Positions 1-64,000 of a DNA stretch of 64,000 bases are shown here, one piece after another; within the stretch, counting starts at the first letter, position 1; each line of letters begins with the position of its first letter. A program made the translations under genes and the position numbers. Source of the DNA: Prochlorococcus sp. HOT208_60m_813O14 (GTDB lineage: Bacteria; Cyanobacteriota; Cyanobacteriia; PCC-6307; Cyanobiaceae); contig MWOO01000021.1 in the NCBI GenBank assembly GCA_002025945.1, positions 1 through 64,000 of the forward strand. The letters are read 5' to 3'. The notes beneath the pieces were generated by a model. That model searched no databases. It was not told the origin of the DNA and saw nothing but the letters and a program-made list of their open reading frames with translations.

Positions 1-2
1 TT

Positions 3-293
3 AATGAAGATATATATAAAATTGATCGCATGTTGACTTACCTCAGAATGACTAAAACACTTTCTGAAATTGCTGGTATTGGATTCGGAAGTTTTTCTAA
101 TGATTCCTCCGACCTTGAATGGAAAGATTTATTAAAAAACTGCATTATTGAAAGACTCCAAGAGTTTGATTTTCCTATTCTTTTTGAACTCCCAATAGGC
201 CACATATCGGGAAATGCTTGCATTCCTTTAGGATACGAAGCCACCTTAAATGGTGATGATGGAATTCTTAGTATCGATACACCTTTTAACTAG
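3..293 (+). CDS. LD-carboxypeptidase, S66 family (3' end only)
   Basis: This is the C-terminal part of a gene that begins before the window. The frame is open from base 3, with no stop before the first visible ATG at base 30. The visible 97 residues resemble the C-terminal domain of S66 muramoyl-tetrapeptide (LD-) carboxypeptidases: IDRMLTYLR, then GIGFGSF, then [17 protein letters not shown], which carries the family's late catalytic-site His (in GH) and the closing PLG segment. The family trims the terminal D-Ala from cytoplasmic murein peptides during recycling. The nucleophile Ser lies upstream and cannot be checked. Its stop overlaps the stop of convergent ispD by 2-3 bases. Confidence 0.8.
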
Positions 294-961
294 GGGTTAT
301 TCACAAAAAGTTTTGCTATTTTCAAATCTATAGGGGATGTAATTTTTATATTTGAATAAGTTCCTTCAATAATCTTCACTTTCCAATTAAGCATTTCGAA
401 TAGAGAAGCATCATCTGTGACTTTCCAGTTTTTCTCAATTGCCATCTTATGAGCTTTTTTTAATCTATCTACTAAAAAGCCCTGAGGAGTTTGTGCTGCC
501 CATAAATAATTTCTGTCTGGTGTTTCTTTAATAAAACCTTCATTATCAACGATCTTTATTGTGTCAGTTACCTTAGTAGCCAAAATTACAGCTTCATTTT
601 TATCTAATTTCTTGGCACAAAGGTCTATCAATTCAGGATTAATTAAACATCTAGCACCATCATGTATTAAAACTTTTTCGGCATCTTTTGGTAACGCTTT
701 TAAACCATTAAAAACTGACTGTTGTCTAGTATCACCACCATTAATCCAATAAACTTTATGGGCAAAATCCTTTGCTGAATTTAATAATAAATTTTTATCT
801 TCCGGTTGCCCAATTATTCCAACCCAATTTGTTGAACTTGCAGAAAATACAGATTTAAGTGTCCAATAAATCAAAGACTCTCCCTCTAAATCAATAAGTA
901 ATTTATTTTTTCCAGCTTTCATTCTGCTACCACTCCCTGCAGCTGGTATTAAAAAATGCAC
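290..961 (-). CDS. ispD: 2-C-methyl-D-erythritol 4-phosphate cytidylyltransferase
   Basis: This enzyme transfers CMP from CTP to methylerythritol 4-phosphate, the third step of the MEP isoprenoid pathway that feeds phytyl, carotenoid and quinone side chains. The 223 residues are a normal length. The nucleotide-binding start AAGSGSRM (about residues 7-14) with Lys20, the GGDTRQQSV block (75-83), HDGAR (100-104) and AAQTPQGF near 155 are all present. The ATG at 961 is followed at once by the conserved first strand, so the start is secure. It is transcribed away from fabG, sharing a 92-base intergenic region. Confidence 0.95.
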
Positions 962-1053
962 AATAGTAGGTCTTTATATTTTCTAGACAATTATAAATAA
1001 AAGCAATATCTTTACACAAATAGTACTACGATTGAAAATTATAAAATTTCATA

Positions 1054-1803
1054 ATGACCAATAAAGATTCATTATCAGGCAAAATTGCTTTAATTACTGG
1101 AGCTAGCAGGGGAATTGGTAAAGAAATTGCTTTAGAACTAAGCCGATTGGGAGCAGAAGTTTTTATTAATTACTCTTCTTCTGATGAAAAAGCTGAAGAA
1201 GTTGTGAATTTAATAAAAAATTCAGGAGGTAAAGCTCATAAATTAAAATTTGATGTTTCAAAAGAGGATTCTGTCAGTTCAGCTTTTGAAGAAATAATCA
1301 AAATTAATGGCACCATTGATATCCTTATTAACAATGCTGGAATTACTAGAGATGGACTATTGATGAGAATGAAATCGGAACAATGGGATGATGTACTAAA
1401 TACAAACTTAAAAGGAGTTTTTCTTTGTACAAAATATGCTTCAAAATTTATGATGAAAAAAAGAAGCGGTAGCATCGTAAATATTTCATCTGTTGTTGGC
1501 ATAATTGGTAATCCTGGTCAAGCAAATTATTCTGCAGCAAAAGCGGGAGTTATTGGATTTACCAAAACTTGCGCTAAAGAATTTGCATCAAGAGGTATAA
1601 ATGTTAATGCGATAGCTCCAGGTTTTATAGAAACAGAGATGACTGAAAAACTTAATACTGAAGAAATTCTAAAAGTTATTCCTTTAGGGAAATTAGGAAG
1701 TTGTACTCAAATTGCAAACTTAGTGTCATTCTTAGTTTCAAGTGATGCAGGAAGTTACATTACAGGACAAACAATCAGTATAGACGGGGGTATGAGTATT
1801 TAG
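1054..1803 (+). CDS. fabG: 3-oxoacyl-[acyl-carrier-protein] reductase
   Basis: An NADPH-dependent SDR that reduces 3-ketoacyl-ACP in type II fatty acid elongation in the cytoplasm. Seen: the cofactor motif TGASRGIG (residues 15-22), NNAG (93-96), catalytic Ser146, and Tyr159/Lys163 in YSAAK; also the FabG-like PGFIETEM segment and an SIDGGMS end. Length 249 is standard. It is divergent from ispD. A small membrane-protein gene on the other strand ends directly at its stop codon, so there is no room for a long 3' region. Many SDRs look alike, but the whole-length pattern fits FabG best. Confidence 0.93.
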   Translation: MTNKDSLSGKIALITGASRGIGKEIALELSRLGAEVFINYSSSDEKAEEVVNLIKNSGGKAHKLKFDVSKEDSVSSAFEEIIKINGTIDILINNAGITRDGLLMRMKSEQWDDVLNTNLKGVFLCTKYASKFMMKKRSGSIVNISSVVGIIGNPGQANYSAAKAGVIGFTKTCAKEFASRGINVNAIAPGFIETEMTEKLNTEEILKVIPLGKLGSCTQIANLVSFLVSSDAGSYITGQTISIDGGMSI

Positions 1804-1983
1804 TTATGTACTTTCATAAGGCTGGCCTAATTCATCTCTTAACCTCCTAATTTTTTGTAAAAGTTTTAGTCTTCGACTTCTAGCAGTTAATGTCAAAAAA
1901 AATCTTAAAGGAAAGTATATCAGTGTCATAGCAATCGCGAGGATTGCGGTAAGAGTAAAAATAAGATTATTTGTTTCATCCAT
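1804..1983 (-). CDS. small single-pass membrane protein, 59 aa
   Basis: An open frame from ATG at 1983 to TAA at 1806-1804. The product starts MDETNNLIFT and has one hydrophobic helix (about residues 8-33), followed by a strongly basic stretch TARSRRLKLLQKIRRLR and a short acidic tail ending YEST. The layout (N-terminal helix, Arg/Lys-rich cytosolic segment) fits a small inner- or thylakoid-membrane protein. The stop abuts the fabG stop with no gap, as is typical of compact Prochlorococcus genes. No function is recognised. The clean composition and full use of the fabG-groL gap argue that it is real. Confidence 0.65.
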   Translation of the reverse strand: MDETNNLIFTLTAILAIAMTLIYFPLRFFLTLTARSRRLKLLQKIRRLRDELGQPYEST

Positions 1984-2064
1984 AACTTAAAGATACTCTT
2001 ATTTGAGTTAATTTGTATGTCTAATTAAAAGAAATTCGGCTTTCCCCACTTAATTAAATATCCC

Positions 2065-2093
2065 TTAAAAATGATTCTATGGGAGATTAGAAT
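2065..2093 (+). promoter_or_regulatory. candidate sigma-70-type promoter for groL
   Basis: TTAAAA (2065-2070) is followed by exactly 17 bases and TAGAAT (2088-2093). This would put the transcription start near 2100 and leave a leader of about 15 bases. The match is only fair and AT-rich DNA gives many such hits. No CIRCE operator (TTAGCACTC-N9-GAGTGCTAA) is visible upstream of this groL. Confidence 0.3.
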
Positions 2094-2114
2094 AAGACTA
2101 AAGATCGAGTAAAC

Positions 2115-3860
2115 ATGGCTAAACAGTTAAGTTTTTCTAATGAATCAAGAGAAGCGCTAGAAAAAGGTGTAAATTTCGTAGCTAATGCGGTTAAGGTTAC
2201 TATTGGGCCAAAAGCAAAAAACGTTGTAATAGAAAAGAAATTTGGTTCGCCGGATATAGTAAGAGATGGATCTACAGTTGCTAAAGAGATTGAAATTGAG
2301 AACCCTATTTCTAATTTGGGTGCGAAATTAATAGAACAAGTTGCGTCCAAGACAAAAGAGAGTGCAGGTGATGGAACAACAACAGCAACCATTTTGACTC
2401 AGAAGATGGTTCAGGAAGGATTAAAAAATATTGCTTCTGGTGCCAACCCTATGGAGTTAAAAAAAGGTATGGAGGCAGGCCTAGCTTTTGTCTTAGAAAA
2501 ATTAAGTTCCAAAAGTATTTCATTAAGTGGATCTGATATACAAAAAGTTGCAACAGTTAGTGCTGGAGGTGATGAAGAAATTGGAGCTATAATTTCGAAA
2601 GCAATGGAAATTGTTACTTCAGATGGTGTAATAACTGTTGAAGAATCTCAATCATTAGAAACAGAATTAGATATAACTGAAGGAATGTCTTTTGATAGAG
2701 GTTATAGTTCTCCATATTTCGTAACAGACCAAGAAAGACAAGTTTGTGAACTTGAAAACCCTAAAATATTAATAACTGATCAAAAAATCTCAACTTTAGT
2801 TGATCTAGTTCCAATACTTGAAGAAATTCAAAAGGCAGGCTCATCTTTTGTAATTCTTGCTGAAGATATTGAAGGAGAGGCTTTAACCACTCTGGTTTTG
2901 AATAAGAATAGTGGGGTTTTAAATGTAGCTTCCGTGAGAGCTCCGTTATTTGGTGAGAGAAGAAAAGCTGCCCTTGAAGATATTGCAATTCTTACAGGGG
3001 CTAAGTTGATTAGCGAAGATAAATCGATGACACTTGATAAAGTATCAATTAATGATTTAGGCAAAGCAAAAAAAATAACTATCACAAAGGATAAAACTAC
3101 AATTGTTGCCTTCGAAGACACTAAAGATTTAGTCAAAGCGCGAGTAGAGAAATTAAAGAGGGAAGTTAATATAACTGAATCTGAGTATGATCAGGATAAA
3201 ATCAATGAAAGGATAGCCAAACTAGCTGGAGGAGTAGCTCTTATCAAAGTAGGAGCTGCAACAGAAACAGAGATGAAGTATAAAAAGTTGAGAATCGAAG
3301 ATTCCCTTAATGCTACGAAAGCTGCTATTGAAGAGGGTGTTGTTTCTGGAGGAGGACAAACTTTAATTGAAATATCAGATGCACTTTTAAATTTAAGTGA
3401 AACATCTTCAGATGATTTAAGTACAGGGATAAATATAATTAAAGAAGCCCTTTTAGAACCTACCAAACAAATAGCAAAAAATGCTGGTTTTAATGGAGAT
3501 GTAGTTGTCGCTGAAATTAAAAGACTTAACAAAGGCTTTAATGCTAATTCAGGAAAATATGAGGATTTAAAAGATTCAGGCATATTAGATCCAACCAAAG
3601 TAATAAGATTGGCTCTTCAAGATTCAGTATCTATTGCAGCTATGCTCCTCACAACAGAAGTTGCGATGGCCGACATTCCGGAGCCCGAAGCCGCGGCCCC
3701 TGGAGGACCAGGTGGAGATCCAATGGGAGGAATGGGTGGTATGGGAATGCCAGGAATGGGTGGCATGGGAATGCCAGGAATGGGTGGCATGGGAATGCCA
3801 GGAATGGGTGGCATGGGAATGCCAGGAATGGGTGGCATGGGAATGCCGGGTATGATGTAA
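2115..3860 (+). CDS. groL: 60-kDa chaperonin GroEL, copy without adjacent groES
   Basis: An ATP-driven double-ring chaperonin subunit. The product is 581 residues, longer than the usual ~545 because of its tail. The ATP-site elements are visible: [10 protein letters not shown] (28-37), VRDGSTVA (49-56) and AGDGTTTAT (84-92). The C-terminus is an extended Gly-Met tail with five perfect copies of the octapeptide GGMGMPGM. No groES gene precedes it. Picocyanobacteria usually carry a second groESL operon elsewhere, so this is likely the stand-alone paralogue. Apart from the tail, nothing suggests loss of ATPase function. A hairpin with a T-run follows the stop. Confidence 0.95.
3735..3850 (+). 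repeat. 24-bp tandem repeats encoding GGMGMPGM in the groL tail
   Basis: Five head-to-tail units of 24 bases (beginning GGTGGCATGGGAATGCCAGG; the first has GGTGGTATG and the last changes CCAGGA to CCGGGT) encode GGMGMPGM. The units are nearly identical at synonymous positions, which points to recent slippage-type duplication rather than old selection on protein alone. GGM tails line the base of the GroEL folding cavity. Confidence 0.9.
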
Positions 3861-3878
3861 AAGCTAACTAGCTTTTTT
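3859..3878 (+). terminator. rho-independent terminator after groL (possibly bidirectional)
   Basis: AAAAGCT (3859-3865), loop AACT, AGCTTTT (3870-3876), then more T. It starts within the groL stop codon and covers the stop of the convergent gene. The opposite strand also reads stem then T4, so it may serve both genes. The stem has only two G:C pairs. Confidence 0.5.
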
Positions 3879-4295
3879 ATCGTTGTTAATCCACTTTCTT
3901 AAATTTTTAATATAAGGTAGGGGTAATTTTGGGGTTTTAGTAAATTGATTTATTTTATTAAAATTTTGATTTTTGCTAGATATTTCATTGCTGGTAGAAG
4001 TTTCCAGGCCATTTGATTCCCACTTTTCTTCTTCAATATTTTCAAAAGTTTTTGATAATTCAAGCTTAATTTGTTCTTGATTTTCTTCATGCGCTTCATC
4101 AATTAAAGATATATGTTCTTGATTTTCTTCTTCACGCTGATTTTCTTTTTGTAGTGAACTATGGATTAATAAATCATTTAATGAATCAAACCCAAATCTA
4201 TGGACCCACTTAAGAACAACATTTTCTTTAAGCAAAAAATTATTTTCTAAAGAGGCTTGTTTAAAAACTTCTATTAAATGGTTTTTTAAAAGCAT
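3864..4295 (-). CDS. conserved cyanobacterial protein of unknown function, 143 aa
   Basis: I recognise no enzyme family. The N-terminal ~45 residues (MLLKNHLIEVFKQ...VLKWVHRFGFDSLNDLL) look like a compact helical domain. The middle is acidic and Glu/Gln/Asn-rich (NQREEENQEH, EEKWES) and probably disordered. The C-terminus has a basic, proline-bearing end (KLPLPYIKNLRKWIN) that recalls conserved tails in other cyanobacterial unknowns. There is no signal peptide and no membrane helix. It is followed 7 bases later by nothing on the same strand but lies just downstream of the ABC permease's reading direction start (permease stop at 4303), so it may be the distal gene of that leftward transcript. 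Confidence 0.6.
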   Translation of the reverse strand: MLLKNHLIEVFKQASLENNFLLKENVVLKWVHRFGFDSLNDLLIHSSLQKENQREEENQEHISLIDEAHEENQEQIKLELSKTFENIEEEKWESNGLETSTSNEISSKNQNFNKINQFTKTPKLPLPYIKNLRKWINNDKKAS

Positions 4296-4302
4296 AAAAT
4301 TT

Positions 4303-5127
4303 CTAATTTAACTTTCTATTTAACAGAGGCCTTATAAAAATCAAGGAAAAAACTGTTAAAGAAAATAAAATTGAGATACAACTCTTACAAGTTAAATCAC
4401 CATATGGGGCATGTAAAGCCACTAATTCTAAATCCATGGTTTGTGTATAGGCAGTTCTAATAGGTTCAATAGCAAAAGTTAATGGATTTAATGAAGCTAA
4501 CCATCCCAACCAATTTGGCATAAAAGAGATTGGAGCTAAAGCAGTACTCGCAAATAGAAGAGGTAAATTTATTAAGAATATAAGAGCGATTAATTCAATA
4601 TGTCCCGGCAAAACAAACGCTAAACATAAACTTATTGATGTCACAAAAAGAACTAGTAAAATTAGTGTTGTAAATACAATTCCTAAACCATATAAGTTGG
4701 GCCATCCATAACCCAAAATGTATGAAACAATCATTATTACAATACTCTGAACAAAGCTCAAGATTGTTATGTAAAAAAAAGAAGATAAAACTATAGATAA
4801 TCTACTGGTTAAAGGAGCCACAAGTAATCTATTAAGAAATCCAAACTCTCTATCAAACATTAAAGGGAGACCAGAGTTTAGGGCTCCGCTAAAAGCAGTA
4901 AAAACAATAAGTCCTGCTCCTAAAAAATTCCCATAAGAATCAACTCCTGGTAAAAAACCTTCAGGAGCTTTAGAGAATAATGCCCCAAATAAAAAAAGCC
5001 AAATTATTGGTTGTAATATTCCTGCTAAAAGAGTTGATGGTCTTCTTTTTAATTGAATGAATAATCTCTTTGTTAATGCAAATGTTTCTTGATATAAAAA
5101 AAATAAATTATACTTTTGTAATTCCAT
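4303..5127 (-). CDS. ABC-2 type exporter, permease subunit
   Basis: A 274-residue integral membrane protein with about six helices and the ABC-2 layout: a cytosolic N-terminus (LTKRLFIQLKRRPSTLLAGILQPIIWLFLFG), then the MFDREFGFLNRLLVAP coupling segment and the closing NPLTFAIEPIRTAY motif of DrrB/NodJ-like permeases. It is the partner of the ATPase encoded 47 bases upstream on the same strand. The substrate is unknown; relatives export drugs, lipids or polysaccharide intermediates. Confidence 0.88.
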   Translation of the reverse strand: MELQKYNLFFLYQETFALTKRLFIQLKRRPSTLLAGILQPIIWLFLFGALFSKAPEGFLPGVDSYGNFLGAGLIVFTAFSGALNSGLPLMFDREFGFLNRLLVAPLTSRLSIVLSSFFYITILSFVQSIVIMIVSYILGYGWPNLYGLGIVFTTLILLVLFVTSISLCLAFVLPGHIELIALIFLINLPLLFASTALAPISFMPNWLGWLASLNPLTFAIEPIRTAYTQTMDLELVALHAPYGDLTCKSCISILFSLTVFSLIFIRPLLNRKLN

Positions 5128-5174
5128 AATTAGCAGTAATTAGTATCCATTATAGTTAGTTAACCAAAAGTTTT

Positions 5175-6194
5175 TTATCGCATGGATTGCTTTGATTCTT
5201 TTTTTAGGTCTCTTTTCCCTGCCATAGAAATTTCAGCATCCAATAATGTTTTCCCAGTTGCCTGAAGATATACATCATCCAAGCTTGGCTGACTTTGGGT
5301 AAGAGAAAAAATTTCAAACTTTGAGAAGGCCAATTCCACTTTTAGCTTCGTAAGTAAATCTTTTTGCTTATCTGCTACGAAATTTATCGAGAAACCTTGA
5401 GCTTCATTTATGATAATCTGACTAATTCCATCTATTGAAGATAAAATTTTACATATATTTTTTGCTTCTTCCTGATTACTAAATTCTCTTACTTTCAAAG
5501 TTACTCTATCTCCTCCTAATTTATGTTTGAGCTCTGCAGGAGTCCCTTTTGCTATAACTCTTCCATCATCAATTATCACTAATCTGTCTGCCAATTTATC
5601 TATTTCATCAAGATAGTGACTACTTAAAATAATGGTCATTCCATTATTTCTCAAATCTTTCAAAAGTTGCCATATAATGTTTCTACTTTCAATATCTAAA
5701 CCAACTGTAGGTTCGTCCAAAATTAATACTTGGGGCAAATGTAAAAGTCCAGCTGCCAGATCTATTCTTCTTTTCATTCCCCCTGAATAAGTTCCGCACT
5801 GACGATCAATCCAATCATTCATTTCTAATTGATATATTAATTTATTTATCCTTTCAAATTTTTTATTTTTGTTGATGTGATATAAATCTGATTGAAAATC
5901 CAAAAGCTCTCGTCCAGTTAATATTTTATCAAGTGCAATGTCTTGAGCAACATAACCAATTAATTCTCTAATTTTCCTTGATTTTTTTATCAGATTAATA
6001 TTATTTATAAAAACTTCTCCACTATCAGGCTCTATTAAAGTAGCTAGTATTTTTATTAGTGTTGATTTGCCTGCACCATTTGGACCAAGTATTCCAAATA
6101 ATGTGCCAGCTTCAATTTCCATCGATAAATTTTTTAATGCATTGATATCTGAATAAGATTTTGAGAGCCCTTTAACTTTTATATAATTCATCAA
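5175..6194 (-). CDS. ABC-2 type exporter, ATP-binding subunit (DrrA-like)
   Basis: The 339-residue ATPase energises the adjacent ABC-2 permease. Walker A GPNGAGKST (37-45), signature YSGGMKRR (136-143), Walker B LILDEPTVGLD (157-167) and the switch His in LSSHYLDE are intact. The C-terminal ~110 residues are the extension typical of the daunorubicin-resistance subfamily (DDVYLQATGK motif near 307-316). A second Met follows the first (MMNY), so the start could be 3 bases later. It lies between ctaB and the permease on the same strand and may be co-transcribed with the heme A genes. Confidence 0.9.
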   Translation of the reverse strand: MMNYIKVKGLSKSYSDINALKNLSMEIEAGTLFGILGPNGAGKSTLIKILATLIEPDSGEVFINNINLIKKSRKIRELIGYVAQDIALDKILTGRELLDFQSDLYHINKNKKFERINKLIYQLEMNDWIDRQCGTYSGGMKRRIDLAAGLLHLPQVLILDEPTVGLDIESRNIIWQLLKDLRNNGMTIILSSHYLDEIDKLADRLVIIDDGRVIAKGTPAELKHKLGGDRVTLKVREFSNQEEAKNICKILSSIDGISQIIINEAQGFSINFVADKQKDLLTKLKVELAFSKFEIFSLTQSQPSLDDVYLQATGKTLLDAEISMAGKRDLKKESKQSMR

Positions 6195-6230
6195 ACTTAC
6201 TATTTACTTAAAAAACATTTTACATCTAAT

Positions 6231-7232
6231 TTAATTACTAAGCAGGGATACTATAGATAAAAATATTTGCATAGATTGCTGCTCAAATTCCACGGATAGT
6301 TGGGTTCTGGAAATTAATAACAAAAGACAAATGCCAAACATATATAGGATAGACCACCTAAAAAGAGACTTTGCTCTTGAAAGATCATCAGGAGATTTCT
6401 TTAATTCATTTATTAATTGCAAAAGTCTTCCATTAAATGGCAATAACATAATTCCGTATAAGAGACCCCCTTCAGGTAAAGCAAAGACTCCCATAATACT
6501 CATTAAAACTGTTGCCCATCCGTAACGAGAAATCGCTTTAGCAGTAAAAACAGATCCTTTAACAGAAGGGAGCATAGGAATACCAACAGATGCGTAATCA
6601 TCCTTCAACAAAATTGCAAGTGCCCAAAAATGAGCTGGGGTCCATAACATTACTAAACCAAATAACCACCAACCACTAAGACCTACATGCCCTGTGGCGG
6701 CAGAAGCTCCAACCAAGGGTGGTATCGCACCAGCAACTCCTCCGAAAACGATGTTTTTTGTTGTACGAGGTTTCAAAATAACTGTATATAAAATTACGTA
6801 GCTAAATAAACCAAGAAGAGTTAAACCTGCAGCCAAATAATTTACACCACTTACTAAAAGCATCGAAGCTGCCAAAGTACATGATACGGCGGCTAAAAAT
6901 ACAGTTTCAGATGACAACTTTCCTGCTGGCAAAGCTCTTTTGCTAGTTCTTGTCATCCTTTTATCTAATTCCATTTCCCACAAGCAATTAAGAGCTCCTG
7001 CTGCTGCTGCTGCCAAAGCACCTCCTCCTAAAGTACAGATAAGTTTCGGTGAAGACAAAGGCCATTCTTCTGTTAAAGCCATTCCTCCCAAAGTTGTGGC
7101 CAGTAAAAGTGGGATTAATCTGGGTTTTGCTACTTCAAGCCAAGGCGGTAAAGTTAATCTTTTTCTTGAAGGTACAACTTCATCTCTGATTGAAGATTTA
7201 TAGTTCAAGTTTTCTAAGTTACCACTGTTCAT
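6231..7232 (-). CDS. ctaB: protoheme IX farnesyltransferase (heme O synthase)
   Basis: A membrane prenyltransferase that attaches farnesyl to heme B to give heme O, the precursor of heme A for cytochrome oxidase. The UbiA-type aspartate-rich site [15 protein letters not shown] (82-96) and the second site around [17 protein letters not shown] are visible, with about nine helices. Length 333 includes a ~30-residue hydrophilic N-terminus, common in cyanobacteria. The start overlaps the ctaA stop by 4 bases, so the two are translationally coupled. Confidence 0.95.
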
Positions 7233-8203
7233 GAGTTAATACAGACCGTTTGGGGATTAAGAGATTGGTTTAGACCTTTTTTGGTAAAAGGATTTCTAAA
7301 AATTAATGTTGTTAATATCGCAATAAATAAAGAGGCGTTAAGTTGATGACCGATAATAAAAATAGGTTCATTCAAATTTGTTTTAAGACTTAAAACACCC
7401 AAAGCAATTTGGGAAATTAAGAGAAAAATAAGTGCTGTGAGATATTTCCAATTTTCATTAAGCAAACTTCTCTTATAAATTGCAGTAGCAATAATCAATA
7501 AAATTGAAAAAGCAATCGGATAAGCAAATAATTTATGAGTATTTAGAATTAGACATTGGTAATTAAAAGATAAGCAAATATGTGCTGACCAAGTTGATGA
7601 AAGCCTTACACCAATAAAAGATTGAATCAGAGTAAGTAAAAGAGGAAAAAACAATAATAATCTCCACCAATTTAATGGCTGTTTTATGTCGTCATTTTCT
7701 AAATTTTGATTTATTGAAATTGTTGTAATGAGAAGTAGAAAAGCTATTAAAAGATGGCCCGTAACAGTATATGAATCAAGCAGGTTCATTACTGTTAAAG
7801 CTCCAAAGGATCCTTGGACAATAACGAGAAAAAGTAATAATGAATAAGTTTTAGGTAACCAATTCGGGATTTTATTTTTCCAAATAATTGAAAGCGCAAA
7901 TTTAAAAAGAATTAAGATTCCAACCAGAAAAGCATCTAGACGATGAAACCACTCTAGAAATACTCTTAGGTTCATATGTTTAAAAGGCAAAAAAGATCCA
8001 TAACATAATGGCCAATCTGGGCAGGCAAGTCCTGCCTCCATGACCCTCGTAGCGCCTCCAATTACGATTAGTGCTATGAGTGCAAATACACTATGACTTC
8101 CCAACCTTTTAAAAATTGTCAAATATTTTGATTTATATAATTGGTTATTAATCAAATGGATAAAACCTATTAATTTGCATAATAAATTAGATTCAATAAC
8201 CAA
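7229..8203 (-). CDS. ctaA: heme A synthase (COX15/CtaA family)
   Basis: This protein oxidises the C8 methyl of heme O to the formyl of heme A. The 324 residues have eight predicted helices. Signature pieces seen are [21 protein letters not shown] (early loop with conserved Glu/Cys), EWFHRLDAF (heme-ligand His) and a second His in GHQLNASL near the C-terminus. It is first in the leftward ctaA-ctaB pair and divergent from the oxidase structural genes ctaCDE, so cofactor and apoenzyme genes are head to head. Confidence 0.93.
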
Positions 8204-8417
8204 ACATTAATTAAAAATTAATATGTTTAATTTAAAAAATAATTTACTAATTTAATCTTTTTTCCCTGACAATTAACTCTAAAAAGTTATTAATAATACT
8301 CCTTTATTGCATAAATCTTAAGAAGTTGTGAATTTAAATGTTTTTCTTTTAATAAAGGATGCAGGATTAAAAAAATTGAATATCTTGAGAATATAAATAC
8401 AAATTTTTAGAGATCAA
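8204..8417. promoter_or_regulatory. divergent regulatory region between ctaA and ctaC
   Basis: These 214 bases without a gene separate the heme A synthesis pair from the oxidase operon. They are extremely AT-rich, with a palindromic ATTAATT-type run near 8209-8230. I cannot assign a specific operator. They must hold both start-site regions, since each flanking gene begins within or just beyond them. Confidence 0.5.
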
Positions 8418-9221
8418 TTGTTAAATAAAAACATTTATTTAATATTAATTATTTCACTTGTTTTTGCTATATCTTTTTGGATTGGTTTTAATGTAAATTT
8501 GCTGCCAGCGGAAGCAAGTATTAATGCACCAATTTACGATGAACTTTTTAAAATTCTTTTCATCATAGGATTAATTATTTTTATAGGAATGACAATAGCA
8601 GTTATTTATAGCCTATTTAAGTTTAGAAAAAGAAATGATCAGATAGGCGATGGTATAGCTTTAGAAGGAAATTTAAGCTTAGAAATTGTATGGACAATTA
8701 TCCCTTCAATAATTGTTTTGTTAATAGGTTTATATAGCTACAACATCTACGATCGAATGGGAGGGATGAAAGAACTAAATCATAACCACGAAATGATGAG
8801 TTCTAACACTGAAAAAATATGGGCTGGAATAAGTCAAACTTCCGATAATGAAATGGCAATAAATAATTTATCAATTGAAGTTTCAGCTATGCAATTTGCA
8901 TTTCTATTCAATTATCCCAAGGGCAATTTCATATCAGGAGAACTACACGTTCCTGTTGATCAAAAAGTATCAATGAAAATGGAATCCAAAGATGTTATTC
9001 ATGCTTTTTGGGTGCCAGAGTTCAGAATTAAACAGGATGTTATTCCTGGGCAACCTACTATTTTAAATTTCACTCCTACAAAAGTAGGAAAATATCCGAT
9101 AATTTGCGCAGAATTATGTGGCCCATATCATGGAGGAATGAGAGCCTCGATAATTGTTGAAGAAGAATCTGATTACAACGAATGGTTTAACAAAAATAAA
9201 AAACCAGAGGTAAATTTATGA
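8418..9221 (+). CDS. ctaC: cytochrome c oxidase subunit II
   Basis: Subunit II of the aa3-type terminal oxidase; it accepts electrons from cytochrome c or plastocyanin through the CuA centre. The copper ligands are visible: His195 in VIHAFW, then Cys230, Cys234, His238 and Met241 in CAELCGPYHGGM. There are two N-terminal membrane helices (about 6-25 and 43-66, then 88-107). The start is a TTG; an in-frame stop lies at 8394-8396, so no upstream ATG exists. The stop overlaps the ctaD start by 4 bases (ATGA). Confidence 0.95.
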   Translation: MLNKNIYLILIISLVFAISFWIGFNVNLLPAEASINAPIYDELFKILFIIGLIIFIGMTIAVIYSLFKFRKRNDQIGDGIALEGNLSLEIVWTIIPSIIVLLIGLYSYNIYDRMGGMKELNHNHEMMSSNTEKIWAGISQTSDNEMAINNLSIEVSAMQFAFLFNYPKGNFISGELHVPVDQKVSMKMESKDVIHAFWVPEFRIKQDVIPGQPTILNFTPTKVGKYPIICAELCGPYHGGMRASIIVEEESDYNEWFNKNKKPEVNL

Positions 9222-10831
9222 CAATATCAATTGATCCACAAAAAACTAATAATGAAAGTCTTCAACCTAAAGGCTGGCTTAGATACTTTAGTTTTAGCCT
9301 AGATCATAAAGTAATTGGGATACAATACTTGGTTTGTGGTTTTCTCTTCTATTTAATAGGAGGAACCTTAGCGAGCGCTATAAGAATTGAACTAGCCAGT
9401 CCAATGTCTGATTTCATGCCAAGAGATGTTTATAACCAAGTTTTAACTTTACACGGAACAATAATGATATTCCTTTGGATAGTGCCAGTAGTTAACGGTG
9501 CTTTTGGAAATTATTTAATTCCATTTTATGTAGGCGCGAGAGATATGGCTTTCCCAAGATTAAATGCCGTAGCTTTTTGGTTAATTCCTCCTTCAGGTTT
9601 GATGTTGGTAGCAAGCTATTTTGTTGAGGGTGCTGCTCAGGCTGGATGGACGGCTTATCCACCGTTAAGCATAACTACTCCTCAATCTGGACAAATTATT
9701 TGGATTCTGAGCGTACTATTACTTGGAGGCAGTTCTATATTTGGTGGCATAAACTTTATAGCGACCATTATCAAATTAAGAAGGCCAGGATTAAAACTTA
9801 TGCAATTGCCAATGTATTGTTGGGCAATGCTTGGAACAAGTCTATTAGTTGTTTTGTCAACTCCTGTTTTAGCAGGCACTTTAATTCTACTTAGCTTCGA
9901 TATCATCGCTAATACAGGGTTTTTCAATCCTGTTTTAGGTGGCAATGTCGTAGTTTATCAGCATTTATTTTGGTTTTATTCTCATCCAGCTGTATACATT
10001 ATGGTCCTTCCCGCCTTTGGTTTAGTAAGTGAAATACTTCCTATACATGCTAGAAAACCACTTTTTGGATATACAACAATGGTTTTTTCAATAATGGGGA
10101 TAGTAGTTTTAGGTTTAGTTGTTTGGGCGCATCACATGTTTACAAGTGGAACACCCCCTTGGATGAGATTGTTCTTTACAATTGCCACAGCATTTATTGC
10201 TGTTCCAACAGGTATAAAATTTTTTAATTGGGTTGCAACATTATGGGGAGGTAAAATTTCCATCAATAGTGCAATGTTATTTTCTTGCGGATTTATTATA
10301 AATTTTGTTTTTGGAGGTATTACAGGAGTTGCTTTGGCACAGGTACCTTTCGATATTCATGTACATGATACATATTTCGTTGTTGCCCATTTTCATTACA
10401 TAGTTTATGGAGGGACTGTTTTTATTATTTTCTCTTCAATTTATCATTGGTTCCCCAAAGTAACTGGGAAAATGCTCAATGAAAAATTAGGAATTTTACA
10501 TTTTATCATTACCTTTATTGGATTTAACTTGTGCTTTGCTCCTCAACATTGGCTTGGTTTAAATGGAATGCCAAGAAGAGTTGCAGAATATGATCCTCAA
10601 TTCCAGTTCGTTAATCAAATTAGTAGCCTTGGAGCTCTTTTGATGGCTATTAGTACAATTCCTTTTTTAATTAATGTATTTCTTAGTGTGCGAAATGGAA
10701 AAGATGCTGGAGATAACCCTTGGAATGCTCTTACACCTGAATGGTTAACATCTTCTCCACCTCCAATTGAAAATTGGGAAGGAGAAGCTCCATTAGTTGA
10801 AGAACCTTATGGTTATGGTAAAAATTTCTGA
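9218..10831 (+). CDS. ctaD: cytochrome c oxidase subunit I
   Basis: The heme a / heme a3-CuB catalytic subunit, 537 residues, twelve helices. CuB and heme ligands are visible: His in LTLHGTIM, the cross-linked His/Tyr region YSHPAVY (His256), WAHHMF, and HDTYFVVAHFHY. Where many oxidases have a Glu (HPEVY), this one reads YSHPAVY, which marks the A2 class of heme-copper oxidases, in which the YS pair replaces that glutamate. It is translationally coupled to ctaC and followed 16 bases later by ctaE. Confidence 0.97.
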   Translation: MTISIDPQKTNNESLQPKGWLRYFSFSLDHKVIGIQYLVCGFLFYLIGGTLASAIRIELASPMSDFMPRDVYNQVLTLHGTIMIFLWIVPVVNGAFGNYLIPFYVGARDMAFPRLNAVAFWLIPPSGLMLVASYFVEGAAQAGWTAYPPLSITTPQSGQIIWILSVLLLGGSSIFGGINFIATIIKLRRPGLKLMQLPMYCWAMLGTSLLVVLSTPVLAGTLILLSFDIIANTGFFNPVLGGNVVVYQHLFWFYSHPAVYIMVLPAFGLVSEILPIHARKPLFGYTTMVFSIMGIVVLGLVVWAHHMFTSGTPPWMRLFFTIATAFIAVPTGIKFFNWVATLWGGKISINSAMLFSCGFIINFVFGGITGVALAQVPFDIHVHDTYFVVAHFHYIVYGGTVFIIFSSIYHWFPKVTGKMLNEKLGILHFIITFIGFNLCFAPQHWLGLNGMPRRVAEYDPQFQFVNQISSLGALLMAISTIPFLINVFLSVRNGKDAGDNPWNALTPEWLTSSPPPIENWEGEAPLVEEPYGYGKNF

Positions 10832-10847
10832 ACTAAAATAAAAAAAT

Positions 10848-11450
10848 ATGACAACTCTAGATAGCTCAAAAGAAATTCAAAAAAATAATTCTGAAGTTAA
10901 CGAAACACATGAAGACTTCAGAATGTTTGGTCTTATAACTTTCCTAATTGCAGACGGAATGACTTTTGCTGGATTTTTTGCTGCATATTTAACTTATAAA
11001 GCAGTAAATCCATTACCTGATGGTGCTATTTATGAATTAGAACTACCAATACCTACACTCAATACAATTTTGTTACTTGTTAGTAGTGCAACTTTCCACA
11101 AAGCAGGCAAAGCACTTTTAAAAGATAAAAACTCTGAATCCCAAAAATGGTTATTTTTTACTGCTTTTCTTGGAATTATTTTTTTAATATGTCAATTATT
11201 TGAATATTTTCATTTGCCTTTTGGATTAACCGATAATTTATTTGCAAGTACTTTTTATGCTCTTACTGGTTTTCATGGATTACATGTCACTTTAGGCACT
11301 TTAATGATTTTAATTATTGCTTGGCAATCGAGAATCAAGGGCGGAAGATTAACTAGTCAAAATATGTTCCCCTTGGAAGCTGTTGAATTGTACTGGCATT
11401 TTGTAGATGGAATATGGGTTATTTTATTTATTATTTTATATCTTTTATAA
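10848..11450 (+). CDS. ctaE: cytochrome c oxidase subunit III
   Basis: The 200-residue subunit III has five membrane helices, the usual number for bacterial forms that lack the first two helices of the mitochondrial type. The conserved segments GFHGLHVTLGT and the terminal YWHFVDGIWVILF are present. It completes the ctaC-ctaD-ctaE operon and starts 16 bases after ctaD. In picocyanobacteria the enzyme acts as a respiratory sink for thylakoid electrons. Confidence 0.95.
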   Translation: MTTLDSSKEIQKNNSEVNETHEDFRMFGLITFLIADGMTFAGFFAAYLTYKAVNPLPDGAIYELELPIPTLNTILLLVSSATFHKAGKALLKDKNSESQKWLFFTAFLGIIFLICQLFEYFHLPFGLTDNLFASTFYALTGFHGLHVTLGTLMILIIAWQSRIKGGRLTSQNMFPLEAVELYWHFVDGIWVILFIILYLL

Positions 11451-11547
11451 AAAACTAAATTTAAAAAATTAAATATATTTTTTATTAATTTATATTGCCA
11501 CAGTTCTCCTTTTTAGTAAGAATATATAATTAGAAATTTGTCAGATA

Positions 11548-11901
11548 ATGCTAGAAGGAAAAGAACTTCTTGAAAAAGCAAAATTATTAAGTAAAAAATC
11601 TGAAGATGAAATAGCAAGAGGTTGTGGGTACGTAGGTCCTAGTGGAAGAATCTTAAGAAAAAGTTTTTATAGGGCCCTTATTGAAGCTAAGGGTTACAAA
11701 ATAGGAAATGGTCGTCAGGGGAAGAATGGTAATAGAGCTTCAAGAGGTAGGCAGACAGAATTCAAAACTAAAGTTCATGGCAATGGGAACCTATTAATTG
11801 GTCATGCCTACACCAAAAAATTAGGTCTAGAACCTGGACAGGAATTTAAAATCGATCTTAAAAAAGAATCAAAAACAATTTATCTGATTCCATTAAATTA
11901 A
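11548..11901 (+). CDS. cyanobacterial AbrB-type transcriptional regulator
   Basis: The 117-residue protein matches the cyAbrB family: an N-terminal helical piece (LEGKELLEKAKLLSKKSEDEIARGCGY) and a C-terminal AbrB-like DNA-binding fold ending LGLEPGQEFKIDL. Members (Sll0359/Sll0822 in Synechocystis) tune nitrogen, carbon and hydrogenase genes and bind DNA with modest specificity. In cyAbrB proteins the AbrB domain lies at the C-terminus, unlike Bacillus AbrB, and that is the arrangement here. The gene is monocistronic by spacing and converges on ribE with 9 bases between the stops. Confidence 0.85.
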   Translation: MLEGKELLEKAKLLSKKSEDEIARGCGYVGPSGRILRKSFYRALIEAKGYKIGNGRQGKNGNRASRGRQTEFKTKVHGNGNLLIGHAYTKKLGLEPGQEFKIDLKKESKTIYLIPLN

Positions 11902-11910
11902 AAATATATT

Positions 11911-12564
11911 TTACCACCCGTTTTCTTTAAGCCACTCGGAAGAAATATTATTTGAAGATAAATCTTGATTACTATTTTTATTAAATAAAAGTAATTTCTC
12001 TACATATTTAATTAGTGCATCTGCCTCAAGGTTTACGCTGTCACCGATACTTAATTTATTCAGATTTGTGTTATGCCAAGTATGAGGAATTATCGCAATA
12101 GTAAATATTGCACCTTCCTGCTCATATTTTGCAATCGTAAGACTTATACCATTTACACAAATACTCCCCTTATTAACTACATATTTTGAAAAATTATTAT
12201 TTTTCCACTTTATTGATAAGAGCCAAGATTTTTCTAATTTTTCTATATTCGCAACTGTTCCAAGGCCATCAACATGTCCGCTGACTATATGCCCTCCTAG
12301 ACGGTCAGACACCCTAAGAGCTGGCTCCAAATTAACAATCTGATTCAGGTTCGACTTTACTCCTAAAGTTGTTTTTTTTAATGTCTCCTCACTAACATCA
12401 ACAGTAAATTTATTTTGAAAAATCTCTTTAACTGTCAAACAAATTCCATCAACAGCTATGCTGTCACCGATTGCCATATCAAATAAATTATCTAGAATTT
12501 CAATTTCTAAAATATTTTTTTCTTTTCTTAGTTTTCCAACTGATTGAATTATTCCTGTAAACAT
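11911..12564 (-). CDS. ribE: riboflavin synthase, alpha chain
   Basis: It dismutates two 6,7-dimethyl-8-ribityllumazines to riboflavin. The protein is an internal duplication of two lumazine-binding barrels: first MFTGIIQSVG...GDSIAVDGICLTV, second GHIVSGHVDGLG...KGSICVNGISLTI, with IPHTWHNTNL near the end of the second. Length 217 is normal. The start is fixed by the invariant MFTGII. The gene is divergent from the aldo/keto reductase gene; the shared 112-base gap holds an HLR1-like repeat. Confidence 0.95.
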   Translation of the reverse strand: MFTGIIQSVGKLRKEKNILEIEILDNLFDMAIGDSIAVDGICLTVKEIFQNKFTVDVSEETLKKTTLGVKSNLNQIVNLEPALRVSDRLGGHIVSGHVDGLGTVANIEKLEKSWLLSIKWKNNNFSKYVVNKGSICVNGISLTIAKYEQEGAIFTIAIIPHTWHNTNLNKLSIGDSVNLEADALIKYVEKLLLFNKNSNQDLSSNNISSEWLKENGW

Positions 12565-12598
12565 AGATTTAAGAAAAATATTTTTGCAAAATTTTGTA

Positions 12599-12616
12599 TT
12601 TACTTTAATTTACTTT
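12599..12616 (+). promoter_or_regulatory. HLR1-like direct repeat (possible RpaB site)
   Basis: TTTACTTT-AA-TTTACTTT: two identical octamers spaced by two bases. The spacing and first five bases match the high-light regulatory element HLR1 ((G/T)TTACA(T/A)(T/A), N2, repeat), but position six of each half is T, not A. HLR1 is bound by RpaB, the partner of NblS, which is encoded in this window. It lies between divergent ribE and the aldo/keto reductase gene. Confidence 0.3.
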
Positions 12617-12676
12617 AAATGATTTTCAACTATAAATAAATTAAAGGGTAAATAAAAAGAAATTGATCATATTTAG

Positions 12677-13819
12677 ATGATTAATAATTCACAAAAAAGA
12701 TCATTTGGTAGAGGGGCAAAAGTGAGCTTATTCACTTTAGGGACAATGCGAGCAACTGAAAGTCTCGAAAAAATGTATAGCATAATAAAAAATGCATATT
12801 ATGTAGGAATTAACCACATAGAAACAGCATCCTCTTATGGTGAGGCTGAATCACTTATTGGAAATTCAATAAAAAAATTAGCAATAGAAGAGAATATAAA
12901 AGAAAATAATTGGGTGATTACTTCCAAAGTTTTACCAAAGGGTAATTTTGACTTTTTAAAAAATAATTTTAAAAAGTCTCTTAAAAATTTAAATCGCGAT
13001 AAAATTAATAATCTTGCAATTCACGGACTCAACTTAAAAGAACATCTAGATTGGGTTCTTGCTGGAGAGGGTAAGAAATTCATATCTTGGATCCTTGAGA
13101 AGAAACTAGTTGATCAAGTCGGTTTTAGTTCTCATGGAAGTTATTCACTAATTAAAGATGCAATTAACTGTGAAGTTTTTACTTTTTGTAGTCTTCATTT
13201 ACATTATTTAGATCAATCTAAGATTGCTTTAGCAGAGGAAGCTATAAAAAAAGGTATGGGAGTTTTAGCGATATCACCTGCAGATAAAGGCGGTAGATTG
13301 TATTCTCCAAGTGATATTTTGATAGAGGCCTCTAAGCCTTTTCATCCATTAGAATTAGCGTATCGATTTCTGCTGGCAAAAGGCATTACAACTTTATCCT
13401 TGGGGGCGACAAACAAAAAAGATTTTGAATTCGCGCATAAACTTAGAAACTCATTCGAGAAGCTTACAACACTTGAAAAAAGCGCCCTTAATAAAATTGA
13501 GGAAGTTTCTAATGAAAGATTAAACTCAACCAAATGTGAACAATGTAGATCTTGTCTTCCATGTCCAAATGAAGTGCCTATTCCAGAAATACTGCGTTTA
13601 AGAAATATATCTGTTGGTTATGGCCAATTAGAATTTTCAAAAGAAAGATACAATTTAATAGGAAAAGCTGGCCACTGGTGGGAGGAAAAAAATTCCTCAT
13701 TTTGTCAAGAATGTAATGAATGTGTTCCTAAATGTCCTAGTAAATTAGATATACCAAATTTATTAAAGGAAACTCATAACTTATTAATTGAAAATCCTAC
13801 AAAAAGATTATGGGGATAA
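12677..13819 (+). CDS. aldo/keto reductase with C-terminal double 4Fe-4S domain
   Basis: A predicted oxidoreductase of the COG1453 type, 380 residues. The N-terminal two-thirds is an AKR barrel: NHIETASSYGEAE contains the catalytic Tyr, ITSKV the Lys and LAIHGLN the His, but the usual catalytic Asp (DTA) is Glu. The C-terminus carries two ferredoxin-like clusters, CEQCRSCLPCP and CQECNECVPKCP; the first has one residue fewer than the standard CxxCxxCxxxCP. The combination implies an electron-transfer reductase rather than a sugar reductase; the substrate is unknown. It overlaps the convergent lipoprotein gene by 12 bases. Confidence 0.85.
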   Translation: MINNSQKRSFGRGAKVSLFTLGTMRATESLEKMYSIIKNAYYVGINHIETASSYGEAESLIGNSIKKLAIEENIKENNWVITSKVLPKGNFDFLKNNFKKSLKNLNRDKINNLAIHGLNLKEHLDWVLAGEGKKFISWILEKKLVDQVGFSSHGSYSLIKDAINCEVFTFCSLHLHYLDQSKIALAEEAIKKGMGVLAISPADKGGRLYSPSDILIEASKPFHPLELAYRFLLAKGITTLSLGATNKKDFEFAHKLRNSFEKLTTLEKSALNKIEEVSNERLNSTKCEQCRSCLPCPNEVPIPEILRLRNISVGYGQLEFSKERYNLIGKAGHWWEEKNSSFCQECNECVPKCPSKLDIPNLLKETHNLLIENPTKRLWG

Positions 13820-14809
13820 GGACTCATTCCAGATATTTTTAAGATTAATTTTTTGTTCATTTGTTAAGTTAGGGAAAGACCAACTATTTTCCCAACATTT
13901 CTCAGAAGGTCCTGTGATGGGTAGTAGCATTTCAGTTTTATATTTACTTTGCAAATAATCACTATTGAATGGAAGATACCAACCCTGGCTTACTAATTTA
14001 TCTACTATTGATTTATTTTCTAGTGATTTAATCCATTTAATTAATATTGCATTATTTAGATTTGATCGACTAAGTATAAAATGCCACATCAAAGGTACGC
14101 CTTGGCTTGGGAAAACTAAAGAAAGCCTTGGATCTATTTTTAAATATTTTGAACAAAGACTATAAGGAAATATTGCGACAATAGCATCAGAATTAATCAA
14201 CCAGTTGAGCATATTTTTATCATCAAATAACATTGCTTGGCTTTTGAGTTTTTTTAAAGAATTAGATGAATTAATTTTTTGAGCAATTGACAATATTATT
14301 CTGGGACTTTGAGGAAAAATGATTTTTCCAGTTAATTTTTTGGAAAGAAGAAAATCCCAAGATGTTCTTGCTGAATTTATTAATTCTTTATTATTTTTAA
14401 TGATAACTGTATAGGGTACTACGCCAATAGGAAATAATTTACTCCTATGATTTTTATTAAAGTTTCCTAAAAAATCTATCGATCTCTTATCCAAATTTTC
14501 GAACAGTGTATTTTCATTTATTTTTTCAAATTCTGAAAAATCTATACTAGAAATCCATCCATCATTTATTAAAGTAAAATCAGAATTTAAAATTGTGTTC
14601 CTATTTTTTTGTAGCCGAATATTTTCAAAATTAATTTTTTCTTGCTTCCAATCTTTTGGAATCGTATCTTTAAAGGATTCTGGATAAAAAGAATTTTGTA
14701 ATGCAATTTTTACTTTATTAGGTAGATTACTGCAAGAGTTTAAGAAAAATAAAATCGAAAGCTTACCACAATTTAAAAATTCTCTTCTGGTTGGAAATTT
14801 TGAAAACAT
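13808..14809 (-). CDS. putative solute-binding-like lipoprotein with twin-arginine signal
   Basis: The 333-residue protein starts with a twin-Arg motif TRREFL (7-12) followed by a hydrophobic run and a lipobox-like FLNSC (Cys26). This suggests Tat export and lipid anchoring. The rest resembles family-1 extracellular solute-binding proteins (polyamine/iron type): DGWISSIDFSEF, a VPYTVIIKNNKEL hinge-like strand and LPITGPSEKCWENSW near the end. No transporter permease or ATPase of that class is adjacent. The gene precedes the CobT-like gene's end by a single base on the same strand, so it is likely co-transcribed downstream of it. The ligand is unknown. Confidence 0.6.
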   Translation of the reverse strand: MFSKFPTRREFLNCGKLSILFFLNSCSNLPNKVKIALQNSFYPESFKDTIPKDWKQEKINFENIRLQKNRNTILNSDFTLINDGWISSIDFSEFEKINENTLFENLDKRSIDFLGNFNKNHRSKLFPIGVVPYTVIIKNNKELINSARTSWDFLLSKKLTGKIIFPQSPRIILSIAQKINSSNSLKKLKSQAMLFDDKNMLNWLINSDAIVAIFPYSLCSKYLKIDPRLSLVFPSQGVPLMWHFILSRSNLNNAILIKWIKSLENKSIVDKLVSQGWYLPFNSDYLQSKYKTEMLLPITGPSEKCWENSWSFPNLTNEQKINLKNIWNESLSP

Positions 14810-15967
14810 TCAGCAATCCTTCTCTAAAGAAATTTGACCTAGGCCCTTCATCATTTCCAGATTTTGTTGACACAATGAAACTATTTCTTCATTTTTAAAT
14901 CCATCTAAGAAAGCAAGCAATGATATTCCACCAGCACCTACACCCTCTTTTACATGACCTAATTCATAATCCTTCAATTCTTTGTATTTTGAAGATTTGA
15001 AATTTAAAGGACTGGCTAAACCTATTAATTTGACATTATATTTTTCATTAATTAGATTTACTAAATCATTTAGAGAATTATCTTTCACAAGCCACCCAGT
15101 TGTCGCAATAAAAACATCTTCAATAAATTCATCTTTATTTTTTTCATCTAAAAATTCTAATACAAGCAAAATGATCGCTAACATCTGACTTCCTCCAGAC
15201 AAAATTACAGGTTGTTTTGCTAACCTAGCACCAATTAGAAGACCCATTGAGAAAGCTTGGAAGGGATCACCTACCGCCGCGACAACATCAAAAGAGTCGA
15301 AATCAGCCTTGAAATTTGCATTGATAAGTCCTCTTTCAACTACTTGTCTTCTTAATTCTCTTGGAGCGTTAAATAAACTACTCCCTACTAAATTAGATAC
15401 CTGCAAACCAAAAGCTTCCATTACTGCCTGAGCAGTTGTGGTACCCCCCGGTACAGATTCAGAAATTAAAACTGGTTGTTTTAAAGATTTTCCTATCGCA
15501 AGACCTTTTTTATAGAGTTTTAAAACTCTTCCTTTGGTCATCGATTTACCAGTAGTAAGACAATTTGATGGGCCCAAATTTCTATCTTCTACAACCAAAT
15601 GATTAAAATAAGGCTTTGCTCCTATTCCCAGAGGAACAATAACTGGACAAATATTTATAAGCTTTGAACAAACATGACTGATCAGGGCAGGAGTTACTCC
15701 TGCATTGAGAAGAGGCAATTTATATTTATGATCTTTTGAAGCACCTTCAAGCAAAAATTCGGCATCTGCGAGCGCAGTTATTCTCCTTGATTTTGCATTA
15801 ATACCTGCTGCGGAAATTCCTGGAATTTGAGATGTATTAGTGCCAGCAATTATAAGAAATATTTTTAAATTTTTAATATTCTTTTTCAGTATTTCTATCT
15901 TATTAAGTTGTCTTTTTTTATTGGATTCATTACCAAAAAAATTTATCCCTAATTCTGTACTGTACAT
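14810..15967 (-). CDS. CobT-like nicotinate-nucleotide phosphoribosyltransferase (UPF0284)
   Basis: A 385-residue member of the cyanobacterial/archaeal CobT-like group (UPF0284, TIGR00303), distinct from enterobacterial CobT. Seen: FLIIAGTNTSQIPGIS, LLNAGVTPALISHV, the SVPGGTTTAQAVMEA loop and ILSGGSQMLAIILL, typical glycine-rich phosphoribosyl-transfer segments. The proposed role is activating the lower base of the cobalamin nucleotide loop. Prochlorococcus is thought to make pseudocobalamin, so the base may be adenine; that is inference. It is flanked on the same strand by a DUF2232 membrane protein (upstream) and the lipoprotein. Confidence 0.8.
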   Translation of the reverse strand: MYSTELGINFFGNESNKKRQLNKIEILKKNIKNLKIFLIIAGTNTSQIPGISAAGINAKSRRITALADAEFLLEGASKDHKYKLPLLNAGVTPALISHVCSKLINICPVIVPLGIGAKPYFNHLVVEDRNLGPSNCLTTGKSMTKGRVLKLYKKGLAIGKSLKQPVLISESVPGGTTTAQAVMEAFGLQVSNLVGSSLFNAPRELRRQVVERGLINANFKADFDSFDVVAAVGDPFQAFSMGLLIGARLAKQPVILSGGSQMLAIILLVLEFLDEKNKDEFIEDVFIATTGWLVKDNSLNDLVNLINEKYNVKLIGLASPLNFKSSKYKELKDYELGHVKEGVGAGGISLLAFLDGFKNEEIVSLCQQNLEMMKGLGQISLEKDC

Positions 15968-15979
15968 TCTTACTTTTTT

Positions 15980-16618
15980 TTAATTATTAAAATCAACTAA
16001 GCTATTTAATAATCTTGGAGGATCTGGGATGATTAATTTAAATTTAGGAAACAGAGAATAGGCAACTACATGTACAGTCAAAACATAAACTATTTCTTGA
16101 AAAATAATTAATAAAATTGCACCTATTTGTATACTCAAAATTGAGGGATATAAAGGTAAATTAAATAATCCAATGAACTTTTCTATTAGGCCATAACTCG
16201 CTCTAGTAATTAACACCCAAAGATTATCTCCAACCAATGTAGATAATGCTATTACTCTTATTAAGAAGCCAAGGGTTCCAATAACAACTCCCCCAGTTAA
16301 ACTAAGTTTCCAACTCTTTTCTTTAAACCAACACCAACCTAACCAAAAAGCCAAGATCCCATAAGGAAATAAAAATAAAGTTCCTCTAACAGGACCCATA
16401 ATTATGAATAAAAGTAGAAATTGTATTAAAAGTCCTTCCAATGCAATTTTAGTTCCTCTTCTCAAGTGCAACAAGATGATTGGGAGAGGTAAAATCAACC
16501 TTAATAAAGCTCCCCCAATTGGCAGATAATATAATGCAACCCATAATAAAGACGAAAGAGATGCTAAATAAGAGGTCTCGACAATATTTAGTGCTTCAGT
16601 TTTTGTTGTTATTTTCAT
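15980..16618 (-). CDS. DUF2232-like integral membrane protein
   Basis: The 212-residue protein is almost entirely hydrophobic, with about six helices, and resembles DUF2232/S-component-like membrane proteins found next to the CobT-like gene in cyanobacteria. The N-terminus (ALNIVETSYLASLSSLLWVALYY) and the loop PLPIILLHLRRGTKIALEGLL fit that family. Such proteins are weakly similar to substrate-capture subunits of ECF vitamin transporters, so a vitamin-related role beside CobT is possible but unproven. It ends 12 bases before the CobT-like start. Confidence 0.7.
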   Translation of the reverse strand: MKITTKTEALNIVETSYLASLSSLLWVALYYLPIGGALLRLILPLPIILLHLRRGTKIALEGLLIQFLLLFIIMGPVRGTLFLFPYGILAFWLGWCWFKEKSWKLSLTGGVVIGTLGFLIRVIALSTLVGDNLWVLITRASYGLIEKFIGLFNLPLYPSILSIQIGAILLIIFQEIVYVLTVHVVAYSLFPKFKLIIPDPPRLLNSLVDFNN

Positions 16619-16638
16619 TTTTTGTTGAATATTTTTAA

Positions 16639-17241
16639 TTAATTTTTATACATACTTTTACTTTTTGAATCTAAGATACGTTCAATCTTTTCTATTTCAA
16701 AATTTACCTCAGAATTACTCAATATGGAACTCAACTCTTCAGTGGGATCTTTTGGATCTACATCTTTTAATATGAATATTATTTTATAAGATTGAAGCTC
16801 ATTTTTTCTTTTTTTTGAAAGATTCTTAATTTTTTTATTTTTTTTATCATCAAATTTTTTATTTTCTTTTTCTAAATTTATATCGTTTTTATTTTCAAGA
16901 ACATTTTTTGGCTTTTCTACTTTTTTAATTTTTTTATTTTTTTTATCATCAAATTTTTTATTTTCTTTTTCTAAATTTATATCGTTTTTATTTTCAAGAA
17001 CATTTTTTGGCTTTTCTACTTTTTTAATTTTTTTATTTTTTTTATCATCAAATTTTTTATTTTCTTTTTCTGAATTTATATCGTTTTTATTTAATAAGTT
17101 ATTTTGTAAATCTTCATTTTTGCTAATTTTTTCTAAATCATTAAAACTACTTTCAAGAAAATTTCCAATGCTCCCTCCAGAACATGATTGTAATAAAATT
17201 AAAAAAATTAATAAAAAAAATTCTTTTTTTTTAAAAATCAT
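16639..17241 (-). CDS. Lys/Asn-rich repeat lipoprotein, 200 aa, unknown function
   Basis: The protein has an N-terminal basic-hydrophobic signal (KKKEFFLLIFLILLQSC) with lipobox Cys20. A disordered-looking lysine/asparagine-rich middle is built from 33-residue repeats (two full copies at 51-83 and 84-116, and a partial third at 117-139). The C-terminus is a more ordered domain (SYKIIFILKDVDPKDPTEELSSIL...FEIEKIERI, about 152-190) that looks like an alpha/beta fold. The middle uses almost only A/T-ending codons. It lies between topA and the DUF2232 gene with gaps of 8 and 20 bases, so probably in the topA transcript. I know no function. Confidence 0.6.
   Translation of the reverse strand: MIFKKKEFFLLIFLILLQSCSGGSIGNFLESSFNDLEKISKNEDLQNNLLNKNDINSEKENKKFDDKKNKKIKKVEKPKNVLENKNDINLEKENKKFDDKKNKKIKKVEKPKNVLENKNDINLEKENKKFDDKKNKKIKNLSKKRKNELQSYKIIFILKDVDPKDPTEELSSILSNSEVNFEIEKIERILDSKSKSMYKN
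16825..17091 (-). repeat. 99-bp tandem repeats inside the lipoprotein gene
   Basis: Units of exactly 99 bases: the landmark TATCGTTTTTATT recurs at 16881, 16980 and 17079. Two complete copies and a 69-base partial copy encode NKNDINxEKENKKFDD...NVLE. The copies differ mainly at one residue (Ser versus Leu), so the expansion is recent and in frame. Confidence 0.92.
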
Positions 17242-17249
17242 ATTTTTTT

Positions 17250-19856
17250 CTAACTTTTCTTTTTCCTTGTAGTTTTTTTATTACTAATCTTTGTTTTTTT
17301 TAAACTTGCACCTTTTTTATCTTTTAGTTTTTCTTCTAAAAGAGATACCGCATCATCTATGGTAATTTTTTCTATATCAGTATCTTTGGCAATCGGAACA
17401 TTAGTTTTGCCACATTTCAAATAGACGCCATATCTTCCATTTAATATTTGAATTTTTTCATTAAATTCTTTCTGTTTTCCAAAGTCTTTAAGTACCTCTT
17501 GACCACCTCTACCCATTTTTGGCATAGCAAGAATTTCTAATGCTCGTTCTATATCAACTGTAAAAACATCATCCTCTTTCTTTAAGGATCTGTTTTCAGA
17601 TTCATTTTCATTTTTAATCCATTTGATGTACGGGCCAAATCTTCCTCTATCAGCCTCAACAACTCCTCCTTCAGGATGAACTCCTAACAATCTAGGCAAA
17701 CTTAAAAGTACAAGAGCCTCATCTAAAGTTAGATCATCAGTTTTCAACTCTTTGGGTAATGAAGCTCTTCTTGGTTTGGCTTTATCTTGATCATTATTTC
17801 CCAATTGTACGTAAGGTCCATAAGGGCCAAATCTTAAAAAGACTTTTTCCCCAGTTTTTGGATCAGTTCCAAGATCCGATGGGCCACTTAAAATTTGATC
17901 AACTTTTTTTATATCTAAATCTCCAGGAGTAATATCCATTGGCAGATTACCTTTAGCCTGAATTTCATTACCAGATTCATCAATTTTTGTACCCTCTAGC
18001 CAAGGTCCGTTAGAGCCTATTCTCACTACGCAAGGAAGGTCTTCGAAATCAACTTGTCTATAAGCTTTACCATCAATATCACCCTCTGTTTTCTGAACCT
18101 TTACCTCCAAACCATTTTTACCTTTATAGAAAGTTTCGAGATATGGTAGCCACTCAAGATTGCCTGAAGATATTTCATCCAATGAGGATTCCATTTTTGC
18201 AGTAAAAGTAGTATCAACTAAATCAGGAAAATGTTCTTCTAATAGAGCAGTAACAGCAAAAGCTGTAAATGTTGGAGACAAAGTATTGGATGATATATTC
18301 GCATAACCTCTATCAACTATGGTCCCAATAATGCTGGCATAGGTAGAAGGTCTTCCAATCCCTTCTTTTTCAAGAACTTTAACTAATGCAGCCTCTGTAT
18401 ATCTTGCAGGGGGTTTAGTTTCATGAAAAGTAGATTCCTTATTAGTAACTTCAAGACATGTTCCAGTTGTTAAGTTTGGGAGAATAATTTCTTGTTGTTC
18501 AAGGGATGAACTTGGGTCATCACTTCCCTCGACATATGCTCTGAAGAATCCTGCGAAATCAATACTTTTCCCACTCGATTTAAATAATCCATCCCCTACG
18601 CTAATTTCAGCATTAATCATTGTTAACCTAGCTTCCGCCATTTGACTAGCTACAGTTCTTTTCCAAATTAAATCGTAAAGTGATAAGTCTCTACCAGTTA
18701 GATTAGTCTCCTTTGGTGTTTTAAATATCTCACCTGCCGGCCTAATAGCTTCGTGTGCTTCTTGAGCATTTCTTGCAGTTGAATTAAATTGTCTTGGTGA
18801 GTTTGATAAATATTCTTTTCCATACATAGAACTTACACATTCTCTAGCAGCTCTTGTGGCTTGTTCGGAGAGATTAACTGAATCAGTTCTCATATATGTT
18901 ATGAAACCTCTCTCATATAGCCCTTGTGCACATCTCATAGTTTCTCTTGCAGACAAACGAAGCTTTCTATTTGCTTCTTGTTGTAATGTGCTAGTTGTAA
19001 ATGGAGGAACTGGCTTACGAGTGGTTGGTTTTTTTTCGATTTTTGAGACTAACCAATCCTCTGAGGAAAAAGTCTTCAATAAATCATTTACTTGCTCTTC
19101 TCCAATTATTAAAGATTTGTTTCCTTCTTTTAATTTACCGGTTTGTTCGTCGAAATCTGAGCCGTTAGAAATTCTTTGACCGTTTAAACTGAATAATTTA
19201 GTTTCGAAAGTAATATTATCTTTTACTAGGGAAGCTTTAATCCCCCAGTAACTAGCTTTTTTAAAGGATCTTCTTTCTCTCTCTCTCCTAACAAGAAGTC
19301 TTACAGAAACTGATTGAACACGACCAGCAGATAGTCGGGGGGCAACCTTCTTCCAAAGTAAAGGAGATAATTCATATCCAAAAAGCCTGTCCAAGATTCT
19401 TCTTGTTTCTTGAGCCTGAACAAGTTCCATATCAATTTCTCTTGTTTGGTCTAAAGCTTTATTAATTGCCTTCTTCGTAATTTCATGAAAAACCATTCTC
19501 TTAGTTGGTATTTTAGGTTTAAGTATTTGCAGGAGATGCCAGCTAATACTCTCTCCCTCTCTATCTTCATCAGTTGCCAGTAATAGCTGGGTGGCGCCTT
19601 TCAATGCATCTTTCAACTCTTTGACAACCTTTTTCTTATCTTTTGGAACTATATAAAGTGGTTCAAAATCCTCTGTTGTATTAACTCCTATCCTTGACCA
19701 TTTTTCCTTTTTAACCGCAGCAGGTATTTCAGCTGCTCCTTTTGGAAGATCTCTTACGTGTCCCATTGAAGCAAGAACTTCATAATTAGAGGGCAAAAAC
19801 TTTCTTATAGTTTTTGCTTTGGTGGGACTTTCAACAATAACAAGTGTGTGATCCAA
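17250..19856 (-). CDS. topA: DNA topoisomerase I
   Basis: A type IA topoisomerase relaxing negative supercoils, 868 residues. The Toprim start TLVIVESPTKAKTI, acidic TDEDREGE, and active-site Tyr321 in GFITYMRTDS are present, as is GRPSTYASII. Instead of zinc fingers the C-terminus has several GRFGPYIKWI-type repeats (FGPYGPYVQLG, GRFGPYIKWI, GRYGVYLKCG) and a Lys-rich tail, the usual cyanobacterial form. The ATG start is directly followed by the Toprim strand. It is divergent from ndhB. Confidence 0.97.
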   Translation of the reverse strand: MDHTLVIVESPTKAKTIRKFLPSNYEVLASMGHVRDLPKGAAEIPAAVKKEKWSRIGVNTTEDFEPLYIVPKDKKKVVKELKDALKGATQLLLATDEDREGESISWHLLQILKPKIPTKRMVFHEITKKAINKALDQTREIDMELVQAQETRRILDRLFGYELSPLLWKKVAPRLSAGRVQSVSVRLLVRRERERRSFKKASYWGIKASLVKDNITFETKLFSLNGQRISNGSDFDEQTGKLKEGNKSLIIGEEQVNDLLKTFSSEDWLVSKIEKKPTTRKPVPPFTTSTLQQEANRKLRLSARETMRCAQGLYERGFITYMRTDSVNLSEQATRAARECVSSMYGKEYLSNSPRQFNSTARNAQEAHEAIRPAGEIFKTPKETNLTGRDLSLYDLIWKRTVASQMAEARLTMINAEISVGDGLFKSSGKSIDFAGFFRAYVEGSDDPSSSLEQQEIILPNLTTGTCLEVTNKESTFHETKPPARYTEAALVKVLEKEGIGRPSTYASIIGTIVDRGYANISSNTLSPTFTAFAVTALLEEHFPDLVDTTFTAKMESSLDEISSGNLEWLPYLETFYKGKNGLEVKVQKTEGDIDGKAYRQVDFEDLPCVVRIGSNGPWLEGTKIDESGNEIQAKGNLPMDITPGDLDIKKVDQILSGPSDLGTDPKTGEKVFLRFGPYGPYVQLGNNDQDKAKPRRASLPKELKTDDLTLDEALVLLSLPRLLGVHPEGGVVEADRGRFGPYIKWIKNENESENRSLKKEDDVFTVDIERALEILAMPKMGRGGQEVLKDFGKQKEFNEKIQILNGRYGVYLKCGKTNVPIAKDTDIEKITIDDAVSLLEEKLKDKKGASLKKTKISNKKTTRKKKS

Positions 19857-20031
19857 GGTTTATTTCAAAAATTGGTGTTTTTGTTCAGTTAGGGCATATT
19901 ATGATTATTTGAAGCCTTTTCAAGTAATTTCTTCTGAAAATTTCAAAAATCATACCCACAAATTATAATCAAGTTAAGATTAACTCTTAGACTCTTACAA
20001 TCAAACATCTAATTTAATCCAATTTAATAAA

Positions 20032-21552
20032 GTGCCCAACGAAATCTTTACAATTAATTTAAATGCTCAAGCCATTATTCCAGAGGCTTTTATTTTACTA
20101 GGTATCGTTGGAACACTTCTTGTAGATTTAGCTGGAGAAAAAACTGCATCAAAATGGGCACCAATAATTTGTTATTTATCAATTGGAAGCTCTCTTGTTA
20201 GTTTGGCATTGCAATGGAGTAATCCTGTAGAAAGCGCATTCCTTGGGTCCTTTAATTCAGATAATTTAGCAATCGCATTTAGAGCAATAATATCTTTATC
20301 AACCTTAGTATCTTTACTTATAAGTTGGCGGTATACAGAACAAAGTGGGAGCCCTATTGGCGAGTTTGCTGCGATAGTTCTTTCGGCAACCCTTGGTGCA
20401 ATGCTTTTGTGTGGATCTACTGACCTTATTAGTGTATTTATATCTCTAGAAACTTTATCTGTAGCAAGCTACTTACTTTCTGGTTATCTCAAGAGAGATC
20501 CAAGAAGTTCAGAAGCAGCCTTAAAATACCTTCTTGTTGGATCTGCTGCTGCTGCTGTTTATTTGTATGGATCCTCTTTTCTTTATGGGTTAAGTGGTTC
20601 AACAAACTTAGCGACAATAGGTTTAGAGATTATCAATAAGCCATCCTTCATTACTTCATTAGCTCTTGTATTTGTCTTATCAACAGTTGCATTTAAAATT
20701 GCTGCTGTTCCCTTTCATCAATGGACTCCTGATGTATATGAGGGTTCACCTACGCCTGTCGTAGCTTTTTTATCTGTTGGTTCAAAAACAGCGGGCTTTG
20801 CATTTGCAATAAGAATATTAAGCACAACTTTCTCTTCTTTTGACGATGAATGGAAACTTTTGTTTACCATTTTAGCCATATTAAGCATGGCTCTAGGAAA
20901 TGTTGTAGCTCTAGCTCAAACCTCAATGAAAAGGATGCTAGCTTACAGTTCTATTGGACAAGCTGGATTTGTAATGATTGGAATAGTATCTGGCACACAA
21001 GATGGTTTATCAGCAGCTGTTTTATATTTGGCTGCATATTTGTTTATGAATTTGGGAGCATTTTCTTGTGTAATACTTTTCTCACTTAGAACTGGTTCTG
21101 ACAGAATTCTTGATTACTCAGGACTTTACCAAAAAGATCCTCTCATTACATTAGGATTAAGCCTTTGTCTTCTATCTCTTGGAGGTTTACCTCCAATGTT
21201 AGGATTTTTTGGAAAGATATACTTGTTCTTTGCAGGTTGGGCAAATCATCAATATCTATTAGTAATAGTTGGATTAGTAACTTCAGTTATATCTATTTAT
21301 TACTACATTTCAGTGATAAAAATGATGGTAGTTAAAGAACCACAGGAAGCTTCTGAAATAGTCAAATCATATCCTGAAATTAATTGGGGAATTGTAGGAT
21401 TACCTCCCTTGAGAATTGCACTTTATACTTGTGTCGCAGTAACTGCTCTTGGAGGAATCCTATCTAATCCTCTTTTTAAATTAGCTAATACAGCAGTTTC
21501 AGAAACTCCTTTCTTGCAAAATATTATTGCTATAGCAAACAATATTTCCTAG
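20032..21552 (+). CDS. ndhB: NAD(P)H-quinone oxidoreductase subunit 2 (NdhB)
   Basis: A proton-translocating membrane subunit of the NDH-1 complex used in respiration, cyclic electron flow and CO2 uptake. 506 residues, about fourteen helices. The antiporter-like core is visible: [20 protein letters not shown] (conserved Glu in helix 5), the [12 protein letters not shown] Lys, and [19 protein letters not shown]. The start is GTG at 20032 ([10 protein letters not shown] follows), which matches the length expected for picocyanobacterial NdhB. It is divergent from topA across 175 AT-rich bases. Confidence 0.96.
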
Positions 21553-21568
21553 AAGAATTCTTCAATAA

Positions 21569-22255
21569 ATGTCTAAGAAAGTCGCGAGTTTAGAAAATAT
21601 ATCTAAAACATATGGGAAAGAAGATCTAACTGTTAAAGCCTTAGACAGCATAAACTTAGAAATTTATAAAGGTGATTATTTAGCTGTAATGGGGGCAAGT
21701 GGCTCAGGCAAAAGTACAGCTATGAATATTATTGGATGTCTAGATAGACCATCTGAAGGTATTTATAAATTAAATGGTATTCCTGTTGAGAATTTATCTG
21801 ATGATGAGCTGGCGGAAATACGCAACCAAAAATTAGGCTTCGTTTTTCAACAATTTCATCTTCTTTCAGACGCAACTGCACTTGAAAACGTAACTTTGCC
21901 AATGATTTATGCTGGTATTGAGCCTGAGCAAAGATTAGAGCGAGGTAAGAATGCCTTAAAAAAAGTTGGCCTTTCAGAAAGAATGAATAATCGCCCAAAC
22001 CAATTATCCGGAGGTCAACAACAACGAGTTGCTATAGCGAGGGCTATAATCAATAACCCCGCAATTTTATTAGCAGACGAACCTACTGGAGCACTAGATT
22101 CAAAAACCACTGAAGATGTATTAGATCTTTTTGACAAACTGCATGAATCTGGAATAACTATAGTTTTAGTTACGCATGAAGATGAAGTTGCAAATCGCGC
22201 AAAAAAAATAGCCAGATTTAAGGATGGGAGAATAGTTGAATTAAAAGTTAATTAA
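21569..22255 (+). CDS. ABC transporter ATPase, MacB/LolD/DevA type
   Basis: The 228-residue ATPase has Walker A GASGSGKST (42-50), the QQFHLLSDATALENV Q-loop, signature LSGGQQQRVAIARA and Walker B LLADEPTGALDS. This pattern marks the type VII (MacB/LolCDE/DevBCA) ATPases that power periplasm-facing mechanotransmission export rather than classical transport. No FtsX-like permease is adjacent; the partner must be elsewhere. It lies 16 bases after ndhB on the same strand, which may simply reflect compact spacing. Confidence 0.9.
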   Translation: MSKKVASLENISKTYGKEDLTVKALDSINLEIYKGDYLAVMGASGSGKSTAMNIIGCLDRPSEGIYKLNGIPVENLSDDELAEIRNQKLGFVFQQFHLLSDATALENVTLPMIYAGIEPEQRLERGKNALKKVGLSERMNNRPNQLSGGQQQRVAIARAIINNPAILLADEPTGALDSKTTEDVLDLFDKLHESGITIVLVTHEDEVANRAKKIARFKDGRIVELKVN

Positions 22256-22257
22256 AT

Positions 22258-23007
22258 TTAAAACCTTCTAATTACCTTCAGTTGATCTTCATTTTCAATT
22301 CTTAAATTCCCATTCGAATCAATATCTCTAATTTTCCATGAATGAGGACAATAACCACTAGGTAAAAAACTTTTAGTAAGAAACTTATTTGCAGATTTAA
22401 TCACATATTCTTTTTTCTTATTACATTCAATTGCATCATAAAAAGCTTTAAGAACTTTGGCTGTCCAATAATGATGATTAATATTTTTAGTTTGAAGTAC
22501 TTTTGATAATGAAATACCTTCTGATGGAGTGTAATTTAAAACATTCATGCCAAGTCCTATTCTTACATAGATAATTTCTTTGCCTCTTGTTATTACCCTT
22601 GGTAAAAATCCAATCAACTTTTTTGAACCAAAAAAAATATCATTTGGCCATTTCAAACAAACATATATATTCTCTTGTCTAAGCATTTCACATAACTTAA
22701 TACCTAAAGATAAATTAAATATTTGAAATGCAAATTCTTTTGAAAATATTGGGTAAGCTGCACTTAACCAAATCCCACCTTTTGGAGAAACCCAAGTTTT
22801 TGAGTTTTGGCCAACCCCTGAGAACTGTTCTCTTGCGATTATCGCTACTGGCTGGTTTTCCTTTATTTCAGAATATTCAAGCAAGTTTGTTAGCTCATTT
22901 TCGGTACTTTTACATTTTATTTTGTAATGAAGTGTCCAGGTAGGATATTGACCCTGAATTTTTTTTAAATAAAAAACTGTCTTAGCTGCAGGTCCAATAA
23001 CTTTCAC
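22258..23007 (-). CDS. birA: biotin-[acetyl-CoA-carboxylase] ligase
   Basis: It attaches biotin to AccB through biotinyl-AMP. The 249-residue protein has no N-terminal HTH, so it is a monofunctional ligase without BirA-type repression. The catalytic KWPNDI and the family tail are visible. The biotin-adenylate loop, GRGRRGR in E. coli, reads GVGQNSK (64-70) here, losing most arginines. The WVSPKGGIWLS segment is normal. Its 3' end converges with the ATPase gene, leaving 2 bases between stops. Confidence 0.85.
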   Translation of the reverse strand: MKVIGPAAKTVFYLKKIQGQYPTWTLHYKIKCKSTENELTNLLEYSEIKENQPVAIIAREQFSGVGQNSKTWVSPKGGIWLSAAYPIFSKEFAFQIFNLSLGIKLCEMLRQENIYVCLKWPNDIFFGSKKLIGFLPRVITRGKEIIYVRIGLGMNVLNYTPSEGISLSKVLQTKNINHHYWTAKVLKAFYDAIECNKKKEYVIKSANKFLTKSFLPSGYCPHSWKIRDIDSNGNLRIENEDQLKVIRRF

Positions 23008-23082
23008 AAATTCTTTATTAAAACAACGAGCATCTTTTAAAAGATTAGATTAACTTTAGTCTTAATAAGTAAATATTACAAA

Positions 23083-23568
23083 TTGGACAAAAAGTATTTA
23101 CCAATAGTGAATAGAAGGAATCCACATCCATTAAAAAATTGTCTTGATAATTTTAAAAAATCCTGCGGAGACTTAGATAAACTCACTAAAATCAACGAAA
23201 ACTGGAAGAACTTAATCGGCTTAGAACTATTTAAAGAATGTAAACCATTAAATATTGAAAAAAAAATACTTACTATTGCAGTAAATCATCCACAGTGGCG
23301 CCAAGCTTTAATCTATAACAAGCATAAATTAAAAGAGAGAATCGAGAAAATTGGAATAACTTTGAATGAAATAAAAATAATACAAAATTATGAAATTAAA
23401 AATAAAAATATCAAAGCTACTAATGCAAAGATAGTTTGGGCAAAGCATCCAAGCAGAATCTATCAAAATAATATGTGCATTTGTACTCTTTGTAATTCCC
23501 CTACTCCTAAGGGCGAAATTAAAAGATGGGGAAAGTGTTCTTTTTGTTGGAGAAAAATAAATAACTAG
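23083..23568 (+). CDS. DUF721 (DciA-like) protein with C-terminal zinc-ribbon motif
   Basis: The 161-residue protein matches DUF721: NRRNPHPLKNCLDNF, then INENWKNLIGLELFKECKPLNIEKKILTI and LTIAVNHPQWRQAL. DciA proteins of this family load or assist the DnaB helicase at replication forks; the link for this divergent form is by family only. The C-terminus adds a possible zinc ribbon, CICTLCNSP...GKCSFCW (two CxxC pairs, about 134-157), not found in DciA of proteobacteria. The start is TTG, 75 bases from the divergent birA start. Confidence 0.72.
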   Translation: MDKKYLPIVNRRNPHPLKNCLDNFKKSCGDLDKLTKINENWKNLIGLELFKECKPLNIEKKILTIAVNHPQWRQALIYNKHKLKERIEKIGITLNEIKIIQNYEIKNKNIKATNAKIVWAKHPSRIYQNNMCICTLCNSPTPKGEIKRWGKCSFCWRKINN

Positions 23569-23573
23569 ATTCT

Positions 23574-24275
23574 TTATTTAGTTAAAATTAGTATTCCCAT
23601 TTGCCCCCCCCAAATCGTCTTATATTCAGCTTTTTTAAATCCAACTTCCTTAGCAATATTTATAAGCTCATTTTTCTTTGGAAAATTTCTAATACTTTTT
23701 TCAATATATGCGTACTCTGGACCTAAATCAAAAAGACGCGAAATGGTAACTACAATTAATCTCAAATAAATTTTCTGAAATATATTTGATAAAGAATTTC
23801 TTGTTGAGTGATTAAAATCCAAAAATCCTGCCCTTCCCTTATCCTTCAAAAGATCAAAAACTTTTTTTATTCCTTCTTCAACATTATTCAAGTTTCTAAG
23901 TCCATATGACATGCAAATCCCATCAAAATTTTTTGAATAATCTTTAATTTCTAATACATCTTGAATTTCCCACTTAATAAATTTATTTTTTTTAAGCTCT
24001 GATTTTTTTTTTGCAATATTTAAGATATTCTCTGCACTGTCAATCCCAGTAATGGAACCGTTTGGAATAACTCTCTCAGAAATTAAGAATGCCAAATCTC
24101 CAGTTCCACAGCATAAATCAGCCCAATCTTCACCATTTAAGGGTTTCAATAAGTTAACTAATTTCCTTTTCCATAATTTGTGCAGCCCAAAACTTAATAG
24201 ATTATTTAAAAAGTCATATTTATAAGAAATTTTATTAAATATAGTTTTGACTTGGATAGTTTTTGTGAATTTCAT
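23574..24275 (-). CDS. menG: demethyl(phyllo/mena)quinone methyltransferase
   Basis: A SAM-dependent C-methyltransferase of the UbiE/MenG family, 233 residues. SAM motif I DLCCGTGDLAF, the family signature FNKISYKYDFLNNLLSFGLHKLWK at the N-terminus and GFLDFNHSTRNSL are visible. In cyanobacteria with photosystem I the substrate is 2-phytyl-1,4-naphthoquinone, giving phylloquinone. Its 3' end converges with the DUF721 gene (5 bases apart); upstream on the same strand is hisF, 45 bases away. Confidence 0.9.
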   Translation of the reverse strand: MKFTKTIQVKTIFNKISYKYDFLNNLLSFGLHKLWKRKLVNLLKPLNGEDWADLCCGTGDLAFLISERVIPNGSITGIDSAENILNIAKKKSELKKNKFIKWEIQDVLEIKDYSKNFDGICMSYGLRNLNNVEEGIKKVFDLLKDKGRAGFLDFNHSTRNSLSNIFQKIYLRLIVVTISRLFDLGPEYAYIEKSIRNFPKKNELINIAKEVGFKKAEYKTIWGGQMGILILTK

Positions 24276-24320
24276 TTTTAAAGTTTTAACTTATTTCTTT
24301 TTGGTATTAAATTAAATTTT

Positions 24321-25091
24321 TTATTCATTTGGTCTAATTGGAAGTTTCTTTTCGAGGAGGAAAGTCTTTATTTCTCCTAAAGAAAGTTTCTTATCATGAA
24401 GTAATGATGCTAAAAGTGCGGCAGATGCCCTGCCTTCATTAAAAACATCATAAATATCTTCTAAACAACCCGCTCCTCCAGAAGCAATCACTGGGATGTT
24501 AACAATATTGGCAACAGACTCTGTCAAATTCAAATCATATCCATTCTGCGTGCCATCACCATCCATTGAAGTAAGCAATATTTCCCCTGCGCCTAACTCC
24601 TCAACTTTCTTTGCCCAACTTAATACATCTATTCCAGTATTTTCTCTCCCTCCTTTTACATATACCTCCCATTCATCAGTCTTATTAACTTTTCTTTTAG
24701 CATCAATTGCTATCACGATACATTGATTGCCAAATTCTCTAGAACTTTTAGAAATTAAATCTGGATTTCTAACAGCAGAAGAATTCAAACTCACTTTGTC
24801 AGCTCCAGCTCTTAAAAGATCATTAATTGAAGAAACAGAATCTATTCCTCCACCTACTGTAAATGGGATTTTTACTGATTTTGCGGTCCTAGAGACAAGG
24901 TCAACTAATGTATTTCTATTTTCTACACTAGCTCTAATATCTAAAAATACTAATTCATCTGCGCCCTCATCAGAATACCTACAAGCTAATTCAACAGGAT
25001 CACCTGAGTCTCTCAAGTTAACAAAATTTACACCTTTAACCACTCTGCCATGGGCAACATCTAAACAAGGAATTAAACGAAGAGCTACCAT
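24321..25091 (-). CDS. hisF: imidazole glycerol phosphate synthase, cyclase subunit
   Basis: The cyclase half of the HisF-HisH complex: it takes ammonia from HisH and converts PRFAR to imidazole-glycerol phosphate and AICAR. The (beta-alpha)8 barrel shows the catalytic Asp11 in [13 protein letters not shown] and the second Asp in IAIDAKR, plus phosphate-binding TVGGGI and IASGGAG. Length 256 is standard. The gene stands alone, far from other his genes, as is common in cyanobacteria. Confidence 0.97.
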
Positions 25092-25150
25092 TTTAGTAAA
25101 AATTGTCCAAATGCTGTTAATCTTGCATAATAGCTTCCATTTTACCTCTT

Positions 25151-25375
25151 ATGGCTGAAACAAAATTATTACCCAAAATCGGTAGTAAAATCAAAATTAA
25201 CATTAACAAAGTAAAAGATAGACTACCAGCTAAATTAATCGATCAAATATCCTCGAATCCTAAAGCTGTAATAACAGGCTATAAAATGACAGACGGTAGA
25301 AGTATTGGAATTACCGCAAAATTTCAAAATGGTGAGCAAAATTGGTTTTTCCCAGAAGAAATTGAGAAAGGTTAA
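25151..25375 (+). CDS. petP: PetP-like small subunit of cytochrome b6f (DUF2862)
   Basis: The 74-residue soluble protein starts MAETKLLPKIGSKIKI and ends with NWFFPEEIE, the layout of the cyanobacterial DUF2862 family. Synechocystis Ssr2998 of that family was named PetP, a peripheral b6f subunit affecting cyclic and linear flow. The fold is probably a small SH3-like barrel (GSKIKI... GYKMTDGRSIGITAKF). It lies 8 bases before chlG on the same strand, so it is co-transcribed with chlorophyll synthesis. Assignment is by recall of the family, not alignment. Confidence 0.7.
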   Translation: MAETKLLPKIGSKIKININKVKDRLPAKLIDQISSNPKAVITGYKMTDGRSIGITAKFQNGEQNWFFPEEIEKG

Positions 25376-25383
25376 AGAGTAAA

Positions 25384-26331
25384 GTGAATGATCCAAAACA
25401 ACTATTAGGAATTAAGGGTGCCTCTGAGACATCAAGTATATGGAAACTCCGTATACAGTTAATGAAACCCATAACGTGGATCCCTTTGATATGGGGAGTT
25501 ATTTGTGGAGCAGCTGCAAGTGGAAATTTTGAATGGACATTTAGTAATGTTCTGGCTTCATTAGCATGTATGTTGATGAGTGGACCACTTCTGGCAGGTT
25601 ATACCCAAACCATAAATGATTTTTTTGATAAAGAAATTGATGCAATTAATGAACCAAATAGACCAATTCCTTCTGGGAAAATTTCAATTAAAGATGTAAA
25701 AATACAAATCTGGGTATTACTTATAGCGGGTTTAATAGTTGCTTTTCTATTAGATTTATATGCTAAGCACATTTTTCCCTCCGTCTTACTTTTGGCATTA
25801 GGAGGTTCCTTTGTTAGTTATATATATTCTGCTCCACCACTCAAATTAAAACAGAATGGTTGGCTTGGGAATTATGCATTAGGAGCATCTTATATCGCTT
25901 TGCCTTGGTGGGCAGGACAAGCCTTGTTTGGGAAATTAACTATTCTGACGGCAATACTAACACTTGCTTATAGCCTCTCAGGACTTGGAATTGCTGTTAT
26001 TAATGATTTCAAAAGTGTTGAAGGAGACTCAAAGCTAGGCTTAAATTCTCTACCAGTAGTATTTGGAATAAAAAATGCAAGTAGAATAAGTGCAGGACTG
26101 ATTGATATTTTTCAATTAGCAATGGTTTTAGTTTTAGTCATTATTGGTCAACATTTAGCGTCTGTAATTTTGGTTTTATTGGTAATTCCACAAATTACAT
26201 TTCAAGATATGTGGTTACTAAGAGATCCTCTAAAATTTGATGTCAAATATCAAGCAAGTGCCCAACCGTTCCTTATAACCGGAATGTTAGTTACAGCTTT
26301 AGCGATAGGACATAGTTTTTTAGTTGCTTAA
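25384..26331 (+). CDS. chlG: chlorophyll synthase
   Basis: A membrane prenyltransferase that esterifies (divinyl-)chlorophyllide with a C20 chain, the last step to chlorophyll. 315 residues, about nine helices. The UbiA-type site NDFFDKEIDAINEPNRPIPSG and the second site NDFKSVEGDSKLGLNSLPV are intact. The start is GTG (NDPKQLLG), within a petP-chlG-PBP rightward run. In Prochlorococcus the substrate would be the divinyl form. The stop falls inside the next gene if its TTG start is used. Confidence 0.95.
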   Translation: MNDPKQLLGIKGASETSSIWKLRIQLMKPITWIPLIWGVICGAAASGNFEWTFSNVLASLACMLMSGPLLAGYTQTINDFFDKEIDAINEPNRPIPSGKISIKDVKIQIWVLLIAGLIVAFLLDLYAKHIFPSVLLLALGGSFVSYIYSAPPLKLKQNGWLGNYALGASYIALPWWAGQALFGKLTILTAILTLAYSLSGLGIAVINDFKSVEGDSKLGLNSLPVVFGIKNASRISAGLIDIFQLAMVLVLVIIGQHLASVILVLLVIPQITFQDMWLLRDPLKFDVKYQASAQPFLITGMLVTALAIGHSFLVA

Positions 26332-28102
26332 GGTGCAAAAGATTAAATTTAAATCTTTTGTTTTAATAATTCCAATATTAATTTTTTCTGGAATATCTTT
26401 TTATTTTTTTAGTCTAATATTTAGTGCGTTAAATTTAGACGTATCTAAAAATAAAAAGTCTCGGGAAACCAAATATTCTTATGTGATTTCATCTTCTGAC
26501 AATAAGATCCTGAGCAAATTAAGCCACAAATTTGAAATAGAAAATAGTCAAAATCAAATTCCCCCTATTTTAAAAAATGCTTTTATTTCATCTGAGGATA
26601 AAAGATTTTATAAACACAATGGAATAGATTTAAAAAGTATTTCACGTGCAATTTTTCAAAATATCAGAAGTGGTTATGTTAAGGAGGGAGGAAGTACGAT
26701 TACGCAACAAGTTGCCAGAATACTTTTTCTTAATAATGACTTAAATATTCAAAGAAAAATCAAAGAAGTATTTTTATCACTAATACTTGAATTTCGATAT
26801 AACAAGAGTCAAATTTTAAAATTATATTTAAATAATATTTATCTAGGATCAGGAGCGTACGGGGTTAACGAAGCTTCTCAAGTTTATTTTGGAAAACTTA
26901 TAGAGGAATTAACCTTATCAGAGATTGCACTTCTTGCGGGATTGGCTCCAGCTCCATCAATTTATTCACCTTATCAAAATGTAGAACTAGCTATTAAAAA
27001 TAGAAATAAAGTTATTGAATCAATGTATCTTGATGGATATATTTCCCTAGCAAATAAGAATAAGGCTATTAAAGAAAGAATAAACTTAAATTATCAAACA
27101 GCTGATAATTTTTTAGATGATAAATTACTAATAAACTTTATTCTTGAGGAAACAGATAAAAGAATTGAAAATAAAAATGATTATAAGTTTTTAAGAATTA
27201 AATCTACTATCAACAAAGATTGGCAAGAAAAAGCACAAAGTATATCAAGATATGCTGGGCCTAAAGAACTTGAGTTTGCTCTGTTATCAATCGAATCAAA
27301 TACAGGGAAAATAAGGACAATGGTAACTAGCAAAAATCCAACAATTAATGAATATAATAGAGTAATTTCATCTATAAGACCTTTAGGTTCTACTTTTAAA
27401 ATAATTCCTTATGCTGCTGCATTAATAGAAGGGAAAAAATTAAGCGATAAGTTTGAAGACTTACCAATCTGCTGGGAAAGTTATTGCCCAAAAAATTTTT
27501 CAGAAGACTATAGAGGTTCAATATCTTTGATTGAATCATTTAAAAGTTCATCAAATATCGTTCCAATATCAATAACAAAAAAGTTCGGTTTAAAAAATAT
27601 TATTAATTTAGCAAATTCATTTGGATTAGGTTATAAGCAAGAGTTTGAGGAATTCCCATCATTAGCTATTGGCGCCTACGGAGATAATCTTTTAAACATC
27701 ACAAATGCATATTCTGCAATAAACAATAATGGAAAGATTCAAAGCCCTGAAATCATAGAAAAGATAGAGTCATTTAAAAAACAACCTATTTGGGAAAACA
27801 AATCTATTTCCAAGAAAATATTAGATATAAAAATAAACAAGAAACTAAATAAACTTCTTGAAAAATCTGTAAAAGAAGGAACTTCTAAAGCAGCTTCTAT
27901 AAAAGGTAAGAAAATTTATGGAAAAACAGGAACATCAGATGGAAATAAAGATCTCTGGTTTATTGGTTCCATTGATAACCTTACAACAGGGATATGGATA
28001 GGTTATGACGATAATAAGGAATCTGAATTATCTAGTGGAAATGCGGCTTATTTATGGAAGAAGTTCATATCTGAAATTTATAAAATTCCAATTAAAAAAT
28101 AA
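26324..28102 (+). CDS. class A penicillin-binding protein (transglycosylase/transpeptidase)
   Basis: A bifunctional peptidoglycan synthase, 592 residues. After one N-terminal membrane helix (about 10-33) comes the GT51 domain: SSEDKRFYKHNG with catalytic Glu91, EGGSTITQQVAR (121-132), and RKIKEVFLSLILE. The transpeptidase domain has Ser356 and Lys359 in GSTFK, SSN, and KTG (534-536). The annotated TTG start overlaps chlG by 8 bases; a GTG at 26333 would give no overlap and may be the true start. It resembles PBP1A/PBP1B-like enzymes of cyanobacteria. Confidence 0.93.
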   Translation: MLKVQKIKFKSFVLIIPILIFSGISFYFFSLIFSALNLDVSKNKKSRETKYSYVISSSDNKILSKLSHKFEIENSQNQIPPILKNAFISSEDKRFYKHNGIDLKSISRAIFQNIRSGYVKEGGSTITQQVARILFLNNDLNIQRKIKEVFLSLILEFRYNKSQILKLYLNNIYLGSGAYGVNEASQVYFGKLIEELTLSEIALLAGLAPAPSIYSPYQNVELAIKNRNKVIESMYLDGYISLANKNKAIKERINLNYQTADNFLDDKLLINFILEETDKRIENKNDYKFLRIKSTINKDWQEKAQSISRYAGPKELEFALLSIESNTGKIRTMVTSKNPTINEYNRVISSIRPLGSTFKIIPYAAALIEGKKLSDKFEDLPICWESYCPKNFSEDYRGSISLIESFKSSSNIVPISITKKFGLKNIINLANSFGLGYKQEFEEFPSLAIGAYGDNLLNITNAYSAINNNGKIQSPEIIEKIESFKKQPIWENKSISKKILDIKINKKLNKLLEKSVKEGTSKAASIKGKKIYGKTGTSDGNKDLWFIGSIDNLTTGIWIGYDDNKESELSSGNAAYLWKKFISEIYKIPIKK

Positions 28103-28111
28103 ATTATATTT

Positions 28112-29428
28112 TTAAGATTTATAAGAAATTATTGCAGAATAAAATCCATCACCAGGATAATCCAAGCTAGGTAAAATTTGCTTTTGGCTAACCAATTTTA
28201 AAGTATTATTTTTTCCAATAAATCGTTCAATTAATCGATTATTTTCATCGGGACAAATAGTACAAGTTGAGTAAACTAAAGTGCCATCTTTTTTCAAAAG
28301 AGGAAAAATACTCTCCAAAAGTTTTTCCTGTAATAAAGTTAAAGATTTTATTTTTTCTTTACTTAAGGACCATCTAGAATCTGGATTCCTGGAAAGAGTT
28401 CCAAGGCCTGAACATGGAGCATCTAGTAAAATCTTATCAAAATAAGATATGAACTTAGGATTTAATTCAATCAAACTCGTAGCATCAGCCTTAAGGGTAC
28501 TAACAGATTTCAAATTTAATCTTTCTAAATTTGATTGCAGTATTTTCAATCTTTTTGCTGATCTATCTACGGCAGTGATTTCAGCACTATCATTTGTTAA
28601 TTCTGCAAGGTGGGTAGACTTGCTTCCTGGAGCTGCACAAGCATCTAAAATCTTTTCACCTTCTTTTGGATTTAAGAGAGGTGCTATCCATTGAGAAGAT
28701 CTATCTTGAATTGTCCAAAGTCCATCACTATATCCTGGTAAATTTTTTATTGATCTTGGATTAGATTTTAAAGTAATTCCATTATGTAAATCTTTAATAA
28801 TTTCAGCATCAATTTTATTTTCATGAAGTACTTTCAAATATTTATTTAAATTAGTTTTTAATTGGTTAATTCTCAAATCAATTGATGGTTTTTTATTAAA
28901 TGCCTTAATGATTTTTTCACCATCGCTATCGCCGACCCATTTATAAAGATCCTTCACAAGCCATAATGGAAATGATTCAAGATATGAAATTCTTTCTTTT
29001 CTATCAGAAGATAATTCCGGAAAAATTTTTTGTTCTAATTTTCTTGATGCATTTCTCAATATCGCATTTACAGTTCCCGCTAAACCATTTAAATCTGTTT
29101 TTTTAGCTACTTCTACAGTGGTAGAAATAGCAGCAGGAAATGGAATTTTATCCATTTTCAATAGTTGGTATAAACCAATATGCAGAAGCCATCTTAACTT
29201 TGGAGGCTGCTTTTTATGAGTAATTTTTGATGTATGGTCCGTCCAAAGGTCAAGAAATTTTCTATACCTTATGCATCCAAAAGATAATTCCGTAATAAAA
29301 GCTATATCAAGAGGATTAAATTGATAATTTTTTAAAACCTTTTCAAGAGCATGATCAGAAAAATCGCCAGAACTAACTTTTAACAAAATTTCCCAAGCTG
29401 CCTTTCTTTGTAAATATCCTATGCTCAA
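28112..29428 (-). CDS. rsmB: 16S rRNA m5C967 methyltransferase
   Basis: A 438-residue Sun/RsmB protein: the N-terminal NusB-like RNA-binding domain (RKAAWEILLKVSSGDFSDHALEKVL), then the SAM domain with DACAAPGSKSTHLAEL, the catalytic-pair cysteines in LDAPCSGLGTLSRNPD and YSTCTICPDEN. It methylates C967 of 16S rRNA. Its stop is 9 bases from the convergent PBP stop. The length and domain order are standard. Confidence 0.95.
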   Translation of the reverse strand: MSIGYLQRKAAWEILLKVSSGDFSDHALEKVLKNYQFNPLDIAFITELSFGCIRYRKFLDLWTDHTSKITHKKQPPKLRWLLHIGLYQLLKMDKIPFPAAISTTVEVAKKTDLNGLAGTVNAILRNASRKLEQKIFPELSSDRKERISYLESFPLWLVKDLYKWVGDSDGEKIIKAFNKKPSIDLRINQLKTNLNKYLKVLHENKIDAEIIKDLHNGITLKSNPRSIKNLPGYSDGLWTIQDRSSQWIAPLLNPKEGEKILDACAAPGSKSTHLAELTNDSAEITAVDRSAKRLKILQSNLERLNLKSVSTLKADATSLIELNPKFISYFDKILLDAPCSGLGTLSRNPDSRWSLSKEKIKSLTLLQEKLLESIFPLLKKDGTLVYSTCTICPDENNRLIERFIGKNNTLKLVSQKQILPSLDYPGDGFYSAIISYKS

Positions 29429-29478
29429 AATATAATTTATTTTTAAATATAACTTTAATATACAAAAAATTTAAAAAT

Positions 29479-29622
29479 TTAAACTACTTTTTCAATTACA
29501 GAATTAAACCAAATAAAACCTAAGATAGAAATAAGTGAAAGATTAAATCCTAAAAAAAGAAAGATATTTAAAGAATGGATTCTTTCCCGAATAAATATTT
29601 TTTTCTCTTCTTGATACTTCAT
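29479..29622 (-). CDS. small single-pass membrane protein, 47 aa
   Basis: ATG at 29622, TAA at 29481-29479. A charged start (MKYQEEKKIFIRERIHS) is followed by one strong hydrophobic helix (about residues 18-40, LNIFLFLGFNLSLISILGFI) and a short tail ending IEKVV. Architecture fits a small membrane-anchored subunit. It lies 19 bases after the stop of the next small gene on the same strand. I cannot match it to any named photosystem or NDH small subunit. Confidence 0.5.
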   Translation of the reverse strand: MKYQEEKKIFIRERIHSLNIFLFLGFNLSLISILGFIWFNSVIEKVV

Positions 29623-29641
29623 TAGTAAAATAAAAAATTAA

Positions 29642-29821
29642 TCAGGATTTTATACGGCAACCAATATTAATGGAACCTGCATCAAGCATTCTGCCTAATT
29701 TAATCGCTATGGATTCTTCCAACCTTGTAAAATTAGATTGATGGGTAGTTATCCAATCTAATTCAGAAAAAGTGATAATTCCCGTCGAATTACTTTTTAA
29801 AAAAAGTGTTCCAATTTCCAT
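29642..29821 (-). CDS. small conserved soluble protein, 59 aa
   Basis: ATG at 29821, TGA at 29644-29642. The product MEIGTLFLKS...ITFSELDWITTHQSNFTRLEESIA...LGRMLDAGSINIGCRIKS is well-ordered and soluble; I recall similar short picocyanobacterial proteins with the GxITxxExDW...GRLLDxGxINLGCR pattern, but cannot name a function. There are no metal-site cysteine pairs and no membrane segment. It fills most of the rsmB-photolyase gap on the same strand as both. Confidence 0.6.
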   Translation of the reverse strand: MEIGTLFLKSNSTGIITFSELDWITTHQSNFTRLEESIAIKLGRMLDAGSINIGCRIKS

Positions 29822-29926
29822 TGGATAAATCTAATTTTTTCTAAGTTAACATCCGTACTTAATATTTCGTCATAACATAATATTCTTTTAATTTTTCATA
29901 GACAACTGTAGATTATTACTCTTAAT

Positions 29927-31417
29927 TTATTGAATATCTCTTAAAAATTTATCGGCCGTTTTTAAATGATTATTTAATTTTTCCTCAGACATTTTATCGA
30001 GATTTCTCGTTAACATTGCCAGACGATATTGCTTTCTAAAAAAGCTTTCATTATCTTTAATAAATTTCCAAAATAAGCCATCCCATATTTCACACCATGG
30101 GCCACTTTTAAAATTAGACATTTTTTTTACATAATTAGAACTTGATATATATGGCTTTGTTGAAAAGATACCTCCATCACTAAACTGACTCATTCCGTAA
30201 ACATTTGGGACCATAACCCAATCATAGGAATCAATAAACATTTCCATAAACCATTTATAAACTTGGTTGGGGTGAATTCTACATAGAAGCATAAAGTTGC
30301 CAATAATCATTAGCCGCTCAATATGATGACAATAACCAAATTTAATAATATTTTTTATAACAACGTCTACTGGTTCAATTCCTGTATTTCCTTGATAAAA
30401 AGATTTTGGAATTGGCTTATCTTCAAAATTCCAAAAATTACTATTTCGCATTTTTGTTCCATACTTCTTATAAACAAGACAAATAAATTCTCTCCATCCA
30501 ATAATTTGACGAATAAAACCCTCTAAAGAGTTAATTGGAATATTATAGTTTTTTGCATAAAGTAATGCTTTATTTACTACTTCATCTGGCGTTAATAATC
30601 CACTGTTTAAAAGAGGAGAAAGTAAACTATGCCATAAAAAAGAATTTTCTTTAGAAATAGCATCTTCATAATCTCCAAATAAGAAAAATCTATGTTTAAA
30701 AAAATCATTTAACCATTCATCTGCTTCATCAAAATTAGTTGGATATAAAAAGTTATTACTTTCTCCAATAAAATCAATATCTAAATTGTCCAATGACTTT
30801 TCGGCATGAATTACAAATTTATTTTTTAGTAATTTAGGTGTATCAGGTATGCTTATTTTTTTAGGTAATTTTTTTCTATTCATCTCATCGAAACTCCACT
30901 TACCACCTTCAGGTGTACCATCCGAATTAACTAATATCTTCTGGCTTTTTCTTTGATTTTCATAAAATCTCCCCATAAGAGGTTTTTTTGTATTTAATTC
31001 AAATAACTCTTTTAACTCTCCACTGCTCATAAACATCGGAGAAGGCAAAATATTTAAAGCTAAATTATTGCTTTCAACAAAATTTTTAATCCTCTTCATT
31101 ATTAAAAAATCATGAGGGTCAATGAGATTTATTTTCTGATATTTATCTTTAATAAATTCAGATAAGTATTCAACTGTAGAAATATTATTCTTATTTTCGA
31201 TATATAAAACTTTAAAGCCAGATATTTCTAAATATTTTTTATAAGCGAACATAGATGCTCTATGGAAAACTAACTTGTTTTTATGGTTAATTAATTTATA
31301 AAATTTATCATTTCCAAAAAATAATGAGTCTTCCAATATTAAAATTTCACAATTTATTTTTAAGATTGGGCTTTCTCTAAAAAGTTGATTCGGGAAAATA
31401 ATTGATACTTGTTTCAT
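29927..31417 (-). CDS. photolyase-related protein (DPRP/FeS-BCP family) lacking Fe-S cysteines
   Basis: The 496-residue protein matches the deoxyribodipyrimidine photolyase-related family (COG3046; (6-4) photolyases such as PhrB). The N-terminal alpha/beta domain starts [15 protein letters not shown]. The FAD domain shows [49 protein letters not shown] and [14 protein letters not shown]. Family members then bind a 4Fe-4S cluster through four cysteines including a CxxC. Here the segment is shortened to [14 protein letters not shown], so the cluster seems lost. FAD and DNA repair or sensing remain plausible. Its ATG overlaps the stop of the DUF2256 gene by 3 bases. Confidence 0.85.
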
Positions 31418-31545
31418 CTTTCCGACTTCCTGTTACTGCATCTTTTTGAACAGTAAATAACATCATCCCAACAGTTTTTCCATTTTTTACGCCACTCAAA
31501 CGGCCTATTGCAAACAGGACAAGTTTTAGTAGAAAGATTTTTCAA
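31414..31545 (-). CDS. DUF2256 zinc-binding small protein, 43 aa
   Basis: A TTG-initiated frame (31545) ending TGA at 31416-31414. The product is a textbook DUF2256 protein: [20 protein letters not shown] followed by DVIYCSKRC, with cysteines placed to bind zinc (CPVC at 9-12, Cys32 and Cys36). DUF2256 genes often neighbour cryptochrome or photolyase genes; the function is unknown. An in-frame TAA two codons upstream rules out a longer start. The stop shares bases with the photolyase-like ATG (ATGA), and the start is 3 bases after the DUF2805 stop. Confidence 0.85.
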
Positions 31546-31548
31546 AAT

Positions 31549-31785
31549 TTATAATTTTCTTTTATGAGTAGATTTAAATCTAGTTGAATCTTTAAGAGCC
31601 ATATGTTTTGTATTTCTTCCCGAAACTCTCTTTCTCCAGACTTTGAAAGATTTGGGTTTAAGATTTTGACGCATAATTTTTATCGCATCTTCCTCTTTTA
31701 AACCAAATTGATACTCGATAGCTTCAAAGGGTGTTCTATCTTCCCAACACATTTCTATTATTCTGTCTATATCGATACTTTCCAT
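31549..31785 (-). CDS. DUF2805 / TIGR03643 family protein
   Basis: A small basic protein with the family pattern DRIIEMCWEDRTPFEAIEYQFGLKE, then IMRQNLKPKSFKVWRKRVSGRNTKH. It looks like a helix-turn-helix-type nucleic-acid-binding fold with an Arg/Lys-rich C-terminus (STHKRKL). I chose the ATG at 31785, 2 bases after the upstream DCC gene's stop, giving 78 residues. Starts at 31812 or 31800 would overlap that gene. The function is unknown; the family commonly travels with DUF2256 and photolyases. Confidence 0.8.
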   Translation of the reverse strand: MESIDIDRIIEMCWEDRTPFEAIEYQFGLKEEDAIKIMRQNLKPKSFKVWRKRVSGRNTKHMALKDSTRFKSTHKRKL

Positions 31786-31787
31786 AT

Positions 31788-32192
31788 TTATTGTTCGCAT
31801 TGTGAGGTGCAAAGTTTTTCAATATCGGATCTACCTGTAATTTGAAGTCTATATTTTGCCCAATATCTGTAAACCAATCTCAATAATGGAGATAAAAACT
31901 TAATCTTCAAGGGATAATAAACCCAACCTAAACCAACTAATTCATAAGAATATGCAAGTACATCTAGTCCCCTAATAATTTCACCATTTTCAATAATGCC
32001 ATGCAGGTTTGACATAGCTTCTGAATATGAGATGTCATTAAAAAGACTTGGATCATAATCCTTACTATTAATATCTATAAATGAAATTTGATTTAAGGTA
32101 TCTCTTTTTTTAAGAAAATTTGTTTCTCTCAAGCAAAGTGGGCAACCACCATCGAATAGAAAGGTTAATTTATTTTTCATATTTTTATTCAA
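31788..32192 (-). CDS. DCC-type thiol-disulfide oxidoreductase-like protein (DUF393)
   Basis: The 134-residue protein has the DUF393/DCC hallmark in FLFDGGCPLCLRETNFL (DxxCPLC), a thioredoxin-like CxxC, and the later segment IRGLDVLAYSYELVGLGWVYYPL typical of the family. A redox or electron-transfer role is usual to propose. A second Met five codons in (MKNKLTF) is an alternative start. It is the first gene of the leftward group DCC, DUF2805, DUF2256, photolyase-like, and its upstream region is 32193-32357. Confidence 0.82.
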   Translation of the reverse strand: MNKNMKNKLTFLFDGGCPLCLRETNFLKKRDTLNQISFIDINSKDYDPSLFNDISYSEAMSNLHGIIENGEIIRGLDVLAYSYELVGLGWVYYPLKIKFLSPLLRLVYRYWAKYRLQITGRSDIEKLCTSQCEQ

Positions 32193-32357
32193 ATATAGAA
32201 ATTAAATAACTTTTTTGTGGGATAAAAAAAATTTTTTACTACACAAGCTTTATAAATCCTTAATAATTATCAGTTCAAATCACGTGAAATTATATTATCT
32301 TATGAATTAATAAGCCATTGATTAAGGGATACGTCAATGGTTTAAAACTATTTATTT

Positions 32358-32561
32358 TTAATCATCTAAGAGATGAACTCCTTCCCCCACATCTGAAGCA
32401 AATTTACAATATTTTTCAAAAACAATACCCACTCCTCTCATTTTTTCTCCTAATTCATCGTTAAATTTATTCCATTCTTCAGTTTCTCGCTCAGGTAAAT
32501 TCCATCCTTGTTTTTCTACCATGCTCGTAATTACAGTATAATCCCATTCGATGTATGCCAT
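32358..32561 (-). CDS. small acidic protein of unknown function, 67 aa
   Basis: Start chosen at the ATG at 32561 (MAYIEWDYTVITSMVEKQGW...); a further upstream ATG at 32597 would add a hydrophobic 12-residue piece less typical of such proteins. The product is soluble and acidic, ending FASDVGEGVHLLDD. No family is recognised. Its 3' side faces the DCC gene's promoter region. Confidence 0.5.
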   Translation of the reverse strand: MAYIEWDYTVITSMVEKQGWNLPERETEEWNKFNDELGEKMRGVGIVFEKYCKFASDVGEGVHLLDD

Positions 32562-32651
32562 TAAGCTAATTAAAAACTTCCAAATATTATAAACCAAGAG
32601 ATTTCATAATTAAAAAATTGTTTTTTCCAAATAGTATTTCAAATTTTGGAA

Positions 32652-33254
32652 TCATTTAGACCAAAGATTTGTTGATCTAGCGTTAACACCCCATAATTTT
32701 TCCAATCTCTGATCTCTCCCACATGAGAATCTATAGAACTTATATTTCAATTCATTTCTCTCTGCAAAATCCTGATGATATTCTTCAGCCAACCAAAATT
32801 GACCTTTTGATTTTAGTTCTACAGATATTTTTTCTAATGGCACACTCAATTCATTAGAGGCAGAAAAAATTGCATTTTTTGCATCACTTTCCTCAGTTGG
32901 ATCTTTGAAAAAAATAACTGGCTTATAAGAATCTCCACGATCACAAAATTGACCCTTGCCATCCAGAGGATCAATATTTCTGAAATAGAGCCTTAGTATC
33001 TCGGGTAAAGTTACCAATTTGGAATCATAGTTCACCAAAACCACTTCCTGATGTCCTTCATGATTTTCGTATGTAGGATTTTGTAAATCTCCACCTGAAT
33101 AGCCACTTTGTACAAAATTAATCCCTTTTAATGACTCTAAATCATGCTCTAAACACCAAAAACAACCTCCTCCAAGAATCAATTCCTCTGCAAAAACGTT
33201 TACAGGGTTAATAAATATTGAAAGGGCAATTATTAGAGGTAAGAAATATTTCAT
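32652..33254 (-). CDS. msrA: peptide methionine-S-sulfoxide reductase, exported
   Basis: It reduces Met-S-sulfoxide. The catalytic Cys31 is in GGGCFWCLEHD; the downstream EYHQDF and GYSGG motifs are normal. The 200 residues begin with a signal peptide (about 1-22, LIIALSIFINPVNVFA), so it acts in the periplasm or lumen side, unlike the cytosolic MsrA of many bacteria. No C-terminal MsrB domain. It starts 16 bases downstream of lpxB's stop on the same strand. Confidence 0.95.
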   Translation of the reverse strand: MKYFLPLIIALSIFINPVNVFAEELILGGGCFWCLEHDLESLKGINFVQSGYSGGDLQNPTYENHEGHQEVVLVNYDSKLVTLPEILRLYFRNIDPLDGKGQFCDRGDSYKPVIFFKDPTEESDAKNAIFSASNELSVPLEKISVELKSKGQFWLAEEYHQDFAERNELKYKFYRFSCGRDQRLEKLWGVNARSTNLWSK

Positions 33255-33270
33255 TTTTTTATTATAAAGT

Positions 33271-34449
33271 TCAAATAATAGAATTAATAATCTCTTTAGC
33301 AGCTCTCTGGACTACGCCCTCTTCTCCTAATTCTTTTTTTAAAAAAGCATAACCTTTTTTAATTTTTATTTTTTCTGACTTCCCCTCAAGAATCCTACAA
33401 GATTTATAGAAGATTTTCTTTTCATCAAACTCCTTTTGTACAAACTCAGGGACAATCAATTTATTAACTAACAAATTTACAGGGGAAATAAATTTTACTT
33501 TGAAATTGAGAATTTTTTTAGCAATAAAAGCAGTTATCCTACTTACTCTATAACCAACAATCTGCGGGATTCCATATAAAGCTAATTCCATATTAACTGT
33601 CCCAGATTTACAAAGCGCAATTTTAGTGAGGGAATAAATATAAGGCTTTAATTTTGCACTATCTTTTTGAGAAATCACAAGCCCATTAACTTGATATTTT
33701 CTAAAGGCTTTTTTGAATATTTCATCAAAAGCATCCCGACAGGAGGGAATATAGACAACCAAACTTGGATATTTTTGTTGTAATTTTTTAGCCGATTTCA
33801 TAAAAGTAGGTAATAAATATCGCAATTCTTGAGGTCTTGATGCGGGCATTAAAAGTATGATGTTTTGATCAGGGCGAAGGTTTAAAATGGTTCTGGAATC
33901 TTTCTTTAGAGGAAGTTTTTTTGTTAAATCAATCATTGGATGTCCAACCCAAAAAACATTTCCGCCCCTTTTTTTGTAAAACGCTGCTTCTTTCTTGAAA
34001 ATTGCGAAAATCTTATCAGAAAACTTTATTAGATTTGTTGTGGTGTTATTGCCAACCCGCCAAGCCCACTCTTGAGGAGCAATATAGTAAAAAATTGGAA
34101 TTTTAGTCTTGGCTCTTTTTAATTTAGTACCAATTTTTATATTGGGTCCCATATAGTCAATCAAAATTAGGCAATCAGGAGGATATTTTTTTAGTAATTT
34201 GTAGAACCTTTTTTGAATTCTTATTGTTGGAATAATAAGAGGTAAAGCTTCCCAAATTCCTATTGCACTAATTGATGTAGTATCTTGAAGAATTTTTACA
34301 CCTTCTTTCTTCATCCTTTCCCCGCCTAATCCGCAAATTTCTAAATCTATAGATTTTTTTTTAGCTTCATCTAATAATGCTTTTGATAACAAACTTCCGT
34401 GCAAATCTCCAGAGACTTCACCCGTACTGATAAATATCTTTTTATTCAT
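33271..34449 (-). CDS. lpxB: lipid-A-disaccharide synthase
   Basis: It joins UDP-2,3-diacylglucosamine and lipid X into the lipid A disaccharide at the inner face of the membrane. The GT19 protein has 392 residues: the start ISTGEVSGDLHGSLL, then IDYMGPNIKIG, YYIAPQEWAWR and CKSGTVNMELALYGIPQIVGYR. It overlaps the lpxA stop by 1 base, last of the lpxC-fabZ-lpxA-lpxB leftward series. Confidence 0.95.
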   Translation of the reverse strand: MNKKIFISTGEVSGDLHGSLLSKALLDEAKKKSIDLEICGLGGERMKKEGVKILQDTTSISAIGIWEALPLIIPTIRIQKRFYKLLKKYPPDCLILIDYMGPNIKIGTKLKRAKTKIPIFYYIAPQEWAWRVGNNTTTNLIKFSDKIFAIFKKEAAFYKKRGGNVFWVGHPMIDLTKKLPLKKDSRTILNLRPDQNIILLMPASRPQELRYLLPTFMKSAKKLQQKYPSLVVYIPSCRDAFDEIFKKAFRKYQVNGLVISQKDSAKLKPYIYSLTKIALCKSGTVNMELALYGIPQIVGYRVSRITAFIAKKILNFKVKFISPVNLLVNKLIVPEFVQKEFDEKKIFYKSCRILEGKSEKIKIKKGYAFLKKELGEEGVVQRAAKEIINSII

Positions 34450-35303
34450 TAATTTAAGAAAGGCATGGGGCCGCGTCTTTCTTTCGATATTGAATCTTTT
34501 AAGAAATCACATAATTTTGTTGAAGAAAGATCTAATTTACCTTTTAATGCCGTGTCCAATGCATCAGACATTACATCGCTGGACTTAAAAAGTAAATTCC
34601 ACGTATTCTGCAAAAGTTTCAAATCAAACTCCTTATTTTCCATCAATCCACTTCTTTTAATTCCAATCCTATTTAAACCTCTCAATCTTCCCGGATGTCC
34701 TTCGGCTAGGCAAAAAGGTGGGACATCTCTATCTACTCTTGTCATTCCTCCTATCATTGCTAAATATCCAATATGTACAAATTGATGGATACCCAAACAA
34801 CCCCCAATAATAGCTTTATCTTCAACCTTTACATGACCTGCAACTTGAACACTATTTGATAAAACTATCCTATTTCCAAGCTCGCAATTATGGCCTATGT
34901 GAGTGTATGCCATTAACAAATTATTACTACCAATAATAGTTTTTTCTCCTTCATTAGTTGCCTTATTAATAGTTACGCACTCTCTAAAGGTATTATTATC
35001 TCCAATAATTACCTCAGTTGAAGCCCCTTTATATTTAAGATCTTGAGGATCCAGACCTATAAAAACGTTTGGGAAGATTTTATTGTTAGCACCAATTTGA
35101 GTTCTTCCCGTAATGACAGCATTCGGGCCTATTTCAGTTCCTTTCCCGATAGTCACATCAGGACCGACAATAGCTCCTTGAGAGACAATAACCCCATCAT
35201 GTAACTCGGCACTTGGATCAACATAAGCACTTGGATGGACTTTTACACCACTAAAGCTTGTATTTAATTCAGTATTTTTACGATCCATAATATCCTTAAT
35301 CAA
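34449..35303 (-). CDS. lpxA: UDP-N-acetylglucosamine acyltransferase
   Basis: The first step of lipid A: transfer of 3-hydroxyacyl from ACP to UDP-GlcNAc. The left-handed beta-helix is seen as hexapeptide repeats ([20 protein letters not shown]...), with the catalytic His in [11 protein letters not shown] and the C-terminal helical domain. The start at 35303 overlaps fabZ by 8 bases; a second ATG five codons later (35288, MDRKNTE) is equally possible. Confidence 0.95.
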
Positions 35304-35754
35304 CTAATGAAAACATTAATTCTCCAGAACAAACCAACTTCCCATCAACATGAGCCTCACCTTTAACCTTCCCAAATCTTTGTCTTTTAATAGATAATAA
35401 CTCACAAGAAATTATCAATTGATCTCCAGGCACCACTGGTTTTCTGAATTTAACATTATTGATTCCAGCGAAGACGAAAAGTCCTTTAGGAAGATTGGGC
35501 ATTTGCGTTACAATTATTCCCCCAACTTGGGCCATTGATTCCACAATAAGAACTCCCGGCATTAAGGGTCTCTCAGGAAAGTGTCCCTGAAATTGAGGCT
35601 CATTTATAGTTACATTTTTTACTGCAACAGCTCTCTCCCCAGGAATATTCTCTATAACTTTGTCCACAAGAGCAAAAGGATATCTGTGAGGTAATAAACC
35701 TAGTATGTGCTCAGAGGAAAGTTGATTATTTTCACTGGATAATTTCTTTTCCAA
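35296..35754 (-). CDS. fabZ: 3-hydroxyacyl-[acyl-carrier-protein] dehydratase
   Basis: It dehydrates 3-hydroxyacyl-ACP in fatty acid synthesis and competes with LpxA for the 3-hydroxy substrate, which explains its place in the lpx run. The hot-dog protein shows [11 protein letters not shown], and the catalytic His and Glu in [20 protein letters not shown]. Length 152. It lies 17 bases after lpxC. Confidence 0.95.
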
Positions 35755-35771
35755 AACAATTAAAGATAAAG

Positions 35772-36608
35772 TTAATTTTTTAGCGATGAGGCCAATAAAG
35801 CATTTAAAGAATGTGATCCTTTATAAACTAAAATTTGAGCCTTAGGTAACCCTACCAAAGCCAAGTCCCCAATTAGGTCTAAAATTTTATGTCTTATAGG
35901 TTCATTATCAAATCTTAATGGTGGATTGACCCATTTATCACCATCACAAACAAGGGCATTTTCCAAACTTCCGCCTTTTATTAATCCAAGTTCACTTAAC
36001 TCTTGAAATTGATCTTTAAAACCAAATGTTCTGGCAGGCGCAATCATTTCAACAAAACTTTTTGGATTTAAATCAATTACAAAAGTTTGATTTCCAATTG
36101 CTCTATAGGCAAAACTTATGGTGGATATAATTGTAGTTTTTTCAGAAGGAGTTGCTGCTATAACTGAGCCTTCTTTATTAAAAATTATTGATTTATTAAT
36201 CTCTCGAAAAAAATTATCTGGTCTAGGTGCCTTTTTTATCCCCACTTCTTCAAAATCTCTAACCCACTGAATTGCCGATCCATCTAAAAGAGGAATCTCT
36301 TTACCATCAACCTCAATATGTATATAACTCAACCCGCACCCTGCCATTGAAGATAATAAATGTTCGATAGTATACAAATTTCTCCCCCCTAATTTAACCG
36401 CCGTACAAAGCATCGTGCTTCCAATTAAATCTTGAGTCAACTTAAAAATCTCGTTAGGTTTATCCCTAAAAGAGACATAATATCCTTCTTTCTCATATGG
36501 AGAAATTGTAACTCTTGTTTTTTCTCCACTATGAAGGCCTATACCTTCTCTGGAAAAAACACCAGCTAAGGTATAGCAAGAATCATAATTGGTAGGCCAA
36601 GAAAACAC
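35772..36608 (-). CDS. lpxC: UDP-3-O-acyl-N-acetylglucosamine deacetylase
   Basis: The committed, zinc-dependent step of lipid A synthesis. Zinc ligands are visible: the His in [13 protein letters not shown] and the His/Asp in [14 protein letters not shown]; the general acid His is in GSHSLN near the C-terminus. Length 278 is slightly short, as in other cyanobacteria. The start is GTG immediately after the bamA stop (no gap), followed by the conserved [13 protein letters not shown]. Confidence 0.95.
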
Positions 36609-38741
36609 TTAAAACTTCCATCCAACTCCAAGAGTATATCTCCAATCACCACTTAGGTCTTTACTGGCAACATCTAATCTTAAAGGGCCAATTGGTGTTT
36701 TCACTCCAACTCCACCACCTATTGAATATCCTGAACCTGATTTCTGCAATAGTTTACCTGGTTTCCCAGGAACATCATTTTGAGTTCCTAAATCACTTCC
36801 TGCGTCAACGAATAAAGCTCCTGATAACATTTTCCAAACAGGGAATCTATATTCTATTGTCCCCTCAACAAAACTTTTACTAACAGCTAATTCACAAGAT
36901 CCCCAACCTCTTACAGATGATGTTCCTCCCAGACAAAATGCTTCGTATGGAGGCAATTCTCCAAGAATAGTTCCTGCATTAAATTTAAAGCCAATAGTTT
37001 GAGGACAGTCTTCACTATCAGCATTACTAGAACGACATGCTTTTGTTAAATTAATTAATTTCGTTGGTATAAAAAATGAATATGAGGCTTTCATCCTATT
37101 AAAAGTTGGAGAGTTTTCCCCCATTGAAACAAACTGTTCGGAAGCAAAGCTAAATTTATTACCTTCAGTTGGATTAGTGGAATTATTCAAATTATTTCTA
37201 GATGTACTGGCAATAAAACTTACTAATGTATTTTCAGCGGGGCATGAGCCATCATTTGGAGTAAATCCGATACAGATAATATCACTAATATTGCCTGTTG
37301 TTGGTGTTTGATCACCATAAGGTTTTTCATTACCATCACCATCAATCATCTTTACTTTTTTAAAATTCATTCCTGCTAGAACTCTCCATTTAGCTATCTT
37401 AAATGGATCTCCACCATTTAAAGGTCTTGAGAAAGAAAATCCACCTCCAGTATTTTCCAAAACTATTGATGAAAAAGTATCAGAGGTTGAAGTTGTTGTA
37501 TCATCCACGGCATATATTCTTCCTTCATTTTCACTTTTAAATTCCTGAGGATAATCTCTACTAAGAAAAATATTTGTTCTAAAAGAAGTTTTATGTTTAT
37601 CTCCTTTAATCCATGGATCTGATAGAGAAAAATTATAGGTTGTTGAATATTCTCCAAAATTCAGATTGAGATTGGTTGACCATGCCCTACCTAATGCATT
37701 TGTCTCCTGCAGACCAAGTGTCGCAAAGATACCCGAACCATTGCTATAACCTAAACCACCAGTTAATGATCCTGTTCTTTGCTCGCTCAAATCTAAGAAG
37801 ATTATTACTTTGCCAGGATTTGAATCGTCAGGGCCAAGAGAGACCTTTACATCATCAAATAATGATGTGGCATAAAGTCGCCTAATATCAGCTTCTAAGA
37901 TTTTTCTATTAAATATGGTATCTGGTTGTGTTTTTAACTCTCTTTTTATAACCCATTCTTTTGTTTTCCCCTTTCTAGGTTTCCCATCAATAAAAGATTC
38001 ACCATCAGACCCTGGGAATCTTAACTTAATATCGGATATGATGCCTTCAGAAACAATTAATGTTACTTTTCCTTTTTCAGAAATTCTATCAGGGCTTTTT
38101 ATTCTAGCTAAAGAATAACCCTCACTTTCATATCTTTGCTTTAAAATTTCAATTTTATTTTGAAATTCATTTAAATTAAGAGTTGTCCCATAATAATTTT
38201 TAAAAATATTATCTACATATTCATTAGATATTAAAGAGTTCGTTGGTTTAAGTTCAACCTTCTTCAAAATTGGATTAGGAACAACTTTTACAATAAGTTT
38301 TACTCCTAATGGCCCATCTTGAGAATTAATTTTAACTCCCGAAAACCAACCACTAGCATATATTGATTTAAGATCTTTTTCTAAAATTTGATTATCAACC
38401 AAACTGCCTGGCTTTATACTCATAGAATCATATGCAGCCAATTCAAGTTTTCTTCCCTCAGGATGATTTTCCCAACCCTCTATAATAATTTCTGAAATCA
38501 GAACACTTTCTTGATTAGTATTCTTGTTGTCTTCTGCAATAAAAAGGTTTTTATCTGACTTGAGATCTAAAACTTGAAATAAACCATTATCAATATTTTT
38601 GATTTCTGAATTTGTGATTGATAGATCAATATCATTTGGCAAGTACTTAGCGGCTAATTCTAAGTTAGTTGATATCAAAATCAACGGAGAACAAACAATA
38701 TTTGTGAAACCCTTTTTAAATTTCAAAAAATGTTTTTGCAT
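36609..38741 (-). CDS. bamA: outer membrane protein assembly factor, Omp85/BamA family
   Basis: The 710-residue protein inserts beta-barrel proteins into the outer membrane. Periplasmic POTRA domains are seen from about residue 85 to 320 (SEIIIEGWENHPEGRKLELAAYD..., IKLRFPGSDGE, then RRLYATSLFDDVKVSLG). The barrel has SSVRGWGSCE (lid-loop VRGW), RFPVWKMLSGALFVDAGSD and a terminal aromatic WRYTLGVGWKF. The N-terminus is hydrophobic near 12-31 and probably a signal peptide. It is upstream of lpxC, so outer-membrane protein and lipid A assembly are one transcription unit. Confidence 0.93.
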   Translation of the reverse strand: MQKHFLKFKKGFTNIVCSPLILISTNLELAAKYLPNDIDLSITNSEIKNIDNGLFQVLDLKSDKNLFIAEDNKNTNQESVLISEIIIEGWENHPEGRKLELAAYDSMSIKPGSLVDNQILEKDLKSIYASGWFSGVKINSQDGPLGVKLIVKVVPNPILKKVELKPTNSLISNEYVDNIFKNYYGTTLNLNEFQNKIEILKQRYESEGYSLARIKSPDRISEKGKVTLIVSEGIISDIKLRFPGSDGESFIDGKPRKGKTKEWVIKRELKTQPDTIFNRKILEADIRRLYATSLFDDVKVSLGPDDSNPGKVIIFLDLSEQRTGSLTGGLGYSNGSGIFATLGLQETNALGRAWSTNLNLNFGEYSTTYNFSLSDPWIKGDKHKTSFRTNIFLSRDYPQEFKSENEGRIYAVDDTTTSTSDTFSSIVLENTGGGFSFSRPLNGGDPFKIAKWRVLAGMNFKKVKMIDGDGNEKPYGDQTPTTGNISDIICIGFTPNDGSCPAENTLVSFIASTSRNNLNNSTNPTEGNKFSFASEQFVSMGENSPTFNRMKASYSFFIPTKLINLTKACRSSNADSEDCPQTIGFKFNAGTILGELPPYEAFCLGGTSSVRGWGSCELAVSKSFVEGTIEYRFPVWKMLSGALFVDAGSDLGTQNDVPGKPGKLLQKSGSGYSIGGGVGVKTPIGPLRLDVASKDLSGDWRYTLGVGWKF

Positions 38742-38787
38742 TATATCGTTTGATTAAAGTCCATAAAAGATTATTAATTAAATTGAG

Positions 38788-39516
38788 TTAAATGAAATTG
38801 TTTATTCTTCGGTGAATTTCACTATAAGCCTCAATAAGACCACCCAAATCATTTCTAAATCTATCCTTGTCAAGACTAACAATTATATCATTTTTCTGAT
38901 TAAGATCCCACAATCTACAATTATCCGGACTTATTTCATCAGCGAGTAATATATTTTTTTTAAAATCATAACCAAATTCCAACTTGAAATCTACAAGTTT
39001 TAGGTGAATATTTTGAAAAAATTTTTTCAGAATCTCATTTATTTTTAAGGTTAAATCTAAGATTAAATTTAGATTTTCAGAGCTTATAATATTCATCAAT
39101 TCAATTCTATCTTTTGTGATTAGCGGATCATTAAGTGCATCATCTTTAAGATAAATATCAATTAAGGGTTTTGCTAAAAGAGTTCCAGGCTTAAAGGTCG
39201 TTTGTTTACATAAGGAACCATAAGCATAATTTCTCAGGACAATTTCTAAGGGAATTACTTTTATTTTTTTTGCAATCATTGTATTTTGATTTTTTAGTTC
39301 AAGAAAATGAGTTGGAATATTATTCTTCATAAGAAGTTCGAAAATTCTTGCACTTATAAGACAGTTAAGTTTGCCCTTCCCCTCAAATTTTGCTTTTTTC
39401 AATGCATTAAAAGCTGTAGCATCATCTTTAAATTCAATTATTACTTTATCTAAATCATCATGAGTAAATACCTTTTTAGCTTTGCCTTCATAAATCAATT
39501 CGTATTTATTATTCAT
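38788..39516 (-). CDS. purC: phosphoribosylaminoimidazole-succinocarboxamide synthase
   Basis: It couples CAIR and aspartate to SAICAR with ATP, in purine synthesis. The 242-residue protein starts YELIYEGKAKKVF, with IPLEIVLRNYAYGSLCK, the KLVDFKLEFGYD region and LADEISPDNCRLWD intact. It is divergent from purD across 134 bases, so both purine genes may share regulation. Confidence 0.96.
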   Translation of the reverse strand: MNNKYELIYEGKAKKVFTHDDLDKVIIEFKDDATAFNALKKAKFEGKGKLNCLISARIFELLMKNNIPTHFLELKNQNTMIAKKIKVIPLEIVLRNYAYGSLCKQTTFKPGTLLAKPLIDIYLKDDALNDPLITKDRIELMNIISSENLNLILDLTLKINEILKKFFQNIHLKLVDFKLEFGYDFKKNILLADEISPDNCRLWDLNQKNDIIVSLDKDRFRNDLGGLIEAYSEIHRRINNFI

Positions 39517-39650
39517 TAAATTAATACTCCATTTGATTACTAAAAGTAAGATTTGTAATTAACATATTTATTAGAGATCAACTTTCAAAATAGTTTATTT
39601 CATTTTAACTGATTATTCATCGAAACCTCATAACCTTCAAAAACTAATTT

Positions 39651-40982
39651 ATGAGTATTAATTCAACAAGTTCTGAGAAATTTAATAGATTAGAAAATAT
39701 TTTAATAATTGGTAATGGCGGAAGAGAAAATTCTTTAGCTTGGGCTATTCAAAAGAATGAATTAGTTAAAAAAGTTTATTTAATCCCTGGCAATGCAGGA
39801 TCAGAAAGATTGAATAAATGTGAAAGAATAAAAATTGATATAAAGAACACAAAAGATTTGGTAGAAAAACTTAATTTTCTAAAAATAGATTTAATAGTGA
39901 TAGGACCAGAAGTTCCTTTAGCAAATGGATTAGCAGATGTTCTTCGCAAAAACAACTTTAAAGTTTTTGGCCCAGGCAAAGATGGTGCAAAATTGGAATA
40001 CAGCAAATCTTGGGCAAAGAAATTTATGCAAGAGGCAAATATTCCGACTGCTAAATTTTGGAAAGTCAATTCTCTAGAAGAAGCCAAAGAAATCATCGAT
40101 TCTTCCTCAATTCCACTAGTAGTAAAAGCGGACGGTTTAGCTTCAGGTAAAGGTGTTTTTATTCCTGATTCTAAAGATGAATGCTTTAAAGCAGCAGAAT
40201 CAATCTTCAATGGGAAGTTTGGTGACTCTGGTAATGTGTTAGTTTTAGAAGAAAAAATTGAGGGGCCAGAAGTTTCAGTTTTTGCCCTATGTGATGGAGA
40301 GAAATACATACTACTTCCGACCGCACAAGATCACAAACGTCTAAATGAGGAAGATAAAGGTCCAAATACAGGAGGGATGGGAGCTTATTCTCCTGCTCCA
40401 CTCTTAACGGAAGATTCCCTCGATATAATCACCAAAGAGATTATTGAACCCACAATAAACGAACTAAATAAAAAAAATATTGATTATCGAGGAGTAATTT
40501 ATTTTGGATTAATGATCACAAAAACAGGAGCCAAAGTTATAGAATATAATTGCAGATTTGGAGATCCAGAATGCCAAACAATAATGCCTTTGATGGATAA
40601 AGATTTTGTATTTCTTTTGGAAAAATGCGCAATGGGAAAATTAACTGGTTACGAAAAAATTGATACTAATGATAAGGTTAGTGGCTGTGTAATAGCAACC
40701 TCAAAAGGTTATCCGCAAGCATATAAAACAGGCTTTCCTATCAAAATAGGGAGGATCGAATCAAATGATTGTCAAATTTTCGACTCAGGTACGAGTTTTA
40801 ATGAAAAAGGGGAATTACTAACTGCTGGAGGAAGAGTTTTAAGTATTGTTTGCCAAGAAAAAAATTTTGATATGGTTTTTGAAAAAGCATATAAAAATTT
40901 AAAAGAAATAAATTTTGAGGGAATTTACTATAGAAATGATATAGGTCACCAAGTTAGAAAAAAATCTTCAAAGGAGATTTAA
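39651..40982 (+). CDS. purD: phosphoribosylamine-glycine ligase
   Basis: An ATP-grasp enzyme forming glycinamide ribonucleotide. 443 residues: start ILIIGNGGRENSLAWAIQ, then VIGPEVPLANGLAD, VVKADGLASGKGVF, the signature DHKRLNEEDKGPNTGGMGAYSPAP and EYNCRFGDPECQ. The 3' end is 4 bases from the nblS start, so the two are probably co-transcribed. Confidence 0.97.
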   Translation: MSINSTSSEKFNRLENILIIGNGGRENSLAWAIQKNELVKKVYLIPGNAGSERLNKCERIKIDIKNTKDLVEKLNFLKIDLIVIGPEVPLANGLADVLRKNNFKVFGPGKDGAKLEYSKSWAKKFMQEANIPTAKFWKVNSLEEAKEIIDSSSIPLVVKADGLASGKGVFIPDSKDECFKAAESIFNGKFGDSGNVLVLEEKIEGPEVSVFALCDGEKYILLPTAQDHKRLNEEDKGPNTGGMGAYSPAPLLTEDSLDIITKEIIEPTINELNKKNIDYRGVIYFGLMITKTGAKVIEYNCRFGDPECQTIMPLMDKDFVFLLEKCAMGKLTGYEKIDTNDKVSGCVIATSKGYPQAYKTGFPIKIGRIESNDCQIFDSGTSFNEKGELLTAGGRVLSIVCQEKNFDMVFEKAYKNLKEINFEGIYYRNDIGHQVRKKSSKEI

Positions 40983-40986
40983 GCCT

Positions 40987-43053
40987 GTGAATGATCCTTA
41001 TAAACGTGAAAGTGAAGAATATAATATTATCGAAAATGACGATATTAATCATAACTATTGGACCAATAGGCTTATTTCATGGTGGAGTGGATTCAGTTTA
41101 AGAACAAAATTATTAGCAATAGCTACTCTAGTCGTAAGTCTCTTGATGACAGGAATAACATTTTTTGCATTAAACAGTATTCAAAGAGATGCCGGTATGA
41201 ATGACACAAGATATGCTCGAGATCTTGGATTATTGTTATCTGGAAACGTAACAGAATTAGTTGCTAATAACCAAAAAAAAGAAATTTCAAACGTAGCAGA
41301 AAAGTTTTGGAGATCAAGTCGAAATCTACGTTATATATTTTTTACTGATGCTGAAGATATAGTTCAACTTGGCATACCGATCAGTGCCACCCCAACAAGT
41401 TCAGATAGTCAGTTTCAGCTAACTAGAAGATTAAAACTACCATCAGAACTAAAGAAAAGACCTCAATTCCCTTTAGTAAGGCAGCATGCTACTCCTCAGG
41501 GGCAAGTAACAGATGTATTTGTACCCATGTTATGGAAAGGGAAATATCTTGGAACTTTAGCTTTAGGAGTTACACCTAATAAAAAAGCATTAACGAGTGC
41601 TGCGCTTACAAGAGAAGTGACAATAGCTGTATTTATCTCTATTTGGGTTTTGGTAATACTTGGAGCTGTATTTAATGCACTGACAATAACTAGGCCTGTT
41701 AGGGAGTTAGTAAGAGGTGTCAGGGAAATTTCAAAAGGAAATTTCAAATCCAGAATTTCCTTACCAATGACAGGAGATCTTGGAGAACTTCTAAATGGAT
41801 TCAACAGAATGGCTACCCAATTAGAAAATTATGACGAGGCTAACATTGAGGAACTTAAAGCGGCACAAATAAAGCAGCAATCCCTAATAGCTACTATGGC
41901 TGATGGAGCAATATTATTAGACTCAAAAGGCAAAATTGTACTTGCCAATCCAACAGCAAAAAGATTATTTCGTTGGGAAGGAAGATTCTTAGAAGGTAAA
42001 CTTTTTTTAAATGAAATTCCCGAAATTTTATCTAACGACTTACATACAAATATAGAATCGATCTTACAAAGGGAAAAGGAAAAGGATGATTTAAGGTTCA
42101 GCTTAGGAGAACCGGCTAGAACTTTAAGAATTGTCTTGCAATCAGTTTTAGATACAAATAAAGTTGAATTAAAAGGTATTGCCGTAACTATTCAAGATTT
42201 AACAAGAGAAGTTGAACTTAACGCTGCACAAAATAGATTTATTAGTAATGTTTCGCACGAGTTAAGGACTCCACTTTTTAATATCAAAAGCTATGTAGAG
42301 ACTCTACATGATTTAAAAGATCAATTGTCTGATGAAGAACAAATTGAATTTTTAGGTATTGCAAATTCAGAGACTGATAGGTTAACAAGACTTGTAAATG
42401 ATGTATTAGATTTATCAAGGTTAGAGTCTGGGAAAATAATTCAACTGGAGGAAATGGACATAAAACCAGCAATAGAACAGACCCTTAGAAATTATAGGCT
42501 TAATGCTATAGAAAAAAATGTTTCATTAGCTCATGATATTGAGGAGACTATCCCTTCAATTCTCGGAAATTTTGATTTACTTTTGCAAGTTTTTGATAAT
42601 TTACTTGGTAATGGATTGAAATTTAGTCCAAAAAACAGCACATTAATTATAAGAGCTTATACTTGGCCAGATTCCTGTCCTGCTTTCCCTCCAATTAATA
42701 ATAATTTTGAAGCACCTCAATGTGAATTGGTTTCACCCCTACCAAAAGTAAGAATTGAGATTGCTGATACAGGTTCAGGAATATCTCAAGCTGATCAAGA
42801 AAAGATATTTGATCGATTTTATAGAGTAGAAAACGCTGTTCATACTGAGCAAGGAACAGGTTTAGGTTTATCTATCGTACGTGGAATAGTTGAAAAACAT
42901 GGTGGAGAAATTCGTATGGCTAGTGAATTAGGAGTAGGAACAACCTTCTGGTTTGATTTATCCTTAGCACAATCTGATAAAGATGAATTATTGACAAAAT
43001 CTATTAATAATAAAGATGATATTTCACTCTCTGAGATTAGTGAACTTATCTAA
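40987..43053 (+). CDS. nblS: NblS/Hik33 sensor histidine kinase
   Basis: A membrane histidine kinase of 688 residues that in cyanobacteria controls high-light and stress genes through RpaB. Order: TM1 (about 41-63), an extracytoplasmic sensor region, TM2 (about 210-232), HAMP (ITRPVRELVRGVREIS...), a PAS domain (about 300-410), HisKA with phospho-accepting His424 in SNVSHELRTP, and the HATPase (DNLLGNGLKFSP, DTGSGISQADQ, GTGLGLSIV). The start is GTG. Its 3' end overlaps kaiC's end by 4 bases on the opposite strand. Confidence 0.93.
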   Translation: MNDPYKRESEEYNIIENDDINHNYWTNRLISWWSGFSLRTKLLAIATLVVSLLMTGITFFALNSIQRDAGMNDTRYARDLGLLLSGNVTELVANNQKKEISNVAEKFWRSSRNLRYIFFTDAEDIVQLGIPISATPTSSDSQFQLTRRLKLPSELKKRPQFPLVRQHATPQGQVTDVFVPMLWKGKYLGTLALGVTPNKKALTSAALTREVTIAVFISIWVLVILGAVFNALTITRPVRELVRGVREISKGNFKSRISLPMTGDLGELLNGFNRMATQLENYDEANIEELKAAQIKQQSLIATMADGAILLDSKGKIVLANPTAKRLFRWEGRFLEGKLFLNEIPEILSNDLHTNIESILQREKEKDDLRFSLGEPARTLRIVLQSVLDTNKVELKGIAVTIQDLTREVELNAAQNRFISNVSHELRTPLFNIKSYVETLHDLKDQLSDEEQIEFLGIANSETDRLTRLVNDVLDLSRLESGKIIQLEEMDIKPAIEQTLRNYRLNAIEKNVSLAHDIEETIPSILGNFDLLLQVFDNLLGNGLKFSPKNSTLIIRAYTWPDSCPAFPPINNNFEAPQCELVSPLPKVRIEIADTGSGISQADQEKIFDRFYRVENAVHTEQGTGLGLSIVRGIVEKHGGEIRMASELGVGTTFWFDLSLAQSDKDELLTKSINNKDDISLSEISELI

Positions 43054-44579
43054 TTTTTATCTAATCCTTTAAAAACATTTTGAACATTTTGGTCAGGAAC
43101 AACTCTATGAGGAGCACCACTAAATATTTGTTCAAAATTAGAAAAAGAATCTTTTATTTCTGGACCTTTATTTGTAATAATAAATTCTCTTATTCGTTTA
43201 TCATGCCATGATCCACGCATTTTAAAAACATTTAAAGCTCTAGCCATCTCACCTTTTATTTCGACATATTGAAGCAATAATATCGTATCTGTAATAGTTG
43301 AAATGTGAGAATCGGTTATAGAATGACTTCCCATAAATTCTTCAGCTGTGTTAGTAAAAAATCCTGCAATCTCTTCTTGTTTTGTATAACCAGTAACTGC
43401 AATTACAAACTGTCTAAATGCATTCAAACTTACACCTCTGGCTAATGCAGATAGGGAATCAATTGCCATTCTTTTTGGTTTAAATTGATTAATTTGCGTT
43501 TTTATGATTTGCAAGTGATCTTCTAAACCTGTTGATTCAGGATATGCGCAAATAATTTTTAATAACCCATCACTTTCCATCTTTTCAAAATCTATCCCCC
43601 AACTAGTGGCATTTCTCAGTAATTGAGCCCTAGATTCCTCATATGCAAAAAGTATTGCTCTTTCATTGTTGTTATAAGCATCTTCAACAAATTTTGATAC
43701 GAGCATTGTCTTGCCTGTCCCTGTAGCGCCCGTAGCGAGAATAATAGAATCCTGAAAATATCCACCACCACACATATCATCAAGATCTTTAACTCCAGAG
43801 CTAATCCTAATATTGGAGGATCTCTGTGTTAATCTCATTGCTCCAAGGGCAAACACACTTATACCATCAATTCCCATAGTGAACGGATATTCTCCTTTCA
43901 TATGTACAGTGCCTCTTAACTTCAAAACTTCTAGAGTTCTTCTTCTTTTTTCAGACTCAAGAACATTTCTTAATAAGACAACATTATCAGATACAAATTC
44001 TTCTACTCCATATCTAGCAATTGGTCCGTAATCATCGACCCTTTCTGTAGTCATAACTGTTGTCACACCTATTTCCTTTAATCTTGCTATTAATCTGAAA
44101 ATTTCTCTTCTAACAACGTAAATGGCGTCATACTGTTGAAATACGGCAGTTATGGAATCTATTGCAACTCTTTTTGCTTTATATTTTCTAATTGCATAAC
44201 TAATTCTCTCAATAAGACCAGATAAATCAAAGTTCCCAGCAACATCCTGACCATCAGGATCAGGAGAGGCATCCAATATAAATAACTTATTTTGATCAAT
44301 TAATTCTTGTAAATCCCAACCAAAACTTGCGGCATTTCTAATAATGTCTAAGGGTGACTCCTCAAAAGTTACAAAGATCCCGGGTTCATCAAAATTACAA
44401 ATACCATGGTGTAAGTACTGAAGTGAGAAAACAGTTTTGCCAGTCCCTGAAGTACCACTAACGAGTGTACTTCTTGATACAGGTAATCCACCCCTACAAA
44501 CATCATCGAATCCTTCTATCCCAGTAGGCAGTTTTTGCACCTGCATTTTATTTGACTTACTTAATTTCTTATCTTTCAT
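43050..44579 (-). CDS. kaiC: circadian clock protein kinase KaiC
   Basis: A double RecA-like ATPase and autokinase. CI has Walker A GTSGTGKT (42-49) and the catalytic pair Glu73/Glu74; CII has the second Walker A GATGTGKT. The CII phosphorylation loop ITDSHISTITD places Thr422, Ser427 and Thr428 where S. elongatus has Thr426, Ser431 and Thr432. Length is 509 against 519 there, with a shortened C-terminal tail, the part that binds KaiA. It lies 70 bases downstream of kaiB; no kaiA is present. Confidence 0.97.
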   Translation of the reverse strand: MKDKKLSKSNKMQVQKLPTGIEGFDDVCRGGLPVSRSTLVSGTSGTGKTVFSLQYLHHGICNFDEPGIFVTFEESPLDIIRNAASFGWDLQELIDQNKLFILDASPDPDGQDVAGNFDLSGLIERISYAIRKYKAKRVAIDSITAVFQQYDAIYVVRREIFRLIARLKEIGVTTVMTTERVDDYGPIARYGVEEFVSDNVVLLRNVLESEKRRRTLEVLKLRGTVHMKGEYPFTMGIDGISVFALGAMRLTQRSSNIRISSGVKDLDDMCGGGYFQDSIILATGATGTGKTMLVSKFVEDAYNNNERAILFAYEESRAQLLRNATSWGIDFEKMESDGLLKIICAYPESTGLEDHLQIIKTQINQFKPKRMAIDSLSALARGVSLNAFRQFVIAVTGYTKQEEIAGFFTNTAEEFMGSHSITDSHISTITDTILLLQYVEIKGEMARALNVFKMRGSWHDKRIREFIITNKGPEIKDSFSNFEQIFSGAPHRVVPDQNVQNVFKGLDKN

Positions 44580-44649
44580 TTTTTAACTGAGAATAATTTA
44601 TAAAAAATAAACCTTTATTTACCTTTAATTATAAAAGTTTTTCCATGTG

Positions 44650-44967
44650 TTATTTATCTCCACTATATTCAGTTTCTGTTAATTCATCAAAAAGAAGATC
44701 TAAACCAATTAAAACTTTCTCTCTATCAGATAGGTCACCAATTATTTTTCTAACCGGTGGGGGTAATATTTTAGCTAAAGTTGGGGTAGCTAAAATCTTA
44801 TCTTCCTCTGCAAGTTGTGGTTGCTTAAGTACATCAATAACCTTTAACGCATATACTCCTTTAAATTCATTTTCTAATATTTCTTTTAAGGTATTTAAGG
44901 CTCTCATTGAATTAGGAGTATTTCCAGCGACATAGAGTTTTAAAATATATGTTTTTCTTGCTGCCAT
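44650..44967 (-). CDS. kaiB: circadian clock protein KaiB
   Basis: The 105-residue thioredoxin-like, fold-switching clock protein that binds KaiC in the evening phase. The [20 protein letters not shown] start and [20 protein letters not shown] motif are nearly family-identical. It is transcribed leftward, first of kaiB-kaiC. Upstream lies rplU, divergent, with 141 bases between; in Synechococcus the kaiA gene would sit between them. Confidence 0.98.
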
Positions 44968-45108
44968 TGTTATAGTTCCTAAAATTGATAAAAATTTAAA
45001 ATAAACCTTGACTTATTACACTACAAAATAAGAAAATAAACAAACAATTATGATTGCTTATTTGGCTTAATCAAATTATAAATTTGAGCCTCATAGCGTC
45101 TTTAAGAT
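44968..45108. promoter_or_regulatory. kaiB-rplU divergent region where kaiA is missing
   Basis: A 141-base AT-rich gap. In S. elongatus and marine Synechococcus kaiA precedes kaiB; here no reading frame of kaiA, nor any recognisable fragment, remains. The gap must hold the two opposing promoters. I can see no clear operator. Confidence 0.55.
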
Positions 45109-45549
45109 ATGACCAATTCTAAAAAATCATTAAACAATTCCTCTGAAATGAATGAATTGTATGCAATAGCTGAAACTTCAGGACAACAATTTTGGTTCGA
45201 AGTCAACAGATACTATGACATTGACAGGTTAAATGCAAAAGAGAAAGACAAGATAACACTAGAAAAAGTTTTACTTTTAAAGGACAAAGAATCGATCACT
45301 ATTGGCAAACCTTATGTTAAGGATGCAAAAATTGAATTAGAAGTAGTCTCTCATAAAAGAGATAAGAAAATTCTTGTATACAAAATGCGTCCTAAGAAAA
45401 AGACAAGAAGAAAAATGGGACACAGACAAGAACTTACAAGAGTTATGGTAAAATCTATATCAATAGGTAAAGTCGCTCCAAAGTCTTCTTCAAAAAAGGA
45501 AACTGTTAAAAAGGAAACTAAACCAAAATCCGAAAAATCTAAAATTTAA
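45109..45549 (+). CDS. rplU: 50S ribosomal protein L21
   Basis: A 23S rRNA-binding protein of the large subunit. The core is ordinary (YAIAETSGQQFWFEV, VLLLKDKESITIGKPYV, KMRPKKKTRRKMGHRQ), but the 146-residue chain has a Ser/Lys-rich C-terminal extension (about 125-146, ending KPKSEKSKI) and a short N-terminal one. It is followed 9 bases later by rpmA, the usual pair. Confidence 0.96.
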   Translation: MTNSKKSLNNSSEMNELYAIAETSGQQFWFEVNRYYDIDRLNAKEKDKITLEKVLLLKDKESITIGKPYVKDAKIELEVVSHKRDKKILVYKMRPKKKTRRKMGHRQELTRVMVKSISIGKVAPKSSSKKETVKKETKPKSEKSKI

Positions 45550-45558
45550 ACATTTCTA

Positions 45559-45819
45559 ATGGCACATAAAAAAGGAACAGGTTCTACAAGAAACGGAAGA
45601 GATTCAAATTCCAAAAGACTAGGCGTAAAGGCATATGGTGGAGAAAGAGTAACTGCTGGATCAATTTTAATCCGCCAAAGAGGTACATCATTTTTACCAG
45701 GAATCAATGTTGGTAAAGGCAAAGATGACACACTTTTTGCTCTAAAAGAGGGAACTGTAAGTTTCGAAAGCATTAAAAGAAATTTAAGAAATAGAAAAAG
45801 AGTTAATATAGTTATCTAA
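45559..45819 (+). CDS. rpmA: 50S ribosomal protein L27
   Basis: L27 lies near the peptidyl-transferase centre. The 86 residues start [23 protein letters not shown], without the cleavable N-terminal extension of Firmicutes. GSILIRQRG and the rest are normal. The stop overlaps the stop of the convergent methyltransferase gene by 8 bases. Confidence 0.97.
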
Positions 45820-46567
45820 TTTTCTTGTAAGCTCTTGTGGTAATAAGAATAGGATGAAAAACTTCTAAAAACATTGATTGAAGTGTTTTAAAAAACTTCT
45901 CAACTACTTCAACATTGTCGATATGAAATGGATATTCATTTTTTTCTCCTTTATAGAAATACCAATTAAATAAAGCAATAGAATTAGAATCCATAAACTC
46001 ATGGAAGATTTCAATTTGAGAAGCTGGATCAGCAAGATGTTCCAAAACATCGAGGCAAACTATCGTATCAAATTTTGGTATATGTGTATCTTTAATCGTC
46101 TTGCAAAAAGTAAGTTTTTTTTCGACTCCTAATTCCTTAGCCCTGAATTCAACAAAGTTTCTATTAGTTTTATTAATGTCTACAAAAAAAACATGCTCAA
46201 CTTTTGAAGACATAGCATTAGCCAAAGCATGCGTCCCAATCCCTCCTCCAAAATCTAAAACTAAACCTCTAGAAAAACTCTGCTGAAGTTTTAGAGTATC
46301 AGCAATATAGTCCTTGCTTGCGATATGCCAAGCAGCTAAATCAGCTACATGTCGATCTCCAACAATCTCAGTATAAAAATCTGAAATATCATTTAAAGTA
46401 TCTCCAGGATGAGAATTTGCTAAATTCATCTTTGCATTAGCAAGAAATCCATCTAAATTACATTCTTCAATAGATAAGTATTCCATTAAATGTGATTTCA
46501 AATTAAAAGCATTATCTACAAACTCTTTTAATATAAAACTATCGTTTTTCAATTTCTTAGTTTTCAT
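45812..46567 (-). CDS. SAM-dependent methyltransferase, substrate unknown
   Basis: The 251-residue protein has a class I methyltransferase core: motif [15 protein letters not shown] (about 102-115), [10 protein letters not shown] (motif II acidic), and [14 protein letters not shown]. The ~90-residue N-terminal helical extension ([22 protein letters not shown]) is unlike small-molecule enzymes I know. It may modify a lipid, sugar or protein. It is between rpmA and truB, each on the other strand. Confidence 0.75.
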
Positions 46568-46629
46568 TTTTCAATAAAAAAATAATAGGATGTTATTAAA
46601 TCTTTCTCAAAGTATGCTTAATATTTAAG

Positions 46630-47553
46630 ATGGAAGCTAAAGACGGATTCTTAGTAATTAATAAAGTTAAAGGCTGCACCTCACATGATTGTGTTAGACA
46701 AATAAGAAAGTTATTAAATACAAAAAAAGTCGGGCACACAGGAACTCTTGATCCAGAGGTTATAGGTACATTACCGATTGCAATAGGCAATGCAACAAGG
46801 TTTATTCAATATCTTCCTCAGGGGAAAACGTACATAGGACAAATTAAATTAGGTATAAGAACTAACACTGATGATATTCACGGAGAAATTATTAATCAAA
46901 AAAGTTGGCCTAAAATCAGTGATGAGAAATTAGATCAATATTTAAATAAATTTAGAGGAATAATTAAACAAATTCCTCCAAAAGTATCTAGTATTCATGT
47001 CAATGGTGAAAGAGCTTATAAAAAATCCTTTAAAAATGAAAATTTTGAATTGGCACCAAGAGAAGTAAAAATAGATGAACTAATCTTGATGAAATGGGAC
47101 CAAATAAATGGAATCATAGACATAAAAATCAAATGTTCTGCAGGTACATATATAAGAGCAATTGCAAGAGACATAGGAGAAATTCTTAATTCCGAAGGTT
47201 GCCTCCTACAACTAAAAAGAATTTCAGCTTGTGGCTTTGATGAACAAAACTCTATAAAAATATCTGATATCGAAAAAGAGAAGGGGAGGGGAAACTCGAA
47301 AAATTTTATTATTCCAACAATTGCTGCTCTTAATCACATTACAACTTTTGTCTTAAGTAATGAAGAACAAATCAATTTTTGGCAAACAGGAAGAGTAATT
47401 AAAATTGATAATAATTACTTTCATGAAAGCAAATCTTTTGACTATAAAAAACCCATAAAAGTAATAGATAAAAAACAAACACTTCTTGGGATAGGTTTTT
47501 TAAATAAAGATCAATCTTATATAAATCCAAAATTAGTCCTAAATGCCAAATAA
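46630..47553 (+). CDS. truB: tRNA pseudouridine-55 synthase
   Basis: It isomerises U55 in the T-loop of tRNAs. The catalytic Asp is in [16 protein letters not shown]; the [10 protein letters not shown] approach, [12 protein letters not shown], and [15 protein letters not shown] are visible. The 307-residue length includes a C-terminal PUA-like piece. Usual TruB has TGVLP after DPxA; here EVIGTLP, a mild variant. Confidence 0.95.
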
Positions 47554-47556
47554 CGT

Positions 47557-48747
47557 CTATAGGTAATCTTTTCTAAAAGGTTTAATTTGCACACCCCTAT
47601 AAAAATACTTTAATATTCTGTCAGCTTTTTGTCCTCTAGACGCCAGATATTTAGCTCCCCATTGACTCATTCCTACTCCATGACCTGATCCCTGTCCAAA
47701 AACTATCAATTCTTTTTTTGTAGGAAATTTATTGTTAAATTTTTCCTCAAAAAATTTAAATCTCACAAAATTACTGTTGAGGCCTAATCTTTTTCTTAAA
47801 ACCACCCCAGTCATTTGATCAGAACCATAATCCCCAATAAGTTTTACATTTTTCACTCTCCCCGTGCTAGTAATATCTAGAATCTCTATATTTCTTAACC
47901 CTCCAATATTGGGAAATAAATTTGCTAATTCATTACTCGAGAATTTTTTTTGCCATCTTAATTTTGGATTATTTTTATCAAAATCTTTAACACTTGATAA
48001 ATATGGATATTTATTCTTCCATACATCTTGACTATTTTCTGTCATTCCTCCTGAACTGCTATGGAACAAAGCATTAATTAATTTATTTTTATACGTCAAA
48101 ACCAATGATCTTGTACTTTTTACGGCTCTGATAGTTTTATAAGTTCTTGACTCCAAACCATTATAAACTTGATTTTTCTGGGTTGAATCTATATCAAATA
48201 AGTTATTTCCTTTTTGCTTTAAAGCATAAGTTCTAGAGGCTATTGCTTGTGCTTTTAACGCTTCAATAGGCCATTTTGTTGGCATCTCTGAACCCACTAC
48301 ACTACTTAGGTATTTTTCTATTCCTAAAACATTCACCACCAATATTTCAGTATCAAGTACAAAGAGATTAAGCTTACCAGAAAATCTCTTCTGGCCTACC
48401 CATATACCTCTTCCATCAGAAGATCTAACTTGAAATTGTTGATTACTTTTTAAGTCATATTTCTTTTGCATATTTTTATCGAAATATAAAATTTTTCTAT
48501 TTTTCTCATTTTTCAACGTTAAACCTTTTATTTTTTTTCTTGAAAAAGATTTCCCCTCCAAAGTTAATGGAATTGATCTATCTGATCTAATCCTTAAATT
48601 ATTATCTTTTGATATTAATACTCTAATTATTGGCTCTCTAGATGCAAAAACATTCTCACTCTGAAAAAAACAAATAAATAAAATACTAATCAGGCAACAT
48701 TTACTATAATTATTTTTAAATTTAGGTATCACTTTGTTTAAAAACAA
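47557..48747 (-). CDS. SpoIID/LytB domain protein, secreted
   Basis: The 396-residue exported protein has a signal-like N-terminus (KCCLISILFICFFQSENVFA, about 16-36), a beta-rich SH3-like region, then the SpoIID/LytB core: EKYLSSVVGSEMPTKWPIEALKAQA (SVVxxEMP), SRTYALKQ, YNGLESRTYKT, HSSSGGMTE and GSGHGVGMSQWGAKYLA. SpoIID cleaves glycan strands from denuded peptidoglycan; cyanobacterial homologues are thought to act in the cell wall. Its 3' end converges on truB with 3 bases between. Confidence 0.9.
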   Translation of the reverse strand: MFLNKVIPKFKNNYSKCCLISILFICFFQSENVFASREPIIRVLISKDNNLRIRSDRSIPLTLEGKSFSRKKIKGLTLKNEKNRKILYFDKNMQKKYDLKSNQQFQVRSSDGRGIWVGQKRFSGKLNLFVLDTEILVVNVLGIEKYLSSVVGSEMPTKWPIEALKAQAIASRTYALKQKGNNLFDIDSTQKNQVYNGLESRTYKTIRAVKSTRSLVLTYKNKLINALFHSSSGGMTENSQDVWKNKYPYLSSVKDFDKNNPKLRWQKKFSSNELANLFPNIGGLRNIEILDITSTGRVKNVKLIGDYGSDQMTGVVLRKRLGLNSNFVRFKFFEEKFNNKFPTKKELIVFGQGSGHGVGMSQWGAKYLASRGQKADRILKYFYRGVQIKPFRKDYL

Positions 48748-48820
48748 ATGCTTAATTTGCCTAAGTTTGACTAAAAGTCTAGATTTAATCCAGATATAAA
48801 AATAAAAATATCATAAATAA

Positions 48821-49759
48821 GTGAATATCACCTTCTTAGGAACAAGCTCAGGAGTCCCATCCTTAACAAGAAATGTTTCTTCACTAGCACTTAAATTATC
48901 ACAGTCATCAGAAGTTTGGCTTTTTGATTGTGGAGAAGGAACGCAACATCAAATAATGAAAAGCAATATTAAATCTTCTCAAATCAAAAAAATATTTATT
49001 ACACATATGCATGGAGATCATATTTATGGTTTACCTGGACTTTTGGCTACCTTGGGTTTATCGGGAAATAGTAAGGGTATTGAAATTTATGGTCCTTCAG
49101 AGTTACGAAGCTTTATAAATTCTGCACTTAAAAGCAGTTTTTGCAAATTGTCATTCCCATTGCATTTTGTGGAAGTTGAAAATTTTGCATCAAAAAATAA
49201 AATTCTATTTGAAAACAACAAAATAAAAGTACATTGCGCCTGCCTTAAACATAAAATACCTGCTTATGGTTATCGTGTAAGTGAAAAAGATAAGCCAGGT
49301 ATATTTGATATCAAAAAAGCACAGTCCTTAAAAATAGCACCTGGACCAATTTATTCAGAACTGCAACAAGGTAAAAAAGTTATATTAGAAGATGGCAGGA
49401 CATTTGATGGAAAGGAATTTTGTGGACCTCCTAGAGAGGGTGAAAGTTTTGTTTATTGCACAGATACAGTCTTTAGCGAATCAGCCGTCTCACTATCAAA
49501 AAATGCCGATTTACTAGTCCATGAATCGACTTTTTCAGAGGAGGACGAGAACATGGCCTACGAAAAATTACATTCCACAACAATCATGGCTGCCAAAACA
49601 GCATTATTATCGAATACAAAAAAATTAATTATTACTCATTTAAGTCCAAGATATACCAATAAAAATTCAATTACGCCAAGCGATTTGCTTAAAGAGGCTC
49701 AAAAAGTTTTTCCAAATACTCAGCTTGCAAAAGATTTTCTAACTGTAGAAATAAAATAA
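48821..49759 (+). CDS. rnz: ribonuclease Z
   Basis: A zinc endoribonuclease that trims tRNA 3' ends. The metallo-beta-lactamase motif THMHGDHIYGL holds His62, His64, Asp66 and His67; downstream CLKHKIPAYGYR, DTVFSESA and THLSPRY give other ligands. 312 residues. The start is GTG (NITFLGTSSG follows). Divergent from the SpoIID gene. Confidence 0.95.
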   Translation: MNITFLGTSSGVPSLTRNVSSLALKLSQSSEVWLFDCGEGTQHQIMKSNIKSSQIKKIFITHMHGDHIYGLPGLLATLGLSGNSKGIEIYGPSELRSFINSALKSSFCKLSFPLHFVEVENFASKNKILFENNKIKVHCACLKHKIPAYGYRVSEKDKPGIFDIKKAQSLKIAPGPIYSELQQGKKVILEDGRTFDGKEFCGPPREGESFVYCTDTVFSESAVSLSKNADLLVHESTFSEEDENMAYEKLHSTTIMAAKTALLSNTKKLIITHLSPRYTNKNSITPSDLLKEAQKVFPNTQLAKDFLTVEIK

Positions 49760-49791
49760 ACTGCAACAGTTCGTGAGAAGAAGGGTCGTAA

Positions 49792-50394
49792 ATGACCAAC
49801 CCATGGAATAATAGTCTTAGGTTTTCTTTATTGATGTTGATCGAAATGGTTTCTATGTTTTCATCACTACATAAGTCTTTTAAAAGACTATTTATTTTTC
49901 TTCCGTTAATTATTGGTTTACTTATTTATCCAATCTCTGCAAACGCACTTTATCCTAGTGATCCCTCATCAGTTGACGTACTAAAAGATGATCTTCACGG
50001 TGCCGACCTTCATAATACTGAATATGTTAAATATGACTTATCTAATCAAGATTTAGGAGAAGCTAATCTTCAAGGTGCGTATATGAGCGTAACAACTGCA
50101 AAAAACTCTAGTTTTAAAGGAGCTAATATGACAGACCTCATTGCATATGCAACACGTTTTGATAATGCTGATTTTACGGATGCAAATCTCACCAATGGCG
50201 AGCTAATGAAAAGTGTTTTTGATGGAGCAATTATTGATGGAGCTGATTTTACGGATGCAAATCTCGATCTTTCTCAAAGAAAATTATTGTGTGAGAGAGC
50301 TACTGGAACTAACTCACAAACTGGAGTAAATACAATTGATAGTCTTGAATGTACCGGCTTAAAAGGTTACATGCCTCCAAAGCCAAAGGCATAA
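49792..50394 (+). CDS. pentapeptide-repeat protein, exported (lumenal type)
   Basis: A 200-residue protein with a signal region ending ISANA/LYPS (about residue 56; cleavage after ANA is likely). The mature part carries pentapeptide repeats A(D/N)Lxx: GADLH, EANLQG, GANMTDL, NADFTDANLTN, GADFTDANLD. It resembles the thylakoid-lumen TL15/TL17-type proteins. The first ATG gives a long leader; internal Mets (residues 14, 17 or 21) could be the true start. A strong terminator follows at 50431. Confidence 0.85.
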   Translation: MTNPWNNSLRFSLLMLIEMVSMFSSLHKSFKRLFIFLPLIIGLLIYPISANALYPSDPSSVDVLKDDLHGADLHNTEYVKYDLSNQDLGEANLQGAYMSVTTAKNSSFKGANMTDLIAYATRFDNADFTDANLTNGELMKSVFDGAIIDGADFTDANLDLSQRKLLCERATGTNSQTGVNTIDSLECTGLKGYMPPKPKA

Positions 50395-50403
50395 TATTTA
50401 AAT

Positions 50404-50772
50404 CTAACTAACTTCAGAAGGGAAGATATTACCAGGCTCTTTTGAGCCTGGTTTTTTACTGTACCACCATTCTTGTATATCAGAAGAAAATTTCTTTGAA
50501 AAAAGAGTTATGACTGTCTCAACAGGTTTTGATCCAGGCTCCAAAATCTGTACTGAGTAAGATGGGCATTTTCTTGAAGCCATATCAGCAACGAACCTAG
50601 ACCCTATTCTTCTCCAACTAGGCTCCTTACTTCTCCAAGCAAGCCTTGAGCAGGGCCAAGGTAACTCTTCCCTATCATAAAGTCTGCAACATGGTCCAAT
50701 CACCTTATAACTGTACTGACCTCCATAACTTGATTGAACACTGCCAGTCTTGAAAAATTCAAATTTATCCAT
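50404..50772 (-). CDS. conserved picocyanobacterial protein of unknown function, 122 aa
   Basis: A soluble, Cys/Trp/Arg-containing protein: MDKFEFFKTGSVQSSYG, then YKVIGPCCRLYDREELPWPCSRLAW, and SRFVADMASRKCPSYSVQI. Its several cysteines (CC, C, C) lack a regular CxxC, so no metal site is certain. It is just downstream of petF but is separated from it by a terminator. The 3' coding end contains, on the opposite strand, the terminator of the pentapeptide gene. The family is not recognised; I keep this open as unknown. Confidence 0.6.
   Translation of the reverse strand: MDKFEFFKTGSVQSSYGGQYSYKVIGPCCRLYDREELPWPCSRLAWRSKEPSWRRIGSRFVADMASRKCPSYSVQILEPGSKPVETVITLFSKKFSSDIQEWWYSKKPGSKEPGNIFPSEVS
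50431..50457 (+). terminator. rho-independent terminator of the pentapeptide gene, inside the convergent CDS
   Basis: ACCAGGCTC (50431-50439), loop TTTT, GAGCCTGGT (50444-50452), then a T-run: a perfect 9-pair stem. It ends the + strand transcript 37 bases after the stop. It lies within the last codons of the leftward gene 50404-50772, encoding its GSKEPGN segment there. Confidence 0.85.
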
Positions 50773-50775
50773 TTA

Positions 50776-50806
50776 CAAAAAAAAAGCCACCTTCATAGAG
50801 GGTGGC
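50776..50806 (-). terminator. rho-independent terminator of petF
   Basis: On the minus strand, GCCACC (from 50806) pairs with GGTGGC (to 50786) and is followed by a run of nine T. This ends the petF transcript 46 bases after its stop. The T-run reaches to 4 bases before the ATG of the next gene on the same strand. Confidence 0.85.
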
Positions 50807-50851
50807 AGAGAAATAATCAATAATCAACTTAGAAAAGTTAAATTTTTATAA

Positions 50852-51151
50852 TTAGTACAATTCTTCCTCAGCATGAGTTGTAATTGTTACGTCAGATGTT
50901 GGATAAGCAACACAAGTAAGAACAAAACCAGCTTCTAGTTGGTCGTCATCCAAGAAACTTTGATCTGATTGATCAACACTACCTGAAGTAACTTTTCCAG
51001 CACATGTTGAACATGCTCCAGCTCTACAGGAATAAGGAAGGTCGATACCTTGTTCTTCAGCCGCATCGAGGATGTATTGGTCATCAGGTACTTCAATAGT
51101 TGAATTGAGACCTTCACCTTCGTTGATGAGAGTAACTTTGTAAGAAGCCAT
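50852..51151 (-). CDS. petF: plant-type [2Fe-2S] ferredoxin
   Basis: The main photosynthetic electron carrier from photosystem I to FNR and other enzymes. The cluster ligands are Cys42, Cys47, Cys50 and Cys80 in CRAGACSTC...VLTC. Length 99, acidic surface, C-terminal EEELY as expected. A 134-base upstream gap and a strong downstream terminator make it a monocistronic, highly expressed gene. Confidence 0.97.
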
Positions 51152-51285
51152 TTAAATAAAAAATTGTTGGTAATTAATACCTATCAAATACATTTTTAAC
51201 ATCGATTAGGTCGATATGTGGGATTTTGAAGTAAAAAATGACACAATAAAATGTATGAAAGAGTATGCATAAGAAAAACTTATAC

Positions 51286-52197
51286 TTAGGTTGAATTGCT
51301 GGCTTTTTGCGCAGAAATGCATGCCCAATCTTTTCTAGTTGATACATCCAATAATTTCAAGTCATTCTGAATTAATATTTTTATAATTTCATCCTTTTGT
51401 GAATTCAGAATTCCACTAAAAATGACTTCCCCATTGTTTCTCAAGCACTTATAAATATTTGGAATCATTTCTTTTATTACTTCGGCAAGAATATTGCATA
51501 AAACAAAATCAAATTGTTTGAGTTGATTTTTTAAAATTACCTCATTAAAAGATCCCAAATATGTATTTAAATTGTTTAAATTACCAAAATTTAATTGGAA
51601 ATTAGATTTTGTTGAATTTATAGCTAAATAATCATTATCCACTGCACAAACCTCTTTAGCTCCAAGCAATCTTGCGGCGACACTTAAAATCCCGCTACCA
51701 CTCCCAATATCTAATATCTTTTTATCAGAAAACAAAATATTCTCCATTTTTTCCAAGCAAAGATAAGTCGAAGGGTGACTTCCTGTACCAAAGGCTGCAC
51801 CAGGATCAATTTTTATGATTTTTTTATCTTGAAATTTTTCGTTTAGATTCATCCAACAAGGCAATATTAAAAAATAATTTCCTACTAATTCAGGCGCCCA
51901 ATATTTCTTCCAGCTTGTCAACCAATCCTCCTCTTTAATAATACTCCAATCAAAAAATTGATTCTTAGGGGTATTAATGTTTAAAAGTTTGCTAATCATT
52001 TTTTCAAAATCACACCTAAAACTCTCGCCCCAATCATCGACTGGGAGCCATATATTCACCTCTTTTTTATTTTCATTTTTAATTAAATATTCAAATGAAA
52101 AACTAAATATTCCCAGCCCATTTAATTTCCAAATAATAATTTCTTCTAAATCACTTTCTATCAGAAAAGTTAGTTTATACCAATCTTTAATTGCCAT
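51286..52197 (-). CDS. prmA: ribosomal protein L11 methyltransferase
   Basis: It trimethylates lysines and the N-terminus of L11. 303 residues: N-terminal substrate-recognition domain, then the SAM domain with [31 protein letters not shown] and [11 protein letters not shown]. The start at 52197 leads to [12 protein letters not shown], which is normal. It follows serA on the same strand by 18 bases. Confidence 0.93.
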
Positions 52198-52215
52198 TAT
52201 ATAGAGCTGGCCTCT

Positions 52216-53802
52216 TTATAAAGTAACTGGATTAGCGTTGGTAATTCCCTCTACTTCAATAATGGTGTCAAGCAACTTGTTAGGAATTGGATCATCAATA
52301 CTTAGAACCATAACAGCTTCTCCTCTAACAATTTTGCGCCCAACTTGCATCGAGGCAATATTTACATTGTTGCTACCTAATAAAGAACCAAGCTTGCCAA
52401 TTATACCAGGCATATCCCTGTGCCTAGTAACAAGCATGTATCTACTTGGCGATACATTAACAGGATATTGATCAATACTAATAATTCTTAATTCACCATC
52501 AGCAAAAATGCTTCCTGCTACGCTATGGTCCCCATTATCTCCATAAGTAGTTAACTGAAGCGACCCACTAGCAAATTCTGGTCTCGCCTCATCTTTATTC
52601 TCGACTACTGAAATACCTCTTGAATCTGCTTCTAGCGAAGCATTCACATAATTAATCCTATCTCCTAAAGCTTTACTTAGAAGGCCTTTTAGACTAGCTA
52701 TTATTAATGGCTGAGAAGGATGTTGAACAAATTCACCTTGAAGCTTTACTTCTAGTTTCTGTATCTGCCCACCTGAAAGCTGGCTTATCAGCAGACCCAT
52801 TGTTTCAGCCAACTGCAAATGAGGTTTTAGACTATCCATAATATCAGGGCTCAAACCTGGAATATTTACAGCAGTTCTAGCAGATAAACCAAGCAAGACA
52901 TCTCTTATTTGTTCTGCAACATCAACAGCTACATTTTCTTGAGCTTCCCGAGTAGATGCTCCTAAGTGTGGGGTAAGGATAAGATTCTTTTCAACCTTCA
53001 AAAGTGGTGAATTAGATTCCAAAGGTTCTTTAGAAAAGACATCTATTGCAGCACCTGCAATCAATGATTTATTTAACGCTTCAGCTAATGCCTCTTCATC
53101 AATTAAGCCTCCTCGAGCACAATTAATTAATTTTGCGCTACTTTTCATACTTTTAAGGACGTCTATATTTACTAAATTCTCTGTCTCTGGTGTGCGAGGC
53201 AAATGCAAAGTTACATAATCAGATTGTTTAAATAAATCCTCTAGTTCAGATAGTTTAACTAGTATTTGTTGAGCCCTTTCAGTTGAAACAAAGGGATCAT
53301 ATCCGTAAACTTCCATTCCTAATGCATTAGCAACTTTCGCTACATGAGCACCAATTTTCCCTAAACCTACTACACCTAATTTTTTCTTATAAAGCTCATT
53401 ACCAACAAATTTCTTTCTTTCCCATTTACCTGACAAAGTACTACTATTAGCAATTGGAATATGTCTAGATAAAGCCAACATCATAGCTATAGTATGTTCA
53501 GCAGCAGCTATTGTGTTACCCCCTGGAGAATTAACAACAAGAACGCCTTTTTGCGTAGCAGCCTTAACATCTACATTATCAACTCCAACTCCTGCTCTTC
53601 CAATAATTCTCAGTTTACTTGAAGAGTTAATAATTTCTTCAGTCACTTGAGTACCAGAGCGAATCATTAAAGCATCATAATCTTTAATAATGGAAGCTAG
53701 CTCAGAGTTTGAGATTCCTATCTTCTGATCAACCTGAGCAACTTGTGAAAGAATATCGATTCCTGTTTGATCAATTGGATCTGTAATGAGAACTTTTGTC
53801 AT
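52216..53802 (-). CDS. serA: D-3-phosphoglycerate dehydrogenase
   Basis: The first step of the phosphorylated serine pathway. The 528-residue form: NAD domain with GVVGLGKIGAHVA, catalytic RGGLIDEEAL (Arg) and TPHLGASTREAQ (His), an intervening domain (about 320-440), and a C-terminal ACT domain (MLVTRHRDMPGIIGKLGSLLG) for serine feedback. Start and length match the long (type II) bacterial form. Confidence 0.96.
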   Translation of the reverse strand: MTKVLITDPIDQTGIDILSQVAQVDQKIGISNSELASIIKDYDALMIRSGTQVTEEIINSSSKLRIIGRAGVGVDNVDVKAATQKGVLVVNSPGGNTIAAAEHTIAMMLALSRHIPIANSSTLSGKWERKKFVGNELYKKKLGVVGLGKIGAHVAKVANALGMEVYGYDPFVSTERAQQILVKLSELEDLFKQSDYVTLHLPRTPETENLVNIDVLKSMKSSAKLINCARGGLIDEEALAEALNKSLIAGAAIDVFSKEPLESNSPLLKVEKNLILTPHLGASTREAQENVAVDVAEQIRDVLLGLSARTAVNIPGLSPDIMDSLKPHLQLAETMGLLISQLSGGQIQKLEVKLQGEFVQHPSQPLIIASLKGLLSKALGDRINYVNASLEADSRGISVVENKDEARPEFASGSLQLTTYGDNGDHSVAGSIFADGELRIISIDQYPVNVSPSRYMLVTRHRDMPGIIGKLGSLLGSNNVNIASMQVGRKIVRGEAVMVLSIDDPIPNKLLDTIIEVEGITNANPVTL

Positions 53803-53901
53803 TTAAGATTGGTTCTTTAATCTTTTACTTTAACTTAATCTATAGTGTATGTATCTTATTTTGTTAATTTGAATAACACACAAACATTTGAGGATTGAAA
53901 T

Positions 53902-54468
53902 TTGACTAAAAGTATTGTGATATTTGAAGACATTGATAAATGTATCCAGCTCTTTGATGTTTTCAAAGAAAAATCAGTAATGCTCTCTGAAGCTATTTTG
54001 ATCCCACCAATAAGTGAGAAAATATCATCAGACGAAACAGAATTGCTCAATGCGAAAGCAAATATCTTATTCAAATCTCAAAATTTTGAAGATATAAGAA
54101 TCTTAAATCCTAAACTTGATAGAAAGATCAGACAGCAAGATATGAGTAGATGGCTAATGCCATTTGGGTTTATAGCTGGAATAGCTTTTTCAAATATGAC
54201 AAATTTATCTACCTTCAGCTTTCTTGGTTTAAACAACATCGGGGAATCATTAATTGGAGGTCTTTTAGGAATGGGTTCAGGATATTTAGGAAGCATTGTT
54301 TCTTCTGCAAGTATCAACATTAATAGAAATAAAGAGTTAAGATCGATAATTAATTTTAATAAAGAGGGTAAATGGCTTGTTCTACTTGAAAATCAAATTG
54401 GAGCTGAATTACCATGGGCTTTGATAAAACAATCAGAAGCAAAAGATATAATTTTTTTAGAAGGTTAA
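53902..54468 (+). CDS. conserved cyanobacterial membrane-associated protein, 188 aa
   Basis: The N-terminal half is soluble (SIVIFEDIDKCIQLFDVFKEK). The middle has two hydrophobic, glycine-rich segments (about 93-110 and 120-140, MPFGFIAGIAFSNM and GGLLGMGSGYLGSIVSSA), and the end is soluble. It recalls cyanobacterial unknowns with glycine-zipper-like helices. The TTG start has GAGGA about 8 bases upstream (53890-53894). The stop is directly followed by the next ATG, so it forms a unit with the S4 protein gene. Function unknown. Confidence 0.68.
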   Translation: MTKSIVIFEDIDKCIQLFDVFKEKSVMLSEAILIPPISEKISSDETELLNAKANILFKSQNFEDIRILNPKLDRKIRQQDMSRWLMPFGFIAGIAFSNMTNLSTFSFLGLNNIGESLIGGLLGMGSGYLGSIVSSASININRNKELRSIINFNKEGKWLVLLENQIGAELPWALIKQSEAKDIIFLEG

Positions 54469-55260
54469 ATGATTGACTTAAAAGAGATCTTAATAAATTC
54501 AAATTACAAAAAAGAAACTGAGGAATTAATAAATATTGCTAACTTAGCCTACAAACACTGGGAAACTTATTGGACTGGGTTTAATTCAACTTATGTTTGC
54601 GAAGAGATTTTAAAAGATTTTGAAAATTTAAATGATTTCAAATTTTTTATTTATGGAGGATTCTCCTCTTCCCAAAGATCTAGGATAGCTTGCTTTAGAG
54701 GAGATAATATTCCTGAAGAGGATGCGCTAAAAAGCAATTTTCCAGCTCAAGGAATAAATATTAATGGAAATTTTTTATTTGATAATGCTACACAAGACGA
54801 CTTTAGATCCCTCCTAATTGAAAATGGGGTTAATCAAATAAAAGTTGGAGATATATGGACTATTGGCGATAGGGGAGCACAAGGGATAATTGATAATTCA
54901 AATATTAAGCATCTTGATGAAAAGATTTTTTATTTAAGAGACGTAAAAGTAAAAGTTAATGTAGTAGGTATAGATGAATTACAAATACCTTCTGGAAGAT
55001 CAAAAAAACTTGTCAATACAGTAGAAGCTTCAACAAGATTAGATGCTATAGCTTCAGCTGGCTTTAGAGTATCACGAACCAAAATCATTGAAAGGATAGA
55101 AAATGGAATGCTCAGATTAAATGGAAGAAGAGTTAATAAGCCAACAATTAATCTAAAAATTGGCGACAAACTAGAACTTGAAAATAAAGGATTTATTGAA
55201 ATTCTAAATTTAGAAATAACCAAAAGAGAACGATGGAAAGTTAAATTACTTAGAAAATGA
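54469..55260 (+). CDS. photosystem II S4-domain protein (YlmH-like)
   Basis: The 263-residue protein matches the cyanobacterial/plastid PSII S4 family: an N-terminal YlmH-like part (LAYKHWETYWTGFNSTYVCEE, FFIYGGFSSSQRSRIACFRGD), a middle domain and a C-terminal S4 RNA-binding domain (about 185-245, STRLDAIASAGFRVSRTKIIERIENGMLRLNGRRV). YlmH binds ribosomes/tRNA in rescue in Firmicutes; the PSII link is a family name. The ATG abuts the upstream stop, and the tRNA-Val gene follows 49 bases later. Confidence 0.88.
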   Translation: MIDLKEILINSNYKKETEELINIANLAYKHWETYWTGFNSTYVCEEILKDFENLNDFKFFIYGGFSSSQRSRIACFRGDNIPEEDALKSNFPAQGININGNFLFDNATQDDFRSLLIENGVNQIKVGDIWTIGDRGAQGIIDNSNIKHLDEKIFYLRDVKVKVNVVGIDELQIPSGRSKKLVNTVEASTRLDAIASAGFRVSRTKIIERIENGMLRLNGRRVNKPTINLKIGDKLELENKGFIEILNLEITKRERWKVKLLRK

Positions 55261-55309
55261 AACGCAACCTGCTATTTTCTTATAAGGGGGATTAAAAATT
55301 CCTCAATTG

Positions 55310-55381
55310 GGGCGATTAGCTCAGTGGTAGAGCACTACCTCGACACGGTAGTGGCCACTGGTTCGAATCCAGTATCGCCCA
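55310..55381 (+). tRNA. tRNA-Val (GAC)
   Basis: Full cloverleaf: acceptor GGGCGAT pairs with ATCGCCC, D-arm GCTC-AGTGGTA-GAGC, anticodon stem CTACC/GGTAG with loop TCGACAC (anticodon GAC), T-arm ACTGG-TTCGAAT-CCAGT. The variable loop is five bases, and the discriminator is A. CCA is not encoded. Confidence 0.96.
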
Positions 55382-55448
55382 TTAAAACTTTTAACGAACT
55401 AAGTTATATCCACAGAAAATAATTTCATTTTTTAGATTATTAAAAAAG

Positions 55449-56066
55449 ATGAAACTTAATCAAATAATTAATCTACATAAGGGGCTTACTGCATTTGTAG
55501 TGATAGGTCTTATGATTTTTTTTGATAATTTTACGATTGCTCCCTACGTTTATTTAGCCCTGCATGGTACTTATGGATTACTTTGGCTTTTAAAAGAAAA
55601 GATATTCCCAGATCCTTATTTTAAAGAAAAAATCAATTTTTTAACTTCAGTTACTGGTTTTATTTTCCTTGGAAGTTACTGGGTAGCTCCCTTCATTCTT
55701 ATCTCTTCTCAGAAATCTGTTCCAAATATCGTAATAGCTGCATCTGTATCTATAAATATAATTGGTGTGTTTCTACACTTTGCTAGTGATGCCCAAAAAT
55801 ATTTTTCTCTTAAATTAAAAAAAGATCTAATTAAAGAAGGATTTTTCAAAAATATAAGGAATACAAATTATCTAGGAGAAATATTAATTTATCTATCATT
55901 CGCCATACTTTCAATGAGTTTCATACCATTAGTAATTCTTGCAATATTTTTCTCTATAGTTTTTCTACCAAGAATGATAAAAAAAGATAAATCGCTTTCA
56001 AAATATGATTCATTTGAAGAATACAAAAAGAAAAGTGGTCTTATATTACCTAAATTAAATGCCTGA
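55449..56066 (+). CDS. DUF1295 / steroid-5-alpha-reductase-like membrane protein
   Basis: A 205-residue protein with about six helices. The C-terminal part ASDAQKYFSLKL...NIRNTNYLGEILIYLSFAILS and EYKKKSGLILP is the DUF1295/ICMT-like signature (the NxxYxGE motif and a closing P). Related enzymes reduce or methylate lipidic substrates with NADPH or SAM. Substrate unknown. It overlaps the next gene by 8 bases. Confidence 0.78.
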   Translation: MKLNQIINLHKGLTAFVVIGLMIFFDNFTIAPYVYLALHGTYGLLWLLKEKIFPDPYFKEKINFLTSVTGFIFLGSYWVAPFILISSQKSVPNIVIAASVSINIIGVFLHFASDAQKYFSLKLKKDLIKEGFFKNIRNTNYLGEILIYLSFAILSMSFIPLVILAIFFSIVFLPRMIKKDKSLSKYDSFEEYKKKSGLILPKLNA

Positions 56067-56610
56067 TATCAACTTACCCAGTTGGAGGCAAGATTTAAAA
56101 TCTTCTAGAAAAAAAGAGGGCAAATCACCCTCTAATAGATGGATACAGCTTGCAACAGTAAGCGAAGAAAATGAGCCAAGATTAAGAACAGTTGTTTTCA
56201 GAGGATGGTACAAAGATAGTTCAATGATTATTTTTACAGATAGAAGAAGTGAAAAAATTGGGCATTTAAAATCCAACCCTAATGCAGAAATATTATGGTT
56301 CTTTTTGAAAACCAAATCACAATATAGATTCAAAGGAAAAATAAATGAATTAAGTGATAACAAAAATTATTGGGATTTATTATCAGAAAAATCAAAATCT
56401 TCTTGGTTTTGGGGATCTCCTGGAGAGAAAATTAACCCAAAAGTCCAATCTGCTTATGAAATATTATCCAATTTTCCCAAGTCAGAAAATTTTGCAGTTC
56501 TAAATTTTGAAATCGATTCAGTAGATCTTCTTAAATTAGAACAGCCTGTTCATAAAAGATATCTTTGGGAAAAGAGTAAGAAATGGGAAAAAGTTGAAAT
56601 TAATCCTTAA
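56059..56610 (+). CDS. FMN-binding pyridoxamine-phosphate-oxidase-like protein
   Basis: The 183-residue split-barrel protein has WIQLATVSEENEPRLRTVVFRGW and SEKIGHLKSNPNAEILWFF, as in PdxH-like proteins, and ENFAVLNFEIDSVDLLKLEQPVHKRYLW at the end. It is the Alr4036-type group common in cyanobacteria rather than classic PdxH, which is longer and has the PLP-site RVEG motif not seen here. Probably an FMN-dependent oxidase of unknown substrate. Confidence 0.75.
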   Translation: MPDINLPSWRQDLKSSRKKEGKSPSNRWIQLATVSEENEPRLRTVVFRGWYKDSSMIIFTDRRSEKIGHLKSNPNAEILWFFLKTKSQYRFKGKINELSDNKNYWDLLSEKSKSSWFWGSPGEKINPKVQSAYEILSNFPKSENFAVLNFEIDSVDLLKLEQPVHKRYLWEKSKKWEKVEINP

Positions 56611-56684
56611 ATATTTCTAAATTGTATATTTAGGTTGAAAAACATATAGTGATCGGTCAGTTTTAAAAAAGAAGTATTATTTAT

Positions 56685-56858
56685 ATGAATTTCTCAGAAA
56701 TTCCAGAAAACCCTTTTATTTTTTTATCTTGGGTGACCGCTATAGGGCTATTTATAAGTCTTTCTGAAGCGACTATTAAGATAAAACTTGAGAAGAGAAA
56801 CAGTTATAGAAAAAGGTTAGAACTAATAAACAACCTTTATCCTAAGAAGTTAGCTTGA
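56685..56858 (+). CDS. small membrane protein, 57 aa
   Basis: ATG at 56685, TGA at 56856-56858. MNFSEIPENPFIFLSWVTAIGL is followed by one hydrophobic helix (about 10-29) and a basic tail (KIKLEKRNSYRKRLELINN). It resembles the 59-residue small protein at 1804 in layout, not in sequence. The 3' end overlaps the DoxX gene's end by 9 bases. Unknown function. Confidence 0.55.
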   Translation: MNFSEIPENPFIFLSWVTAIGLFISLSEATIKIKLEKRNSYRKRLELINNLYPKKLA

Positions 56859-57401
56859 AGTATCTGAGAGTATGTTCGCTTGAAGAAATTGAAATAAACC
56901 ACCTTTACTTGTTTCTTCTTTAACTTCTACTTCCCTAGAGTTTTTTGATTTTATTGAAGGTATGATTTCCTGTTCATCTTCTGATTTCAAAATTCTGATA
57001 ATAACTTCATCTAAGGAGAAATTACCAGGCCCTGTTAATGCAATTGAAGTTGCTGAAGCGAAATACAAAAGTAAAAGCTCTAGTAAGAAAATATTAAAAC
57101 CTGAAGTAACAAGTGCATGATATATAGCGACGGAAATTGTTCCTACAATTGCCAAAGCCCCGAATCTTGTAGCTAATCCGATAATTAATAGCCAACTACC
57201 ACCTATTTCAGAGAATGCCGCTATGTATGATAAAAATATTGGGAATGGAAGATGTAAGGGTCTGACAAAAGCATCAGCGAAATTTTCTATATTTGCTAAC
57301 TTCTCATAACCGTGATGAATAAGAACTGTCCCAGTTATAACTCTAAGAATTAATAAAGCAGTATCTTTGCTAAACGACTTGGTAAGAATTGTTGAAAGCA
57401 C
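56850..57401 (-). CDS. DoxX family membrane protein
   Basis: 183 residues with four helices: LLILRVITGTVLIHHGYEKL, then FADAFVRPLHLPFPIFLSYIAAFSEIGGSWLLIIGL and ATRFGALAIVGTISVAIYHA, the DoxX hallmarks. The ~45-residue C-terminus (ILKSEDEQEIIPSIKSKNSREVEVKEE) is hydrophilic. DoxX proteins are linked to quinone and redox functions; the exact role is unclear. Confidence 0.85.
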   Translation of the reverse strand: MLSTILTKSFSKDTALLILRVITGTVLIHHGYEKLANIENFADAFVRPLHLPFPIFLSYIAAFSEIGGSWLLIIGLATRFGALAIVGTISVAIYHALVTSGFNIFLLELLLLYFASATSIALTGPGNFSLDEVIIRILKSEDEQEIIPSIKSKNSREVEVKEETSKGGLFQFLQANILSDTSS

Positions 57402-57537
57402 TATAAAAAAATTATCCTTAAGTAAAAATAACTAGTCACAGTATCCATCGTGGATTAAACCGCAAAAGTCGCGCCTAATTAAGTATTTATACTTAGTACT
57501 ATAATAAATTCTTATTCTGATTAGGGATTCAACTAAG

Positions 57538-58692
57538 TTAAAAATTATTTTTTGAATAATTTTCTAATATTCTCTGATTGATTTTCGGAATATTTTCTTT
57601 AAATTTGAAAAACCCTTTTTTGGCGAATTTCCAAGCAAATAAATCTTCATCTCTAACAAGGTTAAAAATTTTTTTATGGTGTAAATTTTTAAACTCAGTT
57701 ATGAAATCATAATTTTCTCCCACTCCAGGATAAATAATGTCTATTTCGTTAGTATTTTTAAAAATATTTTCCAATGAATAAGGTTCAATCTGTTCAACAT
57801 TATCAAATTGCTCTAGAAATTCAGAGACCAAATCTTGTTTAAATTTCAAAACAGATTCAGACAATTTAATTTGTCTTTGTTCATTTTTTAAAAGAATAAT
57901 AAATACTTTTTTATAGCTTGGAAGTAAATTTTTAAGGGTTGCAAGGTGCAGATCATTTTCAAACATAATCAGATTATCTGATTTAGGATCCATATCATTT
58001 TTATAAATCTCATCTTCAAATGGTATTTGATTAGATTCTTCAAGAAAAATTTGTTGATTAATAATTTTTTCTACATTAAATCTATTATTTGAAAACTTTC
58101 TGAGGTTTGATGATGAAAAAAGATATTGTTTTCCCTTCGTTTGCAATCCTCCGACCCATCTCCAGCTAAGGAGATTAGATGAAGCATCTCCATCAAACAG
58201 ATATTTAAAGAAAAACTTTGCTCCCAATTGCCATGGGAGGCCTAAATTAAATATCCAAGTACTCGCAAACCACATTCTTGTATGGTTATGCAAATAGTTG
58301 TACTGCTTTAATTCATGGACCCAAGAATTAAAAAAATCTAATTCTGTATTGCCATTAATTGCACTTTCATATAGCTCATAATCAAAATCGAGATTATTTT
58401 CTGAAATAAAATTTTTCCAAACTTTAGGTCTATTTTCCATCCACCCTTTCCAGTAAACTCTCCAAAATATTTCTTCAACAAATTTAATTGAATTTTTGAT
58501 TTTGTACTTACTTTTAATATCATGGATCAGATCATATTCCGATAATATTCTATGAGTAATGAAAGGCGATAATTTGGAAACTGAACTTTCGTTATTTGGC
58601 CCAAAATCAAAATTTCTTAATTTTGCATAATCATTGATTTTGTATTTTGCAAAATTTTCCCAGGTATTTTGAGCTTTTAATAAAAATGACAT
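57538..58692 (-). CDS. photolyase-like FAD-domain protein with unusual domain order
   Basis: The 384-residue protein starts directly in the photolyase/cryptochrome FAD-binding domain: LSPFITHRILS (41-51), FVEEIFWRVYWKGW (71-84), the NYLHNHTRMWFASTWIF region (132-148), FKYLFDGDASSNLLSWRWVGG (162-182) and the late TKGKQYLFSSSNLRKFS. The alpha/beta antenna domain that normally precedes it is absent. The part after about residue 238 reads LIMFENDLHLATL, then KKVFIILLKN, like the start of that missing domain (WFRRDLRL). Possible circular permutation. Function, if photolyase, would need testing. Confidence 0.72.
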   Translation of the reverse strand: MSFLLKAQNTWENFAKYKINDYAKLRNFDFGPNNESSVSKLSPFITHRILSEYDLIHDIKSKYKIKNSIKFVEEIFWRVYWKGWMENRPKVWKNFISENNLDFDYELYESAINGNTELDFFNSWVHELKQYNYLHNHTRMWFASTWIFNLGLPWQLGAKFFFKYLFDGDASSNLLSWRWVGGLQTKGKQYLFSSSNLRKFSNNRFNVEKIINQQIFLEESNQIPFEDEIYKNDMDPKSDNLIMFENDLHLATLKNLLPSYKKVFIILLKNEQRQIKLSESVLKFKQDLVSEFLEQFDNVEQIEPYSLENIFKNTNEIDIIYPGVGENYDFITEFKNLHHKKIFNLVRDEDLFAWKFAKKGFFKFKENIPKINQRILENYSKNNF

Positions 58693-58972
58693 TTTCTCAT
58701 AACTTTAAAAAATTTTTTTTTGTATTGATAGAAATTTCAAAAATTTGACTTCTAACTAATCTTTAAAATTTTCTATTTCACTTTTAAGTAAATATGTTTG
58801 ATTGAAGTATTTAATTTAAACCCCTTATAAGTACATTTTATACTCTTAAATCGCTCTCTGCGTAGGAGGATATTTATTAGTGGTCAATTACTTTTTAGAT
58901 CTAATTTTAATTTTCAAATCATTATTTAAATGATTTTTTCTAAAAGATTATTAAACATTTATCAAAATTATT
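58693..58972. other. 280-base intergenic region with a small ORF and a hairpin
   Basis: The region separates two divergent genes. It holds a strong Shine-Dalgarno-like AGGAGG (58864-58869), a GTG-started 17-codon frame (58880-58933, VVNYFLDLILIFKSLFK) and an AT-only 8-pair hairpin with a T-run (58916-58939). It may be promoter and leader DNA, a tiny membrane peptide, or an sRNA end. I cannot choose between them. Confidence 0.35.
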
Positions 58973-59722
58973 ATGACTAATTTATTAGTTAGAGATGTTA
59001 AGTATCTAGATGAACAATACAGAATAGGTGAAGGCATAATTTCGGATGATGCATTTAAACAACTTGAAAAACTCTTTATTCCTGTTGATCCAGAGCCTGA
59101 CTACTTTAATCAAAAAAATAGTAAACTTTTGCCTAAATTAGCCAAAGAAAACTATAAAGAATTTTTGGAAAGTTTATTAACAAAAACAAGATTAAGCATT
59201 CAACCAAAAATTGATGGCTGTGCTATTGCAATTAGATATATAGATGGCAAGTTTAATAAAGCTATTACAAAAAAAGGATTTGATGTCTCAAGCAAAATTA
59301 AACAAATTAAAAATATCCCCGATTGTATTCCTATCAAACGAGATTTTCAAATTAGAGGTGAACTATACGCTACAAATCAAGTTGCCGGCATTTCCCAAAG
59401 AATTACAAGAAAATACCTCAATGATAAGAAAGGGATTGGAGAAAGTCTCCGCTTTTGCTGTTTCCAAATACTTAATGGAAGACTTAATCAATACGAAACC
59501 CTTAACTATCTTAAAAAATGTGGCTTCAGCACCCCTGACAGTTACTTCACAAATCATACAAGCGAAATCCAAATATATAAAAAAAATTGGTTAAAGAAAA
59601 AAATATTTGCGAAATATCCAACTAATGGGATAGTTATAAAAATAAATAGTAGGAAATTACAGTTACTTAGAGAGAAAAGTTTATCTCAAAATAACGAATG
59701 GCAATATGCAATTGAAAAATAA
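58973..59722 (+). CDS. isolated NAD-dependent DNA ligase adenylation domain
   Basis: The 249-residue protein aligns by motif with the adenylation domain of LigA: the KxDG nucleophile Lys79 in QPKIDG, a GVIS/D-like Ia piece (RIGEGIISDDAFKQLEKL, 17-34), motif III RGELY (Glu130) and motif IV/V GIVIKINS and WQYAIEK at the very end. There is no OB, zinc, helix-hairpin-helix or BRCT part, so it cannot be a complete ligase. It may adenylate something else or act in RNA/DNA processing with partners. The start ATG follows 280 gene-free bases. Confidence 0.82.
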   Translation: MTNLLVRDVKYLDEQYRIGEGIISDDAFKQLEKLFIPVDPEPDYFNQKNSKLLPKLAKENYKEFLESLLTKTRLSIQPKIDGCAIAIRYIDGKFNKAITKKGFDVSSKIKQIKNIPDCIPIKRDFQIRGELYATNQVAGISQRITRKYLNDKKGIGESLRFCCFQILNGRLNQYETLNYLKKCGFSTPDSYFTNHTSEIQIYKKNWLKKKIFAKYPTNGIVIKINSRKLQLLREKSLSQNNEWQYAIEK

Positions 59723-59830
59723 TATTGAATAGTACCTTCAAAAAGAGCTCACGATACTGACTTCCAGTATTTACAGTAGAAAAGTAATTAAATTTTGGTT
59801 AAATTCAAAAGCAATTTGCAGGATTACTAA

Positions 59831-60760
59831 ATGACTGCCACTATTTCAAGACCTAAAATCTCTAACTGGGAAACATCTAATATTCCAAACCTTACAGGCA
59901 AAACAGCGCTAATTACTGGTGCTAATAGTGGTCTTGGATACTACACTGCAAAGGCCTTAGCAGAAAAAAATGCTCATGTTGTTATAGCTTGTAGATCACT
60001 TGAAAAAGCTAATCAAACTATCATAAAACTTAAAGGTCTTAATCCTGAAGGATTGTTTTCACCTTTAGAATTAGATTTGTCAGATTTAAAAAATATTGTT
60101 GAAGTTCAGTCCAAAATTTTTGATAATTTTGAAAATTTGGATTTACTAATCAATAATGCAGGCATTATGCATCCGCCTAAAACTCTTAGTGCACAAGGAT
60201 ATGAAATACAATTTGCAGTTAATCATCTAGCTCACATGCTTTTGACTCTAAAGCTACTTCCAATTATTGAAAAAAAAGAAAAATCTAGAATAGTGACGGT
60301 GACTTCCGGAGCACAATTTTTTGGCAAAGTTGGTTGGAAAAATCTGAAAGCAGAGAACTATTACAACAAATGGGAATCTTACTCCAATAGCAAATTGGCA
60401 AATGTAATGTTTGCTTTGGAACTAAATGAGAACTTAAAGCACAAAAATATACTTTCTTTAGCTGCTCACCCAGGAATTGCAAAAACAAATCTCTTTACTG
60501 CTCAAAAACCTAACCCTGGTCCATTAGAAACATTCTCATTGGAATTATTTAGTCCTATTTTTCAAACTGCTGAGATGGGTGCTTTACCTCAGCTTTTTGC
60601 AGCTACTTCACCAGAGGCAAGAGGCGGTGATCATTATGGTCCTAGATTTAATTTCAGAGGTCATCCAAAACTATCCCCTACTTCTCCTTTCGCCATGAAT
60701 AAAAAAGAAAGAAAAAATTTATGGGAAAAAAGCCTCGAAATACTTAATAACTTCTTATAA
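59831..60760 (+). CDS. short-chain dehydrogenase/reductase (retinol-dehydrogenase-like)
   Basis: 309 residues: cofactor motif TGANSGLG (29-36), NNAG (108-111), Ser159, and Tyr184/Lys188 in YSNSK. The closing region (AHPGIAKTNLF and RGGDHYGPRF) resembles retinol-dehydrogenase/WWOX-type SDRs. It is sometimes labelled POR-like, but the protochlorophyllide-specific cysteines of true POR are absent. Substrate unknown. Confidence 0.85.
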   Translation: MTATISRPKISNWETSNIPNLTGKTALITGANSGLGYYTAKALAEKNAHVVIACRSLEKANQTIIKLKGLNPEGLFSPLELDLSDLKNIVEVQSKIFDNFENLDLLINNAGIMHPPKTLSAQGYEIQFAVNHLAHMLLTLKLLPIIEKKEKSRIVTVTSGAQFFGKVGWKNLKAENYYNKWESYSNSKLANVMFALELNENLKHKNILSLAAHPGIAKTNLFTAQKPNPGPLETFSLELFSPIFQTAEMGALPQLFAATSPEARGGDHYGPRFNFRGHPKLSPTSPFAMNKKERKNLWEKSLEILNNFL

Positions 60761-61021
60761 ATTTTTCATTTTTACTAACTTTAGAAAATACTTCAAAATA
60801 TGTAATTCACTCTCTGAGAGTTTCATAAATTCTGTTAAGGCATCATAATTTTTTTCATCAATTTTTTTTGACAATTGAATAAAACTATCATGGTTTTCAT
60901 TAACAAAGCGCTCAGCAATCTGAGACGGAGTTAAACCCTGTTCAATTAATTCACCTGGAGCATTTTTCTCCCACTTTTCATAAAACCAAGAGAACCAATA
61001 TTTTGCAGTATTATCTTCCAT
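60755..61021 (-). CDS. conserved small soluble protein, 88 aa
   Basis: An all-helical-looking protein with aromatic start (TAKYWFSWFYEKWEKNAPGE), GLTPSQIAERFVNENHDSFIQL and a charged C-terminus. It overlaps the SDR gene's end by 6 bases. No family recognised; the length and composition suggest a real, short cyanobacterial protein. Confidence 0.6.
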   Translation of the reverse strand: MEDNTAKYWFSWFYEKWEKNAPGELIEQGLTPSQIAERFVNENHDSFIQLSKKIDEKNYDALTEFMKLSESELHILKYFLKLVKMKNL

Positions 61022-61121
61022 TAATTAACTTTTCTTTGGCGAATACTATAAATACTGAAGAAAAATCTCATGATTGAATTACCCTTTAAACACAATTAAT
61101 ATAAATGCAATTATAAATTTA

Positions 61122-62552
61122 ATGATAGATAATCATTCAAGTAAAAGAAATATTAATCTTGTAATTGGATTAGGTAAATCTGGATTTTGGGCTGCCAAGT
61201 ATTTGAAAAGCATCAATAAGAGAGTAATTGTTTGGGAAAGTAAAGATGGGATAGAATTCTTAGAAAGAAAAACAGCATTAGAAGATCTTAATATCATAGT
61301 TTCTCTAAATAAAGAATTTGTATTTGAAGAAATTCAACCTTTTTTGAAAGAGATCGAATCTATTGTTGTAAGTCCATCAATACCTTATGACCATATAACT
61401 ATTATTGAATTAAAAAAAAAGGGAATTAAAGTAATTGGAGAAATTAATGTTGCATGGGAAATTTTAAAAGACACAAATTGGATAGGTATTACTGGCACTA
61501 ATGGCAAGACTACTGTTACTCATCTACTAAGCCATATACTCTGTGATGCTGGATTATATGCTCCTTTTGCTGGAAATATTGGTACACCTTTATGTAAGTA
61601 TGCTTACTCCAAAAAACATGAAAAAATTGATTGGGTTGTAGCTGAATTAAGCAGTTATCAAATAGAAATATCTCCAGAAGTAAAACCTAATATTGGAATA
61701 TGGACAACCTTCACAGAAGATCATCTTGAAAGACATAAAACACTTGAAAACTATTTCAACATAAAAAAAAGCTTGTTAGAAAAATCTGATTTTAGAATTT
61801 ATAATTATGACGATAAAAACCTAAGAAATCACTACAGTTCGCTATCAAGAGGGGTTTGGATAACAACTAGTGTCGATAAATCAAATTTTATTCATTGCGA
61901 TTATTGGATAGATGAACAAGCGTACATTTTTGAGAGAGGGAAGAAATTATTCAAACTTGAACATTTTTCTTTAAAAGGAATGCATAATCTTCAAAATCTT
62001 TTATTGGTAATTGCAGCAGCAAGAAAAGTTGGATTATCTGGCAAGAAGATTAAAGATTCTTTATCTAATTACAAACAATTACCCCATAGGATGGAAACAA
62101 TTTATAAAAATAATGATCTGGAAATCATTAATGATAGTAAAGCTACAAATTTTGACTCATCTATTGCGGGAATAAGTTCAATTGAAGGTCAAATAATAAT
62201 CATTGCTGGGGGTAGATTAAAAGGCAATGAATATAGTGAGTGGATAAAAGTTTTAAAGAAAAAAGTTAAATGTGTTTTCCTTTTTGGAGAAAGCTCAAAA
62301 GTCTTAAAAATGGCGCTTATTAATGAAGGATTTAAAAAAAATATTTTTGAATTTTCAGAACTAAAAGAGCTTTTAAATTTTGTTTTTCATTATTTACAAA
62401 ATAATAGGGTTGGAACATTATTATTCTCACCTTCATGCTCTAGTTTTGATCAATTTAAGAATTATGAAGAGCGTGGAGATTATTTCAAGAAACTAATAAG
62501 TGAAAAATTAAAGGTTAATAAATCCATTTTTTGTTCAAGTATCATTTCCTAA
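61122..62552 (+). CDS. murD: UDP-N-acetylmuramoyl-alanine-D-glutamate ligase
   Basis: A Mur ligase adding D-Glu to UDP-MurNAc-L-Ala. With the ATG at 61122 ([21 protein letters not shown]) it is 476 residues; a TTG at 61074 would add 16 atypical residues. P-loop TGTNGKTT (about 124-131), the Mur signature [16 protein letters not shown] and the ligase-domain DSKATNFDS are visible. [10 protein letters not shown] near the end is normal. Confidence 0.95.
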
Positions 62553-62638
62553 TTTTCAGGTCGGTCATCACAACCGTTTAGCCTCTAGCATATATTCACT
62601 TAATTAGTTAGATTTTGGTTATAAATCAACTACTAGCA

Positions 62639-62953
62639 ATGAGTGAATCTAACAATTTACCTCAAGCAATAAGTCATAAAAAATTAAGTTACTTGATGCT
62701 CAAGGCACAAAAAGATTCTCATTTTTCTGATGAATTAGCAGAAATAGAAAGCCCTGAAAAAAGAGAATTTGAAGAGTTAATCAACAATTGGGAAGCTTCA
62801 ACTAAGAAGGTAGTTAATGAGTTATCAAAAAGAAAAGAGAATTTACTAAAAGATAAATCACCAAATTCTTTAATTGCACTTGGTGCTATGGAAGTTCACC
62901 TTAATATGGCTTTGCAAGCCTTAAATGCATTTAATAAAGGAGTTGATGGTTAA
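62639..62953 (+). CDS. conserved small protein, 104 aa
   Basis: Start taken at ATG 62639 (MSESNNLPQAISHKKLSYLML); a TTG at 62615 would add eight residues. Soluble, mainly helical (KREFEELINNWEASTKKVVNELSK) and ending HLNMALQALNAFNKGVDG. Looks like a picocyanobacterial unknown. It lies 14 bases before the convergent pirin stop. Confidence 0.65.
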   Translation: MSESNNLPQAISHKKLSYLMLKAQKDSHFSDELAEIESPEKREFEELINNWEASTKKVVNELSKRKENLLKDKSPNSLIALGAMEVHLNMALQALNAFNKGVDG

Positions 62954-62966
62954 AATAACAGATAAA

Positions 62967-63698
62967 TTATAAGGAAGGCATCGAAAATAAGAGAAAATCT
63001 AAGTTTTTTTCAGTATCTATAGAGACATCATCATAATAATTAACTTCAAAACCCAAGCCATCTCCAGATTCGAGAAATATATTTGAATTAGAGTCTTTAC
63101 TTTTTAATAAAAGAGTACCCTCTATTATTTGTATCCAATTATATTTATCGATTTTTAATGGCAATTTTTTTTCTTTAATTGGCTTATATTTACAACGCCA
63201 TAAAGAGATACTTTGATTTAGAAAAAGCTTATTATTTTTAACGTCTTTATAATTAAAAATAAGATTGTCCCACAACTTTTCATCTAATGAAATTTGATCA
63301 TATTGAGGTTTGATATTTTCTTTTTGAGGGTATATCCAAATCTGGAACAACTTACAGTTCTCATTTTCTTCATTCTTCTCGCTATGAGAGATTCCAGTAC
63401 CTGCAGACATAACTTGTACTTCATCTTTGTGAATTTTTCCAAGATTGTTTAAAGAGTCTCTATGAGTTATTGCTCCTTTTGTTACGACAGTAATTATTTC
63501 CATATTTGCATGAGAATGTGTATTAAATCCTGCATTAGGAGAAATAATATCTTCGTTTATAACTCTAATTTTCCCAAAATTATCCCATTTTGGATCTCTA
63601 TGTTCTGCGAAAGAAAATGAATGCATCGAATTTAGCCATTCTCTATTCGATCTGAATCTTTCGTGCGATTTCCTAATTTTAATTATTTTCAAAGACAT
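62967..63698 (-). CDS. pirin family cupin protein
   Basis: The 243-residue bicupin has the N-terminal iron site pattern: HSHANMEIITVV (two His) and GTGISHSEKNE (His and Glu) close to the usual H-x-H...H-x-E layout. AEHRDPKWDNFG is the pirin start signature. Bacterial pirins act as quercetin-2,3-dioxygenase-like enzymes or redox sensors. Function here is not known. Confidence 0.9.
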   Translation of the reverse strand: MSLKIIKIRKSHERFRSNREWLNSMHSFSFAEHRDPKWDNFGKIRVINEDIISPNAGFNTHSHANMEIITVVTKGAITHRDSLNNLGKIHKDEVQVMSAGTGISHSEKNEENENCKLFQIWIYPQKENIKPQYDQISLDEKLWDNLIFNYKDVKNNKLFLNQSISLWRCKYKPIKEKKLPLKIDKYNWIQIIEGTLLLKSKDSNSNIFLESGDGLGFEVNYYDDVSIDTEKNLDFLLFSMPSL

Positions 63699-63785
63699 AA
63701 ATACTAAGAAATAAATATGGTGTATTTGTGTAAATTAAATATTTTTGAAAATTATAATTTTTGAATAAGTGAAATTACTTTTTAT

Positions 63786-63914
63786 TTATTTGTTGATTTT
63801 ACTTTGTGCTTTATTTGCTTTATTGATTATTTTTTTTGCTTCTTCTCTTGTAGAACACTTTTCTGCCTCAACATTCAAGTTTTTTAATTTATTTAATTGC
63901 TTTGAAATTTTCAT
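63786..63914 (-). CDS. small basic protein, 42 aa
   Basis: ATG at 63914, TAA at 63788-63786. MKISKQLNKLKNLNVEAEKCSTREEAKKIINKANKAQ is an amphipathic, Lys-rich, helix-forming sequence with one Cys, no membrane segment. The small size leaves doubt, but it is a clean frame with codon use like its neighbours and no overlapping alternative. Function unknown. Confidence 0.5.
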   Translation of the reverse strand: MKISKQLNKLKNLNVEAEKCSTREEAKKIINKANKAQSKINK

Positions 63915-64000
63915 ATTAGGTTAACTTAACAAATAGAAATTAACACATATTTAATGGAATAGCTAAAAATACTGGTTTGCATTTGAGCCTTACTACCTAA

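What the first reader, a model, noticed from the sequence alone, without database searches (positions are those of the whole stretch)
16825..17091. Recent 99-bp in-frame repeats in a Lys/Asn-rich lipoprotein
Period exactly 99 bases over two and two-thirds copies, differing mainly by one codon. The 33-residue unit (NKNDIN..NVLE) is highly charged and may form coiled or disordered linker of variable length between a lipid anchor (Cys20) and a small ordered C-terminal domain. This looks like a length-variable surface or periplasmic spacer, rare in streamlined genomes.
Basis: seen in the sequence. Interest (0 to 1): 0.5.

Follow-up and report, generated by a model that had tools for sequence, protein, structure and literature searches.

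The report
Length-variable repeat linker in Prochlorococcus lipoprotein
A small, probably lipid-anchored protein of the abundant ocean phototroph Prochlorococcus has a floppy, repeat-built linker whose length changes between near-identical strains while its two ends stay the same; relatives in other cyanobacteria carry a cell-wall-binding domain instead of its short ending.

Summary
The repeat is real: 99-bp period, 2.7 copies, the two whole copies differing by one base, inside a 200-aa lipoprotein gene between topA and a DUF2232 gene. In 99 unique relatives the linker runs from 52 to 184 aa; the nearest relative by flanking DNA differs in linker length in 88 of 99 cases, even at 0.6% divergence. 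The 33-aa copy classes (40 rows) show no phylogenetic signal; all lengths together show some. Spacers differ 0.9% within arrays, 11.7% between. Length also varies (79-118 aa) in 19 genomes of six contigs or fewer, so it is not only an assembly artefact. The linker is weakly constrained, both ends strongly. The protein belongs to an unnamed picocyanobacterial family whose N-terminus matches SLH (wall-binding) lipoproteins of other cyanobacteria (30 of 30 examined; two beside topA). Most likely a membrane-anchored spacer with an in-frame minisatellite, the SLH part having been replaced. Location and the short ending's function are unknown. "Rare in streamlined genomes" does not hold. New variant of a known kind (compare E. 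coli tolA).

The parts
16639..17241 (-). Lipoprotein gene, 200 aa, no Pfam, NCBIfam or PHROG family at cut-off
   Evidence: family found in 212 of 266 genus genomes, 85 of 87 near-complete ones
17143..17241 (-). Signal peptide, lipobox LQSC (Cys20) and post-Cys motif C-S-G-G-x-I-G-x-x-L-x-x-S-F (residues 1-33), shared with SLH lipoproteins
   Evidence: alignments A1, A2; hhalign 95.9%, E 5.6e-9 over 29 columns
16789..17142 (-). Lys/Asn/Glu-rich linker (residues 34-151), mostly predicted disordered
   Evidence: 118 aa; pLDDT below 50 at residues 54-76 and 78-138; residues 24-49 modelled as helix
16826..17092 (-). In-frame 99-bp tandem array, 2.7 copies
16660..16788 (-). C-terminal conserved segment (residues 152-194)
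   Evidence: no convincing PDB match by sequence and none by Foldseek
17250..19856 (-). topA, upstream neighbour, 8-bp gap
15980..16618 (-). DUF2232 membrane protein, downstream neighbour, 20-bp gap
   Evidence: in 49 of 49 loci where both neighbours were held, a member of this family lies between them, one with a broken frame

Best explanation
A lipid-anchored envelope (or lumenal) protein made of a conserved membrane-proximal segment, a flexible charged spacer and a small conserved C-terminal segment that probably makes the functional contact. SHOWN by comparison: in window-type Prochlorococcus the spacer is an in-frame minisatellite that gains and loses units faster than flanking genes diverge, and spacers within an array are near-identical, so arrays are rebuilt from local copies. 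Both ends are conserved while the linker is weakly constrained. SHOWN at profile level: the N-terminus resembles that of cyanobacterial SLH lipoproteins. INFERRED: in the picocyanobacterial family the wall-binding SLH part was replaced by the short segment. INFERRED: units change by recombination or slippage between copies, as reported for E. coli tolA. INFERRED: the spacer only needs a minimum reach, so length drifts nearly neutrally above about 50 residues.
For: Array and frame. Length 52-184 aa; nearest neighbour differs in 88 of 99; 110 of 119 pairs under 3% flank distance differ. Ladder classes: 22 changes against a shuffle mean of 21.4, 156 of 200 shuffles no higher. Spacer divergence 0.9% within, 11.7% between, zero in 17 of 22 arrays; core 6.0% against 10.6%, 0 of 1000 permutations as low. 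Arrays in 82 of 99 linkers, all periods multiples of 3; codon-shuffled maximum 18. Length varies in 19 genomes of six contigs or fewer. dN/dS in six equal-length groups (54 of 99 sequences): linker 0.28-0.90, C-segment 0.04-0.15, N-part 0.11-0.35. SLH relatives: 30 of 30 examined (of 40) carry Pfam SLH above cut-off; two follow topA directly. The SLH-lipoprotein profile in 121 family genomes gives 52 matches, those listed all within its first 153 of 387 positions; in the 12 genomes listed by both the place is the short protein. Analogies: PMC3477136, PMC12826056.
Against: No function or localisation data. The Lol sorting system is reported restricted to Gracilicutes (PMC10628300, passages), so outer-membrane placement cannot be assumed; thylakoid-lumen lipoproteins exist in cyanobacteria (recall). 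The SLH link rests on 29 N-terminal columns, partly generic signal peptide, with no unrelated lipoprotein family run as a control; 28 of 30 SLH lipoproteins examined had no topA in the fetched stretch. All lengths together keep phylogenetic signal: 65 changes against 75.4, 0 of 200 shuffles as low. The four-to-five-copy arrays come from fragmented assemblies. Linker dN/dS of the 151-aa group is only 0.28. Core units are strictly nearest to their own array in only 28 of 156 cases, with 45 ties. 17 of 99 linkers have no array at the threshold.
Confidence: 0.6

Rival explanations
1. Contingency locus: spacer length is itself under fluctuating selection (envelope stress, phage or grazer exposure), and copy number tunes a phenotype as in tolA.
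For: Ladder copy classes change without phylogenetic signal at very small flank distances; tolA precedent with copy-number-dependent stress tolerance (PMC3477136; abstract, introduction and discussion read).
Against: Neutral drift of a spacer predicts the same pattern; no phenotype known; linker dN/dS near neutral in the commonest class (0.90).
Confidence: 0.2
2. Assembly artefact: copy numbers are errors of short-read or amplified single-cell assemblies.
For: The window genome is 248 contigs at 76% completeness. In 8 of 35 window-type loci (L002-L034, L067, L075) the contig ends inside the gene, against about 5% by my own estimate (binomial 1.5e-4), so assemblers do fail here.
Against: 19 genomes of six contigs or fewer vary from 79 to 118 aa with different arrays; arrays have genome-specific unit versions. 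Breaks suggest that arrays are real and perhaps undercounted.
Confidence: 0.08
3. The linker is not a passive spacer but a polycation that binds an anionic partner (peptidoglycan, LPS, thylakoid lipid), its repeats adding binding sites.
For: Lys 30%, net charge median +14 over 99 linkers; one linker group (151 aa) shows dN/dS 0.28.
Against: In Synechococcus and Cyanobium loci the same linker is often Pro/Ala-rich; 0 of 24 non-window-type linkers holds an array scoring 30 or more. So charge and repeats are not conserved in the family.
Confidence: 0.12

Closest known systems
E. coli tolA intragenic tandem repeat (PMC3477136)
   Same: In-frame, length-variable Lys-rich repeat in an envelope-spanning protein; copy number 8-16 among 234 natural isolates
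   Different: 15/18-bp units in a helical domain of an inner-membrane protein; here mostly 99-bp units in a predicted disordered linker of a lipoprotein; no homology claimed
Pal disordered N-terminal linker (PMC12826056)
   Same: Lipid anchor, disordered linker, C-terminal domain; linker described as a molecular spacer
   Different: Pal has a peptidoglycan-binding C-terminal domain; no Pfam domain is found here; no tandem repeat is mentioned in the abstract and passages that I saw
Cyanobacterial SLH-domain lipoproteins (unnamed; L196-L205, L292-L311)
   Same: Lipobox plus G-x-x-L-x-x-S-F-like motif, low-complexity linker after it; next to topA in L196 and L292
   Different: C-terminal SLH domains in place of the 40-residue segment; I did not scan them for arrays
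OmpM-type SLH tethers (PMC10628300)
   Same: Membrane-anchored protein with a linker reaching the wall, in diderm Terrabacteria
   Different: Beta-barrel anchor and SLH domain; no SLH at Pfam cut-off in 13 of 13 window-genus genomes searched

Membership tests
Intragenic VNTR / minisatellite | Head-to-tail near-identical units, in frame | tested here: met
Intragenic VNTR / minisatellite | Copy number differs between close strains | tested here: met
   in low-contig genomes
Intragenic VNTR / minisatellite | Copy number varies within a clonal population | not testable with these tools
   needs long-read or PCR population data
Bacterial lipoprotein | Signal peptide with lipobox and invariant Cys | tested here: met
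   Cys20 invariant in 23 of 23 (A1) and 36 of 36 (A2); lipidation itself untested
SLH-domain lipoproteins of cyanobacteria | Shared N-terminal motif | tested here: met
   hhalign E 5.6e-9 over 29 columns; searches in both directions; no unrelated-lipoprotein control was run
SLH-domain lipoproteins of cyanobacteria | SLH domain | tested here: not met
   no Pfam hit; the A3 profile matches the window protein only at its N-terminal part
Pal / OmpA-like wall-binding lipoproteins | OmpA-like C-terminal domain | tested here: not met
   no Pfam or NCBIfam domain at cut-off
Outer-membrane to peptidoglycan tether | Outer-membrane location and wall binding | not testable with these tools
   no localisation or binding data

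The most novel reading that the evidence does not exclude
Picocyanobacteria rebuilt an SLH wall-anchored lipoprotein into a new envelope connector that no longer depends on the SLH ligand: the SLH part was replaced by a 40-residue module. In streamlined Prochlorococcus, where SLH was not found and the pyruvyl-transferase family is mostly missing, the connector's reach became a fast-evolving contingency trait set by a minisatellite.
Probability: 0.17. Interest if true: 0.65.

Novelty: new variant of a known kind. Interest (0 to 1): 0.42.

Why it matters
It is a natural series (about 0.7 to 4.7 units on nearly identical backgrounds) for asking whether linker length in an envelope lipoprotein matters at all. 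It points to an uncharacterised near-core family of Prochlorococcus and to a likely SLH-to-short-segment replacement, in a lineage where SLH was not found in the genomes searched. It also warns that fragmented single-cell assemblies break, and may miscount, at this locus.

Tried and rejected
Family labels: Pfam, NCBIfam and PHROGs give nothing at cut-off for the lipoprotein. PDB sequence searches with A2 and A4 give nothing convincing, best E 0.086 and 0.033. AlphaFold2 of the whole protein is poor (pLDDT 57); the C-segment alone gives pLDDT 78, one helix, no strand called, and Foldseek against the PDB finds nothing, so I claim no fold.

Homology of the C-segment with SLH was considered and rejected: hhalign aligns only the N-terminus. 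Composition alone as cause of the repeat was judged unlikely: five loci titled Prochlorococcus (L048, L049, L054, L055, L056) have Lys/Asn-rich linkers without arrays, among 24 non-window-type linkers with scores of at most 17. A first regex for units found none and was replaced. Rows dropped: 12 of 132 window-type loci failed the motif patterns or had a broken or truncated frame; the other 120 gave 99 unique. Of 26 matching genomes of six contigs or fewer, I used 21, and 19 passed the patterns. Paper searches (listings only; one search showed 15 of 4,587) listed no paper that I recognised as describing this gene or its repeats; that is not proof of absence in print.

Full report
OBSERVATION. 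The array is at 16826-17092, period 99, 2.7 copies, 99% match, no indels. On the minus strand the first two whole copies differ by one base (Ser/Leu) and the third is identical to copy 2 for 68 bases before it runs into the C-terminal part. It lies in a 200-aa ORF, 16639-17241 minus, with lipobox LQSC (Cys20). The genome has 248 contigs and is 76% complete; nearly all of the closest topA records are titled Prochlorococcus.

NEIGHBOURHOOD. topA ends 8 bp upstream; a DUF2232 membrane protein starts 20 bp downstream, then a CobT-type phosphoribosyltransferase (TIGR00303 above cut-off) and a protein only weakly like a solute-binding protein, all on one strand. In 49 of 49 loci where both topA and DUF2232 were held, a member of this family lies between them, in one (L029) with a broken frame. 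L206 shows ORFs in the same longer order (the further ORFs compared by eye).

FAMILY. The architecture recurs: lipobox, post-Cys motif (G-x-x-L-x-x-S-F), variable linker, conserved ending (typically YRITIKL..ADPSAPAE.VT.ALR.AGV.FEVE.IER in other picocyanobacteria, YKIIFILKDVDPKDPTEELSSILSNSEVNFEIEKIER here). A profile finds it in 212 of 266 genomes of the genus and 85 of 87 near-complete ones. No library names it at cut-off.

LENGTH VARIATION. Of 132 window-type loci, 12 were set aside (pattern or frame) and the other 120 gave 99 unique sequences. Linkers run from 52 to 184 aa; 40 of 99 are 52, 85, 118, 151 or 184 aa (steps of 33). Tandem arrays (score 30 or more) occur in 82 of 99, with periods 45, 63, 72, 81, 87, 90, 93, 99, 102, 147 and 186, all multiples of 3; 53 have period 99; codon-shuffled linkers do not exceed 18. 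None of 24 linkers from non-window-type loci reaches 30. By flanking DNA the nearest relative differs in linker length in 88 of 99; of 119 pairs closer than 3%, 110 differ; L008 (4.7 copies) and L128 (1.7) have flanks 0.6% apart. On a flank tree the 40 ladder rows need 22 changes, as many as shuffled labels (mean 21.4; 156 of 200 no higher), whereas all lengths together keep signal (65 against 75.4; 0 of 200 as low).

TURNOVER. In 22 arrays with at least two 39-bp spacers, spacers differ by 0.9% within and 11.7% between arrays and are identical in 17 of 22; of 59 spacers, 39 are strictly nearest to one of their own array and 18 tie. The 60-bp core is less clear: 6.0% within, 10.6% between (58 arrays), 0 of 1000 permutations as low, but only 28 of 156 cores strictly nearest to their own array, 45 ties; between arrays with flanks under 5% apart, core divergence (4.2-4.8%) is no larger than the within-array mean. 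So arrays are rebuilt from local copies, best seen in the spacers. Whether this is RecA-dependent, as reported for tolA contractions (PMC3477136), is inferred.

ARTEFACT CHECK. Assembly is a real concern: in 8 of 35 window-type loci the contig ends inside this gene, against roughly 5% by my estimate (binomial 1.5e-4). Of 26 matching genomes of six contigs or fewer I used 21; 19 passed the patterns and vary from 79 to 118 aa with different arrays, including single-contig ones; the two that failed, L123 and L130, had 124 and 85 aa. Variation is real; the four-to-five-copy counts need long reads.

SELECTION. In six equal-length groups (54 of 99 sequences) dN/dS is 0.28-0.90 for the linker, 0.04-0.15 for the C-segment and 0.11-0.35 for the N-part (simple pairwise counts, not corrected for relatedness or repeat alignment). 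The other two frames hold on average 10 and 19 stops per linker; none of 99 is open. Three loci (L029, L133, L162) have the N and C parts in different frames.

STRUCTURE. AlphaFold2 of the whole protein is poor (pLDDT 57); residues 54-76 and 78-138 of the linker are below 50 and residues 24-49 a helix. The C-segment alone gives pLDDT 78 with one helix and no PDB match. The linker is best read as disordered, on weak evidence.

RELATIVES WITH SLH. The A2 profile matches 76 of 291 class genomes: 36 of the family and 40 others, those mainly at the N-terminus. I examined 30 of the 40: ORFs of 294-479 aa, all with Pfam SLH above cut-off; one (L293) is cut by its contig end and the start of one (L304) is unclear. 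In two of the 30 (L196, L292, one genus, possibly Synechococcus elongatus by recall) the gene follows topA directly, as here; in 28 topA was not found in the fetched stretch. hhalign: 95.9%, E 5.6e-9, 29 N-terminal columns only, partly signal peptide; I ran no unrelated lipoprotein family as a control. The SLH-lipoprotein profile matches 52 of 121 family genomes, the listed matches all within the first 153 of 387 positions; in the 12 genomes listed by both the place is that of the short protein; I did not check the rest one by one. I read this as one protein whose SLH part was replaced on the family's stem; capture of one N-terminus by two different proteins is not excluded.

SLH BACKGROUND. 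SLH was not found in 13 of 13 window-genus genomes and was found in 7 of 7 other cyanobacteria; in a family sample it is in 68 of 121 genomes, none of them among the 5 of the window genus, the listed matches mostly in ORFs of about 450-680 aa. The pyruvyl-transferase family PF04230 is in 137 of 145 class genomes; the eight without it include the window genome and six other family members, though one of 5 window-genus genomes (G089) has it. Family members such as G319 and G393 have SLH elsewhere and yet the short lipoprotein, so the change in the lipoprotein appears older than the loss of SLH in the window genus (inference).

HOW COMMON. In 1.6 Mb of a single-contig relative, 145 arrays score 50 or more and 16 score 150 or more, all 16 in open frames; this locus ranks fourth. 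In-frame arrays are thus not rare here; this one combines a long unit with near-perfect identity.

MECHANISM AND VERDICT. Best reading: lipid anchor and membrane-proximal motif, freely length-changing spacer, small contact module. The spacer idea follows Pal, where linker length acts as a molecular spacer (PMC12826056; abstract and passages), and tolA, where copy number changes stress tolerance (PMC3477136; abstract, introduction, discussion). Membrane placement is open because Lol is reported only in Gracilicutes (PMC10628300, passages). Neutral drift of a tolerant spacer is the default; an adaptive contingency locus is possible but untested.

Noticed in passing
window 3728-3854: 24-bp x 5.3 Gly/Met-rich array; a similar in-frame array is in G022 at 441723-441845, probably the GroEL tail by recall.
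   Followed up: no
G022 stretches L212-L291: Other strong in-frame arrays: HDHSS x 9.5 (475313), ELKPEEPEESEVKEETVE x 4.4 (937155), KQEEQKQELQ x 4.9 (11829), RPGSPNRPGMPNRPG 108 bp x 2.3 (1441301), a 375-bp x 5.1 array in a 1305-aa frame (56107). Linker minisatellites may be common in this genus.
   Followed up: partly
window genus genomes (G000 and relatives): SLH domains not found in 13 of 13 genomes and PF04230 pyruvyl transferase not found in 4 of 5 sampled: apparent loss of SLH-based wall anchoring.
   Followed up: partly
L029, L133, L162: Lipoprotein N and C parts in different frames: pseudogene or sequencing error.
   Followed up: no
window 13808-15967: CobT-type enzyme followed by a protein weakly like a solute-binding protein, with a twin-arginine-like start by eye; ORFs of similar look follow in the same order in L206.
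   Followed up: no
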